Shown one piece after another: positions 1-64,000 of a stretch of DNA of 64,000 bases (within the stretch, counting starts at the first letter, position 1; the number at the start of each line of letters is the position of its first letter). Both the position numbers and the translations under genes were made by a program. The notes beneath the pieces were generated by a model that was not told the origin of the DNA, ran no database searches, and was given only the letters and a program-made list of their open reading frames with translations. Origin of the DNA: Zygotorulaspora mrakii (taxonomy: Eukaryota > Ascomycota > Saccharomycetes > Saccharomycetales > Saccharomycetaceae); contig NC_050721.1 in the NCBI RefSeq assembly GCF_013402915.1, forward strand, positions 1,054,001-1,118,000, written 5' to 3'.

Positions 1-1662
1 AACCTCAAAATTTGACTCTAAATCACTCTTGAAAATGCTAGTAAATTTTTCATTTAATGTCTGACTCTTTGAAATTTCACCACTGACGATCGCGATGAAT
101 TTTTCAGCAACGTTTGATAATACTTGTCTTGACAAAGTGGTTGAGAACCCATGCAATGACTTCAAGTATCGTGTCAGGTCATCTTCATTATACTCATTAT
201 GAATATTGTAGTAAACATTTTCTAGCGTTGAATTTATGGCGAACACAGAATAATTGTATCTTCGTAAACAATTTGTGACAATAATCTCATTTCGGTATAT
301 AGTCAAAGAGGAGACTTCGTCACTTTTGTTTTTCAAATCTCGCAAAACTGTTTCTAAGTTAGCCAAATAATCCATAGTGCATGGCTCGCCAGCCAAAATA
401 ATAATATTATTTTCACTTAATACTTTGTGTGCTTGTTTAAAGGCTTCTTCCGAGTAGCGCGTTTTCAAATTAAGGTAACCTTTTTCAGTATCGCCATTCA
501 CCTTTAAATCTTGTTCCGCTTCCATATCGCTTAATGACCTGTTGGTAGATTCTATCCACTCGTGTGCCTGCATATCTTCATCTGAAAGATTTAGAACTTG
601 CAGTTTGCTAATGCAACCACTTTTCCATAAGACCGCAATGTTTAGATACGATGAACTCAAGTTGAAATCCAATGGTTTTAACATTGCCAAATCGACTAAT
701 GACCAGATTGATGATGATGAAAGATTTGTTGGAATTACACTTTTCCGATTGAAAATAATTTTTCCTTTGCCATCGACGCTAAGCTCGGCAATTTGGAAAA
801 TGCCATTTCCAAATGGTAGATAAATGGTTAAAAAGTTACTGAACATTGTCATATATTCTCCTGGTGCTTCATAGGTCCTATTAACTGCATTTTCAAAGTA
901 ATTGCTTTCGGCCAAATTCACCTCAAGAACCAAAGAGAAATCCTGCAGGTTCCAAAATTTTAAATGACAATGCTGGGTTAAAACAATTAAAAATTTCTGC
1001 AAATATACAACGCAGGAAATAGCTCTTTCACATTTAGTTGATTGTTTTCTTGTAAATATTTGTGTTATACTCTGCAAATATGAGTTATCGTTGAATAATA
1101 TTGGCTCCAAATAAGAATTCTCACATTTTCTTAGCCCCAGTAATCCGCCATCCTCGAGAAACACGATAAAAAATTCTGCAGAAACAGCACAAAGAAGATG
1201 AGGAACTCGCACTGTGAAATCATATGGGTTAAGGATATTGAACCAATTTTCACCAAGTGACTCGTTGTCAGAGTGTAGAAAATCAATGGGTAGGGCAATG
1301 GACAGGACTACGCCATCCCGTAATATCATATTGATTGCCAGTTTTGTGTCGATCTCCTGAATGGTGAAAGTGTAATTTTTGTTCAATGTTGGATTTGGCA
1401 AAAATAAATTTACAGTTTTTCCATTTGTGATACTGCCGATAGTGTAGAGAGTCAAAACACTGAAATCCATGGAAAAGTGGTACGACAAATACTCATTGTT
1501 TGACAGTTCGAACGTGTTGGAGTAATCGCTGTCTCCCCTTTGATAGTCAATTGATGTTTCTGATAAAGTCTCATCATTGAAATATAAATTGACGATATTC
1601 TTAGACAAAGTGCGTTTATCAAATTCCAGTAAATTTACGTCCACCTTGGACAAAAGCAACAT
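1..1662 (-). CDS. NUP120: Nucleoporin Nup120, N-terminal 554 codons; gene runs off the left edge
   Basis: Scaffold subunit of the Y-shaped Nup84 complex of the nuclear pore, needed for pore assembly and mRNA export. The frame is open from an ATG at 1660-1662 to the first base, so the C-terminal part (about half, if like the 1037-residue S. cerevisiae protein) lies outside. The translation begins MLLLSKVDVNLLEFDK and contains NPYDFTVRVPH near residue 144 and VFLEDGGLLGL near residue 165, both shared with yeast Nup120 as I remember it; they sit in the N-terminal beta-propeller. The gene is divergent from nothing here: FAR8 ends 240 bp upstream on the same strand. In S. cerevisiae this is YKL057C, next to TMA19, which also lies nearby here. 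Confidence 0.93.
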   Translation of the reverse strand, partial: MLLLSKVDVNLLEFDKRTLSKNIVNLYFNDETLSETSIDYQRGDSDYSNTFELSNNEYLSYHFSMDFSVLTLYTIGSITNGKTVNLFLPNPTLNKNYTFTIQEIDTKLAINMILRDGVVLSIALPIDFLHSDNESLGENWFNILNPYDFTVRVPHLLCAVSAEFFIVFLEDGGLLGLRKCENSYLEPILFNDNSYLQSITQIFTRKQSTKCERAISCVVYLQKFLIVLTQHCHLKFWNLQDFSLVLEVNLAESNYFENAVNRTYEAPGEYMTMFSNFLTIYLPFGNGIFQIAELSVDGKGKIIFNRKSVIPTNLSSSSIWSLVDLAMLKPLDFNLSSSYLNIAVLWKSGCISKLQVLNLSDEDMQAHEWIESTNRSLSDMEAEQDLKVNGDTEKGYLNLKTRYSEEAFKQAHKVLSENNIIILAGEPCTMDYLANLETVLRDLKNKSDEVSSLTIYRNEIIVTNCLRRYNYSVFAINSTLENVYYNIHNEYNEDDLTRYLKSLHGFSTTLSRQVLSNVAEKFIAIVSGEISKSQTLNEKFTSIFKSDLESNFEV

Positions 1663-1696
1663 TGCGTCAGCCAAACAATTAAAGGGTTTACGTCTT

Positions 1697-1715
1697 GTCT
1701 TGGGTTACCCAAGAC
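1697..1715. repeat. 8-bp inverted repeat upstream of NUP120
   Basis: Perfect palindrome GTCTTGGG-TTA-CCCAAGAC, 35 bp upstream of the NUP120 start codon. Its core GGGTTACCC contains TTACCC on both strands, close to the Reb1 consensus TTACCCG but lacking the final G. It could bind a general regulatory factor or form a small hairpin; function is inferred only. Confidence 0.45.
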
Positions 1716-1902
1716 TAGTTTAACTTAGCATGTTTACTGATGATCTCGCATTTAATTTATTTTTGGGATTTTTCCAATACTAACCTAGTTAGTACTTCGA
1801 AGAAGCAAGATGATGCTTCGTCCTAGATGACATTGAAACAGCTATTAGATTATGGGACGTACAAATGTGTAGATATATGTACAGTTAGGATATTGGATGC
1901 TA

Positions 1903-3600
1903 TTAGCTATTAGGATCTGTTAATGCTATCGTCCTAATACCGCCACTGGTACCATTTATGACGATAACAGTGGTCGAATTAACAGTGGTGCTATCGATAG
2001 CGACAATTTTATCATTTGAAGAAATCGATTCACCAGGTGTTGGGTAAGTTTCAATGATGGTGTCTAAGTCACCTAGCTTTCTTACTTCAATGCAGCCATT
2101 TTCATATGAAATGATAACCTTGTCGTTGGCTGGCCTATATACTATATTTGCTGGCCGAGTGTTGAGAACGTATTTTACAACGATCTTTTTCTGATCAAAT
2201 GAATAAACCAATATTGATTTCTGATATTCAATCAACATCTTGGAGCTTTTCTTATCCAAATGCAGAACTGGCTTATAATCATTATCCGAAGTTTTGGAAA
2301 GTGAGCTGCTCAGACTAATCGTTTGAAGAACTTTACCTTGGCAGTTGTAAATAACCACCTCATACGGGTCAGCATGCAAAACAAGCAATGATTTTTCGGT
2401 CATACCAAATTCTGCTGCTAGAGGAATTTTTTGCAAAGGTATCAAAAACCTTTTGCTTTCGATGATAGCTGGAGTAAAACCATTAACTTGAATTGATATT
2501 TCTATTACATGTATTTTTCTTTCGGTGACAAGCAAAACCGCATTTTTTTTGAATGCATGACATACTATATCTGAGAATTCAATTTGGTTGGTTTTTGAAT
2601 CTCTTGTTTTCTTGTTATCAAATATTTTCAATTGTGAGACTGGTTTCTCACTTTCCGACGTAAACAATTTGATACCCTCATCATCTAATATCAGAAATTT
2701 ATTCGTGTCTAGCCAGTAGATATCCAGTAGCGACAATGATATACCTTCAAATTTTTTCAAGGGAGAATCTGCACAATTGAAATTGTTATCAATGTACCAT
2801 AAAGATAAGTGACCATCTTTGGAAAATGTGATAACATGGTTATGTGAAGCCTTCATTTTTATAATTTGATGACTATCACTTTTAAAGAGGCTAGAGGCTT
2901 TTCTTGCTTCGTCGTTGCCGCCAACATGTGCCGTATGATCCTCGTTTGACATTGATCCTTGTGAAGCGGCCTTATCACGGGCGAATAGAGAGGATAACCT
3001 GCGTGGCCTAACGCCACCGCATGAATCATTATTAGTCTCTGTGTTCGCGATAACGGTAGCTGCATCCGAGTGCGTATCTTCTGGAGGTACAAGAGATCTA
3101 TCATCCATGACCTCCTGCAAAGCTTCCGTTTGATGCATACTACTAGGAGCTTCCACTACTCCATCGCTATCAATCATATCATGTTGTGCAATTGGTTGAT
3201 TCAGATTCATTTTTTCCAAGTCATGGACAGATTCCTGCTTATCATTTAACGATCGTAATTGTGTTGTGATGTTAGGACTCTTGAAAAGATATATAATCTC
3301 CTTCACATTATCTTGGACTGCCATCTTGGACTTCATCAGTTGTGTCAAATCAACATTATTCTCCTCATTGGCCAATTCCAATGAACATTCTTTGTCTTTG
3401 TAAGAAGGGGATTTCAACTTCACTAACTGATACTGTAGATCTTTATTCTCGCCCTCCAATAGCGCTATCCTAGCTTTCATTTCCGAGCGCTCCAACTCCC
3501 ATGCAATTCTATCCCGTTCATTTCTTGTGAATTCTGTCTGTAGGTAGTGCATTACCCCAGGTAAAGTATAATGCGGTTGCATCATGACCTGGTTATTCAT
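1903..3600 (-). CDS. FAR8: Far8, striatin-like subunit of the Far complex
   Basis: Scaffold of the yeast STRIPAK-like Far complex (Far3/7/8/9/10/11), which acts in pheromone arrest and antagonises TORC2 at the ER. The start is ATG at 3598-3600, giving 565 residues; an in-frame extension upstream lacks ATG. Residues about 13-55 form the striatin-type N-terminal segment ([24 protein letters not shown], then a heptad-rich [10 protein letters not shown] coiled coil). The middle is low-complexity and acidic/serine-rich, and the C-terminal 320 residues look like a degenerate WD40 propeller (repeated hydrophobic strands such as GHLSLWYID). Slightly longer than S. cerevisiae Far8 (about 523 residues). 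In S. cerevisiae this gene is YMR029C, on the chromosome XIII track that interleaves with the XI track here. Confidence 0.9.
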
Positions 3601-3975
3601 CTTTAAAAGAAGCGCCAAATCTCAAGATCTCAGCACACAAGCCCAGAATTCAACAGAGAGTAAATGTATCTACAGTTCTCCCCAATATGGCTTGCGAATA
3701 CAGTTTCCTGCTACTAATCCTTTCCAAGAAGAAATGATAACACAGGTTCAAATGTTTCAACTCCGCGAGGTAATCAAAGACAAAGTCACATGGGGGCAAC
3801 AAAGGTGCGAGTAGCGATAACTTTTACCTTATTCAAAACGGCTTATTACGTGCTGCTCACGCAACAGACTGCATTCAAAAATTATACAATTTGTTGTTTA
3901 CTTCTACTTTATATTTTGTTATTATGTGAATATAGAATGAGGAAGCGCGATTACAGAACGATAAGATTGCGTTGC
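3601..3975. other. Intergenic: FAR8 upstream region and TMA19 3' flank
   Basis: Holds the promoter of FAR8 and the 3' untranslated region of TMA19, both on the minus strand. I see no RNA gene, repeat or recognisable factor site. Confidence 0.5.
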
Positions 3976-4479
3976 TTAGATCTTTTCTTCGTCCACACCA
4001 TGTTTCCAGATGGCAACAAATGGGGTAACACCGTCTTCACGGTAGTTCAACATGACGATCATGGCATCTGGGTCCATAGATTCACCAGTGTAGAATTCCC
4101 AGTCTTTAAAAGAACCAATAACTTTCTTGGCGTAAGCTTGGGCACCCTTTTCGAAAGTTGGAATAGCATCTGGGTTAGTGTCTTGCAATTTGCTCTTGAC
4201 AGACTTCATGTAACCCTTGATGTAAGTCAAGAAGGATTTTTTGTCGAAGGCAGTTGGTTGCAAACGGAAAGAGTGAACAACGTTGTTGACAACTTCAGAA
4301 CCATCATCAATGTCATCACCACCGTCTTCAGCGGAAGGGTTTGCACCGATATCAACGTTGTCACCACCAACCTTGACCATAGCACAGTCAGCTTCGTAGA
4401 TGGCACCATCGACCTCCTTCAAGTCGTAGGCATCGGACAATAATTCGTCACCAGAGAAAATATCTTTGTAAATTAGCAT
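3976..4479 (-). CDS. TMA19: Tma19, translationally controlled tumour protein (TCTP) homologue
   Basis: Abundant ribosome-associated TCTP/Mmi1 protein that moves to mitochondria under stress. 167 residues, the family's usual length, starting MLIYKDIFSGDELLSDAYD. Signature TCTP stretches are visible: VGGDNVDIGANPSAE, NNVVHSFRLQPTAFDKKSF and YREDGVTPFVAIWKHG. The ATG at 4477-4479 is the only sensible start. Codon choice is strongly biased (for example GGT, GTC, AAG, TTG), as expected for a very highly expressed gene and unlike its neighbours. A TATATAA-like element lies near 4567, about 90 bp upstream. YKL056C in S. cerevisiae, between OAR1 and NUP120. Confidence 0.97.
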   Translation of the reverse strand: MLIYKDIFSGDELLSDAYDLKEVDGAIYEADCAMVKVGGDNVDIGANPSAEDGGDDIDDGSEVVNNVVHSFRLQPTAFDKKSFLTYIKGYMKSVKSKLQDTNPDAIPTFEKGAQAYAKKVIGSFKDWEFYTGESMDPDAMIVMLNYREDGVTPFVAIWKHGVDEEKI

Positions 4480-4698
4480 TGCGAATCACGAAACAGTATG
4501 TAAATCAGAACCTAGGCATTATGTTAGTGATTGAAAGTGAAGAGGTAGGAATATATTGGTGAAATGTTATATAAAATTTTGCCAGGTGGGTTAGATTTCC
4601 TCATTCTGGATGGGCCGAAAAAGATGAAAAAAAATTTTCAACGTTAACGTGAAGAGTGATGCAAACGCGATGAGCTGTATGTGATGAGTTCAATACAG

Positions 4699-5502
4699 TT
4701 ACTCTGTGGAATTGTATATATCCCAGACCTGTGACGCTATTTGCTCTGGGGTACATGTACCGAAAGTGCTGGCGAGCTTCTGAAGGTGCGATTGCCCATC
4801 GCATTCTAAGCCTTTGAGCATATCTGTGGCAGGGACTAGGCCGGGTGAGATTGATACGATAGCGATGTTGCAGGGGTTTACCTCTTGCGCCACTACTTTG
4901 GTGTATTGGGACAATGCAGCCTTTGATGCTGCGTATACTGAGGTCCCTGGAACTGTGAGGTCAGACGTGGCAAGAACGGAACAAATGTTGATTATGCAGG
5001 GCCGATTCGTGCGTGTGTCAGCGCGAGTTCGTTTGCGATTCTTGATCATCTGTTTCAGAGTCATATTAGTTAGGCTTACGCTGCTCATGAAGTTCACGTT
5101 CATTAATTTCGTAATTGTGTCGACATCTGTTCTAACACTTAGGGACTGCTGTGTGATTCCAGCGCAGTTGACTAAAAGAGTGGGTTGATAAATTGTATCA
5201 CTATCCTTCCACATGTCATATAATGGAAAGTAGCCGGACTTGTTCTCGTGGTAATCTATGCCGAAGTGCTTCTCGCTTGCGGTCCATTGCGGCCATTGAC
5301 TTAGATCTATTGCTAGCGAGCGATGTCTTTGTTTCTCGTGTATAAGCATTAGTGGGTCATCAAGTTTAATCCCTTCGATGCTCTTCTTGGAAGAAGCTAT
5401 GGCAATACAGCTTATGCCCTCCCTTGACAATCTATTGACTATAGATTTTCCAATACCTCTTGAAGCACCAGTGACAATTGCGACCGGAAGAACATTTGTC
5501 AT
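4699..5502 (-). CDS. OAR1: Oar1, mitochondrial 3-oxoacyl-ACP reductase
   Basis: NADPH-dependent beta-ketoacyl-ACP reductase of mitochondrial type II fatty-acid synthesis, feeding lipoic acid production and respiration. Short-chain dehydrogenase fold, 267 residues from ATG at 5500-5502: cofactor motif TGASRGIG at 11-18, NCAG, and the YxxxK pair at Tyr190 and Lys194 (VYAASK). Yeast Oar1 starts at the equivalent place (LPVAIVTGA). The frame stays open for at least 44 more codons upstream without ATG and includes KRPLSTETLPALL, which could act as part of a presequence if a near-cognate codon were used. YKL055C in S. cerevisiae. Confidence 0.93.
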   Translation of the reverse strand: MTNVLPVAIVTGASRGIGKSIVNRLSREGISCIAIASSKKSIEGIKLDDPLMLIHEKQRHRSLAIDLSQWPQWTASEKHFGIDYHENKSGYFPLYDMWKDSDTIYQPTLLVNCAGITQQSLSVRTDVDTITKLMNVNFMSSVSLTNMTLKQMIKNRKRTRADTRTNRPCIINICSVLATSDLTVPGTSVYAASKAALSQYTKVVAQEVNPCNIAIVSISPGLVPATDMLKGLECDGQSHLQKLASTFGTCTPEQIASQVWDIYNSTE

Positions 5503-5776
5503 TAAGAGAGCAGGCAAGGTTTCTGTTGACAGGGGTCTTTTGCCGCACAGTAAGTGTTCCTTTTTTTTTTTCAAGTCGAATGTTATTATAGTAAAGCAAC
5601 ACAAAACATAACCGTTTTTTACATCTTTAAACAAGTTAACATATACATATATGCAGAGACATTCAACTATTGAATGTCTGAACTATCCCAGAGCCTGAAT
5701 AGTTACGACTTATTGTACTAAATACATTATCCCATACTTTTTTATACAAGAAATCAGAAGATACCTTTTACTAAGT

Positions 5777-7993
5777 TTAGTAGAACCCTCTTGATGCTTG
5801 AGATGTGTAATCGTAGCCAGTGTAGCCATATGCCATACCTTGCTGAGCAGCAGCAGCGGCTGCGGCAGCTGCTTGTTGTTGTTGCTGTTGAAATTGATAG
5901 TATTGTTGAAATTGAACCTGCTGTGGATTCATCGGTTGCTGACCATTTTGAGATGCTAGATTGCCTTGTCCTTGTTGTTGTGAAGATTGTGCCTGTTGAG
6001 CTTGAGCTTGAGCTTGTTGAGCTTGCTGAGCTTGCTGAACTTGCTGAGCTTGTTGAGCCTGTTGAGCCTGTTGAGCCTGTTGAGCCTGCAGTTGCTGAAT
6101 ATCTTCAGCTTGCTGTGATGGTGATTGAGATTGTACTGGACTTTGTTGACCCTGTCTACCCTGACCCTGTCTACCTTGTGCTTGTTGTGGTTGGTAGTAG
6201 TTGTATCCAGCTTTTGGAACTTGATAAGGATATTGACCAGCCATACCATATTGTGGTTGAGCATATGGAAAGGACTGTTGGTAGAAATGAGCATAATATG
6301 GCATGAAAGTACCACCATAAGGTTGCTGTTGCTGTTGCTGTTGTTGTGGTTGGGCATGGGAAGTAGCTGGAGATGCTGTGCTAGCGGTTGCCATATCAGG
6401 TGTTCCTGCAGCAGCAGCCTGACCATAGCCTTGAGGCAAATGGTAAAGGTTTGACCCAGAAGCTCCACTAGTACCAGCAGCAGCAGCACCTTGTTGCGTT
6501 GGCTGTTGATACTGTTGTTGACCGTAGTAGCTTTGAGAGTCGAACATGCCAGGGTAGGAATAACCTGGAAATTGATTTTGATACATGTAATATTGCTGTT
6601 GAGCAGCATTAGCGCCTGGCTGCTGCTGTTGCTGTTGATTTTCAGCATATTGCTGTTGCTGTTGCTGTTGTGGTTGTTGCTGCTGCTGTTGTTGTGACAA
6701 ATATTGCTGTTGTTGCTGTTGATAATATGCTTCCTCTTGCTGTTTAACATCAATACCTTCCACAATTGGTTGTTCTTGCTTTTCAACTTGTACTTCGACT
6801 TGAACAGGTTCCTGTGGTGAGTTTGCAATTGTTGATTCTGTTATAGTGATTGTCTCTTCCACTGGAACAGCCTTGACATCATCTTGAACAGTAGATTCTT
6901 GCTGTTTCTGCTCTTGATTTTGTTGCTGCTGTTGTTGTTGCAGTTCATCGCTTTTGCCACTTCCATTTTCTTGTTTAGCTTCTTTCTCTTGCTCGAGTTG
7001 TTGATCAAGACTTTCATCCTGGGGTTTTTCCTGTTCTTGCTGCTGTTGTTGTGGACTACCTAATGGTTCCAAAAGAGTTTGATCTGATTTTACGACTTCA
7101 TCAGCTTTTGCTATGCTTTCAACTTCTTTCCTTAATCCATTAACATTACTAAAGGCTGAAGGTTTCTTTTGAACAATTTTTGGTTTAGGAGATGCAATTG
7201 CAGCCCAAGACATTTTCTTTGGCTTTTCCACATTAGATGGCGTTGACGCATTGGGAACTGGTTTATTTGTCTTTGACAGACTTGAAGTTTCTATCGTTTC
7301 GTTAGTTTTTGGTTCATCAACTTTTCGCTCATCAATACTTTCATCCAATACCTTTTTTTCTTCTGGAAATTCCTCTTCGTCACCCACAGGATCCTTTGCT
7401 TCATGCGACTTCTTTTTGTTTTCTGAAGATGCGATAGCTGCCCAAGAGCTTGAATTTGTCACCGGTTTACTACGAGAAGCATTTGCTACAGATTTCGAGC
7501 CATCCTCATTATGTCTGGTGGCTCGTGTTCCTTGTTGAGCTCCTCCCGCTGACTGTGATTGTCCGCCCCTTTTACTTCTTGCACCGCTGCTGCTATTAGA
7601 AAACTTTGGACCTGAAACGGAGCTCCCGTTTTGAGCCGATTTGGAATGGTGACTATGAGTATGACTATGATGTCCATGAGTTATAGAACTGTGATGCGAC
7701 GAACCACCATCTTGTTCCTGCACCGATAGTGATTGTTGCTGCTGCAGCTGTAGTTGTTCCTGCTTCTTTTCCTGTCTTTCCTTTTTTGACGGTTTCTTTA
7801 CCTCATCCCACTTGGTGGCCGCACCAGATGTAATCTTATCAATGATGGTCTCCAAATCATCATATTCATGAACTAGGTCAATTAGATCGTCGTTTGTCCA
7901 GTCAGGGAACAATTCTGTTAAAGTCTCCAACTTGAATTTAACCTCTGGATTCAGTTTCTTGTTATGGCTAGACTTCCTAAACTGTGATGACAT
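5777..7993 (-). CDS. DEF1: Def1, RNA polymerase II degradation factor
   Basis: Recruits the Elongin-Cullin ligase to stalled RNA polymerase II for ubiquitylation after DNA damage; the full-length protein is cytoplasmic and is clipped by the proteasome to enter the nucleus. 738 residues. An N-terminal CUE domain lies at about 22-63 (LTELFPDWTNDDLIDLV), followed by an acidic and basic low-complexity region with two WAAIAS repeats (a third is variant). The C-terminal half is a glutamine-rich, QAQQ-repeat, prion-like region with poly-Gln and poly-Ala runs. The repeats are encoded by CAG/CAA mixtures, and the opposite strand therefore shows spurious leucine-rich frames. YKL054C in S. cerevisiae. 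Confidence 0.94.
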   Translation of the reverse strand: MSSQFRKSSHNKKLNPEVKFKLETLTELFPDWTNDDLIDLVHEYDDLETIIDKITSGAATKWDEVKKPSKKERQEKKQEQLQLQQQQSLSVQEQDGGSSHHSSITHGHHSHTHSHHSKSAQNGSSVSGPKFSNSSSGARSKRGGQSQSAGGAQQGTRATRHNEDGSKSVANASRSKPVTNSSSWAAIASSENKKKSHEAKDPVGDEEEFPEEKKVLDESIDERKVDEPKTNETIETSSLSKTNKPVPNASTPSNVEKPKKMSWAAIASPKPKIVQKKPSAFSNVNGLRKEVESIAKADEVVKSDQTLLEPLGSPQQQQQEQEKPQDESLDQQLEQEKEAKQENGSGKSDELQQQQQQQNQEQKQQESTVQDDVKAVPVEETITITESTIANSPQEPVQVEVQVEKQEQPIVEGIDVKQQEEAYYQQQQQQYLSQQQQQQQPQQQQQQQYAENQQQQQQPGANAAQQQYYMYQNQFPGYSYPGMFDSQSYYGQQQYQQPTQQGAAAAGTSGASGSNLYHLPQGYGQAAAAGTPDMATASTASPATSHAQPQQQQQQQQPYGGTFMPYYAHFYQQSFPYAQPQYGMAGQYPYQVPKAGYNYYQPQQAQGRQGQGRQGQQSPVQSQSPSQQAEDIQQLQAQQAQQAQQAQQAQQVQQAQQAQQAQAQAQQAQSSQQQGQGNLASQNGQQPMNPQQVQFQQYYQFQQQQQQAAAAAAAAAQQGMAYGYTGYDYTSQASRGFY
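5994..6098 (-). repeat. QAQ/QQA tandem repeat in DEF1
   Basis: On the + strand the motif TTGAGC(C/T)TG repeats more than ten times; in DEF1 it encodes runs of Gln-Ala-Gln triplets. It is a length-variable low-complexity tract, one of several in the C-terminal half of the gene (others near 6327-6350 and 6620-6720). Confidence 0.7.
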
Positions 7994-8504
7994 TACTACT
8001 ATGTTATATTATGTGATTTGGTGGATCCTTGCTTGCGTTAACTGTCTTTATCGATAATGAACCTCTCTAAAAACAAACCTGAGAAAACAAACAAAAAAAA
8101 GATGATGAAAATAGAATACGACTAGAGTTCTTGACAAGTTGCCGGTACGTAATAAGTACTGCTGGGACTCGTTTGTTCTGTTTTTGCTCTCTGCTTGTTT
8201 CGACAGAATTAAATGTTGTCGACTTCCAACTTCTAACGCTCCCTACGAAAAAACGTTGTCCAAGTTTCAATTATCTGTCCTGTAAGAGAAAAAAATCAAA
8301 AATTTTTATTTCTTAATATCGTTTTAAACGTACTCATTGAATACGGCTCATAACCTTCTAACAATGCCCAACTATATAGCTACAAAGAGAGAGCTACGAA
8401 GAGTGGGCTAGGGTTCCGCAAGCCAAAGAGGTATTTACAGTTATTTGTTGCGTGCTGTTGCCGTTTCTTGTTGCCTGTGTGTTCGTACAGCTGAGAAGCG
8501 GAGT
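7994..8504. other. Intergenic: DEF1 promoter and MDM35 3' flank
   Basis: AT-rich, with poly-A and poly-T runs near 8090-8100 and 8289-8315. Short open frames on both strands have no ATG or no recognisable content. No RNA gene seen. Confidence 0.45.
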
Positions 8505-8777
<273 letters not shown>

Positions 8778-8906
8778 TCAGCTTATCCACGGCCACCGTT
8801 ACCCTTGCCAAACACCATGCGGTTGGACAGCTAATCGTCCCGTAAAAGTTCTGATCTGTTTGTAATGCCGACGGAAGACGGGCGGAATTCAGAATTAGGA
8901 GCAGAT

Positions 8907-8915
8907 CCGGGTAAC
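8907..8915. promoter_or_regulatory. Reb1-type site upstream of MDM35
   Basis: CCGGGTAAC matches the Reb1 core CGGGTAA exactly. It lies between the ASK1 stop and the MDM35 start, where it could set the MDM35 nucleosome-free region or act in ASK1 termination. Confidence 0.55.
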
Positions 8916-8958
8916 GGTACCGCAATAAAATGGTTCATGGCAACTGGTGTGGCTACAA

Positions 8959-9744
8959 CTAGAGGTTAGACGCTGCACCTGCACCTGATCCCGATGCTGT
9001 GGCGAAATGTATAACCGTTCCTGGGACAGGGACTTCCTTGGTACTCTCGTCTTGGGTATCTTGGTGCACTTTCATTGGTGAGCTGCCCAACGAATCGTCT
9101 TCCTCGTCCGGGTTCCGCAGCTTATTGGAGTTTACATGCACAGGCGACAGCCCCATGCTAGAACTTGATCCATATTCTCTCTGCAGCAGCAGCGAGACTT
9201 TCCGCTTGCGCCTTTGCCTTTGCAGCGTGCTTCCATCGGCCTCTCTGGCCACTCTTTTACTGTCGTCGTCATTCTCTTCCTCGCTAGAATCGGAAGGCAA
9301 CCGTAGTATCCGACCTGTCGTGGTCGTGGTCACATTTGCAGTGTGAAAGTCATCCTCACTCATGGACGCGTTGGATGGAGGTATAGCCAACTCACCCGAC
9401 GAATCGACCAGTTTGCGGCCGCCCGCGGTGGGGAAAAGACTCTCTGGCTGCGCACCCTTGCTCGCTCCAGTGCCGCTCGCATCTAGCTGCTCCTCGACCA
9501 CCAACGGATTGTTCAGCTTCAAATCGACAGCAGCCGTCTGCTGGAACATCGTGCCTAACCAGTTCCCGCTGTCCATTATATCGTCACATATCGCACCGTA
9601 ACGCGTCACCTTGGGGATAATATTCTTCGTTATCGTGTTGAAGCAATAGCTTAAATTGGAGTCTATCTGCTGCAGCTGTAGAGTAATCTCTTGATCGAGC
9701 TTCTCAATTATTTCCTCCGGTTGATCCATACCTGATGGCCTCAT
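8959..9744 (-). CDS. ASK1: Ask1, DASH/Dam1 kinetochore complex subunit
   Basis: Component of the ten-protein DASH ring that couples kinetochores to spindle microtubules; a Cdk1 target. 261 residues from ATG 9742-9744; a second ATG six codons in (MDQPEEIIEKLDQE) lines up better with the yeast start, so either may be used. Conserved N-terminal helix: LDQEITLQLQQIDSNLSYCF, then MDSGNWLGTMFQ. Later DDFHTANVTTT, a RQRRKRKVSLLLQREYGSSS stretch, and a C-terminal STKEVPVPGTVIHF, all seen in yeast Ask1. The gene is noticeably GC-rich. YKL052C in S. cerevisiae. Confidence 0.94.
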   Translation of the reverse strand: MRPSGMDQPEEIIEKLDQEITLQLQQIDSNLSYCFNTITKNIIPKVTRYGAICDDIMDSGNWLGTMFQQTAAVDLKLNNPLVVEEQLDASGTGASKGAQPESLFPTAGGRKLVDSSGELAIPPSNASMSEDDFHTANVTTTTTGRILRLPSDSSEEENDDDSKRVAREADGSTLQRQRRKRKVSLLLQREYGSSSSMGLSPVHVNSNKLRNPDEEDDSLGSSPMKVHQDTQDESTKEVPVPGTVIHFATASGSGAGAASNL

Positions 9745-10311
9745 GCATAGAATCCCCCAGCAAGCTCAAGCTCAGATTCCGACTCGAGTTCTGTCTGTAT
9801 TCTGTTACTTTCTAAAATGATTGTTTTTTTTAGCGCAAAAAACTACATACCGCTGCTGCTACATATCTTATAAGGGAGAGGCTACTGGGGAAGGCTACCC
9901 GTCTGGGTGGCTACATCACTACTTCTAGAGCGATACTAGAGGGCGCAGAAGTATACACAAACTTGCATGCTCTAATCAAGATACGTAATTTTTCGTGTAT
10001 ATGCAGCTGTGTGCAGCGGCTATCTCAGAATGTTGTCAAGTAGGCGTAGATGTGCCAAAAATATCGCTTAGTAACGGATTTTGAAAAATTAAAATCAATG
10101 GGAAAAAGCAACAATTAGGTGGATGAAAAAACCAGCAATTGCACATTATAACAAGTGCGAAGTTAATTTAGGTTACAGGCTAGAGTTATTGGTCGTAACT
10201 CACTCGCTATAAGAACAGTTTGCGGATATCTGCTCTAAATCTAACGGTGGTGGGCGACAGAGGAAAGAACATTAAAGTGGCCCTCGAAATTAAATAGCTC
10301 AAATATTCATT
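9745..10311. other. Divergent promoter ASK1 / SFK1
   Basis: 567 bp shared by two divergent genes. AT-rich toward SFK1. I see no perfect general-factor site, RNA gene or repeat. Confidence 0.45.
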
Positions 10312-11313
10312 ATGTCCCGTAAACCTGGTAATTATTTTTTTCTCCTGCCAATAATTGCTTTTGTACCATGGTATGGTATGTTAATAGCGATGCTGGCGTG
10401 TTGGGCAGGCCAGGGCCATCCCATATACTGGTTCATGAACCCGGGGCAATTTCCGGTGTACATATCCGACATTGGTGCAACTAATCTGAACCCATTATTC
10501 ATCTCATGTGCAGCTTGGCAAGGGCTATTCTACGTTATTACTGTAGCGTGTGAGTTTTACCAGAGAGCAGGTTATTGGCCGTTCCATGCCCGCCCCAGGG
10601 ATGAGGTCCCTCAGGATGATACTTCGTTCAAGTCGATGAAAACTCAATACAGTGAGTTGCTGCTGTCTGCAAAATTTCTGATGCCACCTTGGTACAGCAA
10701 GGATGAAAGGAACCTCATATTTGCATCGTTTGTGCTGGGGGTAATCGGAGAACTAGGTCTATTATTTTGTTCGATCTTCACTACTGCCAAGTACCATGAC
10801 GTTCATATGTCCATGGTCGTGGTTTTTGTTGTGTTCATGTGTTTATCCATCTGGTGCAACATTATAGAGTACTTCATGATGGGCAGGCATTATGCATTAC
10901 TGCACCCATTAGCATTCACAGACAATGACCGCTTAACAATTGATGACATAAAGTGGTATCAGATCAAGGGTCACGTGTGGAATAAATTCATCATCAGTGC
11001 TCTGGTCAAGTTCGTATGGTTAGTTTTAGCCATTGTGTGGGCAATTTGTTTTGGTGCCATCGAGGACAGCTCTATCAGTGCATGTTTTGAATGGTTGTTG
11101 GCATTCTGGTTTGGTGTTTATTTCACCAACCTTTCTGTTGATTTCTACTTGGGCGGAAGGTATAAAAAATCCCGTTACTTCCACCAGGTTGAATCATTTG
11201 CTGGCTATTACAAGTATGAAAACTTAGTCAACTCTCAACAGCAGCATGCCACGGAGGAAACGGTAAGCATCGCAGATTCCCAAACGCCCTTGGGTGGATA
11301 CATGCCAAATTAA
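10312..11313 (+). CDS. SFK1: Sfk1, plasma-membrane protein of the FRAG1/DRAM family
   Basis: Suppressor of PI4-kinase (stt4) mutants; promotes PI4P formation and lipid asymmetry at the plasma membrane. 333 residues with about six hydrophobic segments: 9-31, 61-78, 141-162, 168-190, 232-252 and 257-277. Starts MSRKPGNYFFLLPIIAFVPW at the first ATG. Conserved loop residues include WYSKDERN after segment two. The C-terminal tail is hydrophilic and cytosolic. It diverges from ASK1, as YKL051W and YKL052C do in S. cerevisiae. Confidence 0.92.
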   Translation: MSRKPGNYFFLLPIIAFVPWYGMLIAMLACWAGQGHPIYWFMNPGQFPVYISDIGATNLNPLFISCAAWQGLFYVITVACEFYQRAGYWPFHARPRDEVPQDDTSFKSMKTQYSELLLSAKFLMPPWYSKDERNLIFASFVLGVIGELGLLFCSIFTTAKYHDVHMSMVVVFVVFMCLSIWCNIIEYFMMGRHYALLHPLAFTDNDRLTIDDIKWYQIKGHVWNKFIISALVKFVWLVLAIVWAICFGAIEDSSISACFEWLLAFWFGVYFTNLSVDFYLGGRYKKSRYFHQVESFAGYYKYENLVNSQQQHATEETVSIADSQTPLGGYMPN

Positions 11314-11599
11314 ACTGGAGACACACTTAAAATTTCCATTGTACATTACGATAGCCTCGATAGCTTCACCATCTGAGAAAGCTTAGATATATATCTTAAG
11401 TATATATTTATCTCTTCCAAGTTGTTTCTCTAAATTCGTACAGCCACGTGTATACGAGGCAGAACTTTTCGCTTAGATAACGAATTAAGAAATTTCAAGA
11501 AATTTTGAGATTGAATACATAAAAAATATATTTTAGGCCTGTTATACATAACCTAAACGAAAAGAGTAATTTGCAAGGGTCCAGTTGCAAACTTTAAAA

Positions 11600-14200
11600 T
11601 TAGAAAACTTCTTTAAAATAGCTGTCCTTGTTTTTTTCCTCCGGCTCACTCGAATTATGAATATCGTCTGACTCTTGGGTAGCCTCCTTTGCATTTGGCA
11701 CATCATCTGCTATCGATCCTTGAGAAAAGCCACTGAAAGTTGGGGCTAAATTGTTTTTCACTGGATCATCTTTTGTTGGAGACGATTTTGTTAGAGCTGA
11801 GCCCGCCGGTGCAGTTTGTTTATCTAGCACCTTTTTTCTTTTAGCATTTTCTGATCCAATGAAGAATTTCTCAGACCATGTTGGTTCGTCAGCCTTTGCC
11901 TCGGTAGTTTTTACCTCTGTTTTAGTATTTTCTGCTTCACCAGGTTTACTTTGAACTGCGTGTGTTGGAGTTGTACCATCGATTACACCGCTGGCAGCAA
12001 CGACAGACTGGTTTGAATCGACAATACTTTGGTCGTTCTCCTTCACATTCTTTCCTAAATCCTCATCAACCTCGTCCTCTTCGTCAAGGTCTTCACTTAC
12101 TGGTGGATTTTTGAGTTCTTCTGCCACGGAAGTTTGTAAATCTTTGTGCTGCTTGATGAACTCATCATAAGGCATCCCAATCAATACCTTGATTCTTTCT
12201 TCATCCAGCTTTTCGTCACCACGCGCTTCTGCGGCATCCTTCATTACCTCCAGCATTTTCAATTGTTCCTTCTTCAACTCAATTTCTGTCGCGTTCAATT
12301 GACTTTTACGTTCGTTTACTATCATTTCGACTTCTAACTGCTTTAAGCGAGCTTCTTCCGTGGATATTGCCGCTTGTTCTTTAACTTCTCTAGCTTGCTT
12401 AATAACATTAAGATTTAAATCTTCATGTAATTCATCTTTTGTCTGGCCAAGTGTTTCCAAATTTCCAATTTCCTGCTCTTGCTGCTCGTCATAGCTCACA
12501 ATACCTCTTTGATATTTCAACAACATAACATTGTGATTGTCGATAGACTTATGGAGTTTTGAAATTTCGATATTGATTGTCTCCTTTTCAGCAATTAATC
12601 TTTCATGCTCTTCTTCTGCTTCTTGAACGGCATCATGATACGGTTTCAATAGTTCTTCTTGTTCTTTACGCGCCTCTTCCAAATCTTTGTCAATACTCTG
12701 GTCAAAGTTTGCTATCATCGCTTCATTCTCTTTAGCTTTTGATTTCAACAATTGCTGTAGTTCGGTTTCCAGATTAGATTGAAGTTGTGTGGTTTCTTCC
12801 AATTCCTTGTTTATTTCAGCAAGTTTTTCATCATTTTTCCTAATCAATGAGGCAAACCTTTTGGTTGCCTTGTCCTGTGCCCCTTGTTTTTCCTTAGCAA
12901 TTCTAGATTCAGAACTTGCAACGTACGTTTCGTTATTACGCAGTTTAGTCGTCTGCAAAGATATCCATTCAGCATAACCTTGTTTGTAAGCGTCAGTTCT
13001 TTCCTTGATATCCAAGTCCGTTGCACGTTGATTGTCAGCTCTTTCTGAGACCTCTCCCAATAGAGGTGAAACCATATTCTTGGCGATGTTATCAATTTCA
13101 TCTGGGGCTAGCCATAACCCGCCACCCATATTAATCTTATTTTGATAAGGTAATTTCTTTTCATTATTCTTCTTTACATGTTCCAGAGCAGCTTCATTGA
13201 ATTTTTCGTTGCCAAACAATAACTTGTTATGATCCATTGCTTCAATCAACTTAAGCTCCTTCTCAGCATTTTCTCGGGCTCTTGCCAGAACTTGCTGTGA
13301 AGTTAACAATTTCAAGTACTCCTCTCTTTTTTTCTCATTTTCTTGATATTCTGGATCCATCAAAGTTTTAGGATCGATGTTCCTGACTGCAAATGCTGCA
13401 TTTTCAGCAAGTCTGTAAGGATCAGCTTCCCTTTCGATAACCGAACTTTCGATTCTAGAAGACATTCTTTGCAAGGCTTCCTTGGTCAATAGGACGCTAT
13501 TGCCCGCTGCTTTATTTGGAGCATCAGTTCTCAGACCATAAGAAAAGTTCTCGCGAGAAGGTGTTGTCCTGTCATGAATTCTCTTTTCAGCTTGTCTTTC
13601 AGCGCCGGAAAGAACTTTAGACATATTCAATGGCTTTGGTTTTGGGTTGACCTTTTCCTGCTGGGCGCTCACAGCCTGTGCGTTTGCATTGTAGGCGTGT
13701 GTCGCAGACGATAAAGAGTGTGCTCTACTACGGCTTGCAGTTGAACTACCACTCTTTGTAACTTTTTTGGTCCTACTATCGTTGGACACCAGTGAATAAG
13801 CTCTGGTTGCTGCTGACTGTGAACCCTCGTGGATTTTTGCCACTTCTATCTTTTTCACGGGCTCCAAACCCCTGACACCAACTTTGGTTGCTGCGCTGGC
13901 AGCACCTGGGTCCACATAAAGTCTCTTGTAAGCCGTGATAACCACTTTATTGTCATTTGCCAAGTTCGCAGCGATGTCTGATGCCATTCTTGGCTCGACA
14001 ACTCCAGTACTCGTCTTGGTAGCTGGGGACTCATACACTCCATATTTCAACTTGGCTCTGTAGAGCGCCTCTTTGCTCAAAGGTTCTCCTGAAGTCTGAT
14101 AAACCCCACCTTTCCTATCGCGGATGCTGCTACCAGTCTTCGCACCCGCAAGAAGAATTTCATTACGTTCTTGGTCGTTCACAGTGGAAACAAGTGACAT
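11600..14200 (-). CDS. EIS1: Eis1, eisosome component
   Basis: Needed for normal eisosome assembly beneath the plasma membrane. 866 residues (yeast Eis1 843). The N-terminus SSIRDRKGGVYQTSGEPLSKEALYRAKLK-type region (residues about 24-52) is the conserved family segment; the centre from about 280 to 670 is long coiled coil rich in Glu, Lys and Gln; the C-terminus is acidic and Ser/Thr-rich. S. cerevisiae keeps two copies, EIS1 (YMR031C) and YKL050C; a single copy here supports divergence before the genome duplication. Convergent with SFK1, divergent from HOF1. Confidence 0.93.
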   Translation of the reverse strand: MSLVSTVNDQERNEILLAGAKTGSSIRDRKGGVYQTSGEPLSKEALYRAKLKYGVYESPATKTSTGVVEPRMASDIAANLANDNKVVITAYKRLYVDPGAASAATKVGVRGLEPVKKIEVAKIHEGSQSAATRAYSLVSNDSRTKKVTKSGSSTASRSRAHSLSSATHAYNANAQAVSAQQEKVNPKPKPLNMSKVLSGAERQAEKRIHDRTTPSRENFSYGLRTDAPNKAAGNSVLLTKEALQRMSSRIESSVIEREADPYRLAENAAFAVRNIDPKTLMDPEYQENEKKREEYLKLLTSQQVLARARENAEKELKLIEAMDHNKLLFGNEKFNEAALEHVKKNNEKKLPYQNKINMGGGLWLAPDEIDNIAKNMVSPLLGEVSERADNQRATDLDIKERTDAYKQGYAEWISLQTTKLRNNETYVASSESRIAKEKQGAQDKATKRFASLIRKNDEKLAEINKELEETTQLQSNLETELQQLLKSKAKENEAMIANFDQSIDKDLEEARKEQEELLKPYHDAVQEAEEEHERLIAEKETINIEISKLHKSIDNHNVMLLKYQRGIVSYDEQQEQEIGNLETLGQTKDELHEDLNLNVIKQAREVKEQAAISTEEARLKQLEVEMIVNERKSQLNATEIELKKEQLKMLEVMKDAAEARGDEKLDEERIKVLIGMPYDEFIKQHKDLQTSVAEELKNPPVSEDLDEEDEVDEDLGKNVKENDQSIVDSNQSVVAASGVIDGTTPTHAVQSKPGEAENTKTEVKTTEAKADEPTWSEKFFIGSENAKRKKVLDKQTAPAGSALTKSSPTKDDPVKNNLAPTFSGFSQGSIADDVPNAKEATQESDDIHNSSEPEEKNKDSYFKEVF

Positions 14201-14766
14201 AACGTTTCAGTTTACTTTCAATTTGTCTACACTGTTGCCAATGCTATAAATGTTTACGTCTACTACTTAAAATGAAGGGCATTTTATTACTTTTATCGTT
14301 TTCATGTTGCAACTTTCGTTTTTTATTATTCTATGCTTCCTCACCGCCCCTTGAAGGGACAAAAAATTCGAATTTGTTTAGCAAGTTTCAACTTCGAAAT
14401 TAGCAAAAAAGGGAAAGAAGTTCCTAATAAGGAAAGCTATCTCCGTTTTCTGTCATAATTTTTAAAAAACATCCGAATTAGGAGCCTTGATATGGATTCC
14501 TTTTCCGCTTACCCAAAACGGTGACTACTTTATTTCGAAATGACATTTATACTCCGAAAACAGAAAAAGGTAAATAAGGGAATGAAAATAATCATGAATG
14601 GATAGTTTTTAGTCAAAGGCTCGATAAGTTAGCGAACTTGGGCTTGTTATTAAGAGTGATGATCGTTTCATATGTCTACTGCGAAAACGCTAGTTTGAAG
14701 TAGCAGTGCTTGGTTTACGCTTTTGTTTTGGTGGGTGCTAGTTGCGACGGTGCTGTAGTGACAAAT
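14201..14766. other. Divergent promoter EIS1 / HOF1
   Basis: 566 bp. CCCCT (reverse of the stress element AGGGG) occurs at 14347-14351. A CCGAAA-containing stretch near 14553 superficially resembles centromere element III but has no partner elements (see rejected items). Nothing else recognised. Confidence 0.4.
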
Positions 14767-16719
14767 ATGAGCTACAATTTTGAACAATGCTTTTGGGATC
14801 CCTTTGACGATGGGGTAAATGTTTTACTAGAACACATATCCTCAGGAATCAAATCCTGTGACACCATGGTCCATTTCTTCAAACAGAGAAGCGAACTAGA
14901 AAAAGATTATGCGAGACGACTTGGTGCAATCAGCAACAAATTGAATAAGGACATTGAGGAAAAGCCAGAGTTCGGTAGCCTCTACAAAACCTACAATACA
15001 ATCCTCAACCACGAGAAATCAAGAGCTCAAGCACATTCGAAGCAGAGCGAAGTAATAAATAGACAGGTTTATTCCGATATTAAGCTATTCGCACAGAATT
15101 TACAAGCAAAATACGTTACAATAAGCAGTAAAATCGAGAAACTCAGGCTGGATAAATACAATAAAAAAAAGGGCTGCGAGGAATTGAGCAAAAGACTTGA
15201 GGAAGCGCAAACTTTTGCTCGTGATTTGCAGCTGAATCAGAATAACATTATTGGTTCAAGAAAGATCGAACAAAACAGAAAGGAGCTGGCTAAATGGGAA
15301 AGTAACAGCCAGGAGTTTGCATTACAATTAGATGTTTTGAAACAGGAGTCTAGGGCGGCACAAAAATTTTGGTTTAAAGAGTGGGGAAATGTGACTCATG
15401 AATTACAAGAGATGGAAAGTGCAAGAATTTCTTTCTTACAGTCTAAGATCCAACAATACGCAGAAGCAACCACTGAAACAAGTCTTTTGGAACAAGCTAG
15501 AATGGATACACTTACGAATCAACTAGCTACTTTCACTGCAGCAGACGATATTAGGGATTTTTCAAATAATTTTGGTACTGGCAGATTGAGAGAAAAAACT
15601 CAACCCAATGCAAGCAGCTCGGTAACAGGAAACATCAAAGAAAGGAATATCAGTTCTCAATCACATAAACGAGACTCTTATGTAGAGAACATTCGGAAAC
15701 TTTCCGCCCAGTTACAAAGACAAGGACAAAAGTCTTACAGTAGGTCAGTGCACGATAAAAATTCCAATGGGTATGCATATCAGGAACAGGAAAATAATTT
15801 TGAGCATCGATCTCAGTTACAACCTAGGCCAGAGCCAGAGCCTGAGTCTCTGCTAGACTCTTCATATAAGGCCACAAGAAGAGAGATTCGAGTAATTGAG
15901 TCTCCTAGATCCGAAAGAACTTCACCTGATGAAGTTACCAGATATTCACCACCAGAATTGAGAGTGGAAAGTCCGAAGGAGCATAAGAATGCATACTCCT
16001 CCTCTTCGGCAAGCTCCTCACAACCAACTGATTTCACTCACATTAAAAATCGTACAAGCTTTGATTCCATGGCAACATCAGTCAGTTCAATGGCCAGTAG
16101 CATAGATGATTCACGGAGATTCGCTAAATCTTGGAACTCTTCTAATAGAAAGAGAAAGTCATTGAGCAGTATTCAGAGACAGCAGTATGAAGAACAACAG
16201 CAACAACGACATTTATCTCCTTCACCAAATTCCACCGAACACACATCTAGAGTCGATGAAAACACAAAGATGAGAGATAGTAGTGCCAGCACTACTATTG
16301 TTAGTCGTCCGAATGGTGAAGATTATCATATTCGTCGAAAGTCTATGATTCTGAAGGATTCCAAGAGTCCGATAGAAGACGCTTTATATGAGATGGAAAG
16401 AATTAGAAGTATAGGGAGCGGTGATATTTTTGCATCATCAGAGAATGCAGTTGGACGAGTTAGAGATAATGGCGTGACTGTCACATTGCCCCTTGTAACA
16501 AGTGACGGTGAAACGGTTATCAAGTATGCCAAAGCAATATATCCATTAGCAAACAATGATGCCCCAGAAGTTGCTCATTTTCAGAAGGGAGATTATCTGC
16601 TGATTACATCTATAGTGAATGAAGACTGGTTTAGAGGTGAAGTTTATGAAAACAACGGTATAGACCGAAATCACGCGATTGGTCTAATCCCCTTCAATTT
16701 TATCAAAGTATTGAGCTGA
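14767..16719 (+). CDS. HOF1: Hof1, F-BAR and SH3 cytokinesis protein
   Basis: Bud-neck protein that coordinates actomyosin ring contraction and septum formation. I chose ATG 14767 (MSYNFEQCFWDPFDDGVN), matching the yeast start; an open extension of 19 codons upstream has no ATG. 650 residues (yeast 669). F-BAR domain at about 5-270 (FFKQRSELEKDYARRLGAIS, then coiled coil). Ser-rich linker with DDSRRFAKSWNSSNRKRKS. C-terminal SH3 at about 585-648 (AKAIYPL, KGDYLLITSI, EDWFRGEVY, GLIPFNFIKVL). YMR032W in S. cerevisiae, between YMR031C and ARP9. Confidence 0.96.
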   Translation: MSYNFEQCFWDPFDDGVNVLLEHISSGIKSCDTMVHFFKQRSELEKDYARRLGAISNKLNKDIEEKPEFGSLYKTYNTILNHEKSRAQAHSKQSEVINRQVYSDIKLFAQNLQAKYVTISSKIEKLRLDKYNKKKGCEELSKRLEEAQTFARDLQLNQNNIIGSRKIEQNRKELAKWESNSQEFALQLDVLKQESRAAQKFWFKEWGNVTHELQEMESARISFLQSKIQQYAEATTETSLLEQARMDTLTNQLATFTAADDIRDFSNNFGTGRLREKTQPNASSSVTGNIKERNISSQSHKRDSYVENIRKLSAQLQRQGQKSYSRSVHDKNSNGYAYQEQENNFEHRSQLQPRPEPEPESLLDSSYKATRREIRVIESPRSERTSPDEVTRYSPPELRVESPKEHKNAYSSSSASSSQPTDFTHIKNRTSFDSMATSVSSMASSIDDSRRFAKSWNSSNRKRKSLSSIQRQQYEEQQQQRHLSPSPNSTEHTSRVDENTKMRDSSASTTIVSRPNGEDYHIRRKSMILKDSKSPIEDALYEMERIRSIGSGDIFASSENAVGRVRDNGVTVTLPLVTSDGETVIKYAKAIYPLANNDAPEVAHFQKGDYLLITSIVNEDWFRGEVYENNGIDRNHAIGLIPFNFIKVLS

Positions 16720-16782
16720 CGTCCTTATCCTGCTTCATTAATTATGTATATACCGTACATACATCCACCGCATATACAGTTT

Positions 16783-17400
16783 TCAAAGAAACTGGCCCCT
16801 GATCCTCCTTGCTAATTGCATGTCCTTCCGCATTATTGTTATCCTTTTGGCGTGCAATGCTAATAAATTCGTGTGCTCCATAAGTCCAACCAAATAAGCT
16901 TCGCTAGCCTCTTGTAAGGCGAGAATTGCCATAGATTGCCAACGCAGTTGCTGTTCTTCCGCGGTGAACTGATCTGTGACCTCTTTGACTAATCTTGCAA
17001 ATGGAATCTTTGATATTAACAATTCCGTGGATCGCTGATACTTTCTTATTTCGATGAGCGCCAACTCACTGGGGGTATATTTTTTGTGCGTTTTACTGGC
17101 TATATTGTTTACTCTTCTTCTTCTCCGCTTAACAATCTCTTGGTGCTTCAGCTGTAACGGTTCTTTTGGCAAGTACCTATCCGCCTGAGAGCTCATATAA
17201 GGATGCTCTCGTACTCCATCGTATAAACTTCCTCCTTGCTGCTTTACTAGCAGCTTTCGACGCTCTCTGTTACGCTGTAATAGCGACTGTGCCCTTTCAT
17301 TAATCTGTTGTTGTTCAATAGATAGCCTATTCACATTGCTTAACGTCCTGACGGCGGAACTACTTTGAACAATAATATTTCCTGGCTGTCTAAATTCCAT
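16783..17400 (-). CDS. CSE4: Cse4, centromeric histone H3 (CENP-A)
   Basis: Histone H3 variant that marks centromeric nucleosomes. 205 residues (yeast 229). The C-terminal histone fold begins near residue 105 ([20 protein letters not shown]) and includes [12 protein letters not shown], the CATD-type loop region, and the terminal [19 protein letters not shown]. The N-terminal tail is basic and low in similarity, with RRRRR near 93-97, as usual for CENP-A. Convergent with HOF1. YKL049C in S. cerevisiae, where it sits beside ELM1; here ARP9 to MIH1 intervene, as expected of interleaving. Confidence 0.97.
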
Positions 17401-17491
17401 TTCTGTATTGTTGATCTATACAACAAGCGTGCGAGCTCTCAGAGAGGTTTATGGTGTTTGAATGTAGTGTTAAAAGCCTTGATACAAGAAA

Positions 17492-17517
17492 TTTCGCGTT
17501 CTATGAATATCGCGAAG
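17492..17517. promoter_or_regulatory. Inverted pair of CGCGAA sites upstream of CSE4
   Basis: TTTCGCG and CGCGAAG are arranged head to head 12 bp apart. CGCGAAA-type sequences are bound by the yeast G1/S factors SBF and MBF. Location upstream of a histone variant gene is consistent with S-phase expression, but binding is inferred. Confidence 0.4.
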
Positions 17518-18011
17518 TTGAAAATGTGAAAGGATCTTCAAGATGTCAAAGCAAAACAAAAAAAAATCTGTCCACAGAGGAGACCTGTGCATGCGCCCGG
17601 CATCAGCTTCATTCAGTACTGCATTTCAGGTAAAGTAAAGCATTTAGAAGACAGATAAAAATGTATCATTTGTCTAACAAGAGCTGTGGCGATCCTTTGC
17701 GATGTGACCTTGTTCAAACTAAGATCTTTTGATATTTTCATTATTACAAGAGAAATACTATTTGAAATAGCTATGAAAAAACATCTTCATCTTCGTCCTC
17801 TATGTAAGGCGTAAGGTCAAGTAATACACGCCTTCTTAGTAATATGCTATAGACGTTTAAAAAGGAGCTGTGATCCTGCGATTGTGATACGTCTCATTTT
17901 TTAGAAACAACCCAACGAAAGTCGCTTTTTTAGAGAGTTGCAACCTCTTTAGTTTGCTCTGAGACTGGCAGCTGTATCATCTTTATCGGAGGAGTTCACA
18001 TCGATGAATGA

Positions 18012-18368
18012 TTACTTCAATCGTGCAGTGACAACAGTGATTCTATCCTGAAGTAAACCCTTTACATAAGTAAGTTCATTCATTCTGAATATCAAAGATA
18101 GAACTCTTTTGTCTTGCATGGAATTCACAAAGCATGGCATGTAAACCCTATTCATCAGAGATTCCAAGGTATAATGCCAGTTACTGCTCTGAACAAAGGA
18201 GCCATGAAAGATTTCGAAAATGCAAGAGGCGTGTGCCACAAGAGTAGAATGCAACCGCCTTATTTGGCATGAACGTAAAGCTGCGATTAATGTTACACCT
18301 GCAACAAGGCTGCTTTCATCTTCCATGAAACCCTTCCAGCACAATTGAGTCTTTATGTTTCCTTTCAT
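18012..18368 (-). CDS. Unrecognised 118-codon open frame (possible relic)
   Basis: ATG at 18366-18368; the frame stays open a little further upstream without ATG. Composition looks more coding-like than the AT-rich flank, with hydrophobic helices such as SLVAGVTLIAALRSC and LHSTLVAHASCIF. I do not recognise a family; it faintly resembles C-terminal helices of zinc-cluster regulators, so a gene remnant is possible. No S. cerevisiae gene occupies this position. Low confidence that it is expressed. Confidence 0.2.
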   Translation of the reverse strand: MKGNIKTQLCWKGFMEDESSLVAGVTLIAALRSCQIRRLHSTLVAHASCIFEIFHGSFVQSSNWHYTLESLMNRVYMPCFVNSMQDKRVLSLIFRMNELTYVKGLLQDRITVVTARLK

Positions 18369-18981
18369 ATGGAACAGCAAAGCGTAGATAAAAAATCGTA
18401 CCTTTTAGAAAGAAAAATGGGAGGGCAAGTCCCGTTATCGTTCACCAAAGCGCAACTCCGCCAGCCAAAACAACTTTGTGCCTTCCTTCAACTCAATCCG
18501 CCGCCCAATATCAATTCCTTTTTTATTTGCAGTTCTTATCAAGGGGATGAAAGAGGAACCATTCCTTCTGGACCAATCATGGCTCGTATTTGAGTGCGCC
18601 ACCGCCACCGATTTTTTTCAGATGGGGCATGAGATGACATTTCTTATTGATATTTTTTATTTGAGAGCCCTTCTGCGTGCGAACATGGATAATAGGCCAG
18701 GAATGTGAAGGAAATATGAGATCGCTGAAGTAAACCACAGTTTGACCCTGACTTCACAGTGACTCTGTAACTTAATTACAAGAGTTGGCATAACTGACCT
18801 TTCTGTGCATTGTTTATGATAGACTTTGGATAAATCGCGGATAACGATTGCAAAGTGCGTTTTGGATTTTTCAATGTTGATATTGAATTTAAAAAACCTG
18901 TCTCTTCAACCGACTTAACTAAAAAATTGAGGCAAATAATTGAAGGTGTTGCACGTTTGAGAAAGTCAGTTAAATATCAAT

Positions 18982-20446
18982 ATGGCGCCTTTTAGGTTAG
19001 ACAGCATACTGGTATGTGAAATCACGCTTTTTGGGTAACGTTAATCCATTTGCACTTGTTTATGTTTGCATTATACTAACACGCTAACAGCTCGTATATC
19101 CTCGATCACAGTCAACGCTAGTCCAATTTGGGTTGCAAGATGAAGTATTTACTGCACCTGAATTGGAGCTTCGCACGCGGGTTTACAAAAGTGTTGATCC
19201 TCAAGGAAAAGCTAAGTATCACTCCAGTGCCGGTGATAATAGGGAAGAGGTGCTTTTCATAGAAAATGGCTCAATCACAAATCTAGAAGCTTTTTTGGAA
19301 TTTCTGAAACTCATATACATGTCAATTTTATCGGATGCCTCGAGAAAAAGACCTGCTGCCTTTGAAACGGTCCTATCAAATATTCCTATGCTTTTAGTGA
19401 CCCACCATACGTGGTCACAATTTCAAATGGAAAAAATTACACAATTCCTTTTCGAAGCTTTACAGCTGAACAATGTTATGCTATTACCGGTTTCGCTGGC
19501 GTCTACATACGCAATGGGATCATTACAAAACTGCTGTGTGATCGATGTTGGTACAAATCACACTGACATTATTCCCATTATTGACTACACTCCATTAGAC
19601 CCGCTTACATCCTCAATTCCTTTTGGGGGACAGTTAATAAATGAGACGCTATCCAAACTTTTGCCAGATTTCACTCCGAATCAAATAGAGTGCCTAAAAA
19701 GATCGCCAATATACGAAGTACTAAGTGACGATGCAAAAAAATTATCTGCTTTTGACTTCCAAGATAATGCTGAAGCTGATGACGGAACTTTGGATGTTGC
19801 AGCAATAGTCACCAGTGGTCGTGATACTCGTGAAATTTTAGAGGAAAGGGAGCGCAAAAAGAAGGAACAGAATGCCTCAAATTCTCAACTAGAATCTAAC
19901 TCTTTTATAGATAATGATGGTAACAAATTAGATGTCGGTAAGCAAAGATTTCAAGGTTGCGAAAGATTAATCGAAAAGATCTCAATTAGAGTGGGAAGAG
20001 CTTTAGAACAAGTGGATGATGTGATTAAACTAAGATCGGCGTACGAGAATATAATTATTGTAGGCGGAGCCACATCTATACAGGGATTTAAAGAGGCATT
20101 GCTGGGTAGATTGATTAATGATCAAATAATTATTGAACCAGATTCAGAGAGACAAGCCAGAGAACAAAGTGCTTTAGGCACTTCTAATTCCAAAAAGAAA
20201 AATAAATTTATGGGGAGCACTTTCATTCCAAGTATTGAATACGTCCAGGCACCAAATGTTATCAAAATTGCAAAATATCCTGAGTATTTTCCTGAATGGA
20301 AGAAACACGGTTATGCGGATATCGCATTTTTAGGATCTCAAATAGTTTCGAAACAAATCTTCACACATTCGAAAGATACTTTCTACATTACCAGAGAAAA
20401 GTATGATGAAAAAGGACCCGCATGTATTTGGGATACAATGTTCTGA
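18982..20446 (+). CDS. ARP9: Arp9, actin-related subunit of SWI/SNF and RSC, with one intron
   Basis: Nuclear actin-related protein that pairs with Arp7 on the Snf2/Sth1 HSA helix. Exon 1 is 18982-19011 (10 codons, [10 protein letters not shown]), exon 2 is 19091-20446; joined they give 461 residues (yeast 467). The join is in phase 0 and yields [13 protein letters not shown], as in yeast. Without the intron the first ATG in exon 2 would lose the N-terminal strand. Actin-fold signatures are visible: [16 protein letters not shown] (phosphate loop), [26 protein letters not shown], and the C-terminal [21 protein letters not shown]033W in S. cerevisiae also carries a 5' intron at this place. Confidence 0.96.
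19012..19090 (+). other. ARP9 spliceosomal intron (79 nt)
   Basis: 5' splice site GTATGT at 19012-19017 (the full yeast consensus), branch point TACTAAC at 19074-19080, 3' splice site AACAG ending at 19090, only 10 nt after the branch sequence. All three signals are consensus or near it, and the spliced frame restores the conserved N-terminus. Confidence 0.95.
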
Positions 20447-20543
20447 GGCAAGTAGCATTCAATTGTCTGTAATTATTACAAGTTGTATATTTTAAAATAC
20501 TATATCTTCAAAATTGGTAATTGGTCTATAAATTATTACTACA

Positions 20544-21878
20544 TTAAATATGCTTGGTCCTCGATTCTGCCGGTGTGACATTCGCGCTGTTTGTAGATGA
20601 ATCACCTGTTGAGGTCCCGCAAGAACTTCTTGCCACGACATTTTCCGACGTTAAATCTTTCTCTATATCAATTATTGGCAGCTCATCGGTTTCACTCTCT
20701 TGCTCGTCCCGACACCAACGCTTGAATAGAGGGACGAAAAGGCTTGCTGTTATAACTTGCTCACTTTGATAAAGTACCAAAGGAACCAACAATTTGCCCA
20801 AATTCGCCTTGTTATCGCCGTACTGTGAAGTAATAAGAGATACACCTAAGGCAGCAGTCTTTGCAGCTCCACAGAACATGATGCATACGGCGTCCTTTTT
20901 ATTATAGTAAAAGGGTCTGAAAACCATATATGAGTAATAATAGATTGCCGATGATTCACCCTTGACCGGTCTCGTTGGGAATATCAGTGGAATAAAGAAA
21001 GGCCTTGCACAGAGGAAGCAAATTCCCGTGAATAGAATATAAATACCAAAATTGAAAAAGCAAAGGAAAATGATACAAACATGAGATACACTTGTAAATG
21101 CATCTTGCTTGAATGCAGTAGAAAAAGAGTTGAACATAATTAGTAGCAGCATATAGGAACCAATTTTAAGGTGATAGCGTTTCAAAAAACCTAGATATGT
21201 CTGTGTTATGTTTGACAGAAAGTTCTGAATCAGTTGACCAACAAAAAGAGGAACAAACACCGATAGACCAACCTGTTTCATTACACGACCATACAGCGCC
21301 GCAATACCTTGATTACCGGCGGGATTTCCAAATTGAAACGGTCCCTCTTTGGTGTACATTTGTACTAGAGCTGGGGTAATGAATGCACCTAGCATATTTC
21401 CCAAAAACACCTCACAAACGCATAACAAATCGTTACCGCCAGCATTTGTAGTCATGATGACATTCGAAGCAACAGTTGTAGGGCATGTCGCTGTTAAAAT
21501 GAGTCCAATCAAAACCCAATCGTCAATCTTGGTATCGTTTGCAGCCTTGATAGCGCAACAAAATCCATAGACAATCGAAGAGGTTATTAGGAAACTTATG
21601 AAAAAAATGGTAGAATGTGCTCGCCAGTTGCCCATGTTAGCTAGCAGCCGAGTAGTTTTCATACTAAGACCACTTTGCAGAAAAATCCACGCAACAGCAC
21701 CATAACCAATACTGTATTGCCCCCTAATAAGGCCATCATCAGCGGCAAAATTTGGTGCAAACCTAGCTATTACAATGAATATAGCCAAACAGAAAAAAAA
21801 CCACTGACCCTTCAGATAATTTACAACCGGACTGTTCCAAAATTTTTCCCACGTAGCCTCATGCTTCTCCATTTCCAT
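20544..21878 (-). CDS. RCH1: Rch1, SLC10A7-like plasma-membrane transporter
   Basis: Bile-acid:sodium-symporter-like (SLC10A7) protein that restrains calcium influx in yeasts. 444 residues with about ten membrane segments; the N-terminal KGQWFFFCLAIFIVIARFAP and family motif LTATCPTTVASNVIMTTNAGGN (positions about 128-149) are clear. Late motif FCGAAKTAALGVSLI. The C-terminal tail is cytosolic and Ser/Thr-rich. Convergent with ARP9 (97 bp apart). YMR034C in S. cerevisiae. Confidence 0.92.
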   Translation of the reverse strand: MEMEKHEATWEKFWNSPVVNYLKGQWFFFCLAIFIVIARFAPNFAADDGLIRGQYSIGYGAVAWIFLQSGLSMKTTRLLANMGNWRAHSTIFFISFLITSSIVYGFCCAIKAANDTKIDDWVLIGLILTATCPTTVASNVIMTTNAGGNDLLCVCEVFLGNMLGAFITPALVQMYTKEGPFQFGNPAGNQGIAALYGRVMKQVGLSVFVPLFVGQLIQNFLSNITQTYLGFLKRYHLKIGSYMLLLIMFNSFSTAFKQDAFTSVSHVCIIFLCFFNFGIYILFTGICFLCARPFFIPLIFPTRPVKGESSAIYYYSYMVFRPFYYNKKDAVCIMFCGAAKTAALGVSLITSQYGDNKANLGKLLVPLVLYQSEQVITASLFVPLFKRWCRDEQESETDELPIIDIEKDLTSENVVARSSCGTSTGDSSTNSANVTPAESRTKHI

Positions 21879-22663
21879 ACAATATTTGCCTGGAAGTGCT
21901 TCCCGTCAAAAACCTATCTAGTGTAATTGCTCTCTGCTTTGGATAACAGCTTATATACATGCAAGTATGTGTTTAGCTTTCATCAAGCCCTCATCGTCTG
22001 TCTTTTGATAGCTCCTCGGAATCTTATCACGCATCATTTGATTTTCGGACCGAAATGGAATTGATGTGGCAGGGCTCACAAAACAACAGGGCTCAAATAA
22101 TGATGTCGGAAGCACTTCCGCAAAGCCTGATAACGATATAGGGACTAGGTCTGCCTCAATTAGCGGTGGTTTGCGTTTCCAGAAACGCTTGGGTCTGGAG
22201 TGAGTCGTCATTCCTATTGAAGAACAAAAGGCTCTACCAAGTGGCCGCTATCCGAGAGAAGCAGTCGTCTGTCGGATAGAGTAATCCTGAGTCACACAAT
22301 AGTATAGTACTGACAAGAAATTACGTAGTGGTAATTTTCAAACCTTGTAACCGTTCCTCTCAGAAGGGCTATTGTTTGTGCTCTCATCGTTCGCTAATTT
22401 AAAACGAACAAAGCTCAGTAAGCATGACCTTGCGGATCTTCGAGATAAGTTCCTGGAACATATAAGTCATCTGCGTGTATTAGGGTTTGGCTTGTCTTCA
22501 TGTGGACACAAGGACGACCTTTTCCATTGATCTTGTGTTCATATTCGTTCTTAATTCTTCCTGATACGGCAAAACGGAATTAATTTTCGAATAAAATTAT
22601 CTATCTTATTCAGCATTATCGAAAGGGAAGTAATGTGGTAAAACTGGTAGGCTTTGCTCGAAA
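21879..22663. other. Divergent promoter RCH1 / IMP2
   Basis: 785 bp. Contains an 86-codon ATG-initiated open frame on the minus strand (21951-22211, listed separately) directly upstream of RCH1. No RNA gene or LTR recognised. Confidence 0.4.
21951..22211 (-). CDS. Candidate small open frame upstream of RCH1 (86 codons)
   Basis: ATG at 22209-22211, stop 72 bp upstream of the RCH1 start, same strand. It begins MTTHSRPKRFWKRKPPLI, is basic at the start, and has no recognisable domain. It could be an upstream open frame in a long RCH1 leader, a lineage-specific small gene, or chance. No equivalent is known to me between YMR034C and YMR035W. Confidence 0.2.
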   Translation of the reverse strand: MTTHSRPKRFWKRKPPLIEADLVPISLSGFAEVLPTSLFEPCCFVSPATSIPFRSENQMMRDKIPRSYQKTDDEGLMKAKHILACI

Positions 22664-23194
22664 ATGTTTACAAGGCATTTTCAGGGTCACGGGTGGAGAT
22701 GGTCGCTTGTTGCACTGTCGTGGCTTCCTGTTGTGGTCACTTTTAATGAAAATGTATGCCACATTGCAAAGATCGAAGGGTCATCCATGAGACCGACTTT
22801 AAACCCCAATGAATGCAGTTCGTCTAGTGACTGGGTACTCCTATGGAAATTCAACATCAGAAACGCGTACAATTTGAATCGAGATGATGTTATCCTCTTT
22901 AAATGCCCGACAGATCCAACAAAAACATATTGCAAAAGAATCAAAGGTATTCAATATGACTCGATCAAGACAAGGTACCCTTACCCTCGAGAAATAGTTA
23001 ATATTCCTAGGAGCCACCTATGGGTGGAAGGAGATAATGTCTTCCATTCTGTTGATAGTAATGATTTTGGTCCAATTTCCGCCGGTTTGGCGATAGGTAA
23101 AGTCATAAAAGTTATATGGCCACCTTCACGTTGGGGGACTGATGTTAAATCGACTACCGGAAGACAGCAGCTAATTACAAATCAGGCAGACTAA
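22664..23194 (+). CDS. IMP2: Imp2, catalytic subunit of mitochondrial inner-membrane peptidase
   Basis: S26-family signal peptidase of the Imp1/Imp2/Som1 complex, facing the intermembrane space and cleaving sorting signals such as that of cytochrome c1. 176 residues, same as the family. Membrane anchor at about 13-27; catalytic Ser41 in GSSMRPTLNP and Lys91 in YCKRIKG, the same positions as in yeast Imp2; conserved HLWVEGDN, DSNDFGPIS and WPPSRWG boxes. YMR035W in S. cerevisiae. Confidence 0.97.
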   Translation: MFTRHFQGHGWRWSLVALSWLPVVVTFNENVCHIAKIEGSSMRPTLNPNECSSSSDWVLLWKFNIRNAYNLNRDDVILFKCPTDPTKTYCKRIKGIQYDSIKTRYPYPREIVNIPRSHLWVEGDNVFHSVDSNDFGPISAGLAIGKVIKVIWPPSRWGTDVKSTTGRQQLITNQAD

Positions 23195-23287
23195 AATTTA
23201 GTAACCAAATCACAATTGATTACAATCTATATTTACCTTTATGAAGAAATTATGAATAAAATATTCGTGTATAGTATGAGGTAACTT

Positions 23288-25021
23288 TTACTCACTTGCT
23301 TCGCCTTCTTCTTCCATTAGAGTGTTGGAGAAAAGAAGTCGCTTTACAGGGTTCAGCTCTGCTTTTTTTTCATCTTCTGTCAACGATTGCATGATATTAG
23401 GCGTACTTATCGTTAAAACGGGCGTTGTGAAGGTGCTATCACCCTCATCAAAGCTATAGCATGAATCATTATCCATCTCATCCATCAGAGACATTTTGTT
23501 TGTACTCAGATTTGGACTACTGGCGATTGATAGCCTACTGGCTGAAGAACAATCGTCACTGCTTCCAAATATATTACTATTACTATATCTTCCAATCGAC
23601 AATCTGGGTGGTGCTTCGTACTTAAAAGTCGGTGATTCAAGGACTTTCATTCTCTGTGTACTGTTGATCAGATCTTGACTAGATCCTATTCTCTGGATAC
23701 TCGATGTTCTAGAACTGGATACTGAGGTCAACTTATGCAAGGAACTATTCCTTGAAACCACTCTTTTTGAATCTTGTCTGAATCTCTCCATTTCCTGATC
23801 TCGAGAAACAAGGTTCTCAGAAGAATCCATACCGATATATCTTTTTGGATTGCATAATTCCGGGAATTCATCAAAGAACGCTTTATAACCGCCATCCAGT
23901 ATTAGAATATCTGGATAGTATAGATCTGGATAATTATCGTAATTGACCATCCTATCGCAATTACGCAGATGTGAAGCAAGAAGCGGACCTCTGTAAGAAC
24001 TAAACTCGCAGTGAAAAATGAGCAAATTGTGAGAGTTCCTTCCATTTTGAATAAATTCGTGTTCCAGCTCTTCTCTCGACGATATATTAATGGCGTTGGC
24101 TATATGACCACCTTTGAACTCATAATCAAATCTGCAATCAATGATGGAGTAACAGTCAAAATCTGGCTTGTGTTTTTGGTTTTGAACTATTTTCTGCAAA
24201 GTGGCTGCAGTTATCCTTGGAAACTGATCGCTCGTCACCCTTTCGTCTTGGTAGAAGGGGATATTACTGACCGACAATCTGGGATGATGGGTCTTGAGTG
24301 TGGGTAATGGAGCGCTCCCACTCAATTGCTGCTCTGAACTCGCCTTTTGACAAACCTCTGTGGAATTGAATCTTCTAAGACTTTGTCTACTTCCTTTTAA
24401 AGATTTCCGGCTTCTCTTTATGTTTGCGATATGATTAGATCTGTATAGTCTACCTCCGCTGTTTGTTCCAATGCTATTATGACTATTCCTTCTGAGGGGA
24501 CGGGATGGATAATAGTGCGGTAGCAAAGCGTCATTATCATCATGGTTTATAACTTTGCCTGGAAATGAGTTGATAATTTCGCTATTTGAACTATCATAAG
24601 AGGTACAGCTGCTGGGGAAAAAAAAGGAGGACTTTTCTCCTCTCTTAAAGCTATCTGAAAGATCAACTTTGGGGGCAGCTTCCGGTATATCTAGCTGAAT
24701 CACACCCGAATGTGCACTTACTGAGCTCGTTAAGTCCTCACAAAGAGAACTGGCTTTTTTCACTGTTTGACCTATGTGGTTAGTATCAATACCCTTGGAA
24801 GGTGACCATGATCCCACCCTTGTGCATTGATACAGTTCCATATTTTCATCTTTTTCTGTGTCGCTGTTGGGCGGCACTTTACTCTTGGGCTTCAGGAAAT
24901 CATGTATGTTCTTGAAGATGTTGTGTTCATCATTAAAACGATATCCTATATTCATCTTGTTCAAAAGGTTTGATTCATTGTCCTTCTTATTATTATCATG
25001 GGTTAATTGTAATCTTACCAT
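23288..25021 (-). CDS. MIH1: Mih1, Cdc25-type phosphatase
   Basis: Dual-specificity phosphatase that removes the inhibitory Tyr19 phosphate from Cdc28 at mitotic entry. 577 residues from ATG 25019-25021 (an open four-codon extension lacks ATG). Long Ser-rich N-terminus; Cdc25/rhodanese domain at about 255-405 with YSIIDCRFDYEFKGGHI, and the active site HCEFSSYRGP (Cys338, Arg344; CX5R) followed by DILILDGGYKAFFDEFPELC. C-terminal regulatory tail rich in Ser. YMR036C in S. cerevisiae, next to IMP2 as here. Confidence 0.96.
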   Translation of the reverse strand: MVRLQLTHDNNKKDNESNLLNKMNIGYRFNDEHNIFKNIHDFLKPKSKVPPNSDTEKDENMELYQCTRVGSWSPSKGIDTNHIGQTVKKASSLCEDLTSSVSAHSGVIQLDIPEAAPKVDLSDSFKRGEKSSFFFPSSCTSYDSSNSEIINSFPGKVINHDDNDALLPHYYPSRPLRRNSHNSIGTNSGGRLYRSNHIANIKRSRKSLKGSRQSLRRFNSTEVCQKASSEQQLSGSAPLPTLKTHHPRLSVSNIPFYQDERVTSDQFPRITAATLQKIVQNQKHKPDFDCYSIIDCRFDYEFKGGHIANAINISSREELEHEFIQNGRNSHNLLIFHCEFSSYRGPLLASHLRNCDRMVNYDNYPDLYYPDILILDGGYKAFFDEFPELCNPKRYIGMDSSENLVSRDQEMERFRQDSKRVVSRNSSLHKLTSVSSSRTSSIQRIGSSQDLINSTQRMKVLESPTFKYEAPPRLSIGRYSNSNIFGSSDDCSSASRLSIASSPNLSTNKMSLMDEMDNDSCYSFDEGDSTFTTPVLTISTPNIMQSLTEDEKKAELNPVKRLLFSNTLMEEEGEASE

Positions 25022-25603
25022 AGCTATAGTCAACCACCTCGTTCAAGCTTGAGAGTAAAGTGTCTGGTGCCAACACAAATCAAACGTCTGATACAGGATA
25101 TTGGTTAGAGAAATACTCCGATTGATGAATTTGCTGTTATTTTTCTGAGGCTAAAAGATGGCAAGCGGGGGTTGATCTTTTCGAAAAGCCTCTCCGTTAT
25201 CGATATCAAGTATCACTTTGACCTTGCTACGCGAAGTTAACCCCGTGTTAAACAACGCTCAGTATAAACTATAGAATAATAAATGCATAGCCTATATGGT
25301 AGGGCAGTGTTATCAAGATATTTAGGAACAAGATGGTGCCATTCTATGGGAGCTAAGGTGAATGTGGAAGAATCAAGGAAAAAATGGAATCCTTGTAATA
25401 GAAGAACGTAACGAATCAAAGATTTCGTTATAATACAAAAGAGGCAGATATGACATGATAGAAATATTTTCCATTCATAAGTAATATCATCATCATGAGG
25501 AGCACCCCAATATGTAAAGTTACACAAATTCTTTCGGACCCCCATATTCCATTATTGAACATATGCACATAGAGCCACGCCCAATCCCCACATCGATCGA
25601 GGT
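25022..25603. other. Intergenic MIH1 / ELM1
   Basis: 582 bp between two minus-strand genes: MIH1 promoter and ELM1 3' region. A 102-codon ATG frame (25237-25545, minus strand, begins MGVRKNLCNFTYWG) lies inside; it is hydrophobic, AT-rich and unrecognised, probably chance. GCGGGGG at 25166-25172 resembles a Mig1 core but lacks a clear AT block. Confidence 0.4.
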
Positions 25604-27532
25604 TTATCCGTCATCCGCATACTTGAGGTATTCTTGAATGTCCTCTGTGGTGGACACGGTTGCTTTATTCTTTGATGTTCCCTCGCCCTGTGCTTTGGGA
25701 TGAATATATTTTTGAAAATTAATAATATCATTAGAATGGGCCAATTTGGCATTCTCCTTGTCTGCTCTACTTTTGCCTTTCAGGGGTGATATATGGCGGG
25801 CTTTACCAGTCATTTTTTTCGAATTTGGTGAGTTTTTAATGCGTATTAATGCTTTGATCGGCGTCGGTATTTTAATTGGTGATATGGAGAGAACTGATAC
25901 AGATTCTGACGCTTCACTTCCGCTACTAGTATTCAGCCTGTTAGATTTATTGTGGAGTACATTGGTACTTTTTACCTGTTCGGTATCATGCTGTGATTCC
26001 CCATATAAAGAAACACAAGCTGGTTCCATGAAATCGGTTACCTGAATGGGTTCATCATATGAAGAGGAGGAGGAGGAGGAGGAATTGTTGGGATAGAAGG
26101 AAGGATCAAAAAACTGCGAAGACTGTACTGATGGGTTAGAGTTTTGAGTTATTTCTTCTCTCTTTGATGACTCATGCGCCACTGACGGTGAATTCTTGGC
26201 TTTACTTTTCCCATTAAAAAGTTTCGTTAGAAAGTTTTGAACCGACGTTTTACGTTTACTATGTTTTTTGGATTCGCTTTTGAGGTTCTTTTGATTTTGT
26301 ATTGGCAAAATGATCTCAGTTAGTTCTTCTATGTCGATTCTTGTTTCAGGATTTTTATCCAACAATCTGTTGATTACCAAATCGTTAAGAAATTCACCGT
26401 TAATTTTGGATCTAAGGGACGAATTTGTGACCTTTTGATATGTGTCAAATTCATTTTCGCCATAGAAGGGCATTGTGTTGTATAGTAGGCTAAACATCGT
26501 TATGCCAAGCGACCAAATATCTAATTTAAATCCGTCTTCAATGTTACTTGCAGCATGGTCTTCAAATTTGCAGAGCTCGGGTGCAATGAATGCTGGGGTA
26601 CCGACTATTTTGTTCAGTTCGGCTTTAAAAGAATCTCTCAGTAATGCATCGTTAAATGGTAGTGTTTCTGGTGCTAAGATTGTACAACCAAAATCTGAAA
26701 TTTTGAGTAAATTTTGAGTGCTATCAACGAGGATGTTTGATGGTTTTATATCCCTATGGATGCAGCCCTGTGATTTCATATATGATAAGCCTTGAGTTAA
26801 ATCTATTAAAGCCCTTTTTGCAAAAGAAAGACAGTTACAACCAGGCAAGAACTGTTCCCATTGTGAGTGAACTTGCTCATTGTTTCTTCGTCTCCATTTT
26901 AGTTCACCCAAATTACACCACTCGTTTACAATCCAAATAGATTTGCTTAAAGAAGAATCTAAACATTCCTGGAGCAGAACGACATGCGGGCTAGACAGTT
27001 TACTTAAAACGTAAATTTCCCATCTAGACTTCTGAACATTCATTAGTTTGACGGCTTCATCACCCGTAATCGTGTGCGATAAGCCACGAGACTTCCACAG
27101 TTGAATTTGTCTCATCGTTTGATTCATTGAGTATTGTTGGTTATTCCACGGTTTTTTAGATATCATTTTAATCGCCACGATGGATTTATCGAGCTGGGAG
27201 CATGCTTTGTATACTTTACTGAATTGACCATGCCCAATTGATGAAATCAACGTGTATTCATTTAGGCAATGTCTGTTTTCGTTAACAATTTCCTTTACGT
27301 AAGGCCTTATACGCTCTATAAGATATGTTGTATTCTCTTCTATTATACCATGGTAGGTAGGCTTAGCAAATGTGGACGACCTCGAAGATTGATAGCTTAT
27401 AGATGGACTTTGTATGTTTTCATCCTCCCGTAGCTTTTTGGAAGGAGGCTCTATGAATGGAAAAGTTCTTTGATCAAGAAAATTTCCTTCTGGAATCAAA
27501 GTGGGATTTCTCAGTCGTTGGTCAACATTCAT
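25604..27532 (-). CDS. ELM1: Elm1, LKB1-type upstream kinase for Snf1 and septins
   Basis: Serine/threonine kinase that activates Snf1 and Hsl1/Gin4 pathways and controls bud morphogenesis at the neck. 642 residues (yeast 640). Kinase domain about 93-390: glycine loop GHGQFSKV, Lys122 in VAIKMI, catalytic HRDIKPSN at 259-266, DFG at 280-282, GTPAFIAPELC in the activation segment. The C-terminus is Ser-rich with a poly-Ser run encoded near 26063. YKL048C in S. cerevisiae, adjacent to CSE4 there. Other yeast members (SAK1, TOS3) fit less well by length and by synteny. Confidence 0.93.
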   Translation of the reverse strand: MNVDQRLRNPTLIPEGNFLDQRTFPFIEPPSKKLREDENIQSPSISYQSSRSSTFAKPTYHGIIEENTTYLIERIRPYVKEIVNENRHCLNEYTLISSIGHGQFSKVYKACSQLDKSIVAIKMISKKPWNNQQYSMNQTMRQIQLWKSRGLSHTITGDEAVKLMNVQKSRWEIYVLSKLSSPHVVLLQECLDSSLSKSIWIVNEWCNLGELKWRRRNNEQVHSQWEQFLPGCNCLSFAKRALIDLTQGLSYMKSQGCIHRDIKPSNILVDSTQNLLKISDFGCTILAPETLPFNDALLRDSFKAELNKIVGTPAFIAPELCKFEDHAASNIEDGFKLDIWSLGITMFSLLYNTMPFYGENEFDTYQKVTNSSLRSKINGEFLNDLVINRLLDKNPETRIDIEELTEIILPIQNQKNLKSESKKHSKRKTSVQNFLTKLFNGKSKAKNSPSVAHESSKREEITQNSNPSVQSSQFFDPSFYPNNSSSSSSSSYDEPIQVTDFMEPACVSLYGESQHDTEQVKSTNVLHNKSNRLNTSSGSEASESVSVLSISPIKIPTPIKALIRIKNSPNSKKMTGKARHISPLKGKSRADKENAKLAHSNDIINFQKYIHPKAQGEGTSKNKATVSTTEDIQEYLKYADDG

Positions 27533-29298
27533 AACTGCTTGTGTGCTTGGTAATCGCGTTTAATGTTATTTATTGAAGAACGTTCTTCTGGCGTATTTAA
27601 GGTGCATCATTGCCCGTACGCGTAGTCAACCTTAACAAAATGTCAAATCCCAATAGTAGCACATATAGTAATACGCCAAGAAACAAAAGTCTACACATGC
27701 AATAGCAGCATTTAAGCAGCGTAAAGAGCAGAGCCTGATGCAAGAATACTTGTCTAAGCGGTAACGACTTTACCGTGGGCTACCGGTGATGCTGCCGGAA
27801 GAGGATTTACCAAAATGCTATATACACGACTGCCAGAATGCGATATCTAGCTCCAAGGGCTACACAATTTTGAAAAGTGCAACTATAATAGCCCTTCTGA
27901 TACGGAAGAGCAGGGCAGACTTGGCTTGACATCACTTTTACTACTGGACGCTCACAATAGTAAATGCTTCAGAGATCCTTCCACTTAGAATAAGACCGCA
28001 CATCATCAAGTCACAAGTTTTAAAAAGACATGCGCGAAGAAACGAGCTAACATTTTGATGGACAAAGTTGTGTGAGAAAGCTTTTGTCTTGTTTAGTTCC
28101 AAACTCTACAATTATTTACCTTTTGTTAGCTACTTTTGAGTTATGCACGTTCGAATGCGAAAAGTGCCAGTTAATCTTTGGAGTCTATATATTTACGGTG
28201 AGTCTTCACCTTAAGTTGTATTCCGATGAGGATCACTGTCAATGAGATACATTGGACCGTTGCATGGGGAAATATCAACGTCCCCGATTGTGATTTCAAA
28301 GTAGTATATTCGAGAATTAAAAGTATGGAGAAAGAATGCTTCCCCGTTATTCAGCCCTGCAGTACAAGTCCAATTGGTTTTCTTTGAAGTTTTCTCTTTT
28401 TACAGGTGACGATGACATGAAAAATTTGTTAATGCCTCACACGTCCAAATCAGAAGAGTCCTTTCAGCAGTGCCGCTGCTTCGATTTATGTTCAAACCAT
28501 TGACAACTCTCCTAAACTCGAGTTATCGCATGGCGCTGGCTGATTAAATCTGAAGTGATAATCGCAAAAACCTTGCAGATTGTAGAGCGTTTTTGTCTCT
28601 ATCCATTTGTCTTAATCAAAGTTTGAATCTCTTTTTTATCACACAGCCGTTGAGATCATGAAATGCTGATTTTTCATCCCAAAATTAAAGGACAAGAGGC
28701 GTGACCAAGCATCCAGCCCCCAACACAACTTTGGAAGCTTGTAGCAAGCATCGCATGCGCAATAAGCTGGCATTATGGAAAATACTCCATTCAAATGCTT
28801 ATGCTTCGGTCTCGTAGGTGATGAAAGATATAGTCGAATAATTTTTATCAAGTTGTGAAAGACAAGAGTATCCAATGCCAATGGCATGTACAAACTGGTG
28901 TGAATGCAGGATACTACTTTAATGAATAAGTCCTACGTATGAAAAGGGTATGAGATATGACGCGAAATTATCTACACACTTGTGAGAAGCATGTCATTCA
29001 ACATCAAGTTCATCACCAAATATATTGTAAAAATGCGAACTGCATAAAAGTAAAAATTGAGTGGCATCACTTCATTGAGCGTTACTTGCGTTTGAGCAGG
29101 CTCAGAGCTGCAATGAAAGGTGAGCCATTTAATGTATCAATTTTTATTCAGTTTATAATATAAATTAATTGTACATACTATATTATCATGTCTTCTCGAC
29201 ATATATGTGTTCTTGGCATCATTATCGTAATCTATCTTTTATAGCTTTTTCATTCCAGCAAAAAAAAAAAAGAATAGACCGAAAATACATAAAAAAAT
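27533..29298. other. Long gene-poor stretch between ELM1 and the MSN2/4 gene
   Basis: 1.77 kb. Serves as ELM1 promoter (and MSN2/4 3' flank). It is not unusually AT-rich in 27.6-28.6 kb, but no frame longer than about 85 codons is present and none starts well. I see no tRNA, LTR or centromere. This is where the two S. cerevisiae chromosome XI segments (ending at ELM1 and starting at MSN4) abut, so decayed gene material is possible. Confidence 0.4.
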
Positions 29299-31061
29299 TC
29301 AGAAATCACCGTGTTTCCTATGTGTCTTTAAATGTTGCGACAGGTTATCGCTTCGACTAAATTTTTTATCACAAAACATGCATGCGAATGGTCTCTCTGT
29401 TGAATGAACCGATCTCACATGCCTCTTTAGATGTTCGCTTCTTCTAAAAGCCTTTGAACATTCCTTACATTTAAAGGGTTTTGCATCATTATCCGTACCA
29501 CTCATAGGGGTAATGGATCTACTTTTTGCCCTGCTTACACTTGAACTTGTGTTACCGCTTGCAGTATTGAAATCATTAGTGGCGTTACTGGACATATTAT
29601 TGGTATAGCTATTATGGATTGTCATTATATTTGGAGTGGATCTTCTTCTCCTCGATGAAGCTGTTGATGAGATAAGTGGGCTTGGAACTATCGTGTGATA
29701 GTGCGGTGGTGGAGATTTGCTCAATTTTAACGGCAGTTGATTATTCATTGAGAGGTCATATTTCCTCTTATCAATATGTGATATTGAATCAATTTTGTCT
29801 GTCCCTGTAGTAGCAACTTTTGCAGCAGCTGAAGCATTTTCAGAAAGCATCATTGATGGTATAATAAATTTTTGGTTCTTTGATTTATTTTTTGTTGACG
29901 AAGAGATTGATTTTGGTGATTTTGGCGAAGTAATTGGTCTTAAACTTGGCATCACTGGATCAAAATTCTTGAAACCAAATTCATCTTCTTCATCAGAAAG
30001 TACTGGGTTCTCCCATGATATAACTTTCAAATTTGATGACTGCGTACCATTCTTGTATAATTTTGAGAAAAGATCGTTGTTCAAAGAACCATCCAATACA
30101 GACATTGAGCTCCTTTGTTGCTTTTTGATACCATGTCTTTGAAAAGAATTTGGCTGATTGCAAGCGACATGTGGATCCCTCTTTGAGCATTGGGCAAAAT
30201 TCATATGCTAATCATTAAGTACCTGATTCAATTCAGTATCCATATCAAAATTGCTCTTAGTCTTGACACCTTCTTTGCCGCTGCTATCATTATTATTTCT
30301 ACCAACCTTTGGATCAACTAATGAACCGTTGATCGTGTTTCTTCTATCAGGTAGACTCCAAAAATCAATCTCATGAGAAATTGAGTTTCTATTGTTTGAA
30401 AATTCCGGTACAGGGTTCGTTACGACATCGCTGTGTCTTCTATCATGAACTGTATTGTTACTATGCATATGGGAAATCTTTTCATTAATACTGATATTAT
30501 CATTTATCAGTAAATCAGTGGACACGTACTCGTCTAGCAAAGAACTGATGTTATTGCCTCTAGCTTGGCCTCCGTAAATCTCGTCGGTATATGGTTGGGT
30601 AAAAGTGTCGACGAACAGATTCGATTTCAAAAGGTTTGGGTCTATAAACTGTGATGACGAGGACGACGTGTTCTGCAGGGGCGACGAAGAGTCTCTTTCC
30701 TTCCTGCTGTTTGTCATGATAAAGTCGTTCGACGAAGACAGATCCGAATTCGCGTTCGAATTGATATCGAATTGCTCCTGTATCGCGGATTGAGCGTCGA
30801 GCATCGCGATGAAATCGTTCATTGCAGTTGGCGTCGACAGCGTATGTGCATGTGAAAACTTTTCTCGCTTGAGCTTGAGATTGCTGCTGTTGTTGTTGTT
30901 GCTGCTGTTGTTATCGCTACTGTTGTTATCATTATTATCGCCGGCAGCGTTGTTACTATAATTACTGCTGTTACTGCTGGTGTAGTTTCTTGCCGCCGTG
31001 GACAGTGACAGTGGAACATTTGCTGTACCTGCTGTAGCATTGGTATAGAAGCTGTCCACGC

Positions 31062-31097
<36 letters not shown>

Positions 31098-31476
31098 CGT
31101 CGCCGTCGCAGCCGTACTTCGGCCGCGACGCTGGCGTGCTCAGCAGGTCCGCCGTCTCGAACGTGCTCTTGCCGAAGCAATTGAAATCCGGCGACGCCAG
31201 CCCGTTGCCGTTGTTCACCGGCGAGTTCGTCGCCGCCGTTGTGTTCAGCGTCGTGCACGCACTGCTCCTGGTCCCCGGCCTGTCGCGCCCGTTTCCCGCA
31301 CCGCTGTCCTGGATATTGAGCGACAGCGACTTGTCGCTGCCCTTGTACAACCCTGAGCTGTGCGCCATCGTCAGGGCGTCGTCGCCGTCGCCGTCTGTCT
31401 CCTCTATCTTCGACAGGTCCACGTCCAAGCTGCCGCCAAACACAGGCTCAACGTAGTCTAAGTAGCTGTCAACCAT
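29299..31476 (-). CDS. MSN2/MSN4: Msn2/Msn4-type stress transcription factor, interrupted by an in-frame TAG
   Basis: General stress activator that binds AGGGG elements. From ATG 31474-31476 the frame runs 422 codons to TAG (30208-30210), then continues in the same frame for 302 more codons to 29299; read through it would be about 725 residues (yeast Msn2 704). Before the stop: poly-Gln run, DDYV-like [14 protein letters not shown] activation motif, PKA-type site RRHS (Ser349) followed by RNSISH. After it: [22 protein letters not shown]-type RRRRST, and two C2H2 fingers ([34 protein letters not shown]) with terminal HRKHGDF. Yeast Msn2 has Tyr at the stop position. Synteny (CCS1 side YMR038C, YKL063C and MNR2 nearby) confirms identity. 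Either a nonsense allele, readthrough gene, or base error. Confidence 0.93.
30208..30210 (-). other. In-frame TAG splitting the MSN2/4 gene
   Basis: Codons around it read [16 protein letters not shown]. The S. cerevisiae Msn2 counterpart, from memory, is ELTQILNEYNMNF, so the stop replaces Tyr: one base (TAT/TAC to TAG). The next base is C and the following codon CAT, partly fitting leaky yeast context (CAR YYA). Confidence 0.9.
31064..31095 (-). repeat. CAG/CTG trinucleotide run encoding poly-Gln
   Basis: A run of nearly ten pure CTG units on the + strand encodes Gln in the MSN2/4 N-terminal region; pure triplet runs of this kind vary in length. Confidence 0.75.
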
Positions 31477-31877
31477 TCTGCTACCCACTGATGCTGTCTA
31501 TTATACGTACGGTGAAGCGAGCGGTAAATACTAGAAGACTGTAAAAAACAAACTGAAAACAAATTGAATTAAAATGAAATAAACGAAATAGATGAGCTAA
31601 AATGAACTAGAAAACGACGAAACGTCCAGACGAAATGAGGTCAAATCTATAAGATACGTGAGGCCAAGGCGTGTGCGAGAACTTGTGATAAAACCCACCT
31701 TGTATATTGCTTGTTTATATTCCAGCAACAGCTGCCTCCACCCACATAAACGAACTGCTGTGAATTCCTTTTCCCACAGTCTAAATTTCGCTATTTTGCC
31801 TTATCGTGTGAGACAATTTTCAATTGTTATCCAGAAACACAACAAAAGCCAGACGCAGAATCCTGCATGTGCGGGAC

Positions 31878-31910
31878 AGCGCATGTCATGCGGCACGGCC
31901 GACATGCGCT
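31878..31910. repeat. 10-bp inverted repeat in the GC-rich block
   Basis: AGCGCATGTC (31878-31887) and GACATGCGCT (31901-31910) are perfect reverse complements separated by 13 nt. Confidence 0.8.
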
Positions 31911-31921
31911 CTGGACAGGCC

Positions 31922-31958
31922 CGGACATTCCGGACATTCCGGACATACCGGGACATAC
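31922..31958. repeat. Tandem repeat of CGGACATWC
   Basis: Four adjacent units of 9-10 nt: CGGACATTC twice, CGGACATAC, CGGGACATAC. Confidence 0.8.
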
Positions 31959-32030
31959 CGAACGCAAACAACGACAAACAGCGACAAACTCGGAACCGTC
32001 TGCCCTGCGACAGGACACCACCGCAGCCGA

Positions 32031-32048
32031 CAGCCGGAACACCGGCTG
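32031..32048. repeat. 7-bp-arm hairpin in the GC-rich block
   Basis: CAGCCGG and CCGGCTG flank an AACA loop; a tight GC hairpin. Confidence 0.7.
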
Positions 32049-32369
32049 CGAATTGCGGGCGCCGTGCGCCGCGATACGCCTCGGCGTTTGCGTATGTCCC
32101 GCGCAAGTTGCTGCGTTGCTGCGTTCGGTGTGCTGTGCGGGCGGGTGAGTGCGCCATAAATGGCTTGCTTTGGATTGCCAGTTTGCTATTCTCTGGAGCA
32201 TTGGCATGCGCAACGGGGACAAAAGGTTGCGGCGCGGGCCACAGCGGGGCGCGCTGGTTGTCGTAGTGACGGGCCGCGTCTCAACGGGTGATAGACGGCG
32301 GCGCGAGAATGGCGGGCGCGGAGGGGCGGTGCGGTGCAAGGGTGCGGGTCGTGCGGTCGCGGCGGTCCC

Positions 32370-32407
32370 AGGGCTCCAGGGCTCCAGGGCTCCAGGGCTC
32401 CAGGGCT
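32370..32407. repeat. Tandem AGGGCTCC repeat
   Basis: Four perfect 8-nt units (32370-32401) plus a partial fifth. Confidence 0.85.
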
Positions 32408-32453
32408 TCTGGAAGCTTTGCGGGCGCGGATTTGAGCCGCGGCTTTCGATGTG

Positions 32454-32489
32454 CATCGCTGGACACGGCGCCTGCCGTGTCCAGCGATG
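32454..32489. repeat. Perfect hairpin with 16-bp arms
   Basis: CATCGCTGGACACGGC (32454-32469) and GCCGTGTCCAGCGATG (32474-32489) are exact reverse complements around a 4-nt loop GCCT. It lies about 160 bp upstream of the YKL063C-like start and is the longest uninterrupted stem I found in the window. Confidence 0.9.
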
Positions 32490-32650
32490 GGCCACGAGCA
32501 GATCAGGTTCCACGAGGTCACGTCGCACGTCGCACGCGATGGACGCCAGAAAACAGTTTTAAACGTCACAAGCGTCTGGTGAACGCGATGGTGTCCCCAG
32601 GACTATAGAAGACACCACGAGGGCCGTATTGTGCTGGAGCAGTGGACGTA

Positions 32651-33163
32651 ATGCAAGGTGGTATCAGGAGAAAGAAGGACTTGTTGCCCCGCTACAAGAG
32701 CTCGAATGGGAAATCGGTGCGTGGGGGCTCGAGGCTGCTGACGACGCCAATGAAAAAAGTGCTGGTGTACGTTTTGGCGCTCAGTCTGGTGTTTGCAATG
32801 ATCAGGATCGGCTTTTGGGGGTCCAACAAGGAACCCGAGTTGCGACTGGTCGAGAAGACCATTGCGGACAGTCTCAAACAGAGTTCCGATGCGGAGTACC
32901 CCGGTACGGGGAGCGCAGATGGAGCGGCGTTCCTGGATGGCGGTGCCAACGCCAATGCCAAGCTGGGTGGCAATGGCAATGGCAAGGGCGCCATCGAGGG
33001 GAGCGTCAAGGACAATGCGGAACCCAAGCGAAAAGTCCCCAAGGAACAATTCAACAACGAGGTTGCGAAACAACAAGAGGTCAAGAATTTGGAAAAAGAG
33101 TACAAACCGCCGGTACCCAAGAACCAGGTAAATAACGAAGTCAAAAATAAAATAGAGACATAA
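32651..33163 (+). CDS. Small single-pass Golgi-type membrane protein (YKL063C-like)
   Basis: 170 residues from ATG 32651 (a three-codon open extension lacks ATG). A single hydrophobic segment at about 37-54 (VLVYVLALSLVFAMIRIGFW) follows a basic N-terminus, the topology of a type II Golgi protein. The luminal part is low complexity with Asn-Gly/Ala-Asn repeats and Lys/Glu helices. Identification with S. cerevisiae YKL063C (uncharacterised, Golgi-localised) rests on length, topology and position: divergent from MSN4 and convergent toward MNR2 in both. The first two-thirds is GC-rich like the block upstream. Function unknown. Confidence 0.75.
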   Translation: MQGGIRRKKDLLPRYKSSNGKSVRGGSRLLTTPMKKVLVYVLALSLVFAMIRIGFWGSNKEPELRLVEKTIADSLKQSSDAEYPGTGSADGAAFLDGGANANAKLGGNGNGKGAIEGSVKDNAEPKRKVPKEQFNNEVAKQQEVKNLEKEYKPPVPKNQVNNEVKNKIET

Positions 33164-33202
33164 GTAATACTAGAGTGCAGCTCCTTTCTAATTCGACTCG
33201 AT

Positions 33203-33943
33203 TCATTTTATGTTTCTTTGTAGCGCTTCTTTTCTTTCTTGCCAGATCGTCTTGCCGCTGCATGCGCACACCTGCTTGTCATTCTCCCAGATTCCTGCGC
33301 TGCGTGCAATGACCCCGCAAATGCTGTCCTTTGAGCCTTGGATCTCATGATCTTTGTTTGCTGTTACTACAAAGCTGCGCGCGATCAGTTGCCACACGTT
33401 CAATGGGGCCTTCAGAAACGCCTTTCCGCTGTACAATCTGTCGTCGATATCGCTCTTTGAATTGCATTCTATTGGCTCCTCGAACTTGTACCACACGTCG
33501 CCTGTTGTGGAAGGCCCGCCGGATACATCTCCGGTTTCGTGGATGCTTGCCCAGTACTTGCCTGCTTTCTCGACTCCATTCAAAGTTATATCGAAGAAAG
33601 TACAGTTTTCGCTAACTTCGACTATTCTTGCGAGTCCACGCACGGGTGTGTCCTTGTTCAGATCTATTTTCTCGTGCGTCTCGAGAATGGACACTGCTGA
33701 CGAATTTGGTTTACCTGCTCCTCTAATTATTGCGTCACGACCGCAAGTTTGCAGAGCATTGATGATACTTGATGGGGCAACTGTACCGTTAACGCTTAAT
33801 ATTTGCTTTTCCACGTCAAATTTCAATTCCTTGATTCCGTTGACTCCACTCAAACACTTTGAAATTTCCTTTGTGCATCCATCACAGTGCATTGGGGTTG
33901 CATATGTGGCTTCAAAATTGTTCAAACTCTCTTCGTTAGTCAT
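33203..33943 (-). CDS. CCS1: Ccs1, copper chaperone for superoxide dismutase
   Basis: Delivers copper and oxidises the disulfide of Cu,Zn-SOD (Sod1) in cytosol and mitochondrial intermembrane space. 246 residues (yeast 249). Domain 1 HMA-like with MHCDGC (Cys20, Cys23); domain 2 SOD-like from about 85 with VRGLARIVEV and ASIHETGDVSGGPSTTGDVW; domain 3 with the CxC motif Cys226-Ala-Cys228. Converges with the YKL063C-like gene, 39 bp apart. YMR038C in S. cerevisiae. Confidence 0.97.
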   Translation of the reverse strand: MTNEESLNNFEATYATPMHCDGCTKEISKCLSGVNGIKELKFDVEKQILSVNGTVAPSSIINALQTCGRDAIIRGAGKPNSSAVSILETHEKIDLNKDTPVRGLARIVEVSENCTFFDITLNGVEKAGKYWASIHETGDVSGGPSTTGDVWYKFEEPIECNSKSDIDDRLYSGKAFLKAPLNVWQLIARSFVVTANKDHEIQGSKDSICGVIARSAGIWENDKQVCACSGKTIWQERKEALQRNIK

Positions 33944-34114
33944 ATTGCTCAGTTCAGCGACTGCTTAGTACTACAATTCGTTCTTCAAATTCAACTGTCA
34001 TTCATGTATACAATCTTTGATCTATATATGCAGTACACATTATTTTGGATTTTTTTTTTCATTTCTCCCGTCTTACAAATCGTGACGGGCTCGGTTCCCC
34101 TTAGCTTGCAGAAC

Positions 34115-36943
34115 TTAAAACCCAAATTTTCTCTTCGTATAAACATAAGCAGTATAAGCGAGAAGCACCATGCTTGCAAAAATGCTGATAAACCAGGTTA
34201 ATGAATCTCGTTTTTGACCAGGTACCAAAACGTTCATACCCCAGAGACCGGTGATGACGTTCATGGGCAAAACGACAGTTCCTAATATGGTAATCTTGCC
34301 CAAAACATCGTTCATGTCATTATTGACCTTCGTCATATCAATATTGATCTGTGCCAAATAATTTGAGTGAGATCTGCTTAGAAGTTTTTCATAATGATTC
34401 AAAGATGACACCATTGTAATTATATGATCTTGAATATCACCCAAATACATTCCTATTTCAGACCTGGGTGCAACGTCCCATTGTTCATTACATCTCTTGG
34501 AAAATCCCTTGATAACATCGGCCTTGGATCCTAACAGTCTTGATATACTCATTACTCTTTTACGACATTCACCAATACGTCTCAACATATCACCTTTTTT
34601 CTTCCAACCGATAATATTGGCATTGAATGTTGAATCACCCGTTGATCTTGACCTACTTGACGATGATACCGTTGTTCTGCTTGTTTTGGTGAAGGCTGAT
34701 CTACCCGATGCTCTGTCAAATCCAAAAGATCCGCCATCGGAACTGCCATCATCGGATTCATCACTGGAATCATCACTGGAATCATCACTGTGATGCATCT
34801 TTAATATGGCATCTTCAATATTATAAACTTCGTCTTCAATTAATTCAATCATTGGTGCGAACGAATCTGTTATATCATCAATCAACGCATAAGCAATCCA
34901 ATCAGATGTGACATTTAGATAATCCTTCAACAAACGTGCTCTTCTTCTAACATTAATTGGATGTGGGGTTGGAGCAAAATGAAATGTTAGGACACCAGTT
35001 CGAAACACAATAATATAAACATTCAATGGTTCTAATTCACCTTGACGTGGTTTGTATCTATCACCAGATTTCCTTTTATATTTTTCCTTTTCCTCCTGCT
35101 CCTTTAAATTTTTACGATGTCTAGCAGTTAAGGTTGAATTATATGTAGTTGCCGTCCTGTTTGTTGAGCTTCTTCTTTTATGAAACATTGACTGAAACCA
35201 ATTGGTGCGAGGTTTTGATGTTGAATTCTGTGATCTATGCAAACTTTCCCTCTCAACCATTGGACTTATTGATTCCTGCCTCTCCTTCTTTTTACGAGTA
35301 TATCTCTCGGCAACAATATCGAAACTTCTAAAACAAACAAGATAGTAATCCTTGAATAATTCAACTTTTTCTCTGGCTTCTCCCAAGAAAATATCTTCAG
35401 TTGTCAATGGATGTATCCCGAATGCCTTACTCAAAACTTTCATTTCCTCTTCAGTGGGATTTAAAACATCTAACCAAAATGGTGATATATCATCTTCCTC
35501 TAAATCCGCTTGCAATCCTGACAACCCGTAAGAAGATCTATTGAGCTGTAAATGAGATGCTGTATTTTGAATCAGTTGTGTCCCTGCTTGTGGTTGTCCT
35601 TGATGTGGTGTGCTTGATTTTGTTAATGGTGTCTCAGATTTTTTTGAAGACATTTTATCAGAATAAACTGAACTGATAAATAGGTCGTCAAATTTTTGAC
35701 CGGGCTGCAATAATCCAGAAACCGTAGGTGAATGAATTGTTGAATCTAAATCAATTCTAAAATAGGTGAATCTGAAATGTTCAGGATTATTTGAAACGAT
35801 ATGCGGTGGATATTGTATATTACGTCCAACAAGGAAATTATCACGCATTTGGTCACTATCCATATTTTTGGCCTCTGATGTTTTATAAGATAAGGATGAT
35901 CTTTTCAAATGCCATGGAGCCAGCTTCTTTGGTCTCAAACGTCCTGATTTTAACTGTTCTGCTTCATTGACCTTAGTGTTACCTAACTCTGGCACGTCAA
36001 TACCTGTAACGATTGGTTGAGAAAAAAATATCCCCTCGCGCCCATTTAAATTTGAATCCTCATCGCCTTCGTCTTCATCATCATATTGAAAGTGAAATTC
36101 TTCAGCATCGTCGACTGCTTGCTTTCTGAGTTTTTCAGTTTCTTCTTTCGAGAACTCTTCCAGAACACTGATATCTGGCCACATTTTATCGCTAGTGCTA
36201 TCTTCATCATCCAAGTATAGACAAACATCATCAAGGGACGAGTTCGTCAATGATCCTCTAGATGATGGTCTTGAATTATATCCCTTGCTCTTTGAGCTTT
36301 TTGCTGACCCTGACGCTATACCACTACTATTGTCACCGGCATTGCTCCTCTGTTCTTTGGTTTTATTACGTACATGCTGCATAAGTTCATCAACGTCAAT
36401 CACAACATCCTCTGATCCTAGTGTATTTCTTCTGTGAGGGCCCTGGGGCCTGTTCATGCCACTTCCATACGGATCGCCACCATAGTTCCCATTTTTTGCC
36501 CAAGCTTCCAACTCAGACGGACTTAACCTCGACAGGTTGGATTTTTTGAATAATTCTTGTTCCTTCAATTTTTTGCTGCTATGACTTTTCGTAAGAACAG
36601 CCGGCAATGAGGCTCTGTGCACGAAATTATTCGATAAACTCCTCGCCTTACTACCACCAAGCCGGCTCAAAGTTGGTCGATGGTCAATAAAGGTGTCTCT
36701 CTCCTCTCTTGCGGATGACCCTTCACTTTCATGTAGAATACCCAAAGAATCAGGTTCGTCAAAATCTATATCAGGACGGCCTTTCTCTTTACCAAAAACA
36801 AATGAGTCTCCGTGAAGTTTCGTAAAGCTTTTCCCGTGATGACTATTACGTCCAGGACTGTGATGGGATTCGGATTCATCAGATTTCAAACTTGTATTTG
36901 GCGAGAGCAGCGGCATTTGCTCAGGTTTTTTTTTTCCACTCAT
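34115..36943 (-). CDS. MNR2: Mnr2, vacuolar CorA-type magnesium transporter
   Basis: CorA/Alr family protein that releases Mg2+ from vacuolar stores. 942 residues (yeast 969). Long hydrophilic Ser-rich N-terminus; the CorA funnel from about 500 (DISPFWLDVLNPTEEEM, HPLTTEDI); a variable acidic insert with SDDSSDDSSDESDD (direct repeats near 34751-34795); two C-terminal membrane helices with the Gly-Met-Asn selectivity motif at about 902-904 (TGLWGMNV). Better length and synteny match to MNR2 (YKL064W, beside YET1) than to the related ALR1/ALR2. Confidence 0.94.
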   Translation of the reverse strand: MSGKKKPEQMPLLSPNTSLKSDESESHHSPGRNSHHGKSFTKLHGDSFVFGKEKGRPDIDFDEPDSLGILHESEGSSAREERDTFIDHRPTLSRLGGSKARSLSNNFVHRASLPAVLTKSHSSKKLKEQELFKKSNLSRLSPSELEAWAKNGNYGGDPYGSGMNRPQGPHRRNTLGSEDVVIDVDELMQHVRNKTKEQRSNAGDNSSGIASGSAKSSKSKGYNSRPSSRGSLTNSSLDDVCLYLDDEDSTSDKMWPDISVLEEFSKEETEKLRKQAVDDAEEFHFQYDDEDEGDEDSNLNGREGIFFSQPIVTGIDVPELGNTKVNEAEQLKSGRLRPKKLAPWHLKRSSLSYKTSEAKNMDSDQMRDNFLVGRNIQYPPHIVSNNPEHFRFTYFRIDLDSTIHSPTVSGLLQPGQKFDDLFISSVYSDKMSSKKSETPLTKSSTPHQGQPQAGTQLIQNTASHLQLNRSSYGLSGLQADLEEDDISPFWLDVLNPTEEEMKVLSKAFGIHPLTTEDIFLGEAREKVELFKDYYLVCFRSFDIVAERYTRKKKERQESISPMVERESLHRSQNSTSKPRTNWFQSMFHKRRSSTNRTATTYNSTLTARHRKNLKEQEEKEKYKRKSGDRYKPRQGELEPLNVYIIVFRTGVLTFHFAPTPHPINVRRRARLLKDYLNVTSDWIAYALIDDITDSFAPMIELIEDEVYNIEDAILKMHHSDDSSDDSSDESDDGSSDGGSFGFDRASGRSAFTKTSRTTVSSSSRSRSTGDSTFNANIIGWKKKGDMLRRIGECRKRVMSISRLLGSKADVIKGFSKRCNEQWDVAPRSEIGMYLGDIQDHIITMVSSLNHYEKLLSRSHSNYLAQINIDMTKVNNDMNDVLGKITILGTVVLPMNVITGLWGMNVLVPGQKRDSLTWFISIFASMVLLAYTAYVYTKRKFGF

Positions 36944-37257
36944 TTCCCCTGCGTGAGTCGAAGTATAAAGCCACTTCCAGTACAGATCATGAAGAGCAGC
37001 TCAAAAGTGCTATCTCGTTATATGTCACGACAAACCAACTCCCAATGTCGATATCCGTATATTTACCGATCTGTGGATAGTGCCTATTGCTATATATATA
37101 TATATATTTTTTGAGTGTTATGTTGCGAAGCAAAAAACGTATTTGGAAATAAATTGCATCCAGCTTTCCGATAAACAAGATTTTGCAAACGTCAATTGTA
37201 TATATATCAGTAAAAAAATGTGAAAAAAAAGCTAAATAGTCAGCAAGAGAAACATCC
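36944..37257. other. Intergenic MNR2 promoter / SUB1 3' flank
   Basis: 314 bp with a TA dinucleotide run (about 37091-37108) followed by a T tract. Nothing else recognised. Confidence 0.45.
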
Positions 37258-37965
37258 TCATTCCTCTTCACTCTCATCATCATCTGGTCTGTTCATCTCA
37301 GCTTCAAGGTTCTGTACAAAATCATCATCACTCGTAATTTCAGAAGCATCGGGTTCTGCTTTCACGGGCAGTTCTGCTTTCTGCTTTTCGACTTTCTGTT
37401 TTAATTCCTGTTCTTTTTTCTGTTTATTTGCTAGACCTGGCACGACAAGCTCTGCGTTGGCTTCCCTCTCGTCGTTCTGTCTCTTCTCCTCTTGAGGGAG
37501 CAGTGTTGGAGGTGCCACCTTTTTCCTCTTGCTTGGAGACGAATGATCATTGTCTTCTCTCCTCCTCGAGGATTTCGCTTTCGCATCCGTTTGAGCACCG
37601 CTGCCCTCGTCCTCATCATCAGAAAGTAGACGAACCGTCTTTGTTTTAGGTCTCTTGGAGCCAAATCTTCGCAATGCTTCGTCGATATTAAGTCTGTGTT
37701 TCAAAAGCTCATCATACAGGTCTTCCGTCAATGATATTCCTTTCTTGCCCGGCTTCATCTCACCCGTCGAAGTGTCCATGTAGTACTCCCTGATATCAAT
37801 CAAATTGACATTCCTGAATTGTCTCACTGTAACACGCTTGTTCTTTCCCAGATCAAATATGGCATCTGACGGTGACATGCCCGCTGGTCCATTGCTCATG
37901 CTGTTAGAGGCATCCGCACTACCATCGAACTTTTTTTTATTTCTATATCTATTGTAATACGACAT
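37258..37965 (-). CDS. SUB1: Sub1, PC4-like transcription coactivator
   Basis: Single-strand-DNA-binding coactivator of RNA polymerases II and III, with roles in initiation, termination and genome stability. 235 residues (yeast 292, mainly a shorter tail). PC4 domain at about 33-105: AIFDLGKNKRVTVRQFRNVN, then DIREYYMDTSTGEMKPGKKG and LNIDEALRRF. The C-terminus is charged coiled coil ending in an acidic stretch. A Reb1 consensus (38087-38093) lies 122 bp upstream. YMR039C in S. cerevisiae. Confidence 0.95.
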   Translation of the reverse strand: MSYYNRYRNKKKFDGSADASNSMSNGPAGMSPSDAIFDLGKNKRVTVRQFRNVNLIDIREYYMDTSTGEMKPGKKGISLTEDLYDELLKHRLNIDEALRRFGSKRPKTKTVRLLSDDEDEGSGAQTDAKAKSSRRREDNDHSSPSKRKKVAPPTLLPQEEKRQNDEREANAELVVPGLANKQKKEQELKQKVEKQKAELPVKAEPDASEITSDDDFVQNLEAEMNRPDDDESEEE

Positions 37966-38086
37966 TTCTCAGTGCACTCTTGGACGGGTTGCCGTTGATG
38001 AACGACTGCTGTTGCCTCAATCCACTCTTGTAACTCACTTAAACGTGCTTGTCGTCTGATCGCTTGGCAAGAACATCCGCCGCTAT

Positions 38087-38093
38087 TTACCCG
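38087..38093. promoter_or_regulatory. Reb1 site upstream of SUB1
   Basis: TTACCCG, exact consensus, 122 bp from the SUB1 start codon; followed by G as in the preferred extended site. Confidence 0.6.
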
Positions 38094-38245
38094 GTTTCTT
38101 ATTTTTGCAGTGTTTAACTTGATATACTGTTACAAGAAGAATACTAATGTCAGGATACCGCAAGAAAGATGTCTATCTGTGTGGCGGGTCTTCCCGATCT
38201 CAGAGGAAGTGCCAGCTGTTGTGTCGTGATTCTTGACGATTCAAG

Positions 38246-38494
38246 AGGGGCGAAACAAGAAGGGGCCCTAGAAGCTGTGCCATATCTTGGTAAAACTTTT
38301 GGTGAAGATATACAGAAGGGTGCGGTAATGTATTATAGTGGACAATCTTGACTATGTTGGACAAACTTGACTATGTCAGACTGTCACTAGCTATTACGCT
38401 TCTTGTCCTTTGTTCTGTAAGGCTGAAACGTCATTTGTATAACTCTTGATATAGCAAGAATGACATCTTTTGCCGAGTATAAAAAGAGAAGGGG
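38246..38494 (+). promoter_or_regulatory. Three AGGGG elements plus TATA box upstream of YET gene
   Basis: AGGGG at 38246, 38261 and 38490 are cores of the stress response element bound by Msn2/4; TATAAAAA at 38478-38485 is about 100 bp from the ATG. Together they suggest a stress-inducible TATA promoter; the target factor is the interrupted gene in this same window. Confidence 0.45.
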
Positions 38495-38584
38495 CGAGAA
38501 GAACAAATTTGTGATTAAAACGTCACACAAGGCAAGCAAGACCGTTGAGGACATATTGTTCGGTATTGGAAGCTGAAAGTTAGA

Positions 38585-39208
38585 ATGAGTTTATATTTCA
38601 CGACCCTGTTTGCATTGTTGACCATTGAAATGGTTACACTCTTCATGGTGGTATTACCGTTACCGTTCAGGATAAGAAGGATAATTTATAAGGCCTATTA
38701 TAAATGGTCCTCAAACACCCAGGTGAAAACTGTGTACTATATATTTGGTGGACTTGTAGGATTACTATTCATTGATTCGTGGAAGAGAGCGCAGGTGAAG
38801 GTCTCGTTATACCACCACAAGAAGTACAGTGATGGAAGCACTGATCCATCAGCTGTTACTCCAATCCAGGCATTAGCATCAAGAGCATACAATCAAAGAA
38901 ATGTGTACATATCTGGTTTCATTCTCTACTTCATGGTTTGCATTCCCACTGTAATGACCATCGTAAGGAGACTCATCAAGTATCAGAATTTGATCAACGA
39001 GCAAAATGAAAAGCACCCTGAAGACGCTCAAAAGAAGCAGATTGTCGAAAATAAAGAAATCAATGAACTGAGGGAGAAGTTGAGAGAAAAGGAGGTTTCT
39101 TTGCAAGGTTTGCAGAAGCAAGTTAAGAACTTGGAAGAGTACTTCGACAAACAAAATGCTAACGTAGTGCCTGATTCTGAAAGAGAAACCGAAAAGAAAG
39201 AGCAGTGA
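38585..39208 (+). CDS. YET1: Yet1/Yet2, BAP31-like ER membrane protein
   Basis: ER protein of the BAP31 family; yeast Yet1 with Yet3 associates with the translocon and affects inositol-related gene regulation. 207 residues, the length of Yet1 (206), not the shorter Yet2 (160). Three membrane segments at about 1-22, 46-63 and 105-125, then a C-terminal cytosolic coiled coil (LREKLREKEVSLQGLQKQVK). Single-copy ancestor of the YKL065C/YMR040W pair; both synteny tracks meet here (MNR2 and SUB1 on one side, ARA2 on the other). Confidence 0.9.
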   Translation: MSLYFTTLFALLTIEMVTLFMVVLPLPFRIRRIIYKAYYKWSSNTQVKTVYYIFGGLVGLLFIDSWKRAQVKVSLYHHKKYSDGSTDPSAVTPIQALASRAYNQRNVYISGFILYFMVCIPTVMTIVRRLIKYQNLINEQNEKHPEDAQKKQIVENKEINELREKLREKEVSLQGLQKQVKNLEEYFDKQNANVVPDSERETEKKEQ

Positions 39209-39260
39209 AGAAACAAGGAAGAGTACGAAGTAAGTCCGATAACTGTTTATATGTTTATGT

Positions 39261-40277
39261 TTAAGTACTATTTTGGACGCTTGCAGGATGTTCGATTCCT
39301 GAAGGCCACGTCTCATTGAGATGCTTACCAAAAATCTCTGACTGAATATGTTCGATTAGCTTTTTATCGCCAGCGCTTAATACGCCATTGCTGGCTTTAA
39401 CTATAGAATAGCTGCTTAATGCAGCTTTCAGTTCATCCAAGTTGCTAACTCCGATGACTGTTGGACCGTTATTCAGCCATTCTGAAAGGGCAAACTTATT
39501 GGCTAAATCAGCTAATTCTGTATCATTTTGCTCGCAATACCTGGCAGCATTATCTGCACAAGTACGCAACCCTTGCGAACATGGATGAAATGAAAGTGTT
39601 GGTTGAGATCTTAGTAGTGACATTGCCAATATTGAACCATTACTTATACTCTTCAATTTTGAATCTTGTTTCCATTCATCGGCATGATGCTTCAATAACA
39701 TGTTTTGTAAATTTAGATTACAATAGGATAAAACGGCATCTAAAGGACCTATCTCAGGCTCTTTTTCAAAGCAATGCTTAGTAACTCTCCTCAAATAATC
39801 AACTGGGTAGCCTGATAATCCAAAGTTTTTAATAATACCTTCATCCTTTAGTTTCTTTAGCTCTTTCAAAGCTTCCAAAGTTTGGGACATAGGAACAAAT
39901 TCGATATCGTGCAAATACACGAGATTTAAATAATCAGTCCTCAACCTCTCACATGATCTTTTGACACTGAATCTCACATGTTCCCTGCTATAATCGAATT
40001 CATCTAATTGGATTCTGCCAACTTTTGTACAAATAAAATAAGTGTTACGAGGGAATTCATCTCTTATTTGGTCAAGAGCATCGCCGTATATGGCTTCGCT
40101 AGGGCCATAATAAGGCGATGTATCAATAGCATTTATGCCATTTGAAAAGGCATATTTCAATATATTCACGATGGGCACTTGAGAAGGATTTTCGTTATAC
40201 TCTTGTTTTAATGTAGCGCCTCCCAAGATAAGAGGCGATAAAGTCGTGATATCAGTTGGGTCCACAGTGCCTGCCAT
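39261..40277 (-). CDS. ARA2: Ara2, NAD-dependent arabinose dehydrogenase
   Basis: Aldo-keto reductase acting in D-erythroascorbate synthesis (oxidation of D-arabinose). 338 residues (yeast 335). Catalytic tetrad of the AKR fold visible: Asp52, Tyr57 (IDTSPYYGPSE), Lys85 (CTKVG) and His123 (YLHDIEF). GPTVIGVSNLDEL near the C-terminus is the usual cofactor-loop region. Convergent with the YET gene, 52 bp apart. YMR041C in S. cerevisiae; this is the last gene before the synteny junction. Confidence 0.94.
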   Translation of the reverse strand: MAGTVDPTDITTLSPLILGGATLKQEYNENPSQVPIVNILKYAFSNGINAIDTSPYYGPSEAIYGDALDQIRDEFPRNTYFICTKVGRIQLDEFDYSREHVRFSVKRSCERLRTDYLNLVYLHDIEFVPMSQTLEALKELKKLKDEGIIKNFGLSGYPVDYLRRVTKHCFEKEPEIGPLDAVLSYCNLNLQNMLLKHHADEWKQDSKLKSISNGSILAMSLLRSQPTLSFHPCSQGLRTCADNAARYCEQNDTELADLANKFALSEWLNNGPTVIGVSNLDELKAALSSYSIVKASNGVLSAGDKKLIEHIQSEIFGKHLNETWPSGIEHPASVQNST

Positions 40278-41790
40278 CGATTCTTTTCTACTTGCACAAA
40301 GACCTACAAGAGACCCTCAAACGTATTCTGATATGATTATCTTTGAGGTGGGATCTCTCGTAAGGGACTACAAAGGTTACTAGTTTTTGTCGAAACATAG
40401 CCAGTCCCAAGGAATAGTGGCTTTGGGTGAAAACAAAGAAAAGTCAAAGAATAATACAATTGTAAATACCAGTGAGCAATAGGAGGAGTGTGCTGACTCT
40501 GAAAAACATAGCAGAGTATACAGAAAATCGAAAAATAACCTCATGGCTGTTTTTTTTTGAAAACAAACCCTCTAGAGCCGCGTCCCTTAACATGTTTTTG
40601 ACATGCTGTGTTTTGGACATCGACAACACAAGCCGTGTCATCCTTTAACAGATGCTGTCAGACTACAAAGGGTCTGCATATTGTGCTATGCTACAAGGTA
40701 TTGATCTAATATGAAACTTAATCAGCCCAAACCACCAAGCTAGCAAGGCTCTGCAATTTCAAAATGCAATACTTGCAATTGTGCAACTAGTTTGTAGCAT
40801 TCAATTTTAGCAAAGCTCCACATCTTTTTGAACTAGACCCAAATTCCAAACTTGTCAAGGTGTGAGAGGTTTAACCCGTCATTGTTAAATGCTGGAATTA
40901 TTCCTACACATTTTTAATGTGGAGCGGATATCAAATTATTATTGGGCTTTCAATTAAAAGTTAGGTATCTCAATGAATATAGAGGCTGAATATGCAAGAC
41001 AGCGGTTCTCATAACAATTAAAAGAATGAGGTGAAATTAGTCACTGTATGTTTCCCGCCAGCACAAAAGTTAAACGTCTCAACATTTTCGCACAATTTAC
41101 CATAAGTTCGAACTAAATATGTTTCATTGCCTTTTGGAGGTAAAGCTTATTTTAGTTCTTCAGCTGAAATAATGAGAGGAGCCTCCGTTGTGTTTAACAA
41201 CGAAGAAGTGAAATTTTCATGCAAGACAGCTTTAAAACGTTCTTGAGAGAGTTAATAATAATCGGAACTATTGCCCTCCGGTTTCATAGATATTGACAAT
41301 ATTACCGTAATGTTCAGTCATAGATATATATAAATCCTCGTTTTCTATACCATAGTGAAACCTTAAGAACTAAGAGTGAGCATCTAGCAAAGACTACAAA
41401 ATATATTCTCCACAAATCATATGTATATAACCATCGAACAAGACGAAGAGTGGAGGATTCTCATTGAGCCGCCACAGGTTGTAATAGCATCAAATTTTCC
41501 GTCCTATAGAATCTAAAAGACATCTGTTATCTCTAAATGCATGCCATAGATTCCTCTATAGTCGAATTTCTGAATTTTAAACGTCATGCGATAAGTTTTC
41601 AGCCTACAACTCTATGGAATCAAATGATAACTTTTAGGACTTCGTCTGAACTCATTTATTTTGCTCAGTCACTGGAAAGGAGCCATCATTGGTTTAGCTT
41701 TGTTTCACAGGTTTTCTCTTCGGTATTTCCTATCCAGCTTTGATATCAGCCTCTATTTCAACAAAAGTAGCAAAGATTTCTCACATTCAC
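40278..41790. other. Long intergenic at the synteny junction ARA2 / MCH2-like
   Basis: 1.51 kb. The left kilobase (ARA2 promoter) has no recognisable feature. The right part (about 41.31-41.76 kb) is a decayed LTR (listed separately). No ARG80 or MCM1, which follow ARA2 in S. cerevisiae, is present. Confidence 0.55.
41311..41763 (+). mobile_element. Decayed solo LTR (Ty/copia-like), copy A
   Basis: Shares a collinear, diverged block with the sequence at about 54.4-54.81 kb: for example ATGCCATAGATTCCTCTATA against ATGCCATAGACTCCTTCGTA, and both end in ATTTCAACA, the typical 3' end of yeast LTRs. The 5' end is uncertain; TGTTCAG at 41311 is a plausible start. No internal retrotransposon coding sequence is present. 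It lies immediately 3' of the MCH2-like gene. Confidence 0.65.
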
Positions 41791-43164
41791 TTAGAGCAAG
41801 CTCTTTTTTGAGCTTCTCAAGGTGATCAGACCTTTTGAAAAACTATAAAATGAAACCGGGACAGCAACTTCATCATTATCCATCAAAGAGTCTTGATCGG
41901 AAGCGGCATCTCTCGCTACTAAATAACCTCTGAGTAGGAAAAGACATGATGAAGCTCCAAAATAACAAAATCCGGAGAAAATAGCTGTATTAACATATGC
42001 AGTAGCATTTTGTACTGAAGAGGCCAATTGAATGCCTATAACGGGCGAGGGCAACGAAAAAATGCCAACAAATATCCACAGTGCACCAAAGGTGACATCT
42101 AATTTCCTCAATCCTACCACTCTTGTGACAATAGATCCCAACAGTACCCATATAGACCCCATGAGCATTCCTTCTATGAGAGCGAAGACAATCGCTGTCG
42201 CCATATTCTTACAAGGTATCCACATTGCCCAGGAAAAAATTGCAACAACCAGATGCACTACAACTCCGACGGTAATAGAGCCAAACATATCTGCCAAATA
42301 ACCAACAATGGGTCTTCCAATAATGTTTCCAACGCTGATCATGCAAGACACATATGACCCCTGTGTTGGAGAGTATCCGAGACTTGTTGTGAATGCTGAT
42401 AAAGAATACAAAAGAATGACGTACCCAAGCATGGTAAAAGAAACCCAACCACAGACAAGCCAAGCACCCGGACTGGAGAAAACTTCTTTATCAAACAGTT
42501 TGATCTTATAATTGTCTTTTTTAAACACAGCTTGTCTTCGCGTCCGTGTCAACGTTAAAGCTATGCTACTCAAGCACGTACACATAATAAATTGCACAAT
42601 TAGAGCCCATTTCACACTTTTGACTTCAATTATCCTCTGCATCCCTAAGTTGAATATGACACCACCAAGGCCACTTCCTCCCGCGGCAACACCAGATGCT
42701 AGAGATCTTTTTCTTCTGAACCACTGAGGCAGAAGTGAGATATTGGGCACGAATATGAATGCCAATCCAAATGAAATCAAAACTCCCTGAGTTAAGTAAA
42801 TCTGCCACAACTTTCGAGAAAATGCTGCTAGCATTAAACCCGTACCCTGGAATACGATTCCAATAGCGATGCTCACATGAACACCAAATCGATGGGACAC
42901 CCACGTAATGAATGGTGCGAACAATAAACCTACTCCGAAGGCAATCCCACCAACTGCTGCATAATCCAGCCTTCCTCCTCCCGGAAAGGTGTCGTACCGC
43001 AAATAGTGCTCCAGGTAGATGGCATACCCTGCATTAGCGCCCCACGTACAGAAATTGTATAAAAATACAGCAATTGTCACTATCCAGCCATATCCACCAT
43101 CAGGAACTTCTATCTCCTCGACTTCCTCGCACTTCCTATCTACCTGCATTTTTTCAAAAGACAT
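41791..43164 (-). CDS. MCH2: Monocarboxylate-permease-like transporter (Mch2-type)
   Basis: Major-facilitator protein of the fungal MCH family (SLC16-like); the yeast members have not been shown to carry monocarboxylates and their substrate is mostly unknown. 457 residues from ATG 43162-43164 (upstream frame open but without ATG). About twelve membrane segments; family motif EVPDGGYGWIV at about 19-29; WFRRKRSLASGVAAGGSGLGG; GYSPTQGSYVSCMISVGNIIGRP; WAMWIPCKNMATAI. Of the yeast paralogues Mch2 (YKL221W) fits best (TWGANAGYAIYLEHYL). In S. cerevisiae MCH2 is subtelomeric, so its place at a synteny junction is notable. Confidence 0.9.
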   Translation of the reverse strand: MSFEKMQVDRKCEEVEEIEVPDGGYGWIVTIAVFLYNFCTWGANAGYAIYLEHYLRYDTFPGGGRLDYAAVGGIAFGVGLLFAPFITWVSHRFGVHVSIAIGIVFQGTGLMLAAFSRKLWQIYLTQGVLISFGLAFIFVPNISLLPQWFRRKRSLASGVAAGGSGLGGVIFNLGMQRIIEVKSVKWALIVQFIMCTCLSSIALTLTRTRRQAVFKKDNYKIKLFDKEVFSSPGAWLVCGWVSFTMLGYVILLYSLSAFTTSLGYSPTQGSYVSCMISVGNIIGRPIVGYLADMFGSITVGVVVHLVVAIFSWAMWIPCKNMATAIVFALIEGMLMGSIWVLLGSIVTRVVGLRKLDVTFGALWIFVGIFSLPSPVIGIQLASSVQNATAYVNTAIFSGFCYFGASSCLFLLRGYLVARDAASDQDSLMDNDEVAVPVSFYSFSKGLITLRSSKKSLL

Positions 43165-44121
43165 GTTGCCTTGCTCTAAAGTAACAGTCTCCGCCACCTC
43201 CGACCAACTGTCAAAGTCCTGCCGTCGCGAAGGTGACACTTTATATCTCCTGCATTTCCTCAATCGTCGGACATCACGACCATGGCCTGAAACTAATTGT
43301 CATAAACATAAATGTTATCTGCGGTCGCTAAAGCAACAGACTTCTATGTTGAAAAATATCAGGGTTTTAATATCCGCGACGCCGCTATAAAACAACAAGC
43401 GGATATAAAGAACTCTAATATGTGAACTTTTCAACTAGCAAAATGATAGCATCACCCAAATCTTAGTTCACACATAATTTACGATACGAGCAATTCAATT
43501 AAAACCGGGTGCATTAATAGAGACACCGTCAGCTAAGTCTTACACAAGCTCAAGAATTCTTTTCGTTTGGTAGTAGAAGTGGATGAAAACAGTTATTCTA
43601 ATGGATGAAGTCAAAGATATATCCGTTGTCTAATGTGAGTAGTGCCGTTGAAATGAACTCGTGAAGTGTACAAAGCTTCAATCGTAGATGAAGTCTGTTC
43701 GCTAGAGCACATAAAGTGCAAACGGAATCTGTTGGGAGGGCTGCATGTTTGTTCAAAGGATGACCTTAAAACTCATCTCAATCTCCTACAAATGCTCGTG
43801 GTAGTTCTAAGGTGTGTTGAAGAGGCATTCAGTGCAGCTTATTTCAAGGCCCCATTTGGCTTGTTAGCTACAACTTTTTACTCCTTTCTAATTGAGCTTG
43901 AGCCTTTCACTTCGTTTCGCAAAGGAATATCAAACACAGTGTGCTACTCATTTTTACTTTCAACAGGGCTTACTTTACAACATGAGACGGCAAGGGTCGC
44001 CGGCACGTTCTAGCCTAGTCCGAGAAGAAGATGTGCTAATGCCTTACTTTGATTTATCATTAAACATGTAGAGGGATTCCTCGATCCCAAAGAATATATA
44101 ATAAGCAACATCGGTACAAAA
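43165..44121. other. Intergenic MCH2-like promoter / CAT8 3' flank
   Basis: 957 bp. Open + strand stretch at 43666-44013 has no proper start until an ATG at 43792 and no recognisable content. No tRNA or LTR seen. Marks the right side of the synteny junction. Confidence 0.4.
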
Positions 44122-47100
44122 CTATTTAGAATTTTGCCACTGAAACAAATCCTCGTAGTTGTCACGAGACTGTGAAATGGCATTCTTTTGCCCCTCATAT
44201 GGTGCATTGTCAGTCGGATAGCCGATTTGCCGACGTCTTGGTCTTCTTCGCGAGCTGAGCGTCAAAATTTCGTTATTACTGGAATCCTCTTCTGCGCCTG
44301 TGATCCCACTCTGTGCGGAATCCTGGACAAGTGGCACCACATTCTGATGCTCCACCAAAGAAGAACCTGCATAAGTTCTTTCTCTCGTGTGTGGCTGTCC
44401 TTTCTTCATGGAGATGCCCGATTTTAACGAAGAGTTGAGATGATTTGAAGAGTATTCTTCCGGTTGAACTGCACTATCCAATATTACGCCCGTTCGATCA
44501 CTGACGTTGCTACTATGATTCGTCATACTAGTAGCTTGAACAGTCATATCAGGAGTCCATGCCAGTAACGGAGCCAACCCTAACGAAGCGTCAACCGCAA
44601 AGGGATAACCAGAAGTATTAGTGTCGTTCTTCTTACCTCTCGCAATATTTGCATTGAAGGCCTCATTGCGGATACCGTCGTTGTGCATGTGATCGAATAA
44701 GCTACTTAAATTAACGTTGGAAAATGACATACCAGCATTTGGTGCTGTTGCATTGTTATTATTTCTATTGATCTGTGCATGTTTACTTTGTACGTCGTTA
44801 GCATTCATGCTATTCTGAATATTGTATTGGGGTATATTGAACTGAGAGTTGGGGGGGAAGTAATACTCGTCATTAAGAAAATCTGTATTGCTCGGAACGC
44901 GGAAAAGTCCATGTACCACATCTGTTGCATTGCTATCACGACTGAAAGATGGCACTTTATCGTGAAATTTCTGGTTGTTTTTCAATTCTGCCGTTGTAGC
45001 GCCCTTTTCAAAGTAACACTGCTCTTCAGAACTCAAATTGACATTTTGCTCAGTTCTGTTGTTGCAATTAGAGAAAAAAGAAAATAAGTCAATATCACTC
45101 AATAAGTTATTGTTGAGCACAGGGTCAAGTTGAAATGCTTCCACGATCGCATTTTGAGTCGAGACAGGATTATTTAGCTCCTCCTGATGGAGCCTTTGTT
45201 TGCTGTCGCTAATTATATCAATAGAATTCGTTGGTTCGCTTTCGATAGCATTGATATCAGACTCGTTGTACTCTTTTTTTATTTTTTTTTCAGGAGGTGG
45301 AGTCGTATCACCTTTCGAGCTGACTGGTGTTAAATTTGAGTTTTTCCTGTCAATATCATCCTGTGAATGATCTTCGCAGTCAAACTTACGTTTTACGTCA
45401 GTTTGGCTAACCGATTGCGATCTAATGAAGGGACGTCCCATTAATCTACTGTAATGGGTAAGTTTTCTTTTCAGTAATTTGTCTAGTTTCTCAACATTCG
45501 TGCTTGGAGGGTGTAGTAGCAGATTAATTGTCATATCTAAAAGTTTTAGACTATGCCAAGAGATGATACCAGGTATTTCAAGCTTTCTGTCATCTTCGAT
45601 GTCTTTAACGATACTTAAAAGTAGTGTTTTGTTATCCAAAAATAATGCACCACCTTTGGTATACTCTAGCAATCCTCTTGCACTTAGTAAAGCGAATCTA
45701 GCCTTGGTACGAGCAACATTTATTGGGAGCGGTAAATATACTGATTTTAAGGACTCCAATACATTGAGCATGGTATTTGTAGCCTGCTGTAATAGAACAT
45801 ATGAAGATGATGATCTATGTTTCATTCCACACTCTTCCTGCGCATTTCCCTTAAAATCAGAGATACCTAGTTGAGTAGCATCATCGCTGTGCGAATAGTC
45901 TTCACTTAAATCCAATCGCGTGGTAGCCACAACAGGTAGATGAATCATTGATTTTGCCAAAAAGTAAAGTACAAGTAAAATCATTACATCCATATTCTCA
46001 ACAATGGCGTTATTTTGCTTCAATCTGTTGAATTCATCCATATTTATAGTTCCATTAACATCAATTTCAAAAATAAGTTCGGATGGTAGACCTCTTCTCC
46101 AATTATCCAAAGCATTCTCATGAATTAATGCTATTTCTTTTACTATTGATTCTGTCATTCCCCTTTTGAATATTGAATCGAGAATATTACCCAGAACTTT
46201 GGCAAATCTGATAACCGCCAAAGAAAATTTACTCACGCACCCTTCCAATCGGATCATTTGACCGGCAAGACTGACTTTCCTATCGTCATTATCGGAAACT
46301 GGTAAAGCACATTCAATTTCAAAATCTTTGAAAAGACGTGGAACGCCTAGTTGAAGCGCTGAAAAGACATCTAGATAGTAAATACCCCAAAATAAAACAC
46401 GTCTATCGCCTTGCTCTCTTTTTTTCATTGTAGATCCTGAGCCTCCGAGAACGGCGCTGGGACACCGATGCAACCTTAATTGCTGTGCCATTGATACAAC
46501 ACGTCCTCTCAATTCGTATATAGCTGAAACATTCCCAACGTTGAGAAAATAAAATAATGATAGCGATAAAAATTGGAGGGACTGCAGTGAGGTGGTCAAA
46601 ACACCAAAATAAGGATTAGAATACATTAAAGTGATTGTGCGATGGTAGTATGATATCAAATTTGTGTAATTCGATTTGTTTGACAAATTACCACTTTTCA
46701 CTTTTATCAGTAAGCCCATTTGACAGAGACAAACAAGGATACATGCAAATATTTTGTAGCTGATCATCTTGCTACGGGTGGCCGATTTCGGATTACTATT
46801 TTTGAACAACAATGGTTGATTCTTAATATCATCTTTGAATTTGTCATAATATGAAAAAAACTCATTTTTATTCAATATAGGGATATGCGTAGACCAATTA
46901 TCAAAAAAAAGTTGAACCATTTCATCAATCTCACTAAATGATAGGTCAATTGACTTTGTATCATTTTTTGTTTCATTTATAATATCAAACTTTAATGTCT
47001 CGACTAAAAATTTTTGAAGATCATCAATTTCCCACAGATTTTTATGTCTAAGACAATCTAAGGTATCCCCTTTCATTAATTGAGGTTCTGGTAAATTTGC

Positions 47101-48222
47101 CTTCAAGGACGACAGTAATGAAACTGAGTAAAGACATTGTTTTGATGTGAATCCGTATATTTCTCGAATTCTTGCCAATAGTTGGGGAATAAATAAAATC
47201 TCTTCGGTAGACCTGGGAACTGATAATGCAACCAAAGTAGCTAATTGAGTACTTTGTTCTCTTGTGCTCATTGAAGTTAGCGCTTTCACAGCTGGTAGTC
47301 CTGGCGCCTCATTCTGTTCGAAGGAGACTGATGTGGGGTCATTTAAATTTGTTGAGACAGGATTTACAATTAGCCCTCCATGACCGCTGGCTTTCAAATG
47401 CACGTTGTCCGCTTCCGCGTGTTGTTTCCCATCTGGAAACCTCTCCGAATCGTCTTGACTTGGATGGTCCCGCGTTTTGTTGAGAAGATAAAGATTCGTG
47501 GAGGAGACCTGCAGCGCTCCACCACTTGCCAAACTAAGTTCCTGGAGCATCCTCTCGTCCGATTTTTTTGCGAGCACCACGGCTTTGTCACTTTTGCCCG
47601 AAGAATAATTCGAAACGAGGTGGATCTGCTGTTCCTTGATGTCACACAGCGCTACCAACCTTCTGTTTTCTGCCTCCAGTTCCCTCACCCTTTCCTCCAA
47701 CGTCTCTGTGTAGCCTCTTGGGAATGCCCTTCTGGACAATTTATCGCTCACTTTGCACTCAAATCCAACCAGGGCACATTGCGAGCATTGTGGCCTCTTT
47801 CCATCACACCTAGTCTTCTTTGCACGGCACCTGTCGCACGCTTGGGCCACTCGGTAAGTACCGTTCCCAGACCCATTAGCACCTCCCTGAGCCATCGAAT
47901 AAACGCTAGACGAACTTGCGGTATTGCAGACATTTTCATTATCCCGTATCATGCCTCCACCGGATCCTCCTGCGGGTATGAGACTTCTCTGTGTCTTTTC
48001 TCGCTCCTCCAAACGTGGGGAGTTTTCCATCTGCCCTTGATTGGGTGAATGTGACGACGGTAGAAGACGACAGCTCGCGACTGAGTCGACCGGTTTCACT
48101 CCGCCCAACGATTTAGAGCCCAGTGTCCTAATATATTTCGAAATATCGCCCCCATTTCCAGTTTGGTCTCCATCACACTCCTCGTTCCGACGCCCCTCCG
48201 CCGCTCCATGACGAGCTTTCAT
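44122..48222 (-). CDS. CAT8: Cat8, zinc-cluster activator of gluconeogenic genes
   Basis: Zn2Cys6 activator that binds carbon source-responsive elements and turns on gluconeogenesis, glyoxylate cycle and ethanol/lactate use; activated through Snf1. 1366 residues from ATG 48220-48222 (yeast 1433). Zinc cluster at about 128-155 ([21 protein letters not shown], last Cys in VGFEC), followed by a coiled coil ([20 protein letters not shown]); fungal transcription-factor middle homology domain at about 570-700 ([31 protein letters not shown]); a poorly conserved Asn/Ser-rich tail; and the conserved ASLGLAPLL and terminal DLFQWQNSK activation motifs. YMR280C; SIP4 is a related but separate family member. 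Confidence 0.95.
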
Positions 48223-48449
48223 CACTGCCAAAGTCTATTGTCTCTGTAATTTTGACAAACCGGCCAGGCAAAATTCAAATATACCTCGACTATACCTTAG
48301 AATATCTCTTAGTTTTCCTTTTGATCTCGAAATGTTGCCCAAATGTTGCCAAAATGGCATCCTACATCTTCGCCATTTTGATTCGCCATTTTATCTTTTC
48401 TGTTTCCATGTCATCCTCACCCGCGGCGCCAGTATCCCTCACCATTTCG

Positions 48450-48522
48450 TGCATGCCCGGACAAGAGTCCTTTTTCTGCCCCGCCCCCCAGATTCCCCCG
48501 CGTTTTTCTGTCCGGGCATGCA
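48450..48522. repeat. 14-bp inverted repeat in the CAT8 promoter
   Basis: TGCATGCCCGGACA (48450-48463) and TGTCCGGGCATGCA (48509-48522) are exact reverse complements with a 45-nt spacer containing GC boxes. Confidence 0.85.
48496..48507 (-). promoter_or_regulatory. Mig1-type repressor site upstream of CAT8
   Basis: Minus-strand AAAAACGCGGGG fits the Mig1 consensus (AT block, one base, then SYGGGG) exactly, about 275 bp upstream of the CAT8 start. A second GC box (GGGGGCGGGG) lies 10-20 bp away but without an AT block. CAT8 is glucose-repressed through Mig1 in S. cerevisiae, so this is plausible conserved control. Confidence 0.6.
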
Positions 48523-49265
48523 GTATCATTTCTAGTTCTGTAAATACTGAAATGGCATCTACACAATATGAAAAACGATGCGATGGCAGAGTTGGCTTAG
48601 TAGACTGGATGTGCCCGGCGTACCCCGTATGGTAGATAGTCCGCATGCTGTCAGTTTAGTAGTACAATTCGGGACAGCGATTGGACTTTGCCGCACTATG
48701 ATGTGCAGTCCTTTTCGCATCTTGACGTAGCAGCATTACAGTATGGGTGGGACTCATAAAGTACGTCCCAAAGAGTAGTGCACCTTCTATATGTAATATG
48801 GGGATATTTCTGGTTGTGGCTGCACAGATACGGGTTGCTTTTGCGCCCGAATTCGCCTGTGAACTGTGTTCAAGAGCTCGTGCTCCCACCAATTTTTCAA
48901 TCGACTCAGCATGTGTTCTGGAATCCAGATGTGTTAGGCGGTCATAGCGGTATATTACAGCCTACCGGAATGGCTTTCTAAAGACGGACGGTGTGCAAGT
49001 AAGATGTAAAAGCTTCAAAAACAGCACCAGAGAAAAAGCCGATAGCAGAGAGAGCGAGCATAAACTGATGTGGCAGCAAAGCTGTAGCAACGATTTAGAT
49101 AGATGCGCACACGGCGCTATAATCATTATCTGGAAACACTTGAAGCAAACGCTATGCTGAAAAGAATGTCTTTGCAAGAAGTATTCGGCGAATTGACGGA
49201 AATGAAAAGCCGAACAAAAAAACGAACGGATAAGGTAATATAGTGCAACATCCACACTACAGACA

Positions 49266-50102
49266 ATGAAGGCTTCATATATGTTTTACAAGCTGCTGAA
49301 GCTATATTTGCTTTTGTGGGTCGTGTATGTGTGTGCAAGCTCAAGGATCCACGCATCAAATGTCGCTGTCTTTGAGAAGCAGCTGGCGCCGGTTTTCATG
49401 GGCAATCACAAGACCTCACTTTCTCTCATAATTGCGCATCCCGACGACGAAATAATGTTCTTTGGCCCAACACTGCAGCAATTGGATCTTTTATTGCCCG
49501 CAGATATTCGTCTGAATATTGTTTGCCTATCAACAGGGAATGCTGAAAATCTCGGAACCACAAGAGAAAGAGAGCTCAGACAGGCTGTGAACTTCCTCTT
49601 TGCGAATTCAGCCAGAAATATGGAGCTATTTCAATTGAATTATACCGACGGAATGGATGTCACGTGGAATGCAGACGATATATCGAAGTCCGTAACGAGC
49701 CTGGTACTCTCTCCACAAGGATCTGACAGGGAAATTCTTTTATCCTTTGATGGTAGTGGTGTTTCGTCGCATTTGAATCACATTTCATGCCATCACGCTG
49801 TTGAAAGAATGCTCCAAGATAATGAAAAAGTTCATTCGGCCATATTTTTGGACAGTCACTCAAGAAATCCTCTTTTGAAATACAGCTTTTTCATCAGGAG
49901 TTTGTCTCACATCGCAATGGAGAAATTGAGCGGTAGAACCAATTTGGGAAGCATTAGGTTATTCAATACTTATCCCCAATACCTAGCGCTGCTAGCAACG
50001 ATGACAAACGCACATCAATCGCAAATGGCGTGGTTCAGGTACGGCTGGTGGTTCTTTTCAAGCTTTGTGTTTCTTAACGATTTGAAAATCGTTAGTAAGT
50101 AG
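49266..50102 (+). CDS. GPI12: Gpi12, GlcNAc-phosphatidylinositol de-N-acetylase
   Basis: ER enzyme for the second step of GPI-anchor synthesis (PIG-L). 278 residues (yeast 304). N-terminal membrane anchor at about 6-24; zinc-binding HPDDE at 58-62 (IIAHPDDEIMFFGPTL); CLSTGNAENLGTTRERELR; and a second His cluster in GVSSHLNHISCHHAV. Start is the first ATG. YMR281W in S. cerevisiae, divergent from CAT8 as here. Confidence 0.96.
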   Translation: MKASYMFYKLLKLYLLLWVVYVCASSRIHASNVAVFEKQLAPVFMGNHKTSLSLIIAHPDDEIMFFGPTLQQLDLLLPADIRLNIVCLSTGNAENLGTTRERELRQAVNFLFANSARNMELFQLNYTDGMDVTWNADDISKSVTSLVLSPQGSDREILLSFDGSGVSSHLNHISCHHAVERMLQDNEKVHSAIFLDSHSRNPLLKYSFFIRSLSHIAMEKLSGRTNLGSIRLFNTYPQYLALLATMTNAHQSQMAWFRYGWWFFSSFVFLNDLKIVSK

Positions 50103-50186
50103 AGAATGTATTTTTATACAATTTATGTTCAAGATTGAGTAATTTAATTTTTTTATTTATTTGCATGCATCGCCTTGGCTGGCGTA

Positions 50187-51869
50187 TTACCACAATCCTC
50201 CCAGTAGCATGTCCTCCTCCTCCATATCGTCATATCTTTTTTGTAAAAGCTTCTTGTGCAACCTGATTCTGTCCTGCCGTAGGTCATATTTCTTTCTGTG
50301 AGTAATGAAGTAATCATATAACTCTTTCCTATTACCTTCGTTTATACTCCATTCTTTGATGAATTTTAAAGGCTTATGATAGTTACCTTTAAGAGCCATT
50401 GTTCTTATGCAAAGCTTTTGATATTTATTTAATAATCCTACCTCGTTAGGCACAAGCAAATGCTCAGGACTCAAATAAAACGATTGGAAGCAAGTTGAAA
50501 TAACATCGAGAGCAGTTTTTCCGTTTTTTGTTGACTTGAATAAGTCATACATTTGTAGTAAAATACCCTGGTCGTATGGAATACTTATATTTCTCCCTTG
50601 ATGCCATTGTTTCATAATGTTCCAACACGCGTAACTGATTTCACCTTTCTTATTCTCATTAGGATCTCCAATGCAAATGCTCAGTTGAATCAAGCGTCTC
50701 CAGAAGACATTATCTAGATGAGTATTGGGGAACTTGTTAACGAACTGATCTAAAATTTCCAATCCTTTAGCCATATTCCCATTTTGAATGCAATATGCGG
50801 ATAATGCAGCTATTAGTAATTCTGGCTTGGCAGTTTCGTCACTAACCGCTTCTGATGTCGGTACTAGCCATTTTTTCTTTAAAAATTTATCAATTAGTTG
50901 CATTTGACCCAAGTAACCTAAAGAATACACTATTGTGGCATCTAGGGAGCTTGAATATTTCCCTTGAGACGAGGTCTCGCCTAATAGAAATTCCATGATC
51001 TTCAACAAAGACTTTTCATCCAAAGGTTTATAGGAGTTTGAAAGATTACACGATACGCTATTATCACCTAGACGTTTGCGCTTGCTTATTCTAGTATTTG
51101 AAGCTTTCAGTCTTCGCTTCCAATACTTTGGCAGTGCGCCACATCTCAATTGCAAAAAGTGTCTTATCGTGCCCACATCTCTCTTTTCCAAAACAAACTC
51201 TAGGCCCTGTTTGTCCATTATGTATTGTAAGCATATCTGTGCTTTACCCAATTGTCCCTCATCGATAAATCGCTTGACAAATAAATTGATATCGTGCGTT
51301 TGCAGTGATGTTAGTCTTTCCTGTGTATCACCCACTATGGTCTTGCAATATACTTGGAAAAGAGTCATTAGTATTTCTGTATGCACAGCATCTGGAATGT
51401 CATTCGATAATTGCGCTTTCAAGTCTTTTTCTAAGAGAATTTTGTTGACGAAAGTTGCAAATTCGGACTTTGTGACCTCACCATTTTTCAACAATTCCCC
51501 AACATGCTCCTCTTTCAAAGAGTTCCCCCTAATAATTTCCATCAAAAAAGCTACATGTTGACCCCCCTTCAAATGTCGGTGAAATATATGTACCTTTCTC
51601 AGCTGATCGGTACCGGCGCACAATTGCGAGTCAATCTTCGCGAAAGGTATTGGGTTCGCCCTTTCTAGCGTATGCAACCTTCCTTGTAAACTTAACGTTT
51701 CTGAACCATGGTAACTCATTACTGCACCAGGTACATTTCTATCCAATGCGTATTCTTTAGCGCCTGATGAAATGTCAATATTTCCTACGGCAGTAGCCAA
51801 ATAGTCGACAGCAACCCTGCTATTGTATGCCTTCAAAATGCTGGGACCCAAGCAAACGCTCCTCAACAT
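50187..51869 (-). CDS. AEP2: Aep2, activator of mitochondrial ATP9 mRNA
   Basis: Mitochondrial protein needed for maturation/stability and translation of the ATP9 (Oli1) transcript. 560 residues from ATG 51867-51869 (yeast 580). N-terminus MLRSVCLGPSILKAYNSR is basic and free of acidic residues, a likely presequence. Rest is helical with weak pentatricopeptide-like repeats, and FLLGETSS and QFVNKFPNTHLDNVFWRRLI as distinct stretches. The frame is open 22 codons further upstream without ATG, also Arg-rich. YMR282C; faces RIT1 on the same strand, 197 bp away. Assigned partly by position because the family diverges fast. Confidence 0.85.
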   Translation of the reverse strand: MLRSVCLGPSILKAYNSRVAVDYLATAVGNIDISSGAKEYALDRNVPGAVMSYHGSETLSLQGRLHTLERANPIPFAKIDSQLCAGTDQLRKVHIFHRHLKGGQHVAFLMEIIRGNSLKEEHVGELLKNGEVTKSEFATFVNKILLEKDLKAQLSNDIPDAVHTEILMTLFQVYCKTIVGDTQERLTSLQTHDINLFVKRFIDEGQLGKAQICLQYIMDKQGLEFVLEKRDVGTIRHFLQLRCGALPKYWKRRLKASNTRISKRKRLGDNSVSCNLSNSYKPLDEKSLLKIMEFLLGETSSQGKYSSSLDATIVYSLGYLGQMQLIDKFLKKKWLVPTSEAVSDETAKPELLIAALSAYCIQNGNMAKGLEILDQFVNKFPNTHLDNVFWRRLIQLSICIGDPNENKKGEISYACWNIMKQWHQGRNISIPYDQGILLQMYDLFKSTKNGKTALDVISTCFQSFYLSPEHLLVPNEVGLLNKYQKLCIRTMALKGNYHKPLKFIKEWSINEGNRKELYDYFITHRKKYDLRQDRIRLHKKLLQKRYDDMEEEDMLLGGLW

Positions 51870-52066
51870 TTGTGCTAGCGCTCGGAAGCTAGGAAATCTC
51901 TGCGATCGAATTATGTACTGCAACTTGATTTTCACCTCGAATTTAACAGTTTAATATCAACTAGTCATTTTTCTATATATGCAATATATTGATTTTTTCA
52001 TATGAAGACCTTCAAACGTCATTAGTGATATCAAATTCAATATAACACTTTGAGCAACATTACCAG

Positions 52067-53515
52067 CTACATTAAATAGCTATTGACACTATTCAAGGTC
52101 GCTCTTGATGGATTTACGTTGCGGTCCTCGAGAAGTGTTATGAGCTTGGTGAGGTGCTTACGAATAATAATTTTGTTAACATTCGTAGGTGCTTGCAAAT
52201 ACCAATCGAGTTGGTAATTACTACAGAGAACAGAGAGCAGGACACCAATTGACATGTCTGTAGCGGAATTGCAGGACACTAAGATGGGTTTATCACGGCA
52301 CTTAAGACTTCTGATATGATTGGATATCAAAGAGGATATCTCAGGCAATTTTCCCCTTAGGTCCTTCGAGCTGCGTTTGCAACCACTTTGCAGCGGATAT
52401 ATTTTTATGATATCACTTGTCCTCTCGTTGACAACTGATAATGTAACATTTTTGCTCAAAATTATCACCAGTGAATATTCTTGGGCCAGCATCCGAACCA
52501 TTTCTGACTTTATATCAAGGCCGTCCACGACTCGGCCCAGTACTAATTCTCTTGTAATGTGGTTGATACATGGAAATGCATTTGAAAAGCTTGAGCTATC
52601 TATGTTCCTTTCCTTTTTAGAAACTAGTTGACGCACGAAAGTATGGAGGCTGTCATCTGATTTGGTCGGATCTCCCAAAAAATTTAAATTATCCCATAGC
52701 ATCTGGGATGTCAATCCACATGACCATAGTTCATGATCATCCGCAGCTCCCTGTACATACGTAAAACCATGCCTCTTATCCACCCCATCTTGAGCCTTAT
52801 AACTTACTGTGCATAATACAATAGGGATGATTCTTTCGTCTTCTGCAGTTTCCCATTTTTCTTGTACTATCCGGCCTGTGAATGGGTCTGTCGACGCTTG
52901 AAGTAACGGAGATCCTGGAAAGACCCAGAGGGGTCGCAGAAGGCGACCGTTAAATCGCTGGTACAATGTTTTTCCATCAATAACATCAATTCTCTTAAGC
53001 TTATCAACCAATTCAGGAATTCGCTTGCTAATTCTGTCACATTCAGACACCGTTAATATTCCAGGAGGTAAAAAAAGAACCTGTCTGTCGACCTTCTGAG
53101 GACTTGATTCCACCATGAGCGTATTCAACACAGCGCACCAAATGGGGACAGTTTTGCTGAGTGCATCAGGCATAGTCTTACCACGTCTTGTGCTGTCTAC
53201 AATTATGAGTCCGTTCTTTTCTTCGATCAGAGGCAGAATATGGAAATTTAACCTTCTGGTACTAAAATCCCACATGTTTACGTGTCCATCGGTACTTTTG
53301 AAATAAGAAGTCCTGGTAAAGTCGCTAGGATCACAATACCATAGTCCACATCTCTCATTCGGAACCAGGGGGAAATCTGGGAATCTGGGTATGACACTCT
53401 TTTTCAAAAACGCATTGTCCAGCAGTATACTTTGGATCCTATTTCTGAATGATTTGTATTCTTTCTTGAGATCTTTATTAACGTCACTCAACGATGAAAG
53501 TATACCTTCGTCCAT
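52067..53515 (-). CDS. RIT1: Rit1, initiator-tRNA 2'-O-ribosyl phosphate transferase
   Basis: Modifies A64 of initiator tRNA-Met with a phosphoribosyl group, which keeps it out of elongation. 482 residues (yeast 513). Family motifs: NERCGLWYCDP, FKSTDGHVNMWDFSTRRLNF, LIIVDSTRRGKTMPDALSKTVPIW (phosphotransfer region about 100-125), ILTVSECDRI, and the PTP-like C-terminal SCNSATDMSIGVLLSVLC. YMR283C in S. cerevisiae. Confidence 0.95.
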   Translation of the reverse strand: MDEGILSSLSDVNKDLKKEYKSFRNRIQSILLDNAFLKKSVIPRFPDFPLVPNERCGLWYCDPSDFTRTSYFKSTDGHVNMWDFSTRRLNFHILPLIEEKNGLIIVDSTRRGKTMPDALSKTVPIWCAVLNTLMVESSPQKVDRQVLFLPPGILTVSECDRISKRIPELVDKLKRIDVIDGKTLYQRFNGRLLRPLWVFPGSPLLQASTDPFTGRIVQEKWETAEDERIIPIVLCTVSYKAQDGVDKRHGFTYVQGAADDHELWSCGLTSQMLWDNLNFLGDPTKSDDSLHTFVRQLVSKKERNIDSSSFSNAFPCINHITRELVLGRVVDGLDIKSEMVRMLAQEYSLVIILSKNVTLSVVNERTSDIIKIYPLQSGCKRSSKDLRGKLPEISSLISNHIRSLKCRDKPILVSCNSATDMSIGVLLSVLCSNYQLDWYLQAPTNVNKIIIRKHLTKLITLLEDRNVNPSRATLNSVNSYLM

Positions 53516-53964
53516 CGGTTATACTCATAATGTGTATCTGTTAGCTGCAGCGTTATTCGATTTAGCTTGTACCTGTTGAACGGTCTAAATTTTTCAGCAC
53601 ATCGCCTGTGAAATGAAGAAGGCCAAATTGGCATTACCTGAAGAAAGAACAGCCCAACGTCATCGACAGTACTATTTGGATGATCGCGCATGGTACAAGC
53701 TGTTTCAATAGATATTGAAATCGAAAGATTGACAAGAGATACATTGAGACGACTCCAAAGTTAGACGAGACTCTAAAGTGCTGTTGAAAATTATACGTCG
53801 CAAAGAACCAACCTCTTACTAATCGTTTCAATTGGATGGATCGGTTAAATCGTTCTCAAGACTTTTTTCGGCCTACTGAGGACGCTCTTACGTATAGCTA
53901 TGTTACTTCAGAACAGGTCCTAAAATATGACAGAACAATGAATCTACTGAGAAATACGAAATAC

Positions 53965-54370
53965 TAAATACAAATATGAGAAAGCATGGTGAGCAATTTT
54001 TTTGTATCAAGCTGACTTAGAAGTGCTAATAATTGAAAATGAATCTGTCAATGAATATGGCAATGGTCCCGGATCTGCAAGTTGTTACCAATCGGTCCTA
54101 CAGCCTTACCGACTGATAGTCTATCGCGAGACGTTTGCAATTCAGGCGTCCGACAATGGAGGAATCGACGACATGGAATAAGAAGTAACGAGCTTTGCGA
54201 GAGATTCTGGAAGACTAGAAAAGAGTGTAATGATAACACGAACTCTGGACTGCTAAGGCTAAAAATGCTATATTCGTTATCCCAATTATGATTCAATAGG
54301 CGCAGAATGTCAGGTATGAATACTGACGTATTTGAGATATTCAATCTCGTTTCATTTAGTTTTTAATTCA
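53965..54370 (-). mobile_element. Decayed LTR copy C, inverted
   Basis: Reverse complement of copy B with clear matches, for example TTCAATAGGCGCAGAATG (54292-54309) against the complement of the segment near 54500, and CGAGACGTTTGCAA against CGAGACGTTTACAA. Roughly 85 percent identical in the best 48 bases, weak elsewhere. Ends are not identifiable. Confidence 0.6.
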
Positions 54371-54813
54371 TTCTATGAGATGGGAAGTCAAGGACTTCAA
54401 TCTCTCTATAATTCCTTGGTTTTCTATATCATGAATTGAGATAAGACTAATTGAACTTGGATTAATATCTGGAAAATACGTCAGTATTTATACCTAGCAT
54501 TTCGCACCTATTGAACCATAAGAGAGGACGACGAGTGAAGAATTTTCATCGTCATCACACCATTTCTAGTCCCATAGAATCCACAGTACAACTGTTATTT
54601 CATGTTCCATGCCATAGACTCCTTCGTAGTCAGACTCCTGAGTTGTAAACGTCTCGTGATAGATTATCATCCGATATCTTTCCATTATCGATTGACATTC
54701 TGTTAGGGTTTCATCTGACTTCGTTTATTTTGTTTTACAGACCAATTGTCTCTTTCTGATTCTTATAAGTCATCTCTTTAATATATCTTACAATCTCGAT
54801 TTATATTTCAACA
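54371..54813 (+). mobile_element. Decayed solo LTR (Ty/copia-like), copy B
   Basis: Collinear with copy A at 41.3-41.76 kb and palindromic with copy C. It ends ATTTCAACA at 54813, 147 bp upstream of the tRNA-Tyr gene, the usual landing zone of Ty1-, Ty3- and Ty4-like elements. A TATTTATA box lies near 54485. The left boundary is approximate. Confidence 0.65.
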
Positions 54814-54960
54814 AGTTATTATCAATAACTCCGGAGAAACCCTTCTTTCCAAATATACTGTCCCTATCTATTTGACTCTTAATAAAGAGTCACGAACCAT
54901 TGCTCCATTTCTTATTATCTTATGGTCCTAATGTTTGTTTGGCTGATCAAGATATCTGTA

Positions 54961-55060
54961 CTCTCGGTAGCCAAGTTGGTTTAAGGCGCAAGACTGTAAT
55001 GTGTGTTGAAGAAACAACAAAGTAATCTTGAGATCGGGCGTTCGACTCGCCCCCGGGAGA
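54961..55060 (+). tRNA. tRNA-Tyr (GTA) with a 25-nt intron
   Basis: 5' half 54961-54999 begins CTCTCGGTAGCCAAGTTGG and 3' half 55025-55060 ends GCCCCCGGGAGA; together 75 nt, identical in layout to yeast tRNA-Tyr as I remember it. Acceptor arm CTCTCGG pairs with CCGGGAG (one T-G). Anticodon GTA at 54996-54998; anticodon stem CAAGA/TCTTG. Intron 55000-55024 sits one base 3' of the anticodon, the canonical place, but is 25 nt instead of the 14 nt of S. cerevisiae. B box GTTCGACTC at 55040-55048. T-rich terminator from 55062. Confidence 0.97.
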
Positions 55061-55079
55061 TATATTTTTATTTTTTTCT
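55061..55079 (+). terminator. Pol III terminator of tRNA-Tyr
   Basis: TATATTTTTATTTTTTTC: two T runs of at least five directly after the tRNA 3' end. Confidence 0.75.
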
Positions 55080-55277
55080 TTCGGCGCTAAAGAAATCAAA
55101 AACAGCTTATATTTTTGTGAACCCTTTGAAACCACTTAAAGAATGAATCGATTTTGAGCAGTAAAGAAAGACGTGTTGGTTGCAAACGTGCTCACGTACT
55201 TTGATTTGGTTTGGCTCTGTCATTACAGAATAATCTGGGGCGTTTTTTAGTCATTGGCAGGTATTTCAGGGACGAAG

Positions 55278-57011
55278 ATGGAGGGCAATATCGAAGAAAA
55301 ATCTCCAAGCTATAGAAAGTATGATGCACACGAGGGCATCGTTTTCCTGATTGAACTCTCAGAGGGCATGTTTCAAGTGCTCCCAGAACTTAATGATCGG
55401 ATGCAGCTTGTTGAAATCTTGACGACATTGCTTGAATTGATGTCACAACTGATCATTACAAGACCAGGTACTGGTCTTGGCTGCTACTTTTACAACTGCT
55501 TCAAGAACGATGATGAAAATGGCATTTATGAATACTTCCCTTTAAGAGATTTAAACGCGAGGGATATGAAGCAACTGAGCGACTTGTTGGAAGACGTTGA
55601 TTGTGGTAGATGTACTATACAGGAGTTTCTGCCGTTTAGCTATGACAGACGGACCCCTCTTGAATCGATATTTGAGCTCACCAAATTGCAATACACTCAA
55701 GAAAGTCCTGATCAAAAAAGTTTCAATAATAGAAAAGTTTTCCTTTTCACCGATGACGATTCTCCACCGGAATCATTCGATCCCAATGCGAAGTCAAGGC
55801 TCAGTCACTTAGCTAATGATTTGAACGATTACTATATTGGCTTTACAACGTTCTTTATAGGTTCAAATGAAAGACCATTCAACGACGCGTTTTATTCAGA
55901 GATCTTAAGATTAAGCTCAAATACAGATACTGAGTTTGATGGTCCAAATACGAAGCCAATATCCGCATCTATTATCAAATCAAGAGTACTCAGAAAGCAG
56001 GAAATAAAACGAATTCTGTTTCAGTGTCCCCTAATATTACAAGAAAGCTCAAGTTTTATTGTCGGTATCAAAGGCTATTCGATAGTCAGCCATGAGAAGG
56101 CCGGAGTTAAGTATAAACTAGTTTACGAGAAAGAAGATATTCGACAAGAAGCATTTTCAAGAAGAAAATTTTTGAACGCCAATACCGGTGAAGAAATAAA
56201 AGAAGGCTTGACAAAGGTTTTCCCGTATGGCGACTTGAACATAGCTCTTTCAGATGAAGAGCTTGCTACAGTGACGAAAGATTATGCTGGCGAAAACTCA
56301 TTCCTTAAGATCATTGGTTTTCGCGCCACGAGTAAATGCACACAGTACTATAATAATATTGATAAGCCTGCCTTTGTGGTTCCTGATGAATCGAGTTATG
56401 AAGGGTCTATCAGGACTTTGGCATCGCTTTTCAAAAATATGAGAGAAAAGAAAAAATCTGCTATTATCTGGGGTAAAACAAAAACCAACTCCAATCCGGC
56501 AATGTTCATTTTAAGTCCTTCAGATTCATTTAGTCGAAACGAGGGTTTTTACATGCGCCGAATACCATTTTTGGATGAAATAAGGAAATTTCCTTGCATT
56601 GTACCCATGGAAAATCTCGCTGGTACAGCAGAATACAGGAGAGTCAAGGAGTTAACGAAGAATATTATGAGTCACTTTAACTTGAAAAACGGCTACGAGC
56701 CTTCCGAATTCAAAAATCCCGGAATACAAAGACATTTCAAAGTTCTGCATGACTACCTCTTGCAAACTGAGGATGAAGCGTATCTAAATACATCTGAAGA
56801 GAAAACAGAAAAATTGTTATCGGAGGATGACTCGATTCGTAAGATTGCACAGATACGAGAGAAAATAATAGCGTCTGCAGAATCGAACGAGCCTCAAGGG
56901 CAAAAACTAAGCGAATATTTCATTGAATGGAATGAGATATATCAAAAAATAAAATCGTCCGAGCTGATTGACAAACCAAGTATCAAGAAGCCCCGCAATT
57001 GGAACGGGTAG
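55278..57011 (+). CDS. YKU70: Yku70, DNA end-binding Ku subunit
   Basis: With Yku80 binds DNA ends for non-homologous end joining and protects telomeres. 577 residues from ATG 55278 (yeast 602); eight in-frame codons upstream lack ATG. N-terminal von Willebrand A-like domain (YDAHEGIVFLIELSEGMF; FLFTDDDSPPESFDP), central Ku core (GIKGYSIVSHEKAGVKYKLV, RQEAFSRRKFLN, FVVPDESSYEGSIRTLASL, VPFLDEIRKFPCIVPM) and a C-terminal helical arm. The C-terminal SAP domain of vertebrate Ku70 is not evident, as in yeast. YMR284W. Ends 15 bp from the NGL2 stop, convergent. Confidence 0.97.
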   Translation: MEGNIEEKSPSYRKYDAHEGIVFLIELSEGMFQVLPELNDRMQLVEILTTLLELMSQLIITRPGTGLGCYFYNCFKNDDENGIYEYFPLRDLNARDMKQLSDLLEDVDCGRCTIQEFLPFSYDRRTPLESIFELTKLQYTQESPDQKSFNNRKVFLFTDDDSPPESFDPNAKSRLSHLANDLNDYYIGFTTFFIGSNERPFNDAFYSEILRLSSNTDTEFDGPNTKPISASIIKSRVLRKQEIKRILFQCPLILQESSSFIVGIKGYSIVSHEKAGVKYKLVYEKEDIRQEAFSRRKFLNANTGEEIKEGLTKVFPYGDLNIALSDEELATVTKDYAGENSFLKIIGFRATSKCTQYYNNIDKPAFVVPDESSYEGSIRTLASLFKNMREKKKSAIIWGKTKTNSNPAMFILSPSDSFSRNEGFYMRRIPFLDEIRKFPCIVPMENLAGTAEYRRVKELTKNIMSHFNLKNGYEPSEFKNPGIQRHFKVLHDYLLQTEDEAYLNTSEEKTEKLLSEDDSIRKIAQIREKIIASAESNEPQGQKLSEYFIEWNEIYQKIKSSELIDKPSIKKPRNWNG

Positions 57012-57026
57012 ATCGTATGTATCTGC

Positions 57027-58604
57027 TTATGGTAATAACTCTAGTTTGCATATCATACACAAATGATCACTTGGATATTCTGCAACATGAGGCTGGCCAT
57101 GTTCTGTCATTTCTTCACTTGATGGCATTCGTAATAAGCCACGTATTCTCAATGAGTTTTCCTTTTCAAAGCTATTCAATGATCCAACTTCTTTTTTGTC
57201 CGAAAAGTCCCAATCCTTGATCAAAAATAAATAATCAAGAAGACCCCTCCAAGTATGTGCCCAATTGGAAATCTCCGGTTCTCCACGATCATTATCCAAA
57301 CCCGAATTCTCCGCATGAACCTTTTTATATGCAACAGAGTACAAGGAAATGGCTCTCATATCCAGGCTATTTTGTAACTGCTCCATTTCTTTCACTAGTT
57401 CCTTCTGCTGTTCGTTTGCATTAAATTCTGCAGGTACTGGTGTTTCAGGTTGATTCTTACCAAATTTCTCGACATTTCCATTTTCCTCATCGCCATCGTT
57501 GATACCTTCCCTAAGCTTCGAAAATGTGTAAGAAGTGCTGCATTGTATCACTTTCAAGGCTCTATCTTTGTATTCGATCGGTTTAGACGTCATTGACAAA
57601 TAAGGAGCATCGTAGGGTTGCGAATTGAAATCTCCACAAAAAAATGGCCACCAGTGGGAGAGGTCATTATCCGCATCGTTTTGTAAAACATTGACTCTGT
57701 GCATGAACTCTTTCATTTTTTTTAAAATAATGAAGCACTGTCTAGTTCTTTCATATGTTCCAAATGGATGCCAGAACAAATGTGTGGTTCCAATAATGAT
57801 TCCACTCCTGATGGTTTTATTTGGAAACTGCTGTCTAGCTTTCTCCGTGAACTTGAGCGACAGTACAAGGCCAACATTCTTCGTAACTGTTCGTGGAGGA
57901 ATATCGCCAGAAGCCTCCTTGTCGTAATCTATAAACATTCTGTCAGTCATAAAAAATAAATCACGTTTCCATGCAATTGACACACCGTGGTTTTTCGTAC
58001 CATTTCTGTTGAACTGAGTATCATACCCTAGTTTTTCAAGCTCAGACTTCCAGAAATTCTCATACTGAATATAGTCGATTTCTTGCAAACATATCACGTC
58101 TGCATTGTAATGTTTGAACTCTCTCTTTAGAACTTGAGATCTTCGATGCCATTTGAGCGCATCACCACCATCCGGGAACATTTTTCTTCTGATTAACGCT
58201 TGCGCAAGACAGTTGTAAGTCATCAAGCTAAACTGAAACCCGGTCAATGGTTCTCCATCATGTAATGTCAGTATAGGACGTCTGATAAACCTCAACTCTG
58301 GGGGAACATCAGCGCCCGGGGCCTCCAAACTTGCTTTCTTGGCCTCTTTAGCGGCTTTCCTTTTCGCTCTCACTTTTGCGACTTCCTCAGGGGACAATAC
58401 TTTATTTCCACTTTTGCCCTTACTTTTTCCCTTGTTCTTCTGTTTCTTTTCAGATGAGCTGGCTGTTGTGGTGTCTGTTGCTTGATGTTGATCATGTTTC
58501 TGCTCACCGTCATCGTTTTTCTTCATTTTAGCGTTCTGTCTTTTTAATGTACATTCGACATCTTTCTTGTTGTTTTCAGGTTTACTTGATTCTTCTGTGG
58601 GCAT
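57027..58604 (-). CDS. NGL2: Ngl2, CCR4-type exonuclease for 5.8S rRNA
   Basis: Endonuclease/exonuclease/phosphatase-family RNase that trims the 3' end of 6S pre-rRNA to 5.8S rRNA. 525 residues (yeast 515). Basic, Lys-rich N-terminus to about 100; EEP domain after it with SLMTYNCLAQALIRR, CLQEIDYIQYENFW (catalytic Glu), GDFNSQPYDAPYL (Asp/Asn) and the terminal YPSDHLCMICKLE (Asp-His). Yeast Ngl3 is a relative; synteny with YKU70 and MRPL33 favours NGL2 (YMR285C). Confidence 0.95.
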   Translation of the reverse strand: MPTEESSKPENNKKDVECTLKRQNAKMKKNDDGEQKHDQHQATDTTTASSSEKKQKNKGKSKGKSGNKVLSPEEVAKVRAKRKAAKEAKKASLEAPGADVPPELRFIRRPILTLHDGEPLTGFQFSLMTYNCLAQALIRRKMFPDGGDALKWHRRSQVLKREFKHYNADVICLQEIDYIQYENFWKSELEKLGYDTQFNRNGTKNHGVSIAWKRDLFFMTDRMFIDYDKEASGDIPPRTVTKNVGLVLSLKFTEKARQQFPNKTIRSGIIIGTTHLFWHPFGTYERTRQCFIILKKMKEFMHRVNVLQNDADNDLSHWWPFFCGDFNSQPYDAPYLSMTSKPIEYKDRALKVIQCSTSYTFSKLREGINDGDEENGNVEKFGKNQPETPVPAEFNANEQQKELVKEMEQLQNSLDMRAISLYSVAYKKVHAENSGLDNDRGEPEISNWAHTWRGLLDYLFLIKDWDFSDKKEVGSLNSFEKENSLRIRGLLRMPSSEEMTEHGQPHVAEYPSDHLCMICKLELLP

Positions 58605-59103
58605 TGTGGCTATTCAATTCAACGAGATAAGCTCGATCAAACGCTGTTAATTTGATCAACTGGAGTACACAGACCTTTGAAGGACAATTACAACTCATCT
58701 TTGAAAAGTCCGTCGCAGTCCAAAGAGGTCACACTATACGTTGATAATCAAAGTTTGTATTCGCAACAACGAAATTATCAGGACATTACCTTGCCGGACA
58801 TACATGACAGTTGATAGTGCTGACAAGCACTTAATCAAGTGGTTATATGCGCTAGCATCAACCTTACATAGGACCTCAGTGGTTTTTCTGTATTAATCTT
58901 TTGTGAGTAGTCCATTTTGTTACCCGCACCGCAGCTCCCAGCAAGATACCAAAGTTGAAAATGAAAAATGAAAAATGGTAATAAAGCCGAGAACTATGCA
59001 TGATTTAACATTCACACAGCTTTACCGCCAAATACGTTGGAGACCTGAAGGAGTGCTTTAATCCGACATTACCTGATACTGTGGTGAAATAGGTTTTACA
59101 GTT
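58605..59103. other. Divergent promoter NGL2 / MRPL33
   Basis: 499 bp containing a Reb1 consensus at 58920-58926 and short GAAAAATG repeats near 58961. No RNA gene recognised. Confidence 0.5.
58920..58926. promoter_or_regulatory. Reb1 site between NGL2 and MRPL33
   Basis: TTACCCG, exact consensus, about 180 bp upstream of MRPL33 and 315 bp from NGL2. Confidence 0.55.
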
Positions 59104-59364
59104 ATGGCATTTTACAAAGTTGTTTTACGCAGGTCGCTTATAGGTGTACCTAAATCAAGCAGGAGCATTGTGAAAAGTTTAGGACTCGGTAAAAGAGGTT
59201 CAGTCATTTATAGAAGAGCGACACCAGCTTGTGCGGGATCTCTGGTTAAGATAAAGGAATTGGTCAGTGTGGAAGTTACGGAAAAGGCATTGTCGAAAGA
59301 AGAACAGAGAAATCAGAGGAAATCAAATCCTGGATTTACGGTAGAAAAGAGAGTTCCGATATGA
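59104..59364 (+). CDS. MRPL33: Mitochondrial ribosomal protein uL30m
   Basis: Large-subunit mitoribosomal protein of the L30 family, encoded in the nucleus. 86 residues, same length as yeast. The L30 fold is visible ([31 protein letters not shown]) with [11 protein letters not shown] following. Little or no cleavable presequence, as known for this protein. YMR286W in S. cerevisiae. Confidence 0.96.
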
Positions 59365-59495
59365 TAGGGTTCATAAAAAAATTAAACAAGTCCTTGTATA
59401 TATTAGTTAATGCAAAAAGAATGAAGAGTATCAATTTTGTTTTCAGGAAAAGTTTGTGGGAAAAAACACGTCACACCTCTCATCTTGAGGATGAC

Positions 59496-60557
59496 TTAGT
59501 AAACGGAATTTGTCATTTCTGAAGGGAGAAGGTTTTTGTTCGCTGCATTTATGATTTTGTCCTCGTCATCGTCATCAGATAAAGCAACAGTAAACGAGTC
59601 TACCATGCGGAAAATGTCGCTTCGATCCAATGCTTTTCCATCAAAACTTAATTCAAAGCTATCGTTTCCGTTGGATGCAGCAAGAAGTTGGCGGTCTAAA
59701 ACTTGTGTACTCTGTAGTCGTTTTGAGCTAAACTTGTTGCTGGCATTGTTAATATCTTTACTCTCTAAATCTTTTAAACTTGAATATCTGACATTCTCAT
59801 TTCCAAATGCATAAAGCGGTTGTGAAACTTGATATTTGGATCGATAAATGTCTTTTATTTGATCTTTTATAACATGATAACCCTTGTGAGAGGATAAAAT
59901 GGGTACACTCAATTTGTAGATTTGCCCGTTTTTTGGTTGTCCTGGTGAGTTAGTGTTTACAATATTGATAATGGGTTTATGTTTCCCTGTCTCCCGCTGT
60001 AACTCTGCGAAATCAATCGGCGCTGAGAAGTATCTCTCTGCTAAAATTCGCTGTTTTTGAGCCGGATTGGGTACAACAATTTCAGATGAATCACGTATCT
60101 CCACAAAAGTTGAGATTTTTGGGGTCTGCGTAGTTGGTTTGGCAAGTCGGTTAGAGGAAAATTTGACATTATTATTGCCATTGTTGCGGGCATTTTCATA
60201 TGTAAGTTGCTGCTGCTGGTGGTATTGCTGAGCATTTGGTCGTGATCTTAATCTGCTGTTCCCCACCTTAATATCACTTAACCTATGAAATCCAGTATGA
60301 TACTGTCCTAGCTTAGTATCTTGACGCTGCCGATTGCTATTACTATTTCGAGCGCTCTCTGGGTTATTCGTGAAAACGGGAACCGGCACTGGTGGGAGGT
60401 CCCTCGTATGATCGTTTCGATTATAGACTGGTGCTTCTTCTGCTAGATAGTTCTTATTATTCAGAGTCCTTTTTGTGGGAGAGCATATCTTCGAAGTATA
60501 TTTAGGCAGTGGAGCTTCGTCATCGGGATGTGATAGTTTTGTCGAAGTGCCATTCAT
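59496..60557 (-). CDS. Unrecognised protein between MRPL33 and DSS1
   Basis: 353 residues from ATG 60555-60557; a 19-codon open extension lacks ATG. I do not recognise it. Basic, Asn/Gln-rich first half with a proline stretch DLPPVPVPVF near 55-65, then an ordered-looking centre (VEIRDSSEIVVPNPAQ, FSAPIDFAELQRETGKHKP, YKLSVPILSSHKGYHVIKDQ) and a C-terminal SFELSFDGKALDRSDIFRMV followed by an acidic SDDDDED tail. No membrane segment or zinc motif. S. cerevisiae has no gene between YMR286W and YMR287C, so this was lost or moved there. Codon composition and length argue that it is a real gene, perhaps a bud-neck or cell-cycle regulator, but that is only an impression. Confidence 0.75.
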   Translation of the reverse strand: MNGTSTKLSHPDDEAPLPKYTSKICSPTKRTLNNKNYLAEEAPVYNRNDHTRDLPPVPVPVFTNNPESARNSNSNRQRQDTKLGQYHTGFHRLSDIKVGNSRLRSRPNAQQYHQQQQLTYENARNNGNNNVKFSSNRLAKPTTQTPKISTFVEIRDSSEIVVPNPAQKQRILAERYFSAPIDFAELQRETGKHKPIINIVNTNSPGQPKNGQIYKLSVPILSSHKGYHVIKDQIKDIYRSKYQVSQPLYAFGNENVRYSSLKDLESKDINNASNKFSSKRLQSTQVLDRQLLAASNGNDSFELSFDGKALDRSDIFRMVDSFTVALSDDDDEDKIINAANKNLLPSEMTNSVY

Positions 60558-60907
60558 GTTTCTGTGAGCGAAAGACACCAGTTCCACGAACAAGTCTGAT
60601 GAACAACTGTACAACTCAAAATTTACTAAGACAATTTTGAAGTAAACTCCTTAAGATACAACTCATTATACCACATTTTTTTATTATTTATGTTGGAACA
60701 ACATGTTCTTTTGTGTTTATGATTTTTCCTAAAAGGGTAAAATGATTAAATCTCACCATCTTACAAAATATTGACAAAAATGAAAAAAGTGTAATTTAGC
60801 GCTCATATTATAGAATACAATAATATATACAGGTGGCAGGTGGAGCGGCGTGAAAAGATATGAAAAAGATATTTACATGTATCAATGCAGATATGATACC
60901 CTGTACC
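60558..60907. other. Intergenic: DSS1 3' flank and promoter of the unrecognised gene
   Basis: 350 bp, AT-rich, with a small palindrome ATGTTG-GAA-CAACAT at 60690-60704. Nothing else recognised. Confidence 0.4.
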
Positions 60908-63700
60908 CTATACTTCTAGTTCCAAAATCCCGTCCAGGCAATCGATCTTAGTAATTTTGCAATTTGCAACGGTATTGCCTATTTCAGGAGGTTTTGTCTC
61001 TGAAGGCTTTAGTTTTAAAGATCCTCTTGCTGCTGGATAATCAGGTAGAATACACCTCACCAAACCCAGTTGTGGAACAGATGTTACCATAACTTCAAAT
61101 CTTTGATTTGGATCATTTTTCAAAGAGTCTTTCACAAACTTTAGTGTCCAGTAAGTTGCTCCCTGACGAGAAGCATCTTTTAAGATAGAATCTCTTGATT
61201 GAATGTCATCCACCAAATTTGAAATTTCTGATTGAGTGAAGCAAATGGGCAGTCCTCGAATATGCCTGTGTAACTGTAAATGGTTTATAAGATCGGGGAA
61301 CCTACGCAACGGTGAAGTTACAGTTAAATATTGGGGAGCACCAATCATATTATGTGACATTGGTTTGGCAGAATAAAAACTTGAATTCAGTAAAGAAGCC
61401 AAAAGTGTGATATCTTTGAAACTTGGCAGTATGCCTTTCTTGATCTTGGCTTTCATTTGACCATATTCATTCTGAGCCCTATCACCAAGCATTAATGGCT
61501 GATAAGATCTAAACACTCCAGGAATTTTATTTTCAAAGAAGAATTTTCCGGACAAAGTGTTGGCAAGAATCATCATTTCAGTAACAAGAACCACAGAGCT
61601 TGTTTCTACCTTGTTCTCAAAGGATATTTTTTGGCTATCATCGGAAACTTTTACCAGGCCTTTATTGAAACCATCTCCAAATATTACAGCATCCATCTCT
61701 TTAACTCTCGTTTCCCGTAACAATCTAGCGATAAGATGTAAGTTTTTCAATTCTTTCTGTTCTATGGACCATTTATCTTGTATCAAATTTCTAGTCTCCT
61801 TTAAGGTTCTATCAACGGAATCATAAGACACTTGTGGAAATCTCGACACTTGCCCTAGTCTTATTTGCGAAGTGTTGTTTTGAATTTTCATCGACTGCTC
61901 ATCTGGAGCAACAACAACATCAACGGAAAAAGTGATTGTTTTCGTTAGATCATCGTTTTTACCTAAATCGGCTGCCTTGCAATAACTCCTAGGTAGCATT
62001 GGAGCAACTAAATCAGGTAAATAAGTGGTAAAACATTTTTTAGACGCTATTTTAAGCACTTCGTCTTCAATACCATAGGAATCCTGCTGACTAGATTCAT
62101 TGAAAAGAGACGCTGGATCTGCGATATGAATGTAAAGAGTGAATTTACCGTTTCCAAGCTCTCTTATGGAGATACCATCATCTATCTCATGAGCATCATC
62201 AGAGTCAATACAGTAAACTCTCAGATCTTTAAAATCGAACCTTTCAAAGTCATCTAAAGCAGTTTCTGGGGGAGGCTTTACGAGATCAAAAAAAACTTGT
62301 TGCGACTTCGTAAGATTTGAAGATGGCGGTAAAGCTAGTGTTAAATTTGAATGCATGGGATTCCAAAGACTATTATTTGGGGTCAACTCAATTAATAATT
62401 CGTGGCAGCAATCCTTAGTTATATCATTATCCTTGAAGCTATCGATTTTCCTAAATATTGTAGAAATCAATGATATGATTGATTCAATATTCTCCAAATT
62501 ACCAGACGCATAATCTTCGAGAAGCTTAATAATATGCGGAAACCTACTTACCACTGTGACAAAATCTTTTGTATTAACGAGATCCGCAAAGTCATTAATA
62601 TCTTTATAATTATTAGATTTGAGACACTTTACCACGTTAGTGTAATATACGTGCTGCGACTCGAAAGGAAGTATTGTCACGGAGATTGGCGTGAGCAGAG
62701 CTCTGTTCAATTGGATTTCACCCCACAAGTGAAATTTTTGCTGTAACCGCACAGCCCAATAGGTTGCCAAAAAGACAGCTGAATCAAGAATTTCGCTTAA
62801 CGTTGACGCTGCTGTGACGTGCATATTCATGTTTTTTTGAACCAATTGGACCAACTTTACAAAAGGAAAATTCACCGGTCCTGCAAAATTTTGCAGCGAC
62901 CTATGCAATTGCTCCAAGTTTTTGAGAACAAGCGGTAACTGGCTCCATGCTGATTTTGAAATTTGTTGCGGTAAGTAACTTGTTACCATCTGGCGCGCAG
63001 TTGTCGACAAGACTATTGTTTCGTCGGGGGAGTTCTTGATAGTACCAATCGGTGCAAAGTCGTGTTTGGCTTCCCTCGCAAGAAGTTTGCCTTCATTTTC
63101 ATGATTTCCATAGTTGTTGGGCATGCGTAGCAGCACTGAGCTTTTTGAAGCAAACTTTAATGTTCCGTCCACCGCGGCAAACGTATAACGTGGATCCAAA
63201 GTGCTACTGGGCACATCCACACACATGCTGAGCTCGTTGAAATGCTGCTTCAACAACACCAGATCGCCGATCCTGAGAGGTCCACGGGAGAGAGCACTGG
63301 CATCGAATTGCAAATCATGCTTATGAATGCGCTCCGCGCATTCATTAATCAAATACTTGTTGGGTTGGCGTGAGCTCGCAGTTCCGCCAATTCCCCGCTG
63401 TCGCACCCACTGCTTGGATGGCCTCAAGTACCTCGCATCGTACCTCTCCTGGAACTGGGCTCTAATCTGCGACAGCTGTTTGACCTCTAAACCCGGTTCC
63501 AGCTCCCGTGTCCTCGCAACGAAAGAACTTGAGATTGCGCCAATCTCGTGGGCACTGATACTGCCACTCAGCGCTGTCGCTTCCTCAGCAAGCCGTCCCT
63601 TCTGCGGTGGTGACTTCCTTATCCTAGCTCTTGCTCCAGTGCTTGCCTTGGTCCTCGCCAGCGCTCCAGTACAGTGCAGTCCTCTGGCACATCGGTACAT
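60908..63700 (-). CDS. DSS1: Dss1, exoribonuclease of the mitochondrial degradosome
   Basis: RNase II-family 3'-5' exoribonuclease that with the Suv3 helicase degrades mitochondrial RNA. 930 residues from ATG 63698-63700 (yeast 969); nine codons upstream lack ATG. The N-terminus is Arg/Ala-rich and suits a mitochondrial presequence. RNB domain at about 495-830: FKDLRVYCIDSDDAHEIDDG carries the metal-binding Asp cluster; later MSHNMIGAPQYLTVTSPLRRFPDLINHLQ is the usual RNB C-terminal signature, followed by an S1-like tail. YMR287C. The 5' 600 bp is markedly GC-rich. Confidence 0.96.
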   Translation of the reverse strand: MYRCARGLHCTGALARTKASTGARARIRKSPPQKGRLAEEATALSGSISAHEIGAISSSFVARTRELEPGLEVKQLSQIRAQFQERYDARYLRPSKQWVRQRGIGGTASSRQPNKYLINECAERIHKHDLQFDASALSRGPLRIGDLVLLKQHFNELSMCVDVPSSTLDPRYTFAAVDGTLKFASKSSVLLRMPNNYGNHENEGKLLAREAKHDFAPIGTIKNSPDETIVLSTTARQMVTSYLPQQISKSAWSQLPLVLKNLEQLHRSLQNFAGPVNFPFVKLVQLVQKNMNMHVTAASTLSEILDSAVFLATYWAVRLQQKFHLWGEIQLNRALLTPISVTILPFESQHVYYTNVVKCLKSNNYKDINDFADLVNTKDFVTVVSRFPHIIKLLEDYASGNLENIESIISLISTIFRKIDSFKDNDITKDCCHELLIELTPNNSLWNPMHSNLTLALPPSSNLTKSQQVFFDLVKPPPETALDDFERFDFKDLRVYCIDSDDAHEIDDGISIRELGNGKFTLYIHIADPASLFNESSQQDSYGIEDEVLKIASKKCFTTYLPDLVAPMLPRSYCKAADLGKNDDLTKTITFSVDVVVAPDEQSMKIQNNTSQIRLGQVSRFPQVSYDSVDRTLKETRNLIQDKWSIEQKELKNLHLIARLLRETRVKEMDAVIFGDGFNKGLVKVSDDSQKISFENKVETSSVVLVTEMMILANTLSGKFFFENKIPGVFRSYQPLMLGDRAQNEYGQMKAKIKKGILPSFKDITLLASLLNSSFYSAKPMSHNMIGAPQYLTVTSPLRRFPDLINHLQLHRHIRGLPICFTQSEISNLVDDIQSRDSILKDASRQGATYWTLKFVKDSLKNDPNQRFEVMVTSVPQLGLVRCILPDYPAARGSLKLKPSETKPPEIGNTVANCKITKIDCLDGILELEV

Positions 63701-64000
63701 CGTCTCGTTGCTTAGCTTGTGTGCCACTGCTCAGCGCTCTATCCCCGAAGAGTGAGGTTGCTGAAACTCAATGTCGGCGGCTATATATCAGATTTCTACA
63801 ACCCTTCAACACCGCCTCTGCCAGTAGCAGATAGATGCAAAAAAGTACCTCCTCCACCTTCGGTCGGGGTAACCGCAGTTGCCATCCGGGTAACCTTTAA
63901 GAGGGTTACCCGTTCCGGTCGGGTAACCGATGTCGAGCGAGCCCGACCGAAGGTGTTACCCTCACTGCGCTGCTCGGCCAATCGGCCAATCAGAACACGC
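63701..64000. other. DSS1 upstream region with a Reb1-site cluster
   Basis: Contains three exact Reb1 cores, CGGGTAA at 63887-63893, TTACCCG at 63906-63912 and CGGGTAA at 63920-63926, plus near matches at 63866-63872 and 63957-63962, bracketed by a 14-bp inverted repeat. In S. cerevisiae the next gene is HSH155, divergent; it is presumably just outside the window, making this a shared promoter. Confidence 0.6.
63855..63955. promoter_or_regulatory. Reb1 cluster inside a 14-bp inverted repeat
   Basis: CACCTTCGGTCGGG (63855-63868) and CCCGACCGAAGGTG (63942-63955) are exact reverse complements. Between them lie three perfect Reb1 cores in both orientations within 40 bp. Expected role: a strongly nucleosome-depleted divergent promoter. 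Confidence 0.65.

Follow-up and report, generated by a model that had tools for sequence, protein, structure and literature searches.

The only Msn2/Msn4-type transcription factor gene found in the genome assembly of Zygotorulaspora mrakii is interrupted by a single in-frame TAG, and the question raised by this locus is what that stop codon represents: a recent loss of function, a leaky site through which the complete factor is still made, a division of the gene into two proteins, or an error in the sequence. The window analyzed here is a stretch of 64,000 nucleotides from contig NC_050721.1 of this yeast.

The interrupted gene and its copy number

On the minus strand, positions 31476 to 29299 form one frame of 726 steps (725 codons and the final stop) with one internal stop, so that translation of the window bears out the original prediction of a single frame broken by one TAG. 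The stop lies at 30210-30208, codon 423, and 16 protein letters were recorded for its two flanks. The features of the locus are as follows.

29299..31476, minus strand: Msn2/Msn4-type transcription factor gene, 725 codons plus final stop, with a single interruption
30208..31476, minus strand: upstream open reading frame (ORF) of 422 aa, with two conserved segments of 12 and 11 residues
30208..30210, minus strand: premature in-frame TAG, codon 423, in a conserved Tyr column (Tyr in 14 of 14 aligned relatives)
30205..30207, minus strand: codon 424, CAT (His), source of the C in UAG-C (Asn in the 11 closest relatives)
29299..30204, minus strand: downstream ORF of 301 aa, containing basic segments rich in Ser along with the two C2H2 fingers (ORF list, Pfam)
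29320..29475, minus strand: C2H2 zinc finger pair of Msn2/4 type, intact (Pfam; whole-genome matches at C3:1083320-1083388 and 1083404-1083475)

The 301-aa ORF begins at an in-frame ATG one codon past the TAG, and both zinc fingers detected by Pfam sit 3' of the stop, in this second part; a Pfam search with the upstream 422-aa ORF matched no family. The finger pair at the C-terminus is of the Msn2/4 sequence type, with 58 of 62 positions of the finger part identical to the nearest relative, P0001, and the alignment places Msn2/4 activation-region motifs (27 protein letters) upstream, the last of them being the one cut by the stop. The C2H2 pair together with these motifs confirms the assignment to MSN2/MSN4. 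Pfam matches among the neighboring genes comprise SBF-like, rhodanese, kinase, HMA, CorA, PC4, aldo/keto reductase and MFS families, which may correspond to RCH1, MIH1, CCS1, MNR2, SUB1 and ARA2, so that neighbors could be shared with the MSN2 and MSN4 regions of S. cerevisiae.

A search of the whole 10.45-Mb, nine-contig assembly found no second Msn2/4-type gene. The next best match scored 71.7 bits versus 663 and covered only residues 199-298 of 302, that is, the finger end; it lies in a gene (L021) encoding 459 aa, whose fingers are presumably COM2-like. With no other match reaching beyond the finger end, the expectation of a single copy holds: the search of the assembly revealed no Msn2/4 member besides this gene, which represents the single pre-duplication copy.

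Base composition changes along the locus. The region upstream of the gene (31477-33202) is very G+C-rich, reaching 62.5% at 32001-33000 versus about 40% around it, and the first 600 coding bases are also G+C-rich, with GC3 falling from 0.785 there to 0.311 after the stop. Two ORFs tested in the upstream region gave no Pfam match, and biased gene conversion at a recombination hotspot is one idea for the origin of this stretch. Scans for bacterial promoters and terminators, as well as a solved-structure search with the finger part, were uninformative on the stop. On the same contig, about 9 kb to the left of the window, two genes of the HO/WHO homing endonuclease type (C3 1039454-1042039 and 1042994-1045018, within L019, C3:1036000-1045900) encode 861 and 674 aa in opposite directions, on the downstream side of the one fructose-bisphosphate aldolase gene in the assembly (C3:1045942-1046964, minus strand). 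A WHO gene pair downstream of FBA1 has been reported for Zygotorulaspora mrakii (PMC7282813), and Torulaspora species also have such genes.

The stop codon in relatives and the sequence beyond it

Homologues were searched with a protein query in which the stop was read as Tyr. Among the best 120 of 348 homologues, intact proteins include P0001 (75% over the searched region, 653 aa), P0002 and P0003 (63%), two proteins of Torulaspora globosa (54 and 52%), and proteins of Zygosaccharomyces, Saccharomyces and Kluyveromyces. When the window is aligned with 14 relatives, the stop column holds Tyr in all 14, P0001 included, and a wider alignment of 16 relatives gives 15 Tyr and one Phe. The original prediction had placed the TAG on a conserved Tyr and had proposed comparing this codon among relatives; the first point is upheld by the comparison, in which none of the aligned relatives has a stop. 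These two alignments supply the unbiased counts, since a separate motif tally of the codon-424 neighborhood required Y or F at the column, making it blind to stops, and 54 of its 125 proteins, which lack the motif, are uncounted. The window's own products, P0016 (422 aa) and P0121 (301 aa), are each represented by a single member, on one contig of 1,318,115 bases; no second sequence with at least 90% identity over the query was listed in either of two protein searches, which considered proteins 0.55 to 1.75 times the query length.

The codon following the stop differs as well. It encodes Asn in 11 of the 11 closest relatives (among the best 120 of 348) and is CAT, encoding His, in the window; His at codon 424 also occurs in four other relatives (P0012-P0015), two of which are named Zygosaccharomyces. 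Most simply, the C after UAG would be new in the lineage of this yeast, and it may have come with the stop in a single step. The proposal that one base change explains the TAG is therefore correct as a minimum but incomplete, because the next codon has changed too, and two neighboring bases may have changed together.

Sequence decay was assessed by counting changes specific to the window and changes specific to P0001, with P0002 and P0003 as outgroups. After the stop (302 codons, 272 comparable columns), 14 changes are specific to the window versus 12 to P0001; before the stop (291 columns), the corresponding numbers are 31 and 14, and the ratios on the two sides do not differ (Fisher p 0.31). 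The window has altered 2 of the 101 post-stop columns that are invariant in all 14 relatives (I687V and K720R), and a like count for P0001, based on columns invariant in the other 13 relatives, gives five changes. If the post-stop part had evolved freely, two changes would correspond to at most 0.028 neutral substitutions per site (95%), whereas the absence of further stops yields a looser age bound of 0.068 substitutions per site. These counts agree with the earlier statement that decay has not set in. With so few post-stop changes, either the stop would be young on the time scale of the divergence from P0001, or translation would still reach the downstream part, two cases that sequence alone cannot separate.

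Interrupted genes elsewhere in the genome

The frequency of similar stops was estimated from 20 stretches of 10 kb taken at 100-kb steps, 18 on C1 and two on C2, chosen by position alone and holding 107 non-overlapping ORFs of at least 100 aa; with the window, 264 kb were scanned. Genes were retained if one stop was flanked on either side by 60 or more codons of same-frame coding signal, a criterion blind to stops close to gene ends and to genes in advanced decay, and one that left the part of a permease pseudogene in L040 unflagged. The interrupted frame is no product of chance alone: two genes with a clean single stop were obtained, the Msn2/4-type gene and a PRD1-like gene of the thimet oligopeptidase family (L022:1686-3896, C1 about 51686-53896; stop at L022:3336). 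Four other long same-frame pairs (one in L027 and three at 32.1-32.6 kb, in the G+C-rich stretch) were dropped once the scan demanded coding score in the correct frame.

In the PRD1-like gene, a single TAA replaces the conserved Glu of the motif DFVEAPSQM, and the 186 open codons past it can be aligned to solved relatives. This Glu is presumably a zinc ligand, and yeast UAA readthrough is not known to insert Glu, so the stop looks like plain loss, which readthrough is not expected to mend. By contrast with these clean single-stop genes, an amino-acid permease locus (C2:59657-61043) has seven stops in three matched pieces, the picture of an old pseudogene.

Genome-wide family scans, which see only the domain, indicate that internal stops are rare. 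Stops occurred in 3 of 20 permease matches, all three belonging to the locus just described, and in 1 of 97 kinase matches, that one being an intron: the kinase at C5:521858-522544, tried as a third broken gene, was rejected because its apparent TAG, in a presumably MEK1-like gene (L043, C5:520900-523400), serves as the 3' acceptor of an intron of 81 bases, which has GTATGT and TACTAAC and whose flanks join in frame. No internal stop was found among the sugar transporters (9 matches; 57 candidates, 9 of them scored), the MFS proteins (10 matches; 96 candidates, 8 of them scored), the GTPases (13 matches) or the zinc fingers (39 matches). Among the 26 matches to the query protein, one is interrupted by a TGA; it belongs to a zinc finger gene (L007, C1:691187-691366), which we take to be CMR3-like, with the in-frame TGA directly before its fingers. 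This gene is either broken or spliced and was left uncounted. Altogether, fresh nonsense alleles occur in this genome at a low rate, an estimate resting mainly on one other gene.

Explanations of the stop and their consequences

An intron enclosing the stop was rejected, as the gene has no GTATGT and no TACTAAC (one GTACGT lies 319 bases upstream) and the flanks align without extra residues. Nor is there any sign of a changed genetic code through altered eRF1: eRF1 reads TASNIKS and YLCDNKF, which we take to be its characteristic motifs, and looks normal, and TAG ends 17 of the 82 ORFs of at least 300 aa in the 264 kb, this stop included. Two pattern searches for a CUA suppressor tRNA, covering common T-arm forms only, gave no clear candidate; their 9 and 72 matches (2 and 97 with reversed-pattern controls) were read by eye, none being folded, and are presumably known tRNAs of other anticodon or chance-like.

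Probably the sequenced strain carries, in its only MSN2/MSN4 gene, a nonsense allele of recent origin that causes loss of function; the allele, known from one assembly, would be either fixed or heterozygous. Among the options offered by the original prediction, this one is best supported, because another nonsense gene free of decay exists in the genome, the stop is absent from all aligned relatives, and comparable alleles are documented in S. cerevisiae. The codon for Tyr423 would have become TAG, perhaps in one event with the neighboring base (ancestral T or C followed by A, replaced by G-C). Most ribosomes would then terminate at the TAG and release a 422-aa protein that keeps the activation segments and lacks both zinc fingers; the nuclear-localization region of an Msn2/4-type protein presumably falls in the lost part as well. 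Such a fragment should not bind stress-response elements. Since it lacks the DNA-binding domain, Msn2/4 output would be lost or strongly reduced, with the full protein largely gone and the stress program probably weakened. A premature stop this far from the end of a gene would in addition leave the mRNA open to decay. Low readthrough at UAG-C could leave a leaky rather than a null allele, and a trace of full-length protein made in this way is plausible in this strain. Two points weigh against a nonsense allele: the change to C at position +4 is less in keeping with a random nonsense mutation than with a leaky stop, and the genome-wide family scans turned up few broken genes.

Precedents exist in S. 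cerevisiae, for whose Msn2 a 9aaTAD has been located inside the transactivation domain (PMC5019370). Nonsense alleles were reported in two strains, 22 in one and 4 in the other, with Q236TAA of MSN4 among them, and this is the only stop inside MSN2 or MSN4 described in the available portions of the literature on Msn2, readthrough and stop codons (PMC3240633). As in the present gene, the MSN4 allele of the [PSI+] strain 74-D694 places one nonsense codon in an otherwise normal member of the Msn2/4 family and cuts off the C-terminal part with the zinc fingers; however, 74-D694 keeps the paralogue MSN2, whereas only one gene was found here, and its stop is a TAA at Gln with strain variation shown, as opposed to TAG-C at Tyr in one sequence (PMC3240633). 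Sake yeasts carry deleterious MSN2/MSN4 alleles (PMC6664092), and these yeasts tolerate the loss, which is associated with faster initial fermentation (PMC4202335, PMC6664092). The likeness lies in a natural, tolerated dysfunction of the same stress factor, accompanied in sake yeast by a higher initial rate of ethanol fermentation, and the difference in that sake yeasts are domesticated and belong to a post-duplication species (PMC6664092, PMC4202335).

Readthrough was the other biological option of the original prediction, and it fares less well, as its UAG-C context, on which that prediction only touched, is real and lineage-specific whereas no relative has the stop and the downstream RNA folds no better than shuffled sequence. 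A functional leaky stop, at which a near-cognate tRNA-Tyr reads UAG-C and restores Tyr, would yield much truncated and little full-length factor and make stress output depend on termination efficiency; this is rather unlikely. Among the UAG tetranucleotides, only UAG-C responds to extra yeast tRNA-Tyr with increased readthrough (8-fold), and a C after the stop adds about 2-fold through weaker decoding by eRF1 (PMC6614816), while overexpression of tRNA-Gln also raises readthrough at UAG-C, 13-fold (PMC6614816). In this system, YARIS, the tetranucleotide is the one found here, where the tRNA would restore the ancestral residue, but the evidence there comes from a reporter in S. cerevisiae cells overexpressing the tRNA, and here from the sequence of another gene in another species (PMC6614816). 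A premature UAG in the conserved zebrafish gene csad (sa9430) was likewise reported to be read through to normal protein (PMC5484112), although that case concerns a mutant strain with protein evidence and a stop 20 residues before the natural end, whereas 302 codons follow the present stop, which is known as sequence only (PMC5484112).

Within the window's own sequence, the lineage-specific C after UAG and the undecayed downstream part would suit a leaky stop, but the lack of decay is equally explained by youth. The absence of the stop from all aligned relatives means that there is no conserved readthrough signature, so programmed readthrough of a conserved kind is not supported. The strong yeast readthrough motif is not matched by the remaining hexamer, CATATG, and no stimulatory 3' RNA structure was found in the 103 nt from the stop, where folding is unremarkable (z 0.79; 155 of the 200 shuffled sequences reach a fold as good or better). 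Nor is the tetranucleotide reserved for leaky sites, since TAG-C ends 4 of the 82 ORFs of at least 300 aa in the 264 kb, three besides this one. The arrival of UAG-C together with the stop is suggestive, yet it would be one event in one genome. It is quite improbable that the single Msn2/4 factor is under termination control, with tRNA-Tyr reading UAG-C to provide a small, condition-dependent amount of wild-type protein whose output follows eRF1/eRF3, and with an abundant 422-aa form that would carry the activation segments without the DNA-binding domain.

A sequence or assembly error, or the choice by the assembler of one allele of a heterozygous strain, is very unlikely to account for the stop. 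Only one assembly of the sequence was found, with P0016 and P0121 each having one member on one contig, which leaves room for this explanation; typical PacBio consensus errors, however, are indels, and here two adjacent bases differ from expectation. This double change, together with an assembly built from PacBio and Illumina data (PMC7282813), makes an error less likely. A highly improbable alternative is that the gene has been split in two, giving an activator fragment of 422 aa and an independently translated DNA-binding protein of 301 aa, the latter produced by reinitiation or from an internal transcript and acting as a competitor at stress-response elements. The in-frame ATG one codon past the stop, which opens 301 aa with both fingers, and the continued conservation of the fingers would be in keeping with such a split. 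That Met is ancestral, though, as 10 of the 11 closest relatives have YNM and the remaining one YNL; the start context has C at -3, which is poor in yeast, and reinitiation after an ORF of 422 codons is inefficient.

If the stop were leaky, the gene would offer a natural test of a transcription factor set by termination efficiency, in which the original amino acid is restored through a known tRNA rule. If the stop is instead a nonsense allele, as is probable, the reference genome of Zygotorulaspora mrakii carries a broken stress regulator, which would matter for the use of this strain as a wild type and for counts of lost genes.
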